A stretch of 37,890 nt of DNA from a virus. The notes under the pieces were generated by a model. It was given only the letters and a program-made list of their open reading frames with translations, was not told where the DNA came from and did not search any database. Where the stretch lies: positions 1-37,890 of IMG/VR virus record IMGVR_UViG_3300047564_000622; one strand, written 5' to 3'. Below, one piece after another: positions 1-37,890 of the stretch. Both the position numbers and the translations under genes were made by a program. Each line of letters opens with the position of its first letter. The first letter of the stretch is position 1.

Positions 1-692
1 ATGAAGCGACCGTCATCGCTACCCTTACCTTTGGTGTTGGCAGTAGCAACAACGTTGAAACCAGCAGCGGGTTTGACATACTTGCCGATCTTCTTAAGGA
101 AGACACCCTTACCCTCAAGCACAGATTGCAGGCAGAGGATTTTGTTAGAGGCAAGGTCAATCTCATCCAGCAGGAGAATAGCGCCACGGTTGAGTGCCTG
201 CACCACAGGACCATCGTGCCACACGGTCTCACCGTTAACGAGACGGAAACCGCCGATCAGATCATCCTCGTCGGTCTCAATGGTGATGTTGACACGAATC
301 AACTCACGCTTCAGTTGAGCACAAGCTTGCTCCACACTGAAAGTTTTACCGTTACCAGAGAGACCAGTGATGAAGATAGGATAATACTGGCGAGAAGAAA
401 CAATCTTCTTAATATCACTAAAGTTACCAAAGCTGACGAAGGAAGCATCTTTCGCAGGAATAAAGTTTTCAGGGTTTTCTGCCACAGGTTCAACAGCGGG
501 TTGATTATAGGTTTGCTCAAGTTGCTCAGCAGCAGTCAGATGCCACAGACCACGCTGCACCTTGAACTGTTCCAGTTTCTTAGTGAGCGTTTGGTAACCC
601 ATGCCAATCTCGTCGGCATAGGCACGAACGTCAGCAGCAGTCACAACAGGACCGAAGCGGTCAATCATGGGGGCGACTTCAAAGTTTTTCAT
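1..692 (-). CDS. cobS: CobS-like AAA+ (MoxR-type) ATPase, 3' end outside window
   Basis: The reading frame opens at the ATG at 692-690 and stays open to the left edge, so about 230 N-terminal residues are visible and the C-terminus is missing. Residues 110-117 (GLSGNGKT) are a Walker A motif. Residues 173-179 (LLLDEID) are a Walker B motif. ATANT at 216-220 fits sensor 1. The segment around DEDDLIGGF and the pattern ATANT...GSDDGRF resemble the CobS subunit of aerobic cobalt chelatase and related MoxR ATPases. CobS-like genes are common in T4-like cyanophages and are usually listed as cobalamin-related host-type genes. The adjacent upstream gene encodes a VWA protein, the usual partner of MoxR ATPases, so the two probably act together. 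The true substrate, cobalt chelation or remodelling of another complex, cannot be told from sequence. Confidence 0.88.
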   Translation of the reverse strand, partial: MKNFEVAPMIDRFGPVVTAADVRAYADEIGMGYQTLTKKLEQFKVQRGLWHLTAAEQLEQTYNQPAVEPVAENPENFIPAKDASFVSFGNFSDIKKIVSSRQYYPIFITGLSGNGKTFSVEQACAQLKRELIRVNITIETDEDDLIGGFRLVNGETVWHDGPVVQALNRGAILLLDEIDLASNKILCLQSVLEGKGVFLKKIGKYVKPAAGFNVVATANTKGKGSDDGRF

Positions 693-718
693 GGTGTGGG
701 GTCGTTTCGTATGTAAGT

Positions 719-747
719 ATTATAGGGCAAAGGGGATGGGGGCGCAA
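719..747 (-). promoter_or_regulatory. possible sigma-70-like promoter of the CobS-like gene
   Basis: Read on the minus strand there is TTGCGC at 747-742, a 17-base spacer and a perfect TATAAT at 724-719. The expected start is about 20 bases before the ATG at 692. The -35 box matches only three of six positions. The -35 box lies partly in the loop of a GC-rich hairpin. A similar arrangement precedes the CobT-like gene. Confidence 0.4.
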
Positions 748-754
748 GCCCCCA
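737..754 (-). other. GC-rich hairpin between the CobT-like and CobS-like genes
   Basis: A perfect 7-bp stem (737-743 with 748-754, five G-C pairs in a row) closes a four-base loop. On the minus strand it follows the stop of the VWA gene, but no T tract follows, so it is at best a weak or factor-aided terminator. It overlaps the possible promoter of the CobS-like gene. Confidence 0.45.
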
Positions 755-763
755 TTGATCAGA

Positions 764-2911
764 TCAACTGATGAGTGTGGCGAAGGAGGTCAGCATCTTC
801 TTATTGACGCCTTTCTTGGCGAGTGCTTTAGTAAATGCCTTGCCGATTTCTTTCTCGGTAGCATCATCTTCAACATCAAATTCGCTATTCGCAGATAGCG
901 AATCAGTGCCCATCATGTAAAGTGCTTGATAACCAAGATGCTCAATCAGTTCAGCGGACTTGTTTTTCTTCCACTGCTTTTGAACTTCATCCCAAGAAGT
1001 TTTACAATCTTCAGCATTGTAGGTGGTGTTAAGACCACGACCATTCACCAGACGAATACCGATAAGGTTTACATCAGGGAAACGATCACGCACATTCTGA
1101 AGAAACACTTTGGTGATTTTATCAGAGTTACCATAGTAACCACCATCATCAAAGCGAGGATACACACGACCAGTTTTACGATCACGCAGAACACAATCAT
1201 TGGTTACATGATTCGTGCCCATACGGCTACCATACTTCTGGTCAGTGTAGTAGTTGATGCTGGCAGATTCACCGTCAGTCAGAATAATAACGTTGGTCTT
1301 TTGAACCTTGTTACGCTTCTGAAAGGCAGGGATAAGTGCAGTCAGAGAGATTGCTGCCTCATGGAGAGGAGTGCCAGACAGACCATAACCAGCAGGAATA
1401 GAGTAACCAGAGTAGCTACCATTGCCAACAACAAGACGCCAGAAGTTTTTAAGTTGTGCTTCAAGGTCTTTGCCGTTGCGACCGTTGCTGCTGACAAGAT
1501 TCAGCATGTTGAAGTGGTCACACAGTTTGACTTGACCCGCCTTAGGAGTTTGAATGCGAGGAGATTTGTTGCGAGTTTGAGTGTGATAATCGTAGCTTCG
1601 GTGATACCAGTAGTCATTGGTAAAAGCATAGATGTCAAAAGGAATCTGCACTTTCTTACAGAACCATGCAAGGTTCAACAGTTGCTTAGCAGTATCTTGC
1701 AGGATACCACCCATAGAACCAGACCAGTCAAGGATAAAAATCAGACCATGATTCTTACCATCAGGCACAACATTGATTTTCTTAAACACATCCTCATTCC
1801 ACTTGTAGGTATGAAGCAGCGCAGTATCAAGGATACCAGTCTTGGCAGTAGATGCACGGGCATACTGGTCCGCCGACTTACGCATCTCAAACTCTTTTAC
1901 AAGATAGTTAACCTCACGCTGAGCTTCGCTACGGAAAGTCAGATACTGTTTGTCAACCTCAGCAAACACACGAGAGGTTTGCTCATTGAAGCAAGTGTTG
2001 CAGTCTTCCTGCACTTGCTTGTTAGAGACAACAATGTTATCTACTTTGAGGTCAGGCAGCTCAATGTAGTTGAGGTGCTGCGAACGAGGATACTGACTAA
2101 TCAGTTGTTTCTGATTCTCAGTAAATGCCTTGTCAGTTTCAGACTCAAGCGTATTCGTTTGACCACCACCATTGGTAGCACCTTCACCCTGATCATCGGG
2201 TTGATCGGAATCAGCGTTACCTTCAGTTTGGTTACCGTCACCAGAAGTTTGCTGAGGTTGCTCACCCTCACCATCAGTAGAGTCACCCCCACCTTGAGTG
2301 GAATCACCCCCACCTTGAGTAGATTGCTGAAGGTCGCCTTGCGCCTCAACAACCTGCTGTTGTTCCTGTTGCTCAGTGTATGCAAGAATCTTGCGAGCAA
2401 CATCCACAACTTGCTCAAAAGTTTCGGCATTAGCAAGCTCATCTACGATTGCTTTTTCTTGCTCATTCCAAGAGAAGACTTCACCAGCGTGAATGCCAAT
2501 CTTAAAGTAAAGATTCACACGGTCAATCAAAGCATAACTATCCAGCTCACGCTCACCGATACAGAAGAAATCATCATCCTGCAGTTCTTTATAACCAGCG
2601 TAGAAGTTACGGGCGAGACCAGGAAACTTACGCTTCATCAGTTTCTCAATACGAGCATCCTCGCACACGTTGAGATACGACTGAGGAATGCCATAGTCAT
2701 CACCCCAACGGTCAGGGGTGTAGAGAGCGTGACCGACTTCATGCCCCACCAGCATATCGTAGACGTTGGCGGATGCCCGCTCCCACATCGGCAGGGTGAG
2801 GATACGGTCTTTCACGTTGAACATCGCCGTCTCTACAGGGCGGTGCTCAATGATAAGGTTCTCGGTGGCGAGAAGGCGAGCGAGATTGCCCTTGACTTCG
2901 GCGTTGAACAT
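764..2911 (-). CDS. CobT-like VWA protein with N-terminal HExxH motif
   Basis: This 715-residue protein has three parts. The N-terminus carries HEVGH at 57-61 and a downstream ED.RIE at 84-89, a layout seen in zinc metallopeptidase-like folds. Residues about 180-265 are a Gln/Gly/Asp/Ser-rich linker. The C-terminal half is a von Willebrand A domain with the MIDAS motif DWSGS at 395-399, a Thr in SGTPL near 514 and TDGES at 545-549. CobT subunits of cobalt chelatase and other MoxR partners have the same acidic-linker plus VWA design. The ATG at 2911 is preferred over an in-frame ATG at 2935. It follows GAAAGAGA at good spacing, while the upstream ATG lies inside the probable -10 box. It lies just upstream of the CobS-like gene on the same strand. 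Cyanophage relatives are often annotated as peptidase; neither activity is proven. Confidence 0.85.
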   Translation of the reverse strand: MFNAEVKGNLARLLATENLIIEHRPVETAMFNVKDRILTLPMWERASANVYDMLVGHEVGHALYTPDRWGDDYGIPQSYLNVCEDARIEKLMKRKFPGLARNFYAGYKELQDDDFFCIGERELDSYALIDRVNLYFKIGIHAGEVFSWNEQEKAIVDELANAETFEQVVDVARKILAYTEQQEQQQVVEAQGDLQQSTQGGGDSTQGGGDSTDGEGEQPQQTSGDGNQTEGNADSDQPDDQGEGATNGGGQTNTLESETDKAFTENQKQLISQYPRSQHLNYIELPDLKVDNIVVSNKQVQEDCNTCFNEQTSRVFAEVDKQYLTFRSEAQREVNYLVKEFEMRKSADQYARASTAKTGILDTALLHTYKWNEDVFKKINVVPDGKNHGLIFILDWSGSMGGILQDTAKQLLNLAWFCKKVQIPFDIYAFTNDYWYHRSYDYHTQTRNKSPRIQTPKAGQVKLCDHFNMLNLVSSNGRNGKDLEAQLKNFWRLVVGNGSYSGYSIPAGYGLSGTPLHEAAISLTALIPAFQKRNKVQKTNVIILTDGESASINYYTDQKYGSRMGTNHVTNDCVLRDRKTGRVYPRFDDGGYYGNSDKITKVFLQNVRDRFPDVNLIGIRLVNGRGLNTTYNAEDCKTSWDEVQKQWKKNKSAELIEHLGYQALYMMGTDSLSANSEFDVEDDATEKEIGKAFTKALAKKGVNKKMLTSFATLIS
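2283..2324 (-). repeat. 21-bp tandem repeat, two copies, in the VWA protein linker
   Basis: Two adjacent 21-bp units (2283-2303 and 2304-2324) differ at a few positions. They encode a twice-repeated STQGGGD heptapeptide in the low-complexity linker between the HExxH region and the VWA domain. The repeat keeps the frame, so copy-number change would only alter linker length. Confidence 0.8.
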
Positions 2912-2934
2912 CGGTCTCTTTCGTTGATGAATCA

Positions 2935-2963
2935 ACTATACAGCAAAGGGGTCGCCGCAGCAA
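2935..2963 (-). promoter_or_regulatory. possible sigma-70-like promoter of the CobT-like gene
   Basis: On the minus strand TTGCTG (2963-2958) is followed by a 17-base spacer and TATAGT (2940-2935). The predicted start near 2928 lies downstream of the ATG at 2935 and upstream of the ATG at 2911, which supports the shorter protein. CCCCTTTGC followed two bases later by TATA is shared with the region in front of the CobS-like gene. Confidence 0.4.
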
Positions 2964-2968
2964 CCCCT
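2947..2968 (-). other. hairpin between gp46 and the CobT-like gene
   Basis: A 9-bp stem (2947-2955 with 2960-2968, one T-G wobble) closes a four-base loop just after the gp46 stop codon. Only three T residues follow on the minus strand, so it is not a canonical rho-independent terminator. It could weakly separate the recombination operon from the VWA/ATPase pair. Confidence 0.4.
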
Positions 2969-2974
2969 GTTAAG

Positions 2975-4699
2975 CTATTCTGATGTCTCGTCTGTGACGT
3001 ATGAGAAGTTCTTATGCTTCTCAAATCTGAGGCAGCGGTCAAACTTGTCTGCCATATTGTCGCGGTGTGAAATAACAAACACATTAGTTTTGTCATCAAA
3101 TGTTTTTAGAATCCATCCAAGGTCGCTGTTACCAGATTGGTCAAGTGACCCGTCAAAGATTTCATCAAGAATCAGAAGATTAGTATCCACGCTATTCTTA
3201 AGTTTAGCAACGCTACGCCAAGTAAGCAGCAGAGCAATATCGATTCTAGCTTTTTCTCCTTCAGAAAAAGATTCATAACTAAACTCGTCCCTATATCGTG
3301 ATTTGATTACCTCTTCAAAACTTTCATTTAACATGAACGATGCTGGAAACTCCATCTTATCAAGGTAATCATTGATAAGTTTGTTCATCGTTGGGAGGTA
3401 TTTTTTGATGATCCTCGTTTTGATCCCCGAGTCTTTGAGAAGTTGTGCCGCCGTGAGGAGGCAATCTTTTTCTTCTTTTGTTTCAGAAATAGTTTCTTGG
3501 ATTTGCTTCCCGTCTTCGCTGAGGGATTTAAGTATTGAAAACTGTTCCCGTTGACTGATATCTGAATCCCGCAGTTTTCTGATGTCGTCGTCCAGTTCTT
3601 CAATTCGTTTATGAAGTGACTTAATTTCATTATTGAGTTGTCGATTCTTTAGATTGAGTTCGTTTATTTCATCAATCAAAAGAATAAAGGTATTCTCTTT
3701 ACTTTGGAGATCGGAAAGTTGTTGTCCCAAATCAGACATAGCTTTTTCCACCTCAACAAGTTTATCCGAGAGAACTTGGATCTTCTCTTGTTTAAAATGC
3801 TCCTCAATACTCTGTCCGCATGTCGGGCACGAATCATTCTGCTCAAAGAATATTTTTTCCTTATGATATGTTTTTTGTTTGGATGATATTTTGTTGCTGA
3901 GCGTATTAACCTTAGTGATCGTTGCTTTAAGCGTCTGCGTGTCTGAAACGGCAGAGGTCTTAGCGTCGATTTCCTTGTCATTATCGAGGATTTGTGTCTC
4001 ATAATCTAGAGCCTCTTGTAGAAGAGTTTCTTTGCGATTCTCTTTTTGTTGAATGTCTTCTTTATTCTTCTTTTCAATGTCAAGCATAAACTGCTTCTGC
4101 ATGTCAATCTTCTCTTTGACAAGTGAGAGTTTATATTCGTGGTCTTTAAGTTCGTCGTTGATTACTTTGATTTTTTCTTTCAGATTGACATTCATAGTCG
4201 AGAAGATTTGAATGTCAAGAATGTCTTCGATGATTTCTCTACGAGCTGCCAGTGGAAGACGCATGAATGGCACAAAGGTCGATGACCCCAGCACAACAAT
4301 CTGAGTAAACGATTTGTAGTTCATCTTCAGAATCGTTTGCTCAAAATGTTTCTGCTGATCTACGGCAGATGAATCTTGGTTGAGTAGCGCACCATTCTGA
4401 TAGATTTCAAACTTCGCTGGTTTAATACCACGAATCACTTTGTATTTATTATTGCCAATATCAAAGTTAACTTCTACAACACAATCAGATTGATTGATAG
4501 AGTTGAGAAGTTGTGGTTTATTAATCTTGCGAAAAGGTTTACCAAACAAAGAAAAAGTAAGGGCATCTAAAATGGTTGACTTGCCAGCACCATTGGTTCC
4601 TACAATCAAACTACTCTTTCTATCAGTCAGAGAAATCTCTGTGAACTGAGCACCAGTAGAAAGAAAGTTTTTCCATTTAATCGTCTTGAAAATTATCAT
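2975..4699 (-). CDS. 46: gp46 recombination endonuclease subunit (Rad50/SbcC-like)
   Basis: The 574-residue product is the SMC-like ATPase subunit of the phage gp46/gp47 nuclease. In T4 this complex processes DNA ends for recombination-dependent replication and host DNA breakdown. Walker A is GTNGAGKS at 34-41. Two long coiled-coil arms flank a zinc hook (CPTC, 291-294). The ABC signature FSEGEKARID is at 478-487 and Walker B LLILDEIFD at 508-516. Length is close to T4 gp46 (560). The start at 4699 (MIIFKTIKWKNFL) is chosen because it begins directly with the conserved N-terminal strand. An in-frame ATG at 4738 would add 13 unrelated residues. The start overlaps the end of the preceding small gene, suggesting translational coupling with the operon gp55-gp47-small protein-gp46. 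Confidence 0.95.
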   Translation of the reverse strand: MIIFKTIKWKNFLSTGAQFTEISLTDRKSSLIVGTNGAGKSTILDALTFSLFGKPFRKINKPQLLNSINQSDCVVEVNFDIGNNKYKVIRGIKPAKFEIYQNGALLNQDSSAVDQQKHFEQTILKMNYKSFTQIVVLGSSTFVPFMRLPLAARREIIEDILDIQIFSTMNVNLKEKIKVINDELKDHEYKLSLVKEKIDMQKQFMLDIEKKNKEDIQQKENRKETLLQEALDYETQILDNDKEIDAKTSAVSDTQTLKATITKVNTLSNKISSKQKTYHKEKIFFEQNDSCPTCGQSIEEHFKQEKIQVLSDKLVEVEKAMSDLGQQLSDLQSKENTFILLIDEINELNLKNRQLNNEIKSLHKRIEELDDDIRKLRDSDISQREQFSILKSLSEDGKQIQETISETKEEKDCLLTAAQLLKDSGIKTRIIKKYLPTMNKLINDYLDKMEFPASFMLNESFEEVIKSRYRDEFSYESFSEGEKARIDIALLLTWRSVAKLKNSVDTNLLILDEIFDGSLDQSGNSDLGWILKTFDDKTNVFVISHRDNMADKFDRCLRFEKHKNFSYVTDETSE

Positions 4700-4964
4700 A
4701 AGATCTAGGGGGAACAATAATGTCGTCAGGTTCAACAATGAGGTATTTCATACCTCGCAACTCACACATACCAACACCTGCTTTAGTATCAACTTCATAA
4801 GTCATGAGTGGAGGAAGACTGTCATCATCTTGATTTGCTACAAGCAATCCAAGATAACGCTCCGCATCATCTTCCTCCCGAAAAAAGTATACCACATGAT
4901 CACCCTCTTCGTCAAGAACCGAGTATACTCCGTCTGGATGTTCAGCAAGAGTGATCAAAAACAT
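4677..4964 (-). CDS. small conserved protein between gp47 and gp46 (DUF3110-like?)
   Basis: This 95-residue protein has no catalytic motif. Its N-terminal half alternates short strands with an acidic EEDDAERYLGLL helix. This recalls the small cyanobacterial DUF3110 family, in which a similar EEDDA.RY pattern is typical; that match is from memory and tentative. Its ATG at 4964 abuts the gp47 stop codon (4965-4967), and its end overlaps the gp46 start by about 23 bases. It is therefore translated with the two nuclease subunits and could modulate them, but its function is unknown. Confidence 0.82.
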   Translation of the reverse strand: MFLITLAEHPDGVYSVLDEEGDHVVYFFREEDDAERYLGLLVANQDDDSLPPLMTYEVDTKAGVGMCELRGMKYLIVEPDDIIVPPRSYDNFQDD

Positions 4965-6014
4965 TTATACTACCTCACAGCTTTCAATATATAGTGATTT
5001 CATTATACTCTTTAACTTTGCTTTGTCTACAGCAATCTCTACCTCATCAATATATTCATTAAGAAGGGTGAGTGTATCTTTGATTTCTACGTTCTCGTCT
5101 TCTTCTACAAAAGAATCATTGACAAGCGTTTCGATAATTTTGACATCGTGAGGAGCAACTGCAAACACAGAGTCTACAAACTTTTCAAACTCAGTATAAT
5201 CTTTTTTATCTTCTACGATAATCTTGACAAAAGAATTTGCACACTCACTGGTATCGAAGCTGAGATGAGAACCAGTAGAATCATTATAATAGATTTTCTG
5301 GAAAATCTCATAAGGGTTCTTGACCCGCTTGAGTTTATTTGTTGTTGGTTCATATAGATGAAATCCTCGCTCGTCTTTGTAATCATTCCAAAACATCTGA
5401 TAGGGGTTACCAAGATAAGTAATGTTACCTCTGGATGATTTGTGATGATAGTGCCCAGAAAATACTTGTTTGAACTTTTTGAAGATGGAAGGATCCATAC
5501 CATGTTCTTGTTTGTTGCCAGGCGTCACTTCAAAACCAGATAGTTCAAGATGACCCATAGCAATCTCAGCACTGGTGCCCTCAAGATGCCTCATGGTATC
5601 CTCATAGTTGCTTGAGTTGATCCAAGGCAACATCAGAATCTTAGCACCATCAATCATTACCGTCTCTGGGTGAGCGTAGATTTCAATGTTGCTGAAGTCC
5701 TTGAGCAGAAGTTCGGGTGAGTTAATCTCGTTCGTATTCTTGTAGTAGGTGCAGTGATTGCCAAGGATCATGTGAACGAAGATACCCATATCTTCAAGAC
5801 GTTGAAAATAATAGCTACGCACACGGTTCCAAACATTAAAGTCAATGCCTTTGCGATTGTCAAAGGTATCGCCTAGGTCAATGACTGTTTTGATATTCTG
5901 CTTTTCCAACGTAGGAAAGAATACATCATCATAAAACTTTTTGAAGTATTCCCAAAAAGCAATACTGCCTTTCCTTCCATCAAGATGCTGGTCTGTGATA
6001 AGTGCAACTGTCAT
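4965..6014 (-). CDS. 47: gp47 recombination endonuclease subunit (Mre11/SbcD-like)
   Basis: This 349-residue calcineurin-like phosphoesterase is the nuclease partner of gp46. The metal-binding motifs appear in order: D8 and H10 (TDQHLDG), GD at 48-49, GNHC at 85-88, GHLEL near 154-158 and SGHYHH at 186-191. The length matches T4 gp47 (339). Its ATG overlaps the gp55 stop codon (ATGA), so translation is probably coupled to the late sigma factor gene upstream. The gp47 and gp46 reading frames lie in the order and orientation seen in T4-like phages, with one small gene in between. Confidence 0.95.
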   Translation of the reverse strand: MTVALITDQHLDGRKGSIAFWEYFKKFYDDVFFPTLEKQNIKTVIDLGDTFDNRKGIDFNVWNRVRSYYFQRLEDMGIFVHMILGNHCTYYKNTNEINSPELLLKDFSNIEIYAHPETVMIDGAKILMLPWINSSNYEDTMRHLEGTSAEIAMGHLELSGFEVTPGNKQEHGMDPSIFKKFKQVFSGHYHHKSSRGNITYLGNPYQMFWNDYKDERGFHLYEPTTNKLKRVKNPYEIFQKIYYNDSTGSHLSFDTSECANSFVKIIVEDKKDYTEFEKFVDSVFAVAPHDVKIIETLVNDSFVEEDENVEIKDTLTLLNEYIDEVEIAVDKAKLKSIMKSLYIESCEVV

Positions 6015-6526
6015 CGTTTAGATCTGATCTCAAGGTTTTCTTTAATGCTGTTCATGTCAGCACTGCTGCTACTATAACCATACATGTCACCACCGTGACT
6101 GTCCATATGCAAAACTTCATCAAACCCAGACCTTTCAAGAATCTTAGCTTTGATTTCTAGTTGCTTTTTCTCTCGCTGAATACGACGAAGAAAAGCATAA
6201 TAGATGATTTGAGTAAAATAAGCAAATGGGTTAGTAGATTTTTCTGGATTAAAGTTGTCAATATACTGAAGACAGTTTTCAATACCGTCACAGATCATAT
6301 CTTCCCTAAACATGTAGTTGACAAAGTTAGGTTTATATGATAGGTGTGTGGCAATCTTTAGAAAACACTCTCCAATGTAGTTTGGTACTTTTGGTTTTGG
6401 TATTCCCTTTTCTTTGGCAGCAGCAACTTGTTGCCGATAAACCATAAGGGCATCCAAAAATTCCCTGTTGTTTACATAGTTTTCTTTGGTTGCCCTTCTA
6501 GCCATGGGTTTGTTTGCTACTAACAT
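6011..6526 (-). CDS. 55: gp55 late-transcription sigma factor
   Basis: This 171-residue protein resembles the T4 gp55 family of very small sigma-70 relatives. These direct host RNA polymerase to late promoters with a TATAAATA box and work with the sliding clamp. The recognisable part is a region-2-like block at roughly residues 50-135. It runs from ECFLKIATHLSYKPNF through NPFAYFTQIIYYAFLRRIQREKK, the core- and -10-binding helices. There is no region 4, as expected. An in-frame ATG at 6505 (MARRATKENYV) is an equally credible start; neither start has a clear ribosome binding site. Many NATAAATA boxes in this window are the probable targets. Transcription likely begins at the leftward sigma-70 promoter near 6550-6578. 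Confidence 0.9.
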   Translation of the reverse strand: MLVANKPMARRATKENYVNNREFLDALMVYRQQVAAAKEKGIPKPKVPNYIGECFLKIATHLSYKPNFVNYMFREDMICDGIENCLQYIDNFNPEKSTNPFAYFTQIIYYAFLRRIQREKKQLEIKAKILERSGFDEVLHMDSHGGDMYGYSSSSADMNSIKENLEIRSKR

Positions 6527-6549
6527 TTGCTTTTATTTACTCTGTGTGT

Positions 6550-6578
6550 ATTGTAACACACCGAGCAACGTTTGTAAA
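6550..6578 (-). promoter_or_regulatory. sigma-70-like promoter of the gp55-gp47-gp46 operon
   Basis: On the minus strand TTTACA (6578-6573) is separated by 17 bases from TACAAT (6555-6550). Each box matches five of six consensus positions. The predicted start is near 6543, about 17 bases before the first ATG of gp55. It stands back to back with a rightward promoter, with only five bases between the two -35 boxes. Confidence 0.6.
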
Positions 6579-6583
6579 GGGGC

Positions 6584-6612
6584 TTGACAAGACCTTATAT
6601 TCTGTGTATAAT
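6584..6612 (+). promoter_or_regulatory. perfect consensus sigma-70 promoter facing right (antisense)
   Basis: TTGACA at 6584-6589, exactly 17 bases, then TATAAT at 6607-6612: both boxes are perfect. The expected start is near 6619. There is no convincing plus-strand gene downstream. A transcript would run antisense to the 139-aa gene (6628-7047) and then uvsW. A 26-codon open frame (6617-6697, starting MSRFQDL) begins at about the start site but has no leader or ribosome binding site. No clear terminator was found downstream. Confidence 0.6.
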
Positions 6613-6627
6613 AGCAATGTCGCGCTT

Positions 6628-7047
6628 TCAAGATTTATTATATATCTCTTCTAATAACTTCTTAGCTTCTTTAATAGATCCTAGATATCCTTCATGATCT
6701 TTGGGGTCTTGTTTTTTTGTATTTGATTTTTGTTCCTTCGATCTGGATTTTCTATATTTACTTTTATCATTTAAATGATCTTCGTAAAATCCACAGATTT
6801 TATTATCTAGTTCAATCATAGTTATAATATGACTTCTGGGAATAATAAACATATCTTCGTGAGTGGCGTTGATCCAATCATCAAAGACGATTCCTTCTAC
6901 AATCATATTAGTTTTTTTAATTTCTATTTTTTCAACTATGCGAGGATTAAACACAATAACAACATCATCATCTGGATCATAACTAACTTTAGCTACGATC
7001 TCTTCTCCAGATGTAAGTTTCATTGATGCATAAAAATCTTCTTCCAT
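6628..7047 (-). CDS. small Sm-like (LSm/Hfq-type fold?) protein
   Basis: This 139-residue protein has an N-terminal block of short strands, roughly residues 5-88. The pattern ASMKLTSGEEIVAKV, then a conserved-looking FNPRIVE, then MFIIPRSHIITMIEL is suggestive of the two-part Sm fold (Sm1 and Sm2). The C-terminal 45 residues are Lys/Ser-rich and probably disordered, ending in a short helix. The similarity is a pattern judgement only. The gene lies between UvsW and gp55 in the same direction, with one base between its start and the UvsW stop. A perfect rightward promoter just beyond its 3' end would make RNA antisense to it. Function unknown. Confidence 0.8.
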   Translation of the reverse strand: MEEDFYASMKLTSGEEIVAKVSYDPDDDVVIVFNPRIVEKIEIKKTNMIVEGIVFDDWINATHEDMFIIPRSHIITMIELDNKICGFYEDHLNDKSKYRKSRSKEQKSNTKKQDPKDHEGYLGSIKEAKKLLEEIYNKS

Positions 7048-7048
7048 G

Positions 7049-8527
7049 TTACTTTAAATCCAGTTTAATGATTTCTACATTGAACTTTTCTTCTTCATAG
7101 ATTTTCAAACGTTCATCTAAATGTTTCAGCGTATAGTTTTTTTGTGGTGTTCTGCAATACTCATCGGCAATGTCATAAAGAGTAGCGTAAGTTTTGTTAT
7201 TGCCCTTACGCAATACACGACCGATAGACTGTAAGTTTCTTACTCTTGATTTTGAAGGTGAAGCAAATACAACATTGTGTAGGTTACGAATGTTGATGCC
7301 AGTGCTAAATGTTCCGTATGAAGCAACAATCACTGCGTTGTTTTCAGTTTCAGTGATGCGTCTAATCTCTTCGCGTTCTTCAGTGTCTACACCACCATAG
7401 ACCAGAAAAACTTTACGACCTTCTTCAACAACACTATTTATCGCCTCGTAAAGTGGCATCCCGTGACGCTCCACATAGTTGAAGAGAACCAGAGAGTTTC
7501 CTTCTAAGTCACGCACAAGATTTTTAATCAACCTATTGCGTTTTGGATTATCTACAATCGCATCAATCTCTCCTTGATAATCAAAGAACTCCATTCTCTC
7601 ATGCTTCAGCAAAAGAACTTTGATTCTGAAATCAGATAGGTGACCTTCTTTGATAAGTTTTTCTGTCTTGGTAACATGCTTACATTCACCAAACAATCCT
7701 TCAAGCACCCACTTATGAGTAGCAGATCCATCAAGTGTGCCAGTGAAACCAAAACGATACTTAGCTTCATGCAACTTAGTCATGATGCCAGTAAGAGATT
7801 TAGATTTGAATAGGTGTGCCTCGTCACCGATGACACAGGAGAAGTCATCAAACCAACGCTTAGGAAACTTGTAGATAGATTGCCAAGTAGAAATGATAAC
7901 TGCTTTCTCTACGTTTTTATCTTTGCCGCCATAGATTCTGTGACAGTGTTCATCAACATCCCATCCATAATCAGCAAAGTCATTATACATCTGTTCCACT
8001 AGTGAAGTAGTAGGAACAATGATAAGTGTTTTCTTTCCTGACTTTTTATACTCTGCTGCATAGTAGTAACGTACTAGAGAATAAATCATCAAAGATTTAC
8101 CTGAAGCAGTTGGAGAGAGTAGAAGTCTACGATTGTTTAGCAGTGCTTCATACACTGCTTGAACTTGATAGTCGCGTGGTTCGTGATTGGGGCATACAGC
8201 TCCCATGAAACCTTTGACACCCTCTAAGGTAATCTGTTCATTTTTTTCTTCTACATCGCCATAGAACTTATTAGACTCATAAGAAATAGAATAGTTTTTA
8301 ATACCACACCATTCTTTTAAGTGAGAAATAAGACCACAATATAGTTCACCTGTTCCTGGTGAATACAATCTAATCTTGCCATCCCATACACCACTTTTGT
8401 ATTGTGGCATAAACTTGGCATTAGGAATATCGAACGTAAAATAATCTGCTAACTCGTAATGAACGTGAGGTTCTGCTTTGATGGTCAGATAAATGTTGTT
8501 CTTTTTTGCAACTGCCAGATTTGTCAT
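7049..8527 (-). CDS. uvsW: UvsW-like superfamily 2 DNA/RNA helicase
   Basis: The 492-residue product matches the UvsW family. In T4 it branch-migrates recombination intermediates and unwinds R-loops, switching origin replication to recombination-dependent replication. An N-terminal domain of about 110 residues precedes a DYQVQAV Q-motif-like segment (119-125). Walker A is PTASGKS at 139-145, and DEAH is at 235-238. Motif III is FTGTLDG (261-267), and motif VI is QSIGRVLR (433-440). The length is close to T4 UvsW (503). Its ATG overlaps the UvsY stop (TAATG), so translation is coupled. Confidence 0.95.
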   Translation of the reverse strand: MTNLAVAKKNNIYLTIKAEPHVHYELADYFTFDIPNAKFMPQYKSGVWDGKIRLYSPGTGELYCGLISHLKEWCGIKNYSISYESNKFYGDVEEKNEQITLEGVKGFMGAVCPNHEPRDYQVQAVYEALLNNRRLLLSPTASGKSLMIYSLVRYYYAAEYKKSGKKTLIIVPTTSLVEQMYNDFADYGWDVDEHCHRIYGGKDKNVEKAVIISTWQSIYKFPKRWFDDFSCVIGDEAHLFKSKSLTGIMTKLHEAKYRFGFTGTLDGSATHKWVLEGLFGECKHVTKTEKLIKEGHLSDFRIKVLLLKHERMEFFDYQGEIDAIVDNPKRNRLIKNLVRDLEGNSLVLFNYVERHGMPLYEAINSVVEEGRKVFLVYGGVDTEEREEIRRITETENNAVIVASYGTFSTGINIRNLHNVVFASPSKSRVRNLQSIGRVLRKGNNKTYATLYDIADEYCRTPQKNYTLKHLDERLKIYEEEKFNVEIIKLDLK

Positions 8528-9003
8528 TAGGTGCTACCGTTAATAAACTTCTCCCACTCGATAGCGTTTTTAATTTGGAAACTTCTGTTGGAAATCATTT
8601 TAAGAACATTATCCAAAAAGAAAAGTGCCTTATTAATAAACTCTATTTTCATCTCAATGTTAATCAAATCCTCATCCGCTTCTAGATATACTTTCATCTT
8701 CTCGGATGTTTTTATGGATTGCCCAAAAGGTTTTTCTTTGTAAACTTCAGGATCGGCTTCGCCTTGATAATATTCTCTTTTTTCTTTTAACTTCATACGA
8801 TACTGGAACTCCAGTGCAGTCTTCTCTGTAGAAAAATCGTTGTAGAAGTTTAAATATTTATTGTGTTGGTAAGGAATGTCTAGCGAGATTTGTGCTAGGT
8901 CTGCTGAGTATTGTTTGTTTTTAAACTGGAAGTCGATATGTGAATCTTCTTGCCATTCTGATTTAACATGATTAAAAAGGGTTCTCAAATCATCAAACTT
9001 CAT
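8527..9003 (-). CDS. uvsY: UvsY-like recombination mediator
   Basis: The 158-residue product resembles T4 UvsY (137 residues), which loads the UvsX recombinase on single-stranded DNA covered by gp32. The family features seen are the N-terminal MKFDDL helix and a central KEKREYYQGEAD segment matching the LKARLDYYSGRGD region of T4. Further on are a KMKVYLEADEDLI segment and a C-terminal block ending in ISNRSFQIKNAIEWEKF, like the T4 IKSRGFAIKH region. The gene is directly followed by uvsW with overlapping stop and start. It is preceded by the 170-residue tube-like gene, three bases away, so all three are probably cotranscribed. Confidence 0.9.
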   Translation of the reverse strand: MKFDDLRTLFNHVKSEWQEDSHIDFQFKNKQYSADLAQISLDIPYQHNKYLNFYNDFSTEKTALEFQYRMKLKEKREYYQGEADPEVYKEKPFGQSIKTSEKMKVYLEADEDLINIEMKIEFINKALFFLDNVLKMISNRSFQIKNAIEWEKFINGST

Positions 9004-9006
9004 AAA

Positions 9007-9519
9007 TCACAACTCCTCGTTATTTTTATTTGTAAAATAATATCTAAAAAACTTAAAGGTTACATTAGCAGTAATGTATTCTACATCTTGATCACCAACA
9101 TCAAACTCAACTCCAGACAAATCTATTGGAAATAATCTTTCAAAAAATACTATTCTATTTGTTTTAAAGTTACTATTCAGTATATGAAGTTCAGCATTAC
9201 AAAACTCTATACCACTATCATCGTAAGTTTCTGCTAGATTATTTTTTTGAATCCAATCAAAAATAGAGAGATAGTTTTTTAAATCTTCATCAATAATAAA
9301 CTGTAATCTGAAATCTCCATAAGTTACACCACCTGCAGAAGGTATAGACAAACTTCTAAATGGAGTTGGAACTTCTGTAGTAGGAACTGAAATATCAGGA
9401 ACTCCAGCTCTTTGACAGAAAAAATCTACACCTGGAAAAAGTTCTAACTCTAGTTTAAAACCCGCTGGAGCAAGAAAGTTTCTATTTGCTGGTTGTTCTT
9501 CAAACCATTTTGCTGGCAT
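9007..9519 (-). CDS. tail-tube-like (gp19-fold) structural protein
   Basis: The 170-residue product resembles the tail tube family more than any head protein. A hydrophobic strand ends in PFRSLSIPSAGGVTYGDF. It is followed by RLQFIIDEDLKNYLSIFDWI, the same IPF.G...GD.....F..D......I..W pattern seen in gp19 (14763-15353) in this window. The C-terminal half has the repeated strand layout ending in VEYITANVTFKFFRYYF. It could be a baseplate-proximal tube or initiator protein like gp54/gp48, or another virion component. It has its own AATAAATA late box and an AAGGA ribosome binding site, right after the gp23 terminator. Confident as a coding gene, less so in role. Confidence 0.75.
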   Translation of the reverse strand: MPAKWFEEQPANRNFLAPAGFKLELELFPGVDFFCQRAGVPDISVPTTEVPTPFRSLSIPSAGGVTYGDFRLQFIIDEDLKNYLSIFDWIQKNNLAETYDDSGIEFCNAELHILNSNFKTNRIVFFERLFPIDLSGVEFDVGDQDVEYITANVTFKFFRYYFTNKNNEEL

Positions 9520-9538
9520 GATCTTATCCTTTTTTTAC

Positions 9539-9546
9539 TATTTATT
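9539..9546 (-). promoter_or_regulatory. late promoter box before the 170-aa tube-like gene
   Basis: AATAAATA on the minus strand, 20 bases before the ATG at 9519 and just downstream of the gp23 terminator. It matches the T4 late box at seven of eight positions. Confidence 0.55.
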
Positions 9547-9552
9547 TCCATA

Positions 9553-9581
9553 AAAAAAGACCCCCCTTGCGGGAGGTCTGA
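9553..9581 (-). terminator. rho-independent terminator after gp23
   Basis: On the minus strand a 9-bp stem (9581-9573 with 9568-9560, one T-G pair) closes a GCAA tetraloop and is followed by seven T residues. It lies 16 bases past the gp23 stop and would insulate the very highly expressed capsid gene from the recombination genes. Confidence 0.92.
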
Positions 9582-9596
9582 GAAGAACCTGATAAA

Positions 9597-11018
9597 TCAG
9601 GTGAGGTTGGTAACCTTAACTCTTCTGTAATACTGGTTAGTATTAGGAGTAAGGATGCCGCCATCTGGAGTACCACCAGCGATACCATTAACGTTTGTGG
9701 TTGAAACGAATGGGTTGCTGACCATACCGTAACGAGTCTTGAATCCAATCTTAGGCTGGAAGGTGTCAGGATTGATCGAACGAACCATTTGGAGGGGAAC
9801 GTATGGGCAATAGAAGAGACCAGCATCATAAGGTGATGTGCCCTTATAACCCATGACGTAGTAGTGCTTAGCAGCCTGACCTTGTGAGTAAACAGGAGCA
9901 CCGAATGGATCGATGTAAACACGGATACCACCCTGAAGAACACCAGCAAATACGTTACCAGTGTCATCAACGTTGAGTGAAGTGTTGAGAGCAGGAGCGT
10001 AATCAAGCATACCAGCCATGCTCATAGCGGAAGCAACGTCTGCTGAGCAGATCATGAAGTTGCCCTTACCTCTACGGGTGAGTTGACCGATTGCGTTTGC
10101 ATCACGCTGGATTTGGAATAGGAGACCCTTGAACTTCTCTGCCATCCAACGACCGTTTGAATCGATATCAAGGTCGAAAGTACCCTGAGTAGCAACGTCT
10201 TGCTGAGCACCAGGAAGTGCAACAGTGTAAACGGTACGGATGATTTCACGGTTGATCTCAGCGAGGATCTCGCTTGAGAGTAGGTTGGCGAGCTCTTGCT
10301 CAGCATCAAGACCATGGATTGCCTTGAGGTCTTGTGCTAGCTCTAGGGTGTACTCAGCCTTGAGAGCGCGTGTCTTAGCAGTCACCGAGGTCTTCTCGAT
10401 GCTGAACGCCATCTCGCGGAATAGAGTATTTGCTTCACCTAGAACTTCAGAAGTCTCACGGCTCATGCCACGAGCAACTTCGTATGCAGAAGGTACTGCA
10501 TCGTTAAGAACTGCAGGGTTGTTGCCCTCAGCATCTCCACCAGTTCCGTCAGCACCACGAACGTTATAAGCGCCCTTGGTTGCATCGTAACCAGCTGAGA
10601 ATGCCTCGTCTGGTTCGTAGTAGAGAGCCTCAGCGCCGCCTTGGTTCTCGTAACGAGCACGCATTGCGAAGATAAGACCAGTAGGACCGCTCATTGGTTG
10701 AACGCCAGCGATGTCATAAGCGACAAGGTTAGGCATTGAACGGCGGATTAGGCTGATTAGGATAGGATCGAAACCAGCGAGACCAGCAGTGTTGCTGGAT
10801 GATAGAGCTGAACCAGCAGGTGCGATAGTTGCGGAACCTAATGAGTTTACCTGTGAGGTAACTTCATGAAGCATACCGTGCTCTTCGCGGATAGCACGCT
10901 CTTGGTTTTCTAGCAGGGTAGCAACAACCTGTTTACGATATGCATCCTTGATTTCAGGAAGACCACCGTGATTTAGAACAGGTGCCCACTTTTCCTGCAA
11001 AATTCTTGTGTCAGACAT
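9597..11018 (-). CDS. 23: gp23 major capsid protein
   Basis: The 473-residue product is the T4-type major capsid protein, which forms hexamers in the prolate or isometric head. The family signature is clear: an N-terminal helical region that is removed on maturation, then FDPILISLIRRSMPNLVAYD (83-102), SGPTGLIFAMRARY (109-122) and a C-terminal GFKTRYGMVSNPF. T4 gp23 has 521 residues. An LHE at 50-52 fits the (I/L)-x-E site cut by the gp21 protease, but the exact site is inferred. An AATAAATA late box lies about 37 bases upstream and a strong terminator follows. The scaffold gp22 and protease gp21 genes are immediately upstream. Confidence 0.97.
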   Translation of the reverse strand: MSDTRILQEKWAPVLNHGGLPEIKDAYRKQVVATLLENQERAIREEHGMLHEVTSQVNSLGSATIAPAGSALSSSNTAGLAGFDPILISLIRRSMPNLVAYDIAGVQPMSGPTGLIFAMRARYENQGGAEALYYEPDEAFSAGYDATKGAYNVRGADGTGGDAEGNNPAVLNDAVPSAYEVARGMSRETSEVLGEANTLFREMAFSIEKTSVTAKTRALKAEYTLELAQDLKAIHGLDAEQELANLLSSEILAEINREIIRTVYTVALPGAQQDVATQGTFDLDIDSNGRWMAEKFKGLLFQIQRDANAIGQLTRRGKGNFMICSADVASAMSMAGMLDYAPALNTSLNVDDTGNVFAGVLQGGIRVYIDPFGAPVYSQGQAAKHYYVMGYKGTSPYDAGLFYCPYVPLQMVRSINPDTFQPKIGFKTRYGMVSNPFVSTTNVNGIAGGTPDGGILTPNTNQYYRRVKVTNLT

Positions 11019-11054
11019 TTTGCTTTTACTCCGTTGAGTTATTGGGGTTAAAAT

Positions 11055-11062
11055 TATTTATT
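11055..11062 (-). promoter_or_regulatory. late promoter box before gp23
   Basis: AATAAATA on the minus strand, about 37 bases before the gp23 ATG at 11018, in the short gap after gp22. Confidence 0.6.
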
Positions 11063-11066
11063 ATAA

Positions 11067-12197
11067 TCAGTTGCTCCAGCGAGAAAGAGCCTGGAGGTAT
11101 GCAGCCATTACTGGTGATACTTCTTCGGTTCCTTGCTCACCTGAGACTTCAGGTAGTACTTGCTCATTCACTACATGCTTAGGGAAGTAGCTGCCAATGA
11201 GAGTTGCGACTTTGTTCTTGAAGTCTTCTTCAGAAACAAACTCCACCCCTTCAGCAAGAGAAGCAAGTTTTTCTCTTTGAGTATCAACAAGACCCTCGCT
11301 CATTTGAGAAAGGATAACTTGCTTTTGATAACCAGCGAGTTTATTATTAAGATCAATATTACGCTCAATCTGTTCGTTTAAGCGACCTTCCATTTCACAA
11401 AGCTCCTCAGTCATTGTTTCAACAACATCGACTTTCTCTTCTGGGAGATTGAGGTAGTTTTCTTCAAAAACTTTTTTGAGACCACCCATGAACTCTTCAG
11501 CGATCTCAAGCTTGAGACCTGCATCGAGTGCAACTTGGTTCTCTTCTACCCAAGTGGTGATTGCATAGTTGAGTGTTTCATCAACTTTCTCTGCTAAGGA
11601 TGCAATCTCCTCTTGTAGTTTGGCGGAGAACTGCTCCTCTAGAGTTGAAGCAATAGCAGTTACTTGCTCTTCGATGCGTGTCTTAACAGCAGCTTCAAAG
11701 ATTGTGGTTGCTTTTGCTTTAAACTCTTCTGAGAACTCTTCGCCTTCAGTAAGGGCAGCAACATCTTCCGCAGCGGAATAGTTGATTGCTTCCATACCAA
11801 ATACTTTTGTATTGTTGGGACCATTCTCAACGCCATAACCAGATGACTTAACCGAGAAGCCCGAATCTTGGTGCTTGCCGCGTGTTTGTGCATCAGCAAC
11901 TTTTTTGTTGTGCTTAGCAGCTTTTGCTCCAGGATTGTCCTCACCCTCTGGATCTTCAAAATCAGAACCACCGTTATCTTCTTCTGATTGCCCAGGAGCA
12001 AGAGAAGTTGGTAGTTCAAATCCTGAGTCTTTGTGACCGCCGCGTGTTTGCGCGTCGCTTACTTGACCAGTAACGGGTTGCATGTATTGACCGATACCAG
12101 ATGATTGACCAGGAACAATAGCTGGGGAGAGAGCACTCGTCATTACATCTGACTCAGTTACAAGCTCCTCAAACTTTTCGTTTAAGTTATCTGACAT
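11067..12197 (-). CDS. 22: gp22 prohead core scaffold protein
   Basis: The 376-residue product is an acidic, largely helical protein encoded between the protease gp21 and the capsid gp23, the position of T4 gp22, the main scaffold of the prohead core. It is longer than T4 gp22 (269). The extra length is an N-terminal Gly/Asp/Ser-rich region (about residues 25-125). This region contains a repeated 13-residue motif DAQTRG.H.DSGF at 48-60 and 102-114. The rest (about 130-350) is predicted coiled coil rich in Glu, Leu and Lys. Scaffold is degraded by gp21 on maturation. The start is preceded by CGAGGAA at about 7 bases and by a CATAAATA late box. Confidence 0.92.
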   Translation of the reverse strand: MSDNLNEKFEELVTESDVMTSALSPAIVPGQSSGIGQYMQPVTGQVSDAQTRGGHKDSGFELPTSLAPGQSEEDNGGSDFEDPEGEDNPGAKAAKHNKKVADAQTRGKHQDSGFSVKSSGYGVENGPNNTKVFGMEAINYSAAEDVAALTEGEEFSEEFKAKATTIFEAAVKTRIEEQVTAIASTLEEQFSAKLQEEIASLAEKVDETLNYAITTWVEENQVALDAGLKLEIAEEFMGGLKKVFEENYLNLPEEKVDVVETMTEELCEMEGRLNEQIERNIDLNNKLAGYQKQVILSQMSEGLVDTQREKLASLAEGVEFVSEEDFKNKVATLIGSYFPKHVVNEQVLPEVSGEQGTEEVSPVMAAYLQALSRWSN

Positions 12198-12239
12198 TTG
12201 AGATTCCTCGTAATACTTACTATATGTTTATTCTATGAT

Positions 12240-12247
12240 TATTTATG
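12240..12247 (-). promoter_or_regulatory. late promoter box before gp22
   Basis: CATAAATA on the minus strand, about 43 bases before the gp22 ATG at 12197, in the gap after the gp21 stop codon. Confidence 0.6.
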
Positions 12248-12250
12248 ATA

Positions 12251-12895
12251 TTATAAATTTTGTAAGAAATGATTGAATGCTTTCAACGATCTCTCCTCAA
12301 GATTTTTTCTGGTAGATTCAGAAATATATCTGTGATATTTAGCAATATTAACTTCCTTAATAATGCCATTTTCCCAAACCCACTCTTTACCTTCCATGAT
12401 TCCGTTCACAAATGCGTCGGGCGCGGAAGGGTCTGCTACAATATCAGCAGCAGTTGCGAGCATGAAATCATCACGGACATAGTTGGCACCGTTCTTCTCT
12501 TCGATAGAACCCATGCCTCTAGAAGAAACGCCAAGTTTAACTCCCGAACTTAGAAGAGATTTGGCAATGTTTCCCATTGGTGTGTCTAGGATTTGTGCTT
12601 TTCCAATAAAGTTTGAACCCTCTGCTTTGAGAGAAACAATCTTATGAGATACGCGATCTAGATTTACAGTAGGACCATCGGGATGACCTAGTTCACCGAG
12701 AGCACGACCAGCAGAAACATACTGTTCATTATATCTACCAACTTCACGCTCAAGAACACCGAATGGATAAACACGACCATTTCGGTTTTTCAAATCTGCC
12801 TGAAGGAATACACCTTCGATGTATAGTAGTTTTTTTCCGTTTGCTTCTTCTTCGAGGATTTGAATATCTTCGATTGCTTCGGTGATTAGTTTCAT
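12251..12895 (-). CDS. 21: gp21 prohead maturation protease
   Basis: The 214-residue product matches T4 gp21 (212), the serine protease of the prohead core that cleaves the scaffold and gp23. Family features are NRNGRVYP at 37-44, LGELGHPDGP with the probable catalytic His71, and GVSSRG at 122-127 with the probable catalytic Ser. The downstream block DFMLATAADIVADPSAPDAF (143-162) is typical of this U9/U35-like group. Its ATG overlaps the stop codon of the preceding gp67-like gene (ATGA). The order gp67-gp21-gp22-gp23 is the T4 order. Confidence 0.95.
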   Translation of the reverse strand: MKLITEAIEDIQILEEEANGKKLLYIEGVFLQADLKNRNGRVYPFGVLEREVGRYNEQYVSAGRALGELGHPDGPTVNLDRVSHKIVSLKAEGSNFIGKAQILDTPMGNIAKSLLSSGVKLGVSSRGMGSIEEKNGANYVRDDFMLATAADIVADPSAPDAFVNGIMEGKEWVWENGIIKEVNIAKYHRYISESTRKNLEERSLKAFNHFLQNL

Positions 12896-13092
12896 TGGTC
12901 TGTTTCCTCTGATGGTGTTTCTTCTACCTCCTCTTCAGGAGATTCTGGTTGATCGAAAAAAGAATGAGCAACAACTTGTTTGTAATCTTTCATTGCTTCT
13001 GCTGCTTTTCCATAGAGGATGTCAGCAATTTTATCGAGTGCTTGAACTCTATTACCGTCACGGACGGCGTTTACGACTTCAATAGTATCCAT
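12892..13092 (-). CDS. 67: gp67-like prohead core protein
   Basis: This 66-residue protein has an N-terminal helix (IEVVNAVRDGNRVQALDKIADIL) and a segment VVAHSFF. It ends in a run of Glu, Pro, Asp and Ser. T4 gp67 (80 residues), a minor internal core protein, has the same design: helix, IARNFL-like motif and very acidic tail. It lies between portal gp20 and protease gp21, as in T4. It has TAGGTAA as ribosome binding site and an AATAAATA late box. The match is by design and position. Confidence 0.82.
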   Translation of the reverse strand: MDTIEVVNAVRDGNRVQALDKIADILYGKAAEAMKDYKQVVAHSFFDQPESPEEEVEETPSEETDQ

Positions 13093-13112
13093 TTGATTTA
13101 CCTATAATAAAT

Positions 13113-13120
13113 TATTTATT
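13113..13120 (-). promoter_or_regulatory. late promoter box before gp67
   Basis: AATAAATA on the minus strand, about 21 bases before the gp67 ATG at 13092. It overlaps the stop codon of the portal gene. Confidence 0.5.
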
Positions 13121-14732
13121 TTTCTGATGTTTTAGGTTTGGGTGCAGCTACTGGAGCAGGAGGTGGAGGAGGCAATGCCCCCACTTCCAAAGTTGCTGCA
13201 TTCATTAGGTTTGTGTGGATTGGATCTGGAATCTTGCCTTCCGCAATCTCATTCTCCATTTGCTTAGTAATCTCGTCATACTCAGCATCAGTTTGCATTA
13301 ATACTTGACGACGAACATGTTCAATGGAGTAATACTTTCCTAAGAAAGGATCCAAAGCAGTTGCAACTTGTAAGCGATTGCCCATTAGTTCTGCTTGCTT
13401 AAGTTCTTCAAAATGATTATCAAACTGATAGTCATACTGAATGTGCTCTTGCATTTGCTCCCAATCTTCTGGGGCAATGATTCCTTTCAGAATAAGTTGT
13501 GTTCTTAAAGTGTCGTGGAATATAGTGCTAAATCTTTTGCGAAGTCTTCCGATCCACTTGGAAAACTTAAGTTCATCTCTTAGAATCTCAGATGAACGAC
13601 CAAGTGAGAATCCTTGGTTAGCATCATCTAGACGTGATGGTGGAAGGTTAAGTGAGTTGTACAGTTTCTTTTTGAAATATTCAACATCCTTAAGTTCTCC
13701 CAGATTTTGACCACCAGGCAGAGTTGTGATTTCAGTTCCTCTGCCACCTTCACGACGAGGGAGCCAAAAGTCCTCAAGCATACTCATATGCTTTTTGTCG
13801 TCGCGGATTTCTCCAGTGGCGGCATCGTATACAAGTTTGTTGCGGTAACGTGCCATTACCTCTCTAAGGTATTGCTCTGCTTTTACCTTTGGGAGATTGC
13901 CTACGTCGATGTAGAAAATACGACGTTCTGGTGCGCGTGAAAGTCTGTAGATAACCAGCGCATCTTCAATCATGCGAAGCTGGTTGAGTGCCTTGATTGC
14001 TTTGTGTAAGAAACTCAACGTCATTTTTTTGTTGAGATCTTGAATGCCAGAAGGAACATATGTAATAGCATCAGCAGCAATCTTCATGCCATTTGCCATG
14101 GCATTACCATCGAAGTTTGCGCTTGTAATATATCCTTTTGGATTGTAAAGGAAGTACTCAATAAACTCACCGAAGTTATATTGAAGTGCTGTGCCGCGAG
14201 TCTCCTGACTCATTACTTCTTTCTGGTCTTTATTTTGAACTTTGACCTTCTTAATTTTCATCGGGTCAATATATCTCAGTTCAAGAATACCAGCTTTAGG
14301 ATTGTTTAAATCGATTACTTTGTGGTAATATAGTCTACCGTCAATATACCAGTTTCTGAAAATCTCGTGTGAGCGAGAATCAAAACTCAATAAACGTTTG
14401 ATGTAGTTAAACTCTTCTCTGATTTTATTTTTAATACTTTCACTAACTTGTAAGTTAGATAGTTCTATTTGAACTGGGCTGTCATCCAAATCGGATGCGA
14501 TAGTTTCATTAACGATTTCATCAATAGCAGAATCGACTTCTGGATGTAGTGCCATGTCTCTGTATCTGCGAATGAGTTCAAACTCATTGCGAGCGACACC
14601 TTCAATGTCTACATACGAACCAAAGTAACCGCCTGCTACAGCGGTTACTCCATCGTCTGCATTTGGTGGGATAGGGGATTGACCTTTTAATCCCCCCTCC
14701 TGCTTAATAGAAAATCCAAATAGTTGACTCAT
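13116..14732 (-). CDS. 20: gp20 portal vertex protein
   Basis: The 538-residue product is the T4-type portal (T4 gp20, 524 residues). It forms the dodecameric ring through which DNA is packaged and to which the neck attaches. Conserved blocks seen include an N-terminal helical region with RRYRDMALHPEVDSAIDEIV, ERRIFYIDVGNLPKVKAEQY, and the LEDFWLPRREGGRGTEITTL loop near 320-340. The segment LNLPPSRLDD follows. The C-terminus ends in a Pro/Ala-rich tail (ALPPPPPAPVAAP). A GATAAATA box 25 bases upstream overlaps the gp19 stop codon. gp20 is the usual marker gene for cyanomyoviruses. Confidence 0.96.
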   Translation of the reverse strand: MSQLFGFSIKQEGGLKGQSPIPPNADDGVTAVAGGYFGSYVDIEGVARNEFELIRRYRDMALHPEVDSAIDEIVNETIASDLDDSPVQIELSNLQVSESIKNKIREEFNYIKRLLSFDSRSHEIFRNWYIDGRLYYHKVIDLNNPKAGILELRYIDPMKIKKVKVQNKDQKEVMSQETRGTALQYNFGEFIEYFLYNPKGYITSANFDGNAMANGMKIAADAITYVPSGIQDLNKKMTLSFLHKAIKALNQLRMIEDALVIYRLSRAPERRIFYIDVGNLPKVKAEQYLREVMARYRNKLVYDAATGEIRDDKKHMSMLEDFWLPRREGGRGTEITTLPGGQNLGELKDVEYFKKKLYNSLNLPPSRLDDANQGFSLGRSSEILRDELKFSKWIGRLRKRFSTIFHDTLRTQLILKGIIAPEDWEQMQEHIQYDYQFDNHFEELKQAELMGNRLQVATALDPFLGKYYSIEHVRRQVLMQTDAEYDEITKQMENEIAEGKIPDPIHTNLMNAATLEVGALPPPPPAPVAAPKPKTSEK

Positions 14733-14756
14733 TGTTAAATGGTTTCATGATACAAC

Positions 14757-14764
14757 TATTTATC
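14757..14764 (-). promoter_or_regulatory. late promoter box before gp20
   Basis: GATAAATA on the minus strand, 25 bases before the portal ATG at 14732 and overlapping the gp19 stop codon. Confidence 0.55.
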
Positions 14765-15353
14765 AAGCACCAGCAATGACATTTGTGTAAGGATCAGAAT
14801 CTCCGCGAGTCCAGTACTGAAGTTGGAACTCAACTGTGAAATCTTCAATCTGATCATTACTATCATATGCGAGGTCAATCTGAGAAATATTGGTTGGGAA
14901 ACAACCCCATAGTTTGTATACAGTTTTAACTTCACCACCTGCACTGTTATCTCTTTCTAGTTGCTTGACTAGCAGATCTGCTAGATAACCACCAGAAGTA
15001 GATGGAAGAACGAGGCTTGCGCTGTTCTTCTCGTGTGCGTTGATTGCTTCCATCCACTTCTCCATAGCTCCGCGAATAGCGAAGTTTCTGTCGTTGATGA
15101 AAGTTGCTGTCCATGTATCGAAAGTTCTATCACCTGCAATCTTTACTGTTCTTCCTCTGAAAGGAACTTCAATAACGCCTAAGTTTGATGCTGGTAGAGC
15201 AGCTGCTTTACACATCAATCCACTTAGTTCGTTAGTTGCGTCTGATGCAATATTTGTATCATTTGGGAAGTTGAAATCAACTTCATATAGATTGGGTCTT
15301 ACACCATTCTGTACGTTTGATAGAAAAGTGTTAATGCTACTTGTTACTGCCAT
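14763..15353 (-). CDS. 19: gp19 tail tube protein
   Basis: The 196-residue product is the inner tail tube subunit (T4 gp19, 163 residues), around which gp18 sheath contracts. The sequence starts with the SSINTFLSNVQNGVRPNLYEV block typical of the cyanophage family. Next comes IEVPFRGRTVKIAGDRTFDTW (60-80), then strands, and a C-terminal IEDFTVEFQLQYW. The start at 15353 is preceded by AGAGGTAAC at good spacing. It lies between gp18 and gp20, as in T4. Confidence 0.95.
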   Translation of the reverse strand: MAVTSSINTFLSNVQNGVRPNLYEVDFNFPNDTNIASDATNELSGLMCKAAALPASNLGVIEVPFRGRTVKIAGDRTFDTWTATFINDRNFAIRGAMEKWMEAINAHEKNSASLVLPSTSGGYLADLLVKQLERDNSAGGEVKTVYKLWGCFPTNISQIDLAYDSNDQIEDFTVEFQLQYWTRGDSDPYTNVIAGA

Positions 15354-15388
15354 TTTTAGTTACCTCTTTTAAAAGTTGTTATTGTTTA

Positions 15389-17020
15389 TTATCTACCGAC
15401 AACTTCAGCAAATGAAACGCCAGTTCTGGTAGCAACAAAAGTTAGTGTGATGAAGTTAATCGACCTTGTTGGTTTGATGTAAATATCAGCAACAAACTCA
15501 TTTCTATCAATAACATCAGGGGTATTATTGCTTTCATCGCAAACTACTAAGAAGTCAATAACTCCTCTCTTAGATTTAACTTCAGTTAGATAAGAGCTAA
15601 CTGCATTTGCAAATGTTGCTCTAGTTGCTTCGTCGTTAAGTTCAAATAGAACATTCTTTGCAAGATTGCCAACTCTTCTTTCAATAGCCAAGAATAAACG
15701 ACGAACATTGATGCGATCAAAAGCACTTGGGGTTGCTAGAGCAGTCTTATCTCCGAAGAGAACTACACCTTGACCTGGGAACGATGTGATAGGATTGATT
15801 CTCTTTTGATAGAGTTTGTCTCTATCTGTCTTTCCAGGTGTATATGCTAGTTTAACAACGTTTCTTAAGTTACCTCTTTGGGTTCCAGCGGGTGAGTACC
15901 AATCTTCTAGAATCTCTGAAGTTTGTACACATAAACCTGCTACATCTCCACAGCAAGGAACATAGCGATACACATCATTATATCTGTCGTAAATATACTT
16001 ATAACCACTATCAAAAATGGTGTAAGAGTTGCTAGTTCCTAGTTGATCGAAGAAAGAAATGATTGCATCTCTTTGATCTTGAGAAGAGGTTAATCCAACA
16101 AAGTTATTGTATGGAGAAACAAAAGCAACGCAATCTTTTCTTGAAGTTGCGATTGAGATAGCTGCCTGAGCCTTAGTTACAGTATCGTTTTGATTTCCTA
16201 AACTGCCGCCAGATATAATAAAATTGATATCGATTGATTCTGTGTCTGCAAAAACATCATAACCATCAGTGTAATCTGATACAGCAGCACCGTAATCATC
16301 TTCTCCACCACTTAATGTTTCTGTGGCAACTCCTGCAGTTAGTGTAAATGTGTCTCCAGCATATACATATCTTGATTTATTTGCTAAAACATTAACGTAA
16401 TAAATCGATGCTCCTTCTGTGTCAGTAGCACTTGTATTTGTAGACACATATTTAAATAGTTCTAGTAAGTTATTATCTGAATCTAGAACAGCGATGTGAC
16501 AAGCACCGTTATCGGCATACTCAAAATCTGAAGCAAATGCTGACCATAAAACATCATTGCCTTGAGCATCTTCGTAGATAACTGCTGTTTCGTAGTTTGC
16601 AACAGATTTTCCGATGATAGCAATCTTTAATCCATTTGCCCAGGCACCAGCAGTTTTTGCTGCAAACAACCAGTTATATGTCGTGTATTGTGAATCGTAT
16701 TGTTCTCTGGATTTAATCAATACTCCAGTGCCATCATCGGTAGCATTGATTGAATCTGTTGCTGCAATACGAACGATTAGTAGTTGACCGCCGTAAGCTA
16801 AAAATGTAGCGGCAGTGAACCAATCTTGATAGTTATTATTGTTTGGACCACCAAACGTATCTAGAAGTTCTCTCTCTGATGCAATATTAGTAATAACACC
16901 AACTGGTCCTTTTTCAAACAATCCTACAAGTGCTGCAGTATTTGCTTGAGTATTGACAATAGTTTGTGCTGTTAGATCACGCTCTCTAAGAACAATTCCA
17001 GGTGATACTTGACCTGCCAT
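15389..17020 (-). CDS. 18: gp18 contractile tail sheath protein
   Basis: The 543-residue product matches the phage sheath family (T4 gp18, 659 residues). The N-terminus GQVSPGIVLRERDLT and GLFEKGPVGVIT fit the family, followed by a variable insertion. The conserved C-terminal domain reads INVRRLFLAIERRVGNLAKNVLFELNDEATRA and then VRTG-like VATRTGVSFAEV at the end. It is shorter than T4 because the outer, variable part is reduced. The start has a strong CGAGGAG ribosome binding site and a CATAAATA late box 42 bases upstream. Confidence 0.96.
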   Translation of the reverse strand: MAGQVSPGIVLRERDLTAQTIVNTQANTAALVGLFEKGPVGVITNIASERELLDTFGGPNNNNYQDWFTAATFLAYGGQLLIVRIAATDSINATDDGTGVLIKSREQYDSQYTTYNWLFAAKTAGAWANGLKIAIIGKSVANYETAVIYEDAQGNDVLWSAFASDFEYADNGACHIAVLDSDNNLLELFKYVSTNTSATDTEGASIYYVNVLANKSRYVYAGDTFTLTAGVATETLSGGEDDYGAAVSDYTDGYDVFADTESIDINFIISGGSLGNQNDTVTKAQAAISIATSRKDCVAFVSPYNNFVGLTSSQDQRDAIISFFDQLGTSNSYTIFDSGYKYIYDRYNDVYRYVPCCGDVAGLCVQTSEILEDWYSPAGTQRGNLRNVVKLAYTPGKTDRDKLYQKRINPITSFPGQGVVLFGDKTALATPSAFDRINVRRLFLAIERRVGNLAKNVLFELNDEATRATFANAVSSYLTEVKSKRGVIDFLVVCDESNNTPDVIDRNEFVADIYIKPTRSINFITLTFVATRTGVSFAEVVGR

Positions 17021-17061
17021 GTTTTTCTCCTCGTGAAAAGTAGTTCATTTTAATCTAAAAG

Positions 17062-17069
17062 TATTTATG
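17062..17069 (-). promoter_or_regulatory. late promoter box before gp18
   Basis: CATAAATA on the minus strand, about 42 bases before the sheath ATG at 17020, between the zinc-ribbon gene and gp18. Confidence 0.6.
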
Positions 17070-17089
17070 AAAATGGTTATTTCAAATCC

Positions 17090-17113
17090 AAAAAATATGC
17101 ATGAACAGTGCAT
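17090..17113 (-). terminator. weak terminator after the zinc-ribbon gene
   Basis: On the minus strand a 5-bp inverted repeat (ATGCA and TGCAT, loop of 7) is followed after one base by a run of six T residues. The short stem makes it weak. The same stretch holds an 8-base direct repeat (TTCATGCA). It sits between gp17/zinc-ribbon and the gp18 late promoter. Confidence 0.4.
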
Positions 17114-17120
17114 GAACTAG

Positions 17121-17342
17121 TTACCAGTCAGGATATTCCCATGTATTTGGGGATTTTTTATTTGCCATCAATCTCTTGATAGTGCAATCTTTACACTCAT
17201 AAGAGTATGACGAAGGTAAATGTCTCTTTGATTTTCTTATAATATAATAGTCATCTAAAAGATCTTTGATCTCTCCACAACATCTACATGTTCTTTCTTT
17301 AAACAATAAATGTTCCAGTGAAAACTGATCTTCGATGTCCAT
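17121..17342 (-). CDS. small zinc-ribbon protein after gp17
   Basis: The ATG at 17342 overlaps the gp17 stop codon (TGATG). It gives a 73-residue protein; a longer frame from 17402 lies within gp17 and is not favoured. Residues TCRCCGEIKDLLDDYY and YECKDCTIKR form a CxxC...CxxC zinc ribbon, spaced about 25 residues apart. The same ribbon is common at the N-terminus of phage HNH endonucleases and in small phage DNA-associated proteins. No HNH motif follows here. It ends in NKKSPNTWEYPDW. Translation is coupled to the large terminase, so a role in packaging or DNA processing is possible but unproven. Confidence 0.75.
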   Translation of the reverse strand: MDIEDQFSLEHLLFKERTCRCCGEIKDLLDDYYIIRKSKRHLPSSYSYECKDCTIKRLMANKKSPNTWEYPDW

Positions 17343-19006
17343 CAGTAACCCAACATATATTCTACATCTGCAAACGGATTGCCGTATCCATCTGTATACC
17401 AAACGTTTCCGTCTTCATCAACAAATTTTTCTTCTTCGTCAATGATTCCATCTGATATAAATCCGAAAGGTGCCATATCTTGTTCAATCTGATTCTTCTG
17501 TTCTTCGTAGATACGCTTGCGAACATCGTTATCAGTCATCTCCCTGAAGTAAGGTTGAACCGCCAACCACGAGAATAGAACTAGACACATCACAAGGTCA
17601 TCGTTATATCCATCGTCAGCTTCAAACGATTGATTCTTTTGAATAAATGTAGTGAGTTCACTGATAATCTCATAGTCTGAGATTAATAGTTTATCGTCTT
17701 CAATCAATGTCTTTAAGTTTGAGCACCCAACTTTCTTAGTCACCTTCGACATCTTCAGACCAAGTTGAGATTTGGTGCCAGAGAATCCTTGACCAACAAT
17801 CTGACCAGCTCTACCACGCATGGCACACATTAGAATGTTTGGATACTCTAAATCGTAATGAAGAATATTAGTTACCTGCTCACCGATGTCATTGACTTCT
17901 GCTAGAATATATGCTTTGTTATAGTTTTTGCCAACCTGTTCAATAATGTTGGGGAATAGGATTGGTTTGATTTCGTTGTTTCGATACTTAGCAACTATCT
18001 TCCAGGGTAGTGTGGTAATATCGAATACGACAAAAGCGGAGTAATCATTGTTGGTTCCACGGGATACATCGACTGTCATGATGTAGTCGTGATCTTTCTT
18101 TGCTTCCTCGTATACCTTTAATCCTTTGCTATTATCTTGTATAGGGTCTTCAAAGACCATTGAACGCAACTTAGCAGCCGAGATAAGCGTATCAACTGAT
18201 CCTAGGAACTCACACTCAAACTCCTGCGTGAACTGCCTCTCGGAGGTGTTCCTGATCGTCTCTTCCTTCCACTTCTCATCTCTGCCAGGAACTGCACTCC
18301 AATGAACTTCAAGGGGCACGTAGCCGTTCCTGCCGCGCTCTGCGTCATGCCACAGCTTATAGAACATGTTCATACCCTGTGGGGTGGAAATGATAATAAC
18401 CTTTGTGGTCTTACCAGACGAGATGGTAGGATATACGGACGAGAAGAACTGTTCCGCCATGTGGTTAGGAACGAACGCAAACTCGTCAAGGAAGATGATG
18501 TTGAAAGAGTTTCCTCGCACAGCAGATGATGAGGTGGATGCTGCTATAATCTTGGAACCATTATCCAGTTCCATAGATCCTTTGTTCCATGCTACAATAC
18601 CTTGCTGCATCCACTTCGGTAGATTCTCATATGCTAACTGCAAACGAGACAGAAGTTCTCTTGACGTTTCTGCTTTGTTTGCTAGAATAGCAATCTTGAT
18701 GTTGTCGTTGAATACTGCGTAGTGCAACAGGTAGGAAATAACCGTTGTCGATTTTCCTGTCTGTCTTGGAAGTTTGGCAATATTAAATCTGTTATTATGA
18801 AAGTTTTCAATCAGTTTCTCTTGGAAATCATACATCTCAAAAGGAACAAGACCTTCATCAAGTGAGATGATCTTTACATAGTTCTTTGCAAAGTAAACAG
18901 GATCATCTTTGCATTTAATAAACTCTTCGACTTGATCCTTTGTAAAACTAATAGCGGTATTAGCTTTCTTTAGATTAGGATTACCAAGATATACTGCATC
19001 ACTCAT
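17342..19006 (-). CDS. 17: gp17 large terminase subunit (ATPase and nuclease)
   Basis: The 554-residue product is the T4-type packaging motor (T4 gp17, 610 residues). It pumps DNA through the gp20 portal and cuts the concatemer. The N-terminal ATPase has Walker A LPRQTGKST at 79-87, Walker B IIFLDEFA at 170-177 and the coupling motif STP at 207-209. The RNase H-like nuclease has catalytic acidic residues at D313 (TVDVSRG), E370 (AEVNDIG) and the D469/D470 pair (YNDDLVM). The start overlaps the preceding 77-residue gene by 8 bases. A consensus sigma-70 promoter lies upstream of both. Confidence 0.97.
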   Translation of the reverse strand: MSDAVYLGNPNLKKANTAISFTKDQVEEFIKCKDDPVYFAKNYVKIISLDEGLVPFEMYDFQEKLIENFHNNRFNIAKLPRQTGKSTTVISYLLHYAVFNDNIKIAILANKAETSRELLSRLQLAYENLPKWMQQGIVAWNKGSMELDNGSKIIAASTSSSAVRGNSFNIIFLDEFAFVPNHMAEQFFSSVYPTISSGKTTKVIIISTPQGMNMFYKLWHDAERGRNGYVPLEVHWSAVPGRDEKWKEETIRNTSERQFTQEFECEFLGSVDTLISAAKLRSMVFEDPIQDNSKGLKVYEEAKKDHDYIMTVDVSRGTNNDYSAFVVFDITTLPWKIVAKYRNNEIKPILFPNIIEQVGKNYNKAYILAEVNDIGEQVTNILHYDLEYPNILMCAMRGRAGQIVGQGFSGTKSQLGLKMSKVTKKVGCSNLKTLIEDDKLLISDYEIISELTTFIQKNQSFEADDGYNDDLVMCLVLFSWLAVQPYFREMTDNDVRKRIYEEQKNQIEQDMAPFGFISDGIIDEEEKFVDEDGNVWYTDGYGNPFADVEYMLGY

Positions 19007-19232
19007 TTGCTCTACTAATATCCTTTTCGATTTCTTGCATACTATTTAATCTCTTTTCCCACCCATCGCCTTTGGTGGTTCCTTGTGCTGGATTGATACA
19101 AGTATCATCTCCAAACTTATCACAAACTAAAGAAGCGAGTTCAGTTTCATTTCCCCTCTTATTTGTGCCAGCCCAGAAGTGTTGCCCTCCAATCCAGCAA
19201 GCCCCACATTTAGGGCAGGTTTTGGTATCCAT
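18999..19232 (-). CDS. 77-aa cysteine-containing hypothetical protein before gp17
   Basis: This small protein begins TKTCPKCGACWIGGQHFW, an N-terminal CPxCGxxW zinc-ribbon-like start. Two more Cys follow at VCDKFGDDTC, so a four-Cys zinc site is possible. The rest is polar and helical. The ATG at 19232 has AAGGTAAG at good spacing. Its last codons overlap the gp17 start, suggesting coupling. It is the first gene after a perfect leftward sigma-70 promoter. Function unknown. Confidence 0.8.
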   Translation of the reverse strand: MDTKTCPKCGACWIGGQHFWAGTNKRGNETELASLVCDKFGDDTCINPAQGTTKGDGWEKRLNSMQEIEKDISRANE

Positions 19233-19258
19233 GTGTCTTACCTTGAGACGGTAATGTT

Positions 19259-19286
19259 ATTATATAGGATACGAAGTGTTTGTCAA
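19259..19286 (-). promoter_or_regulatory. perfect-box sigma-70 promoter for the 77-aa gene and gp17
   Basis: On the minus strand TTGACA (19286-19281) and TATAAT (19264-19259) are both perfect, with a 16-base spacer. The predicted start near 19252 leaves a 20-base leader with the ribosome binding site AAGGTAAG before the ATG at 19232. Host-type promoters inside a late structural cluster are unusual. Confidence 0.75.
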
Positions 19287-19307
19287 GTAACAAATGATAT
19301 ACTTTTG

Positions 19308-20039
19308 TCAGCAGTTCCAAGCTCTTAATGATTTAGATAGACGATCTTCTCCAGTGTTATTTTTATCTTTCTGTCTCTTACGCATTCCTTTCATTCTTGC
19401 ACAGAATGACGCCCTGCGGGGATTTCCAACCTTCTTTGAAGGTGCTTTAAGGTCGCTTCCAGGATTCTCACGTTCATAGGATTTACGTCCTTTCTCGTTG
19501 AGTCCACCGTTTTTATTTTGACCTTCCTTGCGAGTCCATGCCGACTCGCCTAGAGACTTTTTTTCAGTTTCCTCATTCTTGCTGGACATATAGTTTGCAG
19601 CTGCATCCATGTAGTCTGTAGCAAGAGTCACCTTAGATTGAACCCATGCTGGGACTTGCATGGTTGGAGACTTGATAACTTCTCTAAGTCTCTTGCAATG
19701 CATCTCAAGTTGATCTAGTTGAGATAGAATCATGTTACCTTCATCATCCATCTCTTTACCCATAGCGATAGCGATATGATTTTCGCAAATCTCTCGCATC
19801 TCCTTAACGGTTCTTTTCTTTTTGTGTTGTGCCTTTAGTTCTTTTTCCATCTTAAGTAAGTGAGTATAGTAATCTGGGAACTCATCTAAATGCTGAAGTG
19901 CAATACCATATGCTTCCTCGTGGGTAGTCACATGCTCGCGTTCTACAGTTGAACCAACTTCTGCCTGTTTGATAATAGTTTCAACAGACACGCCATGCTT
20001 CTTAGCGATTTTTTTTTCTGTAGGAACTTTCTTTTTCAT
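19308..20039 (-). CDS. hypothetical protein with DUF5661-like and DUF6321-like regions
   Basis: The 243-residue product starts at 20039, where GGAGGGAG is ideally placed. An in-frame ATG at 20057 lies in the same ribosome binding site and is not favoured. Three blocks are visible. Residues about 34-70 (EREHVTTHEEAYGIALQHL...) resemble DUF5661. Residues 105-153 contain PAWVQSKVTLATDYMDAA, a motif I recall from other cyanophage proteins. Residues 161-243 (SLGESAWTRKEGQN, then RRASFCARMKGM, ending LSKSLRAWNC) resemble DUF6321. The C-terminal block is very basic, suggesting nucleic acid binding. The domain names are from memory. The stop of the upstream structural gene overlaps the start (TAATG). 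Confidence 0.8.
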   Translation of the reverse strand: MKKKVPTEKKIAKKHGVSVETIIKQAEVGSTVEREHVTTHEEAYGIALQHLDEFPDYYTHLLKMEKELKAQHKKKRTVKEMREICENHIAIAMGKEMDDEGNMILSQLDQLEMHCKRLREVIKSPTMQVPAWVQSKVTLATDYMDAAANYMSSKNEETEKKSLGESAWTRKEGQNKNGGLNEKGRKSYERENPGSDLKAPSKKVGNPRRASFCARMKGMRKRQKDKNNTGEDRLSKSLRAWNC

Positions 20040-21433
20040 TAGTAAATCTCCCTCCATTGTAGAGTAGCAGCAGCACTAGCAGTGTTATTGCCAGTAGAAA
20101 CAATTGTTCGTATAGATACAATGAATATCTCTGAATCAGTTGAATCAAAATTTTGAACAATAGTATTTTTCTTTGCTGATGTAAGTTCACCAGAATTAAC
20201 TGGGGATAATGAGTTTTGTGAGTTTCCTGCTACAACAATACCAGAAGCAAAGACATCTAAGTTAGCTCCAACAGCAAATGACGTGGCATTTCTACAATAC
20301 TCAACACCGCTACTATCATCAACAGGAGTCCATACAAGACCACCAACATCTGTTGTTGCCAACGCAGAAACATTAGGTACTTTAATTAACTCATAATAAA
20401 CATCACTAGTAGACACATACATGCTAATATTGTTTGGTCTTACTGTGATTCTATTTGGATAACCTTGGAAAGTATTTTTTAAACGGATTGCCAAAAGAGG
20501 TAATCTTGTTCCAGCAGTAGTAGATGTAGTTCTAGCAGAACCAGAGTTTGTTGACCAGTCAATACCACTTTCAATATATCCACCTTCAGACATTACAGTG
20601 GCACAAACTTGCTTCATTGAACCACCTGATGTAGATCCAGTATTTTTAATCTCACATCTTACAGGTAGATTGGGACTTGAAATATAAACTTCGTCAAGTA
20701 CGTTTGAGTGGTAATATTCGTGTGCCAAAACAATTTGTCCATTATGAACAAATCCACAACGAACCCTACCAACTCCAAGCCACTGAAAGTCAATATAAAT
20801 GAGTTGAGTTTTTGAAGTATTGATATTAAACTTGGAAGGACCAGTTCCATCACAAGGATCAATGTTCCATTCTGATTGTGGAACTCTTCTCTTGTAATCC
20901 CCTACATTCGCTTCACTAACACTACCACTAACATAAGAACGAATCACGAAGTTTAGTGTGCCATTATCTGTGCCGTTAGAAGTAGGACCACCAACTTGCT
21001 CAAAGTAGATACCATCTCTGTCATCAAAGTATCCAGTTCTTTTAGTTACATTCTGCTGAGCGTAACCGAAAGTAATGGAACTAAAAATCAGTTGAGATTT
21101 ACCTGGCTGATAATGGTGGTAAAATTTTGATTGATGAACAGCACGAGAAGCAGGGTTTGAAGATGTTGCCAATGTTCCCATTGCTTGATTTGTTGGGAAC
21201 GTAATAGTGCCACCATTCTCCAACTTATCTAAGAAGTTTGGATCAACAGCATAGATGTGCTTGTAATCACCGAGAGTAAATAAACTAGAAGTCCTCGATC
21301 TACCGAAAGCATCGGAAGCTGTAGAACCAGTACCAGCAGTAAGATTGCCGAAGTTATCGGCAAGCATAACTACTTCAAAATTTGTTTTTTCCTGTGGTAG
21401 AAAATCTTCGTAATGCTTACTATACTGTGCCAT
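20039..21433 (-). CDS. 464-aa virion structural protein with the IDPCDGTGP module
   Basis: This beta-rich protein has no enzyme motif. Residues about 95-290 are clearly related to part of the giant protein encoded at 33151-37890. Shared landmarks are a Y..YQ.GK segment, VPQ....IDPCDGTGP near residue 190, then YID..W.G.G..R.GF and HE..H.N, and finally S.N.P.R.E..NTG. That relation and the location among structural genes make it a likely virion or appendage component. It starts at 21433 with the stop of the 92-residue gene overlapping (TAATG) and an AGGA ribosome binding site. It lies between the two terminase genes, where T4 has no structural gene. Confidence 0.8.
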   Translation of the reverse strand: MAQYSKHYEDFLPQEKTNFEVVMLADNFGNLTAGTGSTASDAFGRSRTSSLFTLGDYKHIYAVDPNFLDKLENGGTITFPTNQAMGTLATSSNPASRAVHQSKFYHHYQPGKSQLIFSSITFGYAQQNVTKRTGYFDDRDGIYFEQVGGPTSNGTDNGTLNFVIRSYVSGSVSEANVGDYKRRVPQSEWNIDPCDGTGPSKFNINTSKTQLIYIDFQWLGVGRVRCGFVHNGQIVLAHEYYHSNVLDEVYISSPNLPVRCEIKNTGSTSGGSMKQVCATVMSEGGYIESGIDWSTNSGSARTTSTTAGTRLPLLAIRLKNTFQGYPNRITVRPNNISMYVSTSDVYYELIKVPNVSALATTDVGGLVWTPVDDSSGVEYCRNATSFAVGANLDVFASGIVVAGNSQNSLSPVNSGELTSAKKNTIVQNFDSTDSEIFIVSIRTIVSTGNNTASAAATLQWREIY

Positions 21434-21711
21434 TATCCTAGGTACGCAACTTTAGTAGCTGAGACATTATCAGTGCTGTCAACTTTAATCTTTTGAGCAG
21501 CATCTTTATTAATAATAACAGGAATGCCAACAGTTAAAGCAAAACTACCAACCACCGTAGTGCCATCTGATTCATATAGAGAAACTGTTCTGGTTGAAGC
21601 TTCTGCGGTTAAATCTGAATGTGTGTTGTAAAGATACACATCGGTTGCTTTACTAATATCACTTGGAGTTGTTGTAAGCGTTTCCGCTTCAGCAAGAATC
21701 TTAATCCTCAT
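21433..21711 (-). CDS. 92-aa beta-rich hypothetical protein, probably structural
   Basis: The small product (MRIKILAEAETLTTTPSDIS...) alternates short strands and contains repeated Thr, Val and Ala residues, including VSLYESDGTTVVGSFAL. No Cys or catalytic motif is seen. Such small beta proteins are often capsid decoration or fibre-attached proteins, but nothing specific supports that here. An AATAAATA box precedes it. It is translationally coupled to the 464-residue structural protein through TAATG. Confidence 0.75.
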   Translation of the reverse strand: MRIKILAEAETLTTTPSDISKATDVYLYNTHSDLTAEASTRTVSLYESDGTTVVGSFALTVGIPVIINKDAAQKIKVDSTDNVSATKVAYLG

Positions 21712-21730
21712 CTTATTTACCGTTTATTTT

Positions 21731-22138
21731 CTATTTATTCTTGGCAGCATCTTTAATCATCTTTTGAAGATCTGCCGTGGTGCCAATAAACATTGTGTTA
21801 TTGACTGTGGTTGGTGTTGATTTTTTATCTTCTTTACCTAGATTTTTCATCTTGTGTTGGAGGTCGATCAACTTATCAGTCATGTCTGAGACCTGCTTCA
21901 TAGCGTTCACAGCGACCTCATACGCTCTAGGGTGCCCCGACTCCTGCGCGACCTCTAAGGCACCTTGCACCGCCTCCTGACCCTGTGATATGAGTCTATA
22001 CAGCTCACCCCTGGTGTATTCATAATCCTTGTTGGCATCAACACTGACTTCACTGTTTGCTTGTGTAATCATTTCAGTTGTTTGTTCAATCGGTGCTATA
22101 TCAAAAATCTCTTCCATGTTATCTTCAAACTTGCTCAT
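21731..22138 (-). CDS. 16: gp16 small terminase subunit
   Basis: The 135-residue helical protein matches the T4 gp16 family (164 residues), which forms a ring that recognises DNA and stimulates gp17. The core is DYEYTRGELYRLISQGQEAVQGALEVAQESGHPRAYEVA (about 38-76), then a coiled segment ending in DLQHKMKNLG. The C-terminus (TTVNNTMFIGTTADLQKMIK) fits the gp17-interacting tail. The start overlaps the gp15 stop codon (ATGA). Unlike T4, gp17 does not follow directly: four genes intervene. Confidence 0.93.
   Translation of the reverse strand: MSKFEDNMEEIFDIAPIEQTTEMITQANSEVSVDANKDYEYTRGELYRLISQGQEAVQGALEVAQESGHPRAYEVAVNAMKQVSDMTDKLIDLQHKMKNLGKEDKKSTPTTVNNTMFIGTTADLQKMIKDAAKNK
21732..21739 (-). 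promoter_or_regulatory. late promoter box before the 92-aa gene
   Basis: AATAAATA on the minus strand, about 21 bases before the ATG at 21711. It overlaps the end of gp16. Confidence 0.45.
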
Positions 22139-22932
22139 AGTAGTTCAATACCTTCATTAAATCCAAAGTCATCGTCTGGCATTAATAGTTGATCATCTAA
22201 GTTATCAACAACACCATCATTATTTTTATCTTCTAGTGCTGACGCTTCCACGTCATAACGAAGAATCCTTCTATGCTCTTGGTAATCACCGAGACTTTCA
22301 AATACCGTTGCTTTTCTGATGATAGCGGCATCAGTAACTGGACCGTACATGTAAGTTTTTAATGTGAAATCTAAAGTATATGTTATACTTCTTCTTCTCA
22401 TCATATCATCTTCATAGTCATCTTCATATGAAATGCCATTTAAAATAACTGGTAAATCTTTTTTCTCTTCCATTTCTGGAATCATCATAACAGTAACGTT
22501 GAATGATGGTTGAAAAAATGGTAGAATCTGCTCTAGAATCTGTAGAGCATCATCCTGAGTTTTTGATAGAATACCTAGTTCAAAACGAAGATTATATGGA
22601 ACAGGCATAAACTGAACTTTTACATTCTCTCCATCATCATTTACTTTATATTTTTGAATAGGTGAAGTTTTTCTTTGGGCGTCATATGTAATGTCAGTCA
22701 TCTCAAATGAGATGCGAGGCATAGTAACGCTGACTTTTCTTTCTGTGTTTGGATCCTGTTCTAAACGAGCTAGAAACTTACTCTTAGGACCATACGCGAG
22801 AGGAACTTTTTCTTGACGTATAACTTCTCCTGTATCTGGATCACGTTTAACAATTTGAATATTATTAAAAAGTGTGCCAAATGCTTTGACGTTTTTCTTT
22901 ATAATCTCGTGATAATAATACTGACCTAACAT
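22135..22932 (-). CDS. 15: gp15 tail sheath terminator (proximal tail completion)
   Basis: The 265-residue product matches T4 gp15 (272), the hexamer that caps the contractile sheath and joins the tail to the neck. The N-terminal MLGQYYYHEIIKKNVKAFGTLFNNI and the central VTMPRISFEMTDITYDAQRK block are characteristic. Also characteristic are VPYNLRFELGILSKTQDDALQILEQILPFFQP and a VTYTLDFTLKTYMYGP-like segment. The start overlaps the gp14 stop codon at 22932. Confidence 0.94.
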   Translation of the reverse strand: MLGQYYYHEIIKKNVKAFGTLFNNIQIVKRDPDTGEVIRQEKVPLAYGPKSKFLARLEQDPNTERKVSVTMPRISFEMTDITYDAQRKTSPIQKYKVNDDGENVKVQFMPVPYNLRFELGILSKTQDDALQILEQILPFFQPSFNVTVMMIPEMEEKKDLPVILNGISYEDDYEDDMMRRRSITYTLDFTLKTYMYGPVTDAAIIRKATVFESLGDYQEHRRILRYDVEASALEDKNNDGVVDNLDDQLLMPDDDFGFNEGIELL

Positions 22933-23831
22933 TAGAATACTCCCATATCTCCAAATTCACCAAATGGATTTCCTTCACTAAAGTCAAGAATCTCATCGGC
23001 TTTGTCTTCGTAATATTTATTCTGTGCATTATCAAAATCATCAATCTCAAAATCAATCGTAGAGAATGTATCTACTTCCCAAGATGCACCACTATCTACT
23101 CCTATGAGTTCTTCATTTTGTCTGAACACACCATTAACATAAGTTAAATCTAGTTTTCTAGATGGCGCATTCCATGCAGCAACTGTTGCTTTTACCATAA
23201 CAGCAGTACCATCTACTATGTATGTTTGTTCAACTTCTTCGCCAATCGTGTAGTTGCCAACACCACCAGTTTTTAAATAAACTGGAAATACATAGTTTTC
23301 TTTTTTTGGATCATCTATTTCTGGGTTGCCAGTATCAAACATGTTGTCGGCATTTTCTAACAACTCACAAGTTAGGGCAAAGATATAGTTTTTACCTAAC
23401 TGATAAAAAGGAACTTCTCTTTCTACAAACTTGATTTCATAGATGTTTTTAGTCATTGGAACATACAATAAATCACCTTCATTAGGTCTACCAGGAACAC
23501 TGGTGGAACTCATTAAATCTGGTTTAAGAGACCACTTTCTTTTTGATACAGCAAATGTAACTTCATCCGAAAGTTTCAATCCAAACTTGCTCATGGCAAC
23601 AGCACCAGATCCACCAAAACCTTCTACATTGATTAGCATCATTTCTATCAGATGAGCTTCTTTAAACTCATTTAAAATAACATCATTAAGTGATCTATCA
23701 ATCAACATTTCTTTTGGAACATAAAAAATATCCATACCAAACAGGTGTATTTGTTCGTCTACCAAATCTTGTACCAGATTCTGTTCGGTATTTACACCAC
23801 CGTATTGTGGAAAATATACGCTCTTAGACAT
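22932..23831 (-). CDS. 14: gp14 neck protein
   Basis: The 299-residue product matches the T4 gp14 family (256), which builds the neck between portal and tail with gp13. The N-terminus is VYFPQYGGVNTEQNLVQDLV. Next come IDRSLNDVILNEFKEAHLIEMMLINVEGFGG (near 45-75) and FGLKLSDEVTFAVSKRKW. The C-terminus is acidic, with FSEGNPFGEFGDMG. It is one base from the end of gp13 and overlaps the start of gp15. Confidence 0.94.
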   Translation of the reverse strand: MSKSVYFPQYGGVNTEQNLVQDLVDEQIHLFGMDIFYVPKEMLIDRSLNDVILNEFKEAHLIEMMLINVEGFGGSGAVAMSKFGLKLSDEVTFAVSKRKWSLKPDLMSSTSVPGRPNEGDLLYVPMTKNIYEIKFVEREVPFYQLGKNYIFALTCELLENADNMFDTGNPEIDDPKKENYVFPVYLKTGGVGNYTIGEEVEQTYIVDGTAVMVKATVAAWNAPSRKLDLTYVNGVFRQNEELIGVDSGASWEVDTFSTIDFEIDDFDNAQNKYYEDKADEILDFSEGNPFGEFGDMGVF

Positions 23832-23832
23832 A

Positions 23833-24657
23833 TTATCCTATTGCATCGAGAGGTGGAAGTTCGTAGTCGCTAATCATCTTAGATTCGATTTCATCTATTT
23901 CTCTGATAGCATCTTCAAAAATTTGACGACCGTTGATTTGAACGCCACCAGGAAGTTGAACATTGTTAAACTTGATTAGATTTTGCCCCCACTGTTTCTT
24001 GAATAGTGCAGTGACATATCTTTTCAAAAACCAATCATTCCATATCTTTGGAGAATCAGTTGGATTTAAAAGACGATGACATTCAACAATGAAATAGTTA
24101 TCTTCTTGTAAAACTTTTGGATTGTAATCAATAAAAAGTTTTCCGTTTCTTTTTGTGAAACGACATTGAATAATCGCCCCACTGTTTAAAACCATGTCCA
24201 AAGTTTCAAAATATTGTTTAAACATGTAATAGTTAACTAGGTCAACATTACCCAGAGAATATCCAGAGTTCAAAGAAAACATGTCCATTAGAAAATATTG
24301 GTTTCCAAAACCAAAAAAGTCAGAACGAAGAGCTGTCATTGATAAAGAAAATACTCTCTCGATTCCAATGATATGATCTGGAAGTTCAATATAGTTATTT
24401 CTCTCTTCCCACTCACTGCCATCTTCTGATGTGTGAATAGTATTGCCTTCTCTAAATCTTTCCAGTTCTTCTGCAGTAAACTTATGTTTTAGATAAAGTT
24501 TTTCCATGCCGTCAAAATGACGTTCATTAAAATACTGCAAAGCATCATCGATTAGATCTTCTAGTTGATCATCATCTACGTTGATTTCTAATATAGGAGC
24601 ACCAAGTTTTCTGAGGCAATACTCTTTTAACTCTTCTCTTGTGGCTGGTTTAGCCAT
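23833..24657 (-). CDS. 13: gp13 neck protein
   Basis: The 274-residue product matches the T4 gp13 family (309), the neck subunit that binds the portal after packaging. Recognisable are the N-terminal TREELKEYCLRKLGAPILEINVDDDQLEDLIDDALQYFNERHFDG helical block and later YKQYF-like MFKQYFETLDMVL. The ribosome binding site GAGGT stands 8 bases before the ATG and lies in the 3' arm of an upstream terminator hairpin. This is the first gene of the head-to-tail joining cluster. Confidence 0.94.
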   Translation of the reverse strand: MAKPATREELKEYCLRKLGAPILEINVDDDQLEDLIDDALQYFNERHFDGMEKLYLKHKFTAEELERFREGNTIHTSEDGSEWEERNNYIELPDHIIGIERVFSLSMTALRSDFFGFGNQYFLMDMFSLNSGYSLGNVDLVNYYMFKQYFETLDMVLNSGAIIQCRFTKRNGKLFIDYNPKVLQEDNYFIVECHRLLNPTDSPKIWNDWFLKRYVTALFKKQWGQNLIKFNNVQLPGGVQINGRQIFEDAIREIDEIESKMISDYELPPLDAIG

Positions 24658-24692
24658 AAAAAAATACCTCTAGTTTCCTAGAGGTATTTATA
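24655..24692 (-). terminator. rho-independent terminator overlapping the gp13 promoter and RBS
   Basis: On the minus strand a 12-bp perfect stem (plus positions 24662-24673 with 24678-24689) closes a GAAA tetraloop. It is followed by a run of seven T residues that ends at the gp13 ATG. The 3' arm carries GAGGT, the gp13 ribosome binding site. The 5' arm overlaps TATAAATA. It ends transcripts from the long structural gene upstream. Confidence 0.9.
24685..24692 (-). promoter_or_regulatory. late promoter of gp13 (perfect TATAAATA)
   Basis: TATAAATA on the minus strand, an exact match to the T4 late box, 28 bases before the gp13 ATG at 24657. Two further boxes, AATAAATA at 24708-24701 and GATAAATA at 24712-24705, lie just upstream, making a tandem set. 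Confidence 0.75.
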
Positions 24693-24710
24693 AATCATGT
24701 TATTTATTTA

Positions 24711-27700
24711 TCAACTCCAAGTACCAGCAATAATCGATGGGTTAGCTGGACCCATAGCTTGAATCTCAAAGTATGAGTTGGTGCGAGTATTTACAGTTGC
24801 GTTAGCAGTATCACTCTTGTTAAACTGAGGAGTTAATGTTCCGCCAGTTGTTGCGTTTGATACGAAGTAACCTTCAAATCTTATCGCACAATCAGTTGTG
24901 ACAGTTACTGCTTGAGTAACAGCAGTTGATCCAGTTGCAGTTGTATTTTGGAAGAACAATGCAGTTGTAGAAGGTCCATTTGCTCCTATTGAGTTATATC
25001 TAAAGTTGGTTGGAGCATTTGAGAATGTAAACAGCAGGTTCCAAGTACCACTTGTGGTAGTTGATTTAGCAAAATAATAACAACCTCTAAATCTGTATAA
25101 TGTATTTGCTCTTAATGGAGCGGCATCCTGAGTTGTTCCTGAGAATACGTTTCTGACTGTGTTTGTGGTTCCAGTCTGAGCGAAGTCAGCAGCAGCTCTT
25201 AAGATTTGTGGCGCGAGGATAATACCTCTTCCACCTTCAGTAGTCGCAGAAGCATAGAAAGCAATCTGGTTATATTCAAAACCACCTTGAAGTGGAAGTG
25301 TTAATAGTGCTGCTGCTGTTGGTGTGAATCTAAGAGGAGCTAATGTGGTAGTACCAGCAGGGACAATCAAACTATTTCTTACTGTAGTCGTTCCTGTTGT
25401 AGCACCGATAGTTAAAGCAGTTGATGCGTTGCCGATATCCAACTGGGAAATGGTTGGGAATACTAAACCAATACCAGTGGAACCACTGACATTAGTATCG
25501 ATCATGATTTCTTCAGTTGCTAGAGCACCTGTTCCATCGGTAGCTGCTGGTTTCGAAGCAATATATTTTCCAGGAGCAAGTAAAAGGTTTTCACTAATAT
25601 TAAATCTACCAGTAGTTGAAGAACCATCATATGATATAGTTTTATCTGTGGTTCCTTTGATAGTCAAACCAGCACCCTGAATAGCAGAATCACCAGTGAC
25701 GTTTCCACCAGCAAGAATGACGTTTACATCTTCCACGATTAGTTCAGTGGTGTTGATACTGGTTGTCGTTCCGCTAACTTGTAAACTTCCACCAATAATC
25801 ATATCACCACTAACAGTACTGTTTCCATTTACTGTTAAGTTTTTATTTACGGCTTCAGAACCAACTGTAATATCTTGGTTTGAACTAATAAAGTTACTGT
25901 CAACATATGTTTTAACTGCTTTTTGCGTGGGAACGAAAGAATCGCTACTTTCAGAACCACCTAAAGTGGCATCAGCATCAAACTTGGTGACTTCAACGCC
26001 AACCTTAGTTCCATCGGCTAAAGCAAACTGTAGGTTTGATAGTCCAGTCAAGTCAAAAGCGGATGCATCGATTGTAGATCTACCAGTTGCCTGGTCAATC
26101 TTGAAGAACTGTCCTACCTTGAAGTTACCATCTTGGTTGGTAGTTACATAATAAATTCTAGCTGGAGCGATGAAGTTGGTTTCTTTGGTTTCATCTGGTC
26201 TGATAGTAGGTTCATCTGGGAAGTTGGTTGTAGCAATACCACCAGTGCCAATCTCAAGCATGTCGTGACCAGTTAGACGAATCTGACTGTAACGATAACG
26301 AATCTGAAGACGATTGCCACTTCCTTCCGACACAGACTTAACGGGGAAGAATGTTAAGATTGCGGTTCCAGGATTAGTTGAAGTCTTCAGATCTACTCTG
26401 AAAAACTCATTGTCGATCTTAATAAAATCATTTTCATTAATTGTTTTCGTTGCTACTCCTTCTTGGTCTGTGAATGAGAATACAGGAAGACCACCATTTC
26501 CAGTTAAAGAACTGTATGAAAGAACGTTAGAAAGATTTGTTGAGTCTTGTCTTAATGTAGTTACTGGAGTGTATTTAACTACAAATCTAACTACAGCGTT
26601 TTGTGGAAAGTTTGGTGAGTCTTGGTCGGCGTGCTCTTGGGCAATAGTTCCCTCTTGTGCTCTTACAACAGTTACATAGCTATTAAACTGATCATCTACA
26701 ACTGCTGTTGGTAGCATTAACTCATTACCTACTAGTAGATAAAGAGTTGTTGATGCAGTATTGTATGTAGCAAGAGCTGCTGTTACTCTTTCTGGATTTA
26801 AAATATTAATGTTAGTTGCTGAAGTTGAAGTTAATAACTGACCAGGATTATCAATAAGAACTTGATTATTTGTTCCTGTCAATAAACTATACAGTGTAAT
26901 ATCAGTTCCACCTACATGTGTTTCAGCGGGTCTATTAACACCAGTTGGAAATGTTCCAGTTTTGGCAATAGGAATAGTTACTACAGTATTTTCTAAACTT
27001 GCTGTTCTTGTTACGTCAAGAACTTTAAATGTAGCTGATGGACCATCACTGTAGTTTTCAATTTCTTGAATAACATAGTTAATACCATCAACACTATCAG
27101 AAAATGTTACTGCACTAGTAATCTTTGGTTTTTCTGGTAGATTAATAACAGCAAACTTAGCACCTCTTGTTGCTCTGTTTGCAGCACTTTCACTTGGAGA
27201 TGTGGATGGGAACTCGCTATTTTCAATAACAGTAGATGCTTCTGGAATATTTACTGGAGGTGGATTGTTTGGATCTGATCCTGTAATCTGAGCACATCTT
27301 TGACCGTCACCGATAAATCCTGTGATTGGTTCGATAAGAACTTTAGTATAATCATTTCCAGCGAGAACATAAAGAACTCTTGCCTTACCCAATGCAGGTC
27401 TAACAGTACCACCAGCACCTAAAGTAGCAGTAGTAGTGGATGCAAACTGCACACCAGTAATAACACCATCTGTGCCAACAATACCAGTAACAGTAAATGT
27501 GCCATTAAAAGCACTATTGGATACACCACTGATTGTAATTTGCTTACCAACTACATAAGGATTAAATGGTTTAGTGGCAAATGAAACAGTGGCAGTTGTT
27601 CCATTTCCTACAACACCAGTAATACTAGTATTATTTGCCGATCCTTCGTTAGAAATAATAGAACCTACTTGGAAATCTCCATTAATCTTTCCAGATTGAG

Positions 27701-30026
27701 CAATAGTTCCTAGTACTAAGTTACCATTAACAGTCGCTGTCGCAACTGCTGTTGTGGCATCATTATAGAAGTTTAATTCTGTGCCACGAATAGTTGCTTC
27801 AAGTGGAATCTCGGTTGGGTCAAATCCTCTTGCAGAACAACCATAGTTACCCCAAGAGTTGTTTCCACCGAGAGAGCGCATACGAGCACCACCAGAGCAA
27901 GCATAACCAATATGAGCGTAGTAAGTAAAGCAAGAAACAATTTCTGAGTTTCCATTGTCCTTACACCAAATCGCAACACCCATTTCTGGGAACTGTGTTA
28001 CGTTGCCAAATAGTAAGCTTTGGTGACCAGAAGCAAAGTGAGATGGGTGATCTTTTCCTTCATTGACAGAACCATCTACAATAGCGCCAACACCTTTAAA
28101 TGAGTATGCCGCACAACTGTAAATATAAGGACTCTTAATAATATTCTGTGATACCAGGAATGGATTGATTCTCCAGAAAACGAACCCAACCTGACATTGT
28201 GTGATATCAGCAAGTTTGTTTGTTATTTCTTCCTCGATTGTCAATCCAGTTGTATCTGGCATAACAAAACCAGCATCGGGGTCTGGGTTGTTGAATACAA
28301 GATCCTTGAGCATCACACCTTCCGAAAGGAAGAATAGAGTTGCTTTGGTGTTATTTAGATTTTCAACAGAAATGATATTTACTTCAGGTGCTGTTCCTAA
28401 ATCAGTACCGTTTAAGAAAGTATCTGTATCGATAATAGGACCACCAGCAATGGTTTCAACATAAACCATTTTTTTGCGATTTGATTCTCCGCTGCCCACG
28501 GGGGTAGCGTCAGTATCAGCAAAGTGAAGAACTCTTGCAGTTCTGGTTGCCCCTGCTAATGTATCAACAGTCAGTGTATCTCCTGGCTTTAATAAACATG
28601 TTGAATCAATGATTAATCTTTGAATCTTACTTAAACCTGGACCTGGCTCGATAATAGTTCCTCTACTGTCGTCACCAACAACAGAACAATATGGTGGAAC
28701 CGTAATAGGACACTCTTCGTCGTATACACCAGCTTTTACATAAATCGTTGCTGGGTTCTGTTCGTCACAACCTTCTTGTGCAGCAATCTGAGTGGCGTAC
28801 TTAACTGTTCTAAAAGCTCTTCCAATAGAACCGCCATAACCATCAGAAAAATCATCAACGCCATCTAAGTTTACAAAATAAACTTTTCTGGTTTTTGCAT
28901 TACCCCACCCAGGAATACCATTTTCTGTAGCATAGAGAATCTGACCAGGATCTCCTATGGGCAATCTTGCGTTGGTAGCATTCGCTCTGTAGAGAAGATC
29001 ACCTTTTGTTGTGATTGTACTTTCTTCATCGCCCCTCGCAACTACAGACCAGAATCCATCTGCATCATTGGTTCCAGGATCTCTTCCTAAGTTATTGTAA
29101 GCAATGCTTACATAAGTACTAGAAGCTAGGGTGATTACATCGTTCTTTTGATATGTTGTTTGGTCATCCCAATCACCTTTATAAGATAAACCTTCCGAGA
29201 TTAAACTCCATTTTAACGCACCATCTCCTGATTCATTTGGAGCAATCCCCGCTACACTCGTAAGCATTTTAACGAATGTGTTTCCACCAAAACGAACTAC
29301 ATCCCCAGGAACGTAAATGGTTGCTGGATTATAAACACCTTTTGAATCAAAACCAATACTGATTACTTCCCAATCGGTGCTAACATAGTTGTTTGGTTGT
29401 TTGTCAGTATTAATAGTTTTTGCGGTATATGAATAACCACCAAAAAGAACGATGTCCCCAGGTTGATATTCCGTACTCGAATCCCAACTATCTTCAAACT
29501 TTACTGATTCTAAGTAAAGAGTAAACTTAGTAATATCAAATGCTGTCGTTGAAGTATGACCTAGATTGCATAGGTAAATATTGTTTCCATACTTAACAAG
29601 ATCATTGACTTTATACCAAGTGTTTTGCTGCCAAGTTCCTTTGTTTTCTGTGCCGTTATAAAAAAGATCCCAGTTACCAGCAAAGTTTGTTAGGTAAAAA
29701 AGATTTTGGTCGGATGGTGAAGTGTGGTTGTCTTTACAAATGTAAATATTGCCACCATAACGCACAAGATCATTTTTAGCGTAGAAAGTATTTGGTTGCC
29801 AAGAACCAGCATTTCTAATACCAGGAACATATAGTTCCCATCTTGGTGTACTTGCGTTGAGATCAACATCTTCCCATTGCTCTACTGAACCAGTAGAAGT
29901 GTGGTTAACCACACAAACGTAAGTATTACCTCTGAATGAGATAATATCGTCCAGAACATAGGCGCGGTTTGGTTGCCATTCGCCAGTCCAGTTGAACTTT
30001 AGTCTACCTAATCTAAATTCAGCCAT
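24711..30026 (-). CDS. 1771-aa modular appendage/fibre protein with carbohydrate-binding-like repeats
   Basis: Residues about 15-340 hold six repeats of 45-65 residues, best kept in the first three (GEWQPN..Y...D...F.GNTYVC...HTS). They resemble the chitin/carbohydrate-binding module family 5/12 pattern. Next is a DLLYRANATNARLPIGDPGQ segment, then from about 380 a right-handed beta-helix-like region starting RKVYFVNLDGVDDFSDG. Farther on lie an ISGV..SAFNGTFTV module and a GTTTSINTTELIVEDVNVIL module near 1429. The C-terminal domain (about 1579-1771) aligns with that of the 540-residue fibre protein. The start at 30026 has AGGAAG at good spacing. It is probably a tail fibre, but baseplate spike or head fibre cannot be excluded. 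Confidence 0.85.
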   Translation of the reverse strand: MAEFRLGRLKFNWTGEWQPNRAYVLDDIISFRGNTYVCVVNHTSTGSVEQWEDVDLNASTPRWELYVPGIRNAGSWQPNTFYAKNDLVRYGGNIYICKDNHTSPSDQNLFYLTNFAGNWDLFYNGTENKGTWQQNTWYKVNDLVKYGNNIYLCNLGHTSTTAFDITKFTLYLESVKFEDSWDSSTEYQPGDIVLFGGYSYTAKTINTDKQPNNYVSTDWEVISIGFDSKGVYNPATIYVPGDVVRFGGNTFVKMLTSVAGIAPNESGDGALKWSLISEGLSYKGDWDDQTTYQKNDVITLASSTYVSIAYNNLGRDPGTNDADGFWSVVARGDEESTITTKGDLLYRANATNARLPIGDPGQILYATENGIPGWGNAKTRKVYFVNLDGVDDFSDGYGGSIGRAFRTVKYATQIAAQEGCDEQNPATIYVKAGVYDEECPITVPPYCSVVGDDSRGTIIEPGPGLSKIQRLIIDSTCLLKPGDTLTVDTLAGATRTARVLHFADTDATPVGSGESNRKKMVYVETIAGGPIIDTDTFLNGTDLGTAPEVNIISVENLNNTKATLFFLSEGVMLKDLVFNNPDPDAGFVMPDTTGLTIEEEITNKLADITQCQVGFVFWRINPFLVSQNIIKSPYIYSCAAYSFKGVGAIVDGSVNEGKDHPSHFASGHQSLLFGNVTQFPEMGVAIWCKDNGNSEIVSCFTYYAHIGYACSGGARMRSLGGNNSWGNYGCSARGFDPTEIPLEATIRGTELNFYNDATTAVATATVNGNLVLGTIAQSGKINGDFQVGSIISNEGSANNTSITGVVGNGTTATVSFATKPFNPYVVGKQITISGVSNSAFNGTFTVTGIVGTDGVITGVQFASTTTATLGAGGTVRPALGKARVLYVLAGNDYTKVLIEPITGFIGDGQRCAQITGSDPNNPPPVNIPEASTVIENSEFPSTSPSESAANRATRGAKFAVINLPEKPKITSAVTFSDSVDGINYVIQEIENYSDGPSATFKVLDVTRTASLENTVVTIPIAKTGTFPTGVNRPAETHVGGTDITLYSLLTGTNNQVLIDNPGQLLTSTSATNINILNPERVTAALATYNTASTTLYLLVGNELMLPTAVVDDQFNSYVTVVRAQEGTIAQEHADQDSPNFPQNAVVRFVVKYTPVTTLRQDSTNLSNVLSYSSLTGNGGLPVFSFTDQEGVATKTINENDFIKIDNEFFRVDLKTSTNPGTAILTFFPVKSVSEGSGNRLQIRYRYSQIRLTGHDMLEIGTGGIATTNFPDEPTIRPDETKETNFIAPARIYYVTTNQDGNFKVGQFFKIDQATGRSTIDASAFDLTGLSNLQFALADGTKVGVEVTKFDADATLGGSESSDSFVPTQKAVKTYVDSNFISSNQDITVGSEAVNKNLTVNGNSTVSGDMIIGGSLQVSGTTTSINTTELIVEDVNVILAGGNVTGDSAIQGAGLTIKGTTDKTISYDGSSTTGRFNISENLLLAPGKYIASKPAATDGTGALATEEIMIDTNVSGSTGIGLVFPTISQLDIGNASTALTIGATTGTTTVRNSLIVPAGTTTLAPLRFTPTAAALLTLPLQGGFEYNQIAFYASATTEGGRGIILAPQILRAAADFAQTGTTNTVRNVFSGTTQDAAPLRANTLYRFRGCYYFAKSTTTSGTWNLLFTFSNAPTNFRYNSIGANGPSTTALFFQNTTATGSTAVTQAVTVTTDCAIRFEGYFVSNATTGGTLTPQFNKSDTANATVNTRTNSYFEIQAMGPANPSIIAGTWS

Positions 30027-30043
30027 TTTTATACTTCCTGAGA

Positions 30044-30703
30044 TTAACGTGGTGATTGTGAATAATCATGGTTTCCGAACTTGGCAACCAAATAACCTTG
30101 ATCATCGATATAGTAAGAGATTTTTCTCGCATCAAATCTATACTGTTGATATTTATCAGATGGGGAGTTTGAATATGTTTTTACCAACTCATCAACATAT
30201 AAATGTAAATCTGATTGAGATGATTCTTCTTTTATAAAAGTGGAAGAAACAATAATCTCATCACCCACGCCAAAATCTTCGCCACCATTAGTTACATTAA
30301 TGTCACTAATAACCCCATCAGAATCTCTTGTTATAGAAACTGATAAATTTTTTCCTTTTTTATTGGATACTAATCCATTAACTACATATGTTTCATTTGC
30401 TTCTGACGCTAACTTAGTTCCTCCTGTAATAAGTTTCAGTCTAAGAACAGGTGCTTTTGCGTCAACATTATCTACTCCATCAAGTAAATCAGACAACTGT
30501 GTGTTTTCTTCGTTGAAAACATCAATGGTTCCTTCATCTGTGGGTCTTAGTGTATTGTAATACAACATACCTTCAGAATCTCTTCTAAGTGCATGAAAAT
30601 ACCAACTAGTAGTGGTTCTTATTACACTACTAATATCTCCACTTCCACCACCGCCGCTGCTACTACCAGAACCAGATAAATCACTACTTAAATATAGTGC
30701 CAT
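30044..30703 (-). CDS. 219-aa structural/fibre-associated protein
   Basis: The product starts with a Ser/Gly-rich linker (residues 9-22), then an unusual TTSWYFHALRRDSEGMLYYNTL segment. A beta-rich part follows with ITNGG-like VTNGGEDFGVGDEIIV, a motif found in many phage tail proteins. The end, YRFDARKISYYIDDQGYLVAKF, is polar. It has TAGGAG 6-9 bases before the ATG and sits between two fibre-like genes, so a linker or chaperone-like role in a fibre is plausible. No family is recognised. Confidence 0.78.
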   Translation of the reverse strand: MALYLSSDLSGSGSSSGGGGSGDISSVIRTTTSWYFHALRRDSEGMLYYNTLRPTDEGTIDVFNEENTQLSDLLDGVDNVDAKAPVLRLKLITGGTKLASEANETYVVNGLVSNKKGKNLSVSITRDSDGVISDINVTNGGEDFGVGDEIIVSSTFIKEESSQSDLHLYVDELVKTYSNSPSDKYQQYRFDARKISYYIDDQGYLVAKFGNHDYSQSPR

Positions 30704-30714
30704 TTATTTTTCTC

Positions 30715-31404
30715 CTATCTTGGGAATACTCTCCAATATTGACCATCCCAAACTACTCTAACAATAGCGTTAGATAAATCAAAAACATATTCATTATCTT
30801 CAATGTTTGCTAAGTTAATAAAAGAAGCAGAACTATTTGCGGGAATCAATCTTACAAAATTTATACCCCAAGTTCCTTTAGCATCAATAAACTCAATACC
30901 TTCTCCATCTTCTACCACAGGCAATCCTGTAGAAGGATCAATTGCACTAGTATCTGGTAAAGTTATTTCTATAGTATTATCTGATGTATCTACCAAATAT
31001 AATCCTTGTGATTCTGCATTAAAATCAGAATCATATGGAACATATCTAGGAAGACCATTAAATGTGTCTGCCCACGTCATCCCATCGCCAGTAGCTTTCA
31101 GGATTTGTCCCTCGTTACCACCAGAACCGTTTACGATCATTGTGCCAATGGCATAAAAATCGTCTAAAGTTTTATTCTTTAGAGTATCCGTGGTATTTCT
31201 TGCTACTAAAGTATCAGTAGAGTTTGGTATGGTAATGGTTGCAGAACCAGCAGTAGCGACAAGTTGATTGCCACTTAACTTTAACGTATTAGAATCTGCG
31301 CTATCAAATGTGAGATTTCTTAGCTTTCGGTCAATACTGATAACCTCAGTATTGATAATGGATAAACCATTTTTAACCGAAAAATTTTTATTTTCTAGCG
31401 TCAT
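30715..31404 (-). CDS. 229-aa fibre-like structural protein
   Basis: The N-terminal half has beta strands with TDTLKNKTLDDFYAIG, the TLTNKTL type of tail-fibre motif also found in the 540-residue protein. The linker GSGGNEGQILKATGDGMTW is also common in phage fibres. The C-terminal domain reads GLYLVDTSDNTIEITLPD through EFIDAKGTWGINFVRLIP and ends VRVVWDGQYWRVFPR. That is the small fibre-tip domain with a terminal W..Y.WRV strand common in phages. A perfect TATAAATA late box lies 38 bases upstream. Confidence 0.82.
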   Translation of the reverse strand: MTLENKNFSVKNGLSIINTEVISIDRKLRNLTFDSADSNTLKLSGNQLVATAGSATITIPNSTDTLVARNTTDTLKNKTLDDFYAIGTMIVNGSGGNEGQILKATGDGMTWADTFNGLPRYVPYDSDFNAESQGLYLVDTSDNTIEITLPDTSAIDPSTGLPVVEDGEGIEFIDAKGTWGINFVRLIPANSSASFINLANIEDNEYVFDLSNAIVRVVWDGQYWRVFPR

Positions 31405-31441
31405 GAAGGTTCACTTTCCCCCCCACATAAGGTTTCATAGA

Positions 31442-31449
31442 TATTTATA
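31442..31449 (-). promoter_or_regulatory. late promoter before the 229-aa gene (perfect TATAAATA)
   Basis: TATAAATA on the minus strand, 38 bases before the ATG at 31404. Its first T is the last base of the T run of the terminator of the upstream fibre gene. Confidence 0.75.
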
Positions 31450-31476
31450 AAAAAAATCCCTCCGCGAGGAGGGATT
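31449..31476 (-). terminator. rho-independent terminator after the 540-aa fibre gene
   Basis: On the minus strand a 9-bp perfect stem (31476-31468 with 31463-31455) closes a TCGC loop and runs into eight T residues. It lies about 20 bases after the stop of the 540-residue gene. Confidence 0.92.
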
Positions 31477-31495
31477 GAAAAATATGTGAAAAATA

Positions 31496-33118
31496 TCACG
31501 CAACAAAAGTTCCAATACTTCCAGCAGGCAATCTTCTTACAGTGTAGAAACTGCCTCTCTGCAGTGTAATACCGTTAGCAGAAGAAGTGACACGCAAGCG
31601 AATATTTCCAGCAGTAGTTGCGTTTGCTAAGAAATAAGACTTCACAACATGGTAATGGTTACCAATCGCCATTGAAGCAGATGCTGGAAGTGCTAATGAA
31701 GCTGCGTTGGAAGAACTGACATGTTGACCAACCACACCAGCGTTTTGTAAACCTTGAGAACTTAATGCAGCATATTGCCAGTTTTGTGTGCTGACTAATG
31801 TGTATGTATGTGTACCAGCAGTAGTGGTGCGAATCCAATACATGTGATATTCAATCTCATAGTATGCACCAGCAAGGAAAGGAAAACTACTTGTTGCAGG
31901 GAATGCATCAATAATAGCAGTACCAGTAATAGCAGTATTGTTTGCTGTTACTTGATATCTATTTAATGTCTCTACATACTTTTTGCCGTTAGCAGTATCT
32001 GCATTCGTCAAATAAAACTGTGTGCCGTCATACTCAAACGCACCCGCTGTTGCGGTTGTCAACAAAGAACCTACAGTAAACTGGATTGGAGCTTTAGATG
32101 TTGTACCTGCCAGTGGTTTTAAAGCACTATCATTGACGATAACAATATCACCTGTTCCATTACCAGACAATCTCAAATCAACGTTAGTTTCTCCAAAAGA
32201 TTGAATCAGTGGACCAGTAGTTCCAGTTGCAGCGTTGGTAATCTTAACTTCATTAACAGCATTGGCAGTTACACCAAACTCTAAAAGTTCATTGCCATTA
32301 CTATCTGCAATGAATCCAGTATCAACAAATCTAGGTGCAGTTAAGGTTTTGCCAGACAGTGTTTGAGTGCCATCAATAGAAACAATATCACCTGTGTTCG
32401 TACCGCCGATTGTTTTGCCTAAAACTGCAGATGAAGAAAGAACTACAGTGCCATTGATTTCATAAGCCTTTCCATTAGCAAGATGAAAATCTTCGGTACA
32501 GTTAAATCTACTGTTAGCATGATTATATTGAATACTAATACCAGTAGTTCCTAAAGTAAAACCGCCAGTATCAACAGTAGCGGAAGTTGTCTGACCATCA
32601 CCCAAAACAATCAAAGGATCATTGAATGTTACTGTAGTTGAGTCAATGGTAGTAGTAGTTCCGAGAACTTCTAGGTTACCTTTGATTTGAACTGTACCAG
32701 TGTCATCTCCAACTGTAGCTGGATCAATAACAAGTGTTCCTGGTCCCTGAATCTGAACTCCAGTTCCGAGAACGAGGTTACTATTTACAATGCCGTTAAT
32801 AGTAACAGTATCCGAAGAATCGCTTCCGAGGATAACGTTGCCATTTGCATCTAGGGTGGTGAAAGCACCGCTGCTTCTGGTGGTAGCTCCAACAGAAGCA
32901 TTATTGATTGTTCCACCATTGATGGCGGGTGAGGTGAGTGTTTTATTTGTTAGGGTTTGTGTAGCGGTTCTACCAACCATTTCCTGCCCACCAGCAGTCA
33001 CGCCATCGTGTACTACGACAACCTTTTTATCAGTATCAACAGTTACCTCAGCAAGAGCACCCGTAAAGGTGCTATGCTGAGTTGTAGTCCCCCTTCTAAA
33101 CTGAACTTCTTTCGTCAT
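31496..33118 (-). CDS. 540-aa tail-fibre-like protein with Mtd-like N-terminus
   Basis: Residues 1-48 (KEVQFRRGTTTQHSTFTGALAEVTVDTDKKVVVVHDG.TAGG) resemble the N-terminal attachment domain of the Major tropism determinant type of fibre protein. Then come TATQTLTNKTLTSPAINGGTI (51-71) and GTTTTIDSTTVTFNDPLIVLGDG (153-175), classic shaft modules. A conserved shaft segment ends near 220 with FHLANGKAYEI. The C-terminal domain (about 359-540) aligns with that of the 1771-residue protein and is the likely receptor-facing tip. The ribosome binding site AAAGGTAA and a CATAAATA late box precede it. Confidence 0.85.
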   Translation of the reverse strand: MTKEVQFRRGTTTQHSTFTGALAEVTVDTDKKVVVVHDGVTAGGQEMVGRTATQTLTNKTLTSPAINGGTINNASVGATTRSSGAFTTLDANGNVILGSDSSDTVTINGIVNSNLVLGTGVQIQGPGTLVIDPATVGDDTGTVQIKGNLEVLGTTTTIDSTTVTFNDPLIVLGDGQTTSATVDTGGFTLGTTGISIQYNHANSRFNCTEDFHLANGKAYEINGTVVLSSSAVLGKTIGGTNTGDIVSIDGTQTLSGKTLTAPRFVDTGFIADSNGNELLEFGVTANAVNEVKITNAATGTTGPLIQSFGETNVDLRLSGNGTGDIVIVNDSALKPLAGTTSKAPIQFTVGSLLTTATAGAFEYDGTQFYLTNADTANGKKYVETLNRYQVTANNTAITGTAIIDAFPATSSFPFLAGAYYEIEYHMYWIRTTTAGTHTYTLVSTQNWQYAALSSQGLQNAGVVGQHVSSSNAASLALPASASMAIGNHYHVVKSYFLANATTAGNIRLRVTSSANGITLQRGSFYTVRRLPAGSIGTFVA

Positions 33119-33141
33119 TTTTCTGTGTTACCTTTATTAGA

Positions 33142-33149
33142 TATTTATG
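33142..33149 (-). promoter_or_regulatory. late promoter box before the 540-aa fibre gene
   Basis: CATAAATA on the minus strand, about 24 bases before the ATG at 33118, just after the stop codon of the giant structural gene. Confidence 0.55.
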
Positions 33150-33150
33150 A

Positions 33151-36100
33151 TTATGCCTGTGATTCAGACCAAGTGATTCTTGACGATAGGGATAGTGGTG
33201 AGTTAACCGTAATACCAGAGACGTTCAGAGGAGCAACGGCAACCGTTAGAACGTCTGGTCCGTCAGGGAATACACCATCACCGCCGAGGACTGAGTTACC
33301 TAGCGATAGTAGGTTATCAATATCTTGGTTAAACACGTTAGATAGTTTCTTACCACTTGCCTCAGTAGAACCACCAGAAGCACGGAAGGTAAACACGGTC
33401 GTACCACCAACCACAGTATCATCGTTTTGGTGTGAAATATATTGACACAATGAAGGTCTTCCTACATTCTGCCAGTTGTATTGACTCAATGCGCCATTTA
33501 GAATGAGGCGAATCTCAATATCGTGGGTTGTGAGTGTACCAACTGTTTGTAGAGCAAGTTGCATTCGGTTGATGATATCTCTCACACCAACGTTACCAAT
33601 GAGACCACTATCAACAGAAGGAGCAAGACGAACAGAAATCATCGGAATCAATGAAGGAATCGGAGTATCCGTACCAACTGTATGCGCTAGTGCCGATGAT
33701 GTAGAAGCAGCGATGAAACCAGTTGTTCCTGGTGGGTTGGTATTCTGTGCAGCTGCTGTAGCAGTGAAGAAGAAGTCAATATCAGCACTACCACCACCAG
33801 TGTTGAGAACACGGAAAATCCTTGCTTGCCCGCCAGCTAAAGCAGTTACTGCCGCAATAGCGGTTGAACTGATTTGAGTACCGAATGAAACCGAACCAAT
33901 CGCAGCGAAACCAGAAGCATCAGTTCTGAATCGGTGAATGATTCTGCTTCCATAACCAGGAACAGATGTCAGAGTTACGTTATAACGGAAGTTGTAGCGG
34001 AAGAACTGAGCGTTGTTTCCTTGTGTTGTATTCAAGTCAATAATAGAACCAGTTGATGTTAATGAGAGCTGGAAGTTGGTTGACGTTACGTTCCTTACAA
34101 AATAATAAGAACCAGAAGTTAATCCGCCAATATTTGCACCACCACCGTTTTGGTATTGAATAATAGAACCGTTGGAGAATAATGACGAAGCATTTGCTAA
34201 AGTGATCCTGTTGTTAACAAGGTCAACACTGGTTGTGGGGATGGTAGATGTGCTAGTTGAAGTTGTTGGGATGGATGTAGTAGAACCATCAGTGTTTACA
34301 TAAGTATAGTTTCCAGCAGTACCAGTTGTAGTTGTTGAACTACCAGAGAACGATAGTAGTGATGAAGAACCAGTAAAGAGGTATGAACCATCATCGTCAT
34401 ACTTACCATCCATTTGAATGGTAGTACCCCAGTGTGCTAGAGAAGGAGCGAAAGCGGGAACACCAGTGTTAATAACCTCATAACGAGCTGGCATGTTACC
34501 TGAACGTAGGTACGCTTCATACTCTTTGTTGTTGTGCTTGAACTCGTGCATGTACTTAACATGACCGTTCTGATCCTTGAATCCGAAACGAATCTTACCT
34601 GCACCATACCATGAGTAGTCAATGTAGGCCATCTGAATCCTACCGATGTCTAAAAGATATCCTGTTGGACCAGTGCCATCGCAAGGATCAATGCTAAACT
34701 GATTCTGAGGAACTTTAACGTCAATAGTTTTTGTGATAATCGCACGAGTTGTTGTAACTCCCTTATAAGAAGGGGAAACATACATTGTACTGTTTGAAGC
34801 AATATTGGTAATCTTATATGATTGACCTCTGATTACAACGTAGTCACCAGGAGATAACTGCTCAAGGAAACGAGTACCTTGACCTGAAATAACTGGACTG
34901 TTTTTGGTGGCATTGATAGTACCAGCAATCTGCTGAGTGCTATTTCTTCTTACTGCATATAGAGTTGTGCCATCATACTCCCAGAACATACCATTCTGGG
35001 TGTCAAACATACCACAACGAATAGCAGAACCATTCCAGTTTCTAACTTGTAGTTTGGGGAATCCGTTTGCCGAAGTGTCAGATGGTTCTCCATCCATAAC
35101 GTAAGTAAATGTGGTCAAAGAAGGAACACTCTGAACTGGGAAAGTTCCGTTGTAGTAGTTTACACCCGAGCTAACTTCTGCTTCGGCAACAGTGAATGCC
35201 TTGTTGGCAATCAGACCGTGTGGAAGAAGTGTAGTTACCGTAGCAACGCTACCACTTGCTGTGATTGACTGAATCTCAATAGATGGGTTGAAGTTAATAG
35301 CGAACTGACATGCTAAACCTTTACCTGACTGGTAACGGAAGTATCTACGTGTCTGACGAATGATTTGTGAGTCAGCACCGTATCCAGCGTTGATTTCAAC
35401 ACCACCGTCAAATGGTCTGTGTAGGCTGAAGCAACCAGGACGCACATAGAGACCAGAAGGAATCAGATATGTTAATCCAGTTAAAGTAGAAGCAGCAGCA
35501 TCTGCAATCGTTAGAGATGTGTTGGACTTGATAGCAATAATCTCAGAAGCAAGTACAGAACCTGTTCCTAGATTGATGATGATAGTATCACCAACACGGA
35601 ATGTTGATAGGAATGTGGTATTTGTTCCAGTAACAGTTGCCAGACCACTACTAATATCTACAGTACCAGCACCAGCAACTTCACCTACAACACTAAATGA
35701 GGTGAAGACATGTGAAGTTCCAGTACCAACACCAGTAATGTCTCTTGCTGAACCAGCAAGAGCATTCTCGTAAGTATCTGCTAACTTGAATGTATCTTTA
35801 TCAAGTCTAATGATATAATAAGTATCATTATTTGTTAAGTTTCCGATGGATGTATTTCCATTATTGCTATACTCAATAGCAGTACCAGTTGCAAAACGGT
35901 GGTTGGTAATAGTAAATACATCAGTGGTTGTGTTCAACTGAGTTGTTGGATTTAAAGATCTTTGAATCTTTGGAATCTGAGCAGAAACACCAAATGTATA
36001 TTGAGTTGGTGAAACAACGTTAGATACAGTGTAAGCGCCGTCAAAAGATCCAGCAGTCTGAATATTTAATGATTGTGTTCCAGTACCAGTGGAAGATAAG

Positions 36101-37890
36101 TTGATTCTAGTTCCACCTGAAGATGCTGATAGAGTAAATCTATCTAATCCAATAACTTCCTTTACATAATACGTTTGAAGGTCAGTTAAACCGCCGATTG
36201 TGGTATTGCCACCGTCATCATAAACAAGTTCTGTGCCAGGTACTAGACCGTGGTTTGCCTTGAAGATAGTATCGGCAGTTGGGTTGGTAATAGTCTTAGT
36301 GAAGACATGAGCAGAACCAGTACCAAAACTTTCAAGGTCTAAACGGTTGCCAATAGAAGTTGTTTTGAGACCAAACTTAGTTGGGGAACTCAAGTCAACA
36401 TAGTAACCCTTAGTTGCAGTTCCAAATGCCGAACCAGTTCCAGGGTTTGCTGTTGATGTAACTGTAAATGATGTAGTCCCGTTAGTTGAGGCAATCGTCC
36501 AGCTTCCGTTATATGCGGATGGAGTTACACCAGAGATTACAATACCTTCACCAACTGCCCAAGTTGAAGCACTTGTGGTTACAGTAAAGTTAGATGATGT
36601 AGATGAGATCGCGCTGATGTTAATGCCAGAGAACTGAGTTAGACCTTGAATAGATGTTCCGCCACCATTTGAATATGTGACAATATCATTGTCAACAAAT
36701 CCATGTGCTGACGAGAAGTTGATGAGGTTTCTTGCTGCATATTCTGCGTATGGAACAAACGCATGAATACCACTTGTTTGTGAGAAGCTGTGAGTATTAA
36801 CGTTTTGTGCTCCAAAATCGGTCAGGTTTATTCTAACACCATTAGATGCTAGTGATAGACCATATCTGTTGGCATCATAGCGTCTTACGAAGTAATCAGT
36901 ATTTGTTGTGAGACCAGGAATAGCAGTGTTTCCATTGGCATCGTATCTTACAACATCGTTATCACTGTATCCATGATTTGCGTGGAAAATAGTGGAAGCA
37001 GTTTCAAGTGAACGATAAGGAACAAGTAGGTGAATCTGACCACCAGCTGCAAATGTGTAAGCAGCACTGAATGTAAATGCTGTACCACCTCTTGTCGTCG
37101 CAAGAGTCATTGTAGTAGCAGCTGGATAAGACCTGGAGAAATAAGTAGTTCCTAAGGTAGTATTTACTGCAGTGATTACACCACTGGTTGTAGAAGTAGC
37201 TGCTGCACTCATTGTATATGTTCCAGCACCACCAGTACCAGTTCCGAAGGCAAGAATAAATGCTCCATTAGGAATACCAGGACCAGAAATAGCAGAACCG
37301 ATTTCTAAAGTTCCTGTGATTGCAGTTGGTGATCCACTAACTGTGATTGTAGCACTTGCGTTTGTTGTACTTACAGATCCAATAAATGTACTACTTACAG
37401 CACTATTATACCATTGAGCAGTGTTTGCTTCCGCACCTTGGAATACGTTACCAGTTGAAGATAGAACGTTTAGTGATGGACCTCTATAGTAAACAAACTT
37501 TTGGTCAAGGTTTCCGTTAATTAAGAATCCTCTACCAGCGTTGTTGTTGTTAACATCAGTACCTTGCATGGTAATGGTAGCACTACCAGATGCAACTGAG
37601 TTAATAACCATACCAGCAACGAGTAGGAATCCAGGTCCACTGAAACCAGATAGTGTTTGTGCAGTTGTTCCGTTTTGTACTAATGTAAGAGCAGGAGCTG
37701 CTGGTGTAGCACTAGCAACTCCAGTGGTTCTGATGGCATATGCTCTGCCAGCAACTAGACCAGTAGGTAGAGTTGTTCCTGGAAGAGGAATAACTGCGAC
37801 ACCAGTACCATCGGTAAATACAGAAGTACCAGAGCCAAAGTTAATAAAGTTACCAGAAATCATGTTTGGTGTTACAAGGGCAATGCCACT
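33151..37890 (-). CDS. giant modular structural protein, N-terminus outside window
   Basis: The frame is open to the right window edge. The first visible ATG (37863) has no ribosome binding site, and in-frame codons continue upstream (SGIALVTPN), so the gene almost certainly starts outside. At least 1579 residues are seen. Five repeats of about 70 residues follow the pattern HG...G..V.Y...G.T.I.GLT....YYV....F.L, near 36990-36777, 36722-36297, 36280-36060, 35925-35690 and 34215-33995. The second contains an inserted SGV..SAYNGSWTI module. Two segments of the SG.GT.F....GD.I type occur. One segment, including IDPCDGTGP near 34690, aligns with the 464-residue protein. There are no catalytic motifs. 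It is likely a long appendage or fibre. Confidence 0.85.
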   Translation of the reverse strand, partial: SGIALVTPNMISGNFINFGSGTSVFTDGTGVAVIPLPGTTLPTGLVAGRAYAIRTTGVASATPAAPALTLVQNGTTAQTLSGFSGPGFLLVAGMVINSVASGSATITMQGTDVNNNNAGRGFLINGNLDQKFVYYRGPSLNVLSSTGNVFQGAEANTAQWYNSAVSSTFIGSVSTTNASATITVSGSPTAITGTLEIGSAISGPGIPNGAFILAFGTGTGGAGTYTMSAAATSTTSGVITAVNTTLGTTYFSRSYPAATTMTLATTRGGTAFTFSAAYTFAAGGQIHLLVPYRSLETASTIFHANHGYSDNDVVRYDANGNTAIPGLTTNTDYFVRRYDANRYGLSLASNGVRINLTDFGAQNVNTHSFSQTSGIHAFVPYAEYAARNLINFSSAHGFVDNDIVTYSNGGGTSIQGLTQFSGINISAISSTSSNFTVTTSASTWAVGEGIVISGVTPSAYNGSWTIASTNGTTSFTVTSTANPGTGSAFGTATKGYYVDLSSPTKFGLKTTSIGNRLDLESFGTGSAHVFTKTITNPTADTIFKANHGLVPGTELVYDDGGNTTIGGLTDLQTYYVKEVIGLDRFTLSASSGGTRINLSSTGTGTQSLNIQTAGSFDGAYTVSNVVSPTQYTFGVSAQIPKIQRSLNPTTQLNTTTDVFTITNHRFATGTAIEYSNNGNTSIGNLTNNDTYYIIRLDKDTFKLADTYENALAGSARDITGVGTGTSHVFTSFSVVGEVAGAGTVDISSGLATVTGTNTTFLSTFRVGDTIIINLGTGSVLASEIIAIKSNTSLTIADAAASTLTGLTYLIPSGLYVRPGCFSLHRPFDGGVEINAGYGADSQIIRQTRRYFRYQSGKGLACQFAINFNPSIEIQSITASGSVATVTTLLPHGLIANKAFTVAEAEVSSGVNYYNGTFPVQSVPSLTTFTYVMDGEPSDTSANGFPKLQVRNWNGSAIRCGMFDTQNGMFWEYDGTTLYAVRRNSTQQIAGTINATKNSPVISGQGTRFLEQLSPGDYVVIRGQSYKITNIASNSTMYVSPSYKGVTTTRAIITKTIDVKVPQNQFSIDPCDGTGPTGYLLDIGRIQMAYIDYSWYGAGKIRFGFKDQNGHVKYMHEFKHNNKEYEAYLRSGNMPARYEVINTGVPAFAPSLAHWGTTIQMDGKYDDDGSYLFTGSSSLLSFSGSSTTTTGTAGNYTYVNTDGSTTSIPTTSTSTSTIPTTSVDLVNNRITLANASSLFSNGSIIQYQNGGGANIGGLTSGSYYFVRNVTSTNFQLSLTSTGSIIDLNTTQGNNAQFFRYNFRYNVTLTSVPGYGSRIIHRFRTDASGFAAIGSVSFGTQISSTAIAAVTALAGGQARIFRVLNTGGGSADIDFFFTATAAAQNTNPPGTTGFIAASTSSALAHTVGTDTPIPSLIPMISVRLAPSVDSGLIGNVGVRDIINRMQLALQTVGTLTTHDIEIRLILNGALSQYNWQNVGRPSLCQYISHQNDDTVVGGTTVFTFRASGGSTEASGKKLSNVFNQDIDNLLSLGNSVLGGDGVFPDGPDVLTVAVAPLNVSGITVNSPLSLSSRITWSESQA

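Follow-up and report, generated by a model that had tools for sequence, protein, structure and literature searches.

The gap between the late sigma factor gene gp55 and an adjacent Sm-like protein gene in the viral DNA analyzed here (a stretch of 37,890 nt, hereafter the window) holds a rightward promoter embedded in a conserved 58-nt promoter-operator element, and a promoter of this kind is present at the same gene junction in all 151 related viral contigs in which the two genes are adjacent. Judged from sequence and conservation, the rightward promoter appears to be a regulatory part that has been retained rather than an accident. The explanation favored here, to which we give about an even chance, is that the boundary between uvsW-Sm and gp55 gives rise to a short antisense RNA, transcribed from an early promoter under operator control, and that this RNA acts locally.

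All genes surrounding the gap lie on the minus strand, with gp55 (6011-6526; phrog_234, E = 1e-67) to its left and the Sm-like gene (6628-7047), uvsW (7049-8527) and uvsY to its right. The Sm-like call made in the first-pass annotation was upheld by a match to Pfam family PF16243 (E = 1e-9) and by a predicted fold, with a core pLDDT of about 95, that matches the solved Sm/LSm-like structure 3BY7 (TM 0.85 on the target); eukaryotic LSm/Sm proteins gave weaker structural matches than 3BY7. The Sm-like label holds for the modeled protein and carries no information on Hfq-like function. A search of positions 4500-9600 of the window with Rfam covariance models returned no family match up to E = 1. 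The back-to-back promoter pair that the annotation had placed in the gap proved exact in both coordinates and sequence, and consists of the leftward gp55 promoter (TTTACA-17-TACAAT, minus strand, 6578-6550, with the -35 box at 6578-6573 and the -10 box at 6555-6550) and the rightward promoter (plus strand, -35 TTGACA at 6584-6589, 17-nt spacer, -10 TATAAT at 6607-6612), the two -35 boxes lying 5 bp apart. The rightward boxes agree with the sigma-70/SigA type (TTGACA and TATAAT at a spacing of 16-18 nt) in 12 of 12 positions. Using 60 first-order Markov shuffles, 0.05 such perfect promoters would be expected in the window and two were observed, the rightward promoter of the gp55 gap and a minus-strand promoter at 19286-19259. 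The latter (TTGACA-16-TATAAT) is the promoter of a cysteine-rich frame of 77 codons (18999-19232), located just upstream of a terminase-like gene (17342-19006), and is not accompanied by the start-site repeat described below.

Relatives were collected on the strength of protein similarity, with gp55 and the Sm-like protein as queries; the promoter was not used in their retrieval. The two genes are adjacent in 151 of the 153 loci having both, separated by a gap of roughly 90-260 bp. The rightward promoter matches the consensus at 10-12 of 12 positions in every one of the 151 gaps, with an exact TTGACA in 148 and a spacer of 17 nt in 135 and of 18 nt in 16, whereas only about 5% of shuffled gaps reach a score of at least 10/12. 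An apparent loss of the promoter in 15 loci was rejected as a scoring artefact, those loci having the 18-nt spacer. The element was also matched in 18 of 18 cyanophage isolate genomes inspected, a set made up of S-PM2 (analyzed by position-matrix scan), 12 genomes chosen as element matches and five taken from the gp55 list regardless of the element. Conservation of both promoters had been proposed as a check, and it was borne out in full for the rightward boxes, the loss of which in relatives did not occur, and in part for the leftward ones. The gp55 promoter scores at least 9/12 in 57 of 77 nonredundant loci (7% of shuffles), with a 17-nt spacer in 56 of those 57, so that the rightward promoter is the more constant of the two.

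The proximity of the two promoters is also conserved, the distance between their -35 boxes being 2-7 bp in 52 of the 57 loci with a conserved leftward promoter. Polymerase footprints on the pair must overlap, and it could be argued, given the conservation of the gp55 promoter and of its spacer, that the arrangement is a promoter-competition switch in which polymerase at the rightward promoter blocks the gp55 promoter until a phage factor releases gp55, the RNA itself being unimportant. With -35 boxes so close, such a switch is physically plausible, but we regard it as unlikely. About a quarter of the loci, many of the Prochlorococcus-phage type, are without a good leftward promoter and nonetheless keep the rightward one; two loci (L011 and L012), in which a 2-kb insertion (around 940-3001) splits gp55 from the Sm-like gene, retain the element 1 kb from gp55, separated from both genes and with a rightward gene downstream; and a competition switch would have no need of the terminator enrichment reported below. 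Within the L011/L012 insertion, the promoter element has been retained between a methyltransferase-like gene and a rightward frame.

When the loci were aligned on the promoter boxes, information content was limited to a block of about 55 nt comprising GGGGC, TTGACA, a weakly conserved spacer, TANAAT and AACTCTGTCAGGGTTCAAG, which yields the 58-nt consensus GGGGC-TTGACA-N17-TANAAT-AACTCTGTCAGGGTTCAAG. In the window the element spans 6579-6634 on the plus strand, where it matches the element model (R1) with E = 1.1e-12 and has its only copy in the 37.9 kb. The sequence following the -10 box forms an inverted repeat centered on the predicted transcription start, which in the window (6613-6626, plus strand) reads AGC AATGTCGC GCT and in most relatives AACTCT-GTC-AGGGTT. 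The TGT at its center, 6-7 nt after the -10 box, is conserved in 150 of 151 relatives. The arms differ between phages and remain complementary (AACTC/GGGTT, AACCT/AGGTT, AACAG/CTGTT, AACTT/AAGTT), and in none of 2,000 permutations across 77 loci was the observed complementarity reached, a result that holds with the commonest arm left out. Since its left arm precedes the predicted start, the repeat is read here as a putative DNA site. A 5' RNA hairpin was set aside, given that its 5' arm, at -6 to -1, should be outside the RNA, and is kept as a caveat: G-T pairs in the repeat are strand-biased (87 G-T versus 4 A-C cells) and the loop varies from 2 to 5 nt, features that could also reflect a structure formed in single-stranded DNA (the displaced strand) or in RNA instead of a DNA operator.

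As the first-pass annotation had stated, no plus-strand gene follows the rightward promoter in the window. The predicted product is an RNA of about 100 nt (6619-6718, plus strand, both ends being predictions) that covers the final ~91 bases of the Sm-like gene in antisense orientation. It would finish at an intrinsic-terminator-like hairpin and T run (6676-6718, plus strand), composed of a hairpin at 6676-6709 with a stability of -12.7 kcal/mol followed by TTGTTTTTTT; this structure was found by folding, a simple terminator scan having called none. The first-pass annotation had noted neither this terminator nor the start-site repeat nor the conservation. Among the relatives, hairpins that resemble terminators and are followed by T runs occur in excess at 90-170 nt downstream of the promoter, and terminators of -10 kcal/mol or better were found within the first 220 nt in 18% of 77 nonredundant loci, compared with 5% in shuffles and 0-9% in neighboring antisense stretches of the same genomes. 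Strong terminators therefore characterize only a minority of lineages, and a short RNA from the rightward promoter is favored in several lineages and is not extended to all. The antisense transcript proposed earlier keeps its orientation relative to the Sm-like gene, with the promoter pointing the same way in all relatives and isolates inspected, and loses its suggested reach into uvsW, since with a terminator-like hairpin ending near 6718 such read-through is unlikely. The overlap with the Sm-like gene is itself not universal, as 100-170 nt separate the promoter from the end of that gene in some lineages. Several of the longer gaps (L062, L038, L020, L024, L031 and L034) contain tandem cUUCGg hairpins on the minus strand, which probably terminate transcription of the Sm-like operon ahead of gp55.

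Three meanings had been offered for the promoter in the annotation. A regulatory one is supported, at the level of sequence, by its retention in 151 of 151 relatives and 18 of 18 isolates, and collision control at gp55 is possible. The pairing of an antisense RNA with the Sm-like protein, also raised there, is conjectural, whereas the Sm-like fold is upheld. The third, that it is a relic of a deleted rightward early gene, or else that it serves a conserved small protein, was rejected as highly improbable. A 26-codon frame does exist in the window and starts near the predicted transcription start, and other copies of the element drive small genes. Its ATG at 6617, however, falls 2 nt before the predicted start, and the frame was rejected as the product because it is not conserved among relatives. 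Wherever gp55 and the Sm-like gene are neighbors, the gap between them is free of rightward genes, and the constraint on the promoter is stronger than a relic would show.

Searching with the element model identified one to four copies in each of 28 long records, and among the records in which copy positions were checked one copy lies at the gp55 gap. In the position-matrix scan of S-PM2 the two copies score 68 and 54, and the next best site 9. The sequences following the -10 box match better between unlinked copies of the same genome than between genomes, with a mean of 13.3 of 15 positions versus 11.4 under permutation in ten genera. None of 20,000 permutations reached the within-genome arm match (p<5e-5; p=0.0034 once the two most divergent genera are left out), and the spacer, used as a control, showed no such effect (p=0.13). 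The same recognition sequence thus recurs at several promoters of a genome and co-evolves among them, the shared sequences being AGCAATGT in the close kin of the window, AACACTG in Syn9 and mostly CTGCCAG in S-8S56, S-PRM1 and S-CAM9. Because copies made alike by recent duplication or by gene conversion would be expected to share the spacer as well, the simplest cause is a trans-acting recognizer, and the start-site repeat is probably recognized by a phage-specific, lineage-specific candidate factor.

An exact-pattern scan of 84,980 bacterial and archaeal species, using one genome per species, returned three matches, on contigs labeled Synechococcus (two) and Lewinella (one) that are possibly viral and have no gp55 or Sm-like neighbor. 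A host origin of the element was rejected on the basis of these three contigs, the only ones in this single-pattern scan, and the near absence of the element from bacteria and archaea indicates that its regulator is probably phage-encoded. On the Lewinella-labeled contig (L288), which looks viral, the copy at 2684-2800 apparently lies just upstream of a tRNA-like sequence.

The extra copies are found mostly 16-54 nt before a small open frame, and the families behind them include unknown PHROG families, a homing-endonuclease-like protein and a minor-coat-like protein; in the close kin of the window, a 62-codon frame that matches no family follows the second copy. That most extra copies drive ordinary small genes speaks against the favored explanation of the gp55-gap copy, as does the arrangement in L011/L012, where the element is set apart from both genes and has a rightward gene downstream. 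Two extra copies, one in contig G015 (L331) and one in phage Sf-FR1 (L332), on the other hand, show the gp55-gap arrangement again at different gene pairs: the promoter lies in a gap between codirectional genes and points backward, in antisense, across the 3' end of the first. The genes so overlapped are an oxygenase-like one and an unnamed one that lies upstream of a helicase gene.

The neighborhood of the element also bears on a possible role in replication, in which an early rightward transcript would prime leading-strand synthesis from an R-loop, as at oriF and oriG of T4. Those origins consist of a promoter and an A+T-rich unwinding element, and UvsW removes R-loops (PMC3016281); the element is universal and lies in A+T-rich DNA beside uvsY-uvsW, and in Syn9 DnaA boxes precede its other copy by ~150-175 bp. 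Nevertheless, no GC-skew inflection was seen at the gap in S-PM2 or Syn9, the DnaA boxes near the gp55 copy (2 versus 0.5 expected) are not significant, the downstream A+T content of 0.70 is unremarkable, and up to four copies occur per genome, mostly before ordinary genes. We therefore judge an R-loop origin at the gap to be distinctly improbable. The Syn9 boxes form an inverted pair (NC_008296.2, 52565-52597; TTTTCCACA), and two DnaA boxes are present further upstream at the S-RIM8 locus (L340); a replication origin at either place is possible.

Returning to the operator-controlled antisense promoter, the rightward promoter would be the universally present copy of a promoter-operator element belonging to the Kyanoviridae. 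Its near-consensus -35 and -10 boxes would be recognized by host RNA polymerase carrying the primary sigma factor, for which reason the promoter should fire early, and initiation is predicted at the G of the conserved TGT, 6-7 nt downstream. A trans factor specific to the phage would bind at the start-site repeat, in the simplest case a repressor that later shuts the promoter off. Transcription from the gp55-gap copy would yield a non-coding RNA that is short (about 100 nt long in the window), opposes the 3' end of the Sm-like gene in antisense orientation and most likely acts locally via antisense pairing and head-on transcription. Its target would be the leftward mRNA running from uvsY-uvsW-Sm-like into gp55-47-46, leaving gp55 under its own promoter. 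To our knowledge, cyanophages lack MotA and AsiA. A broader circuit can be put forward tentatively and with low confidence, in which a phage repressor acts family-wide at one to four start-site repeats and the antisense RNA of the invariant target insulates or times gp55, replacing part of the MotA/AsiA middle mode.

How early, middle and late transcription are ordered without MotA and AsiA in T4-like cyanophages has been described as unresolved (PMC2984593), and a universal element that has a co-evolving start-site repeat and stands back to back with gp55 provides a defined target for this question. A further prediction is an antisense RNA, missing from annotations, in a group of viruses that is very abundant in the ocean. 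The element is absent from the annotation of all isolate records inspected, and no earlier description was found in the literature searched, which did not cover the Syn9 transcriptome work; one may exist, and the antisense RNA may already be present, unnoticed, in existing Syn9 transcriptome data. Antisense RNA and sigma-70-like early promoters are both known in cyanophages, whereas no account of the 58-nt element itself was found in the literature searched.

The divergent overlapping promoters of lambda (PR/PRM) and phi29 (A2b/A3) have operators at their start sites. The gp55 gap resembles them in its back-to-back promoters that cannot be co-occupied and in the putative regulator site at one of the two, and differs in that one arm makes a predicted antisense RNA, the regulator is only putative and the phage is strictly lytic. 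The element shares with T4 oriF/oriG a promoter, A+T-rich DNA and the uvsY/uvsW neighborhood (PMC3016281), but lacks a MotA box and a skew signal, and an R-loop role for it is hypothetical. The closest antisense precedent is CfrI of cyanophage S-PM2 (psbA/F-CphI), a cis-antisense RNA of ~200 nt and the first reported in T4-like phages (PMC2984593). Like the RNA of the gp55 gap, CfrI is a short cis-antisense RNA of a T4-like cyanophage running over the 3' end of one gene towards the next; unlike that RNA, which is predicted from sequence, it has been seen experimentally, at the psbA locus, and is annotated in NC_006820. CfrI is made without this element, the only two S-PM2 copies of which lie elsewhere. 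Early in infection, cyanomyoviruses are believed to rely on host polymerase in its unmodified form, and early promoters resembling the sigma-70 type have been described in both S-PM2 and Syn9 (PMC2984593). The element has the same TTGACA-17-TATAAT-like boxes as the host sigma-70/SigA-type early promoters of T4-like phages, and departs from them by its co-evolving start-site repeat, its one to four copies per genome and a universal copy that drives no gene.
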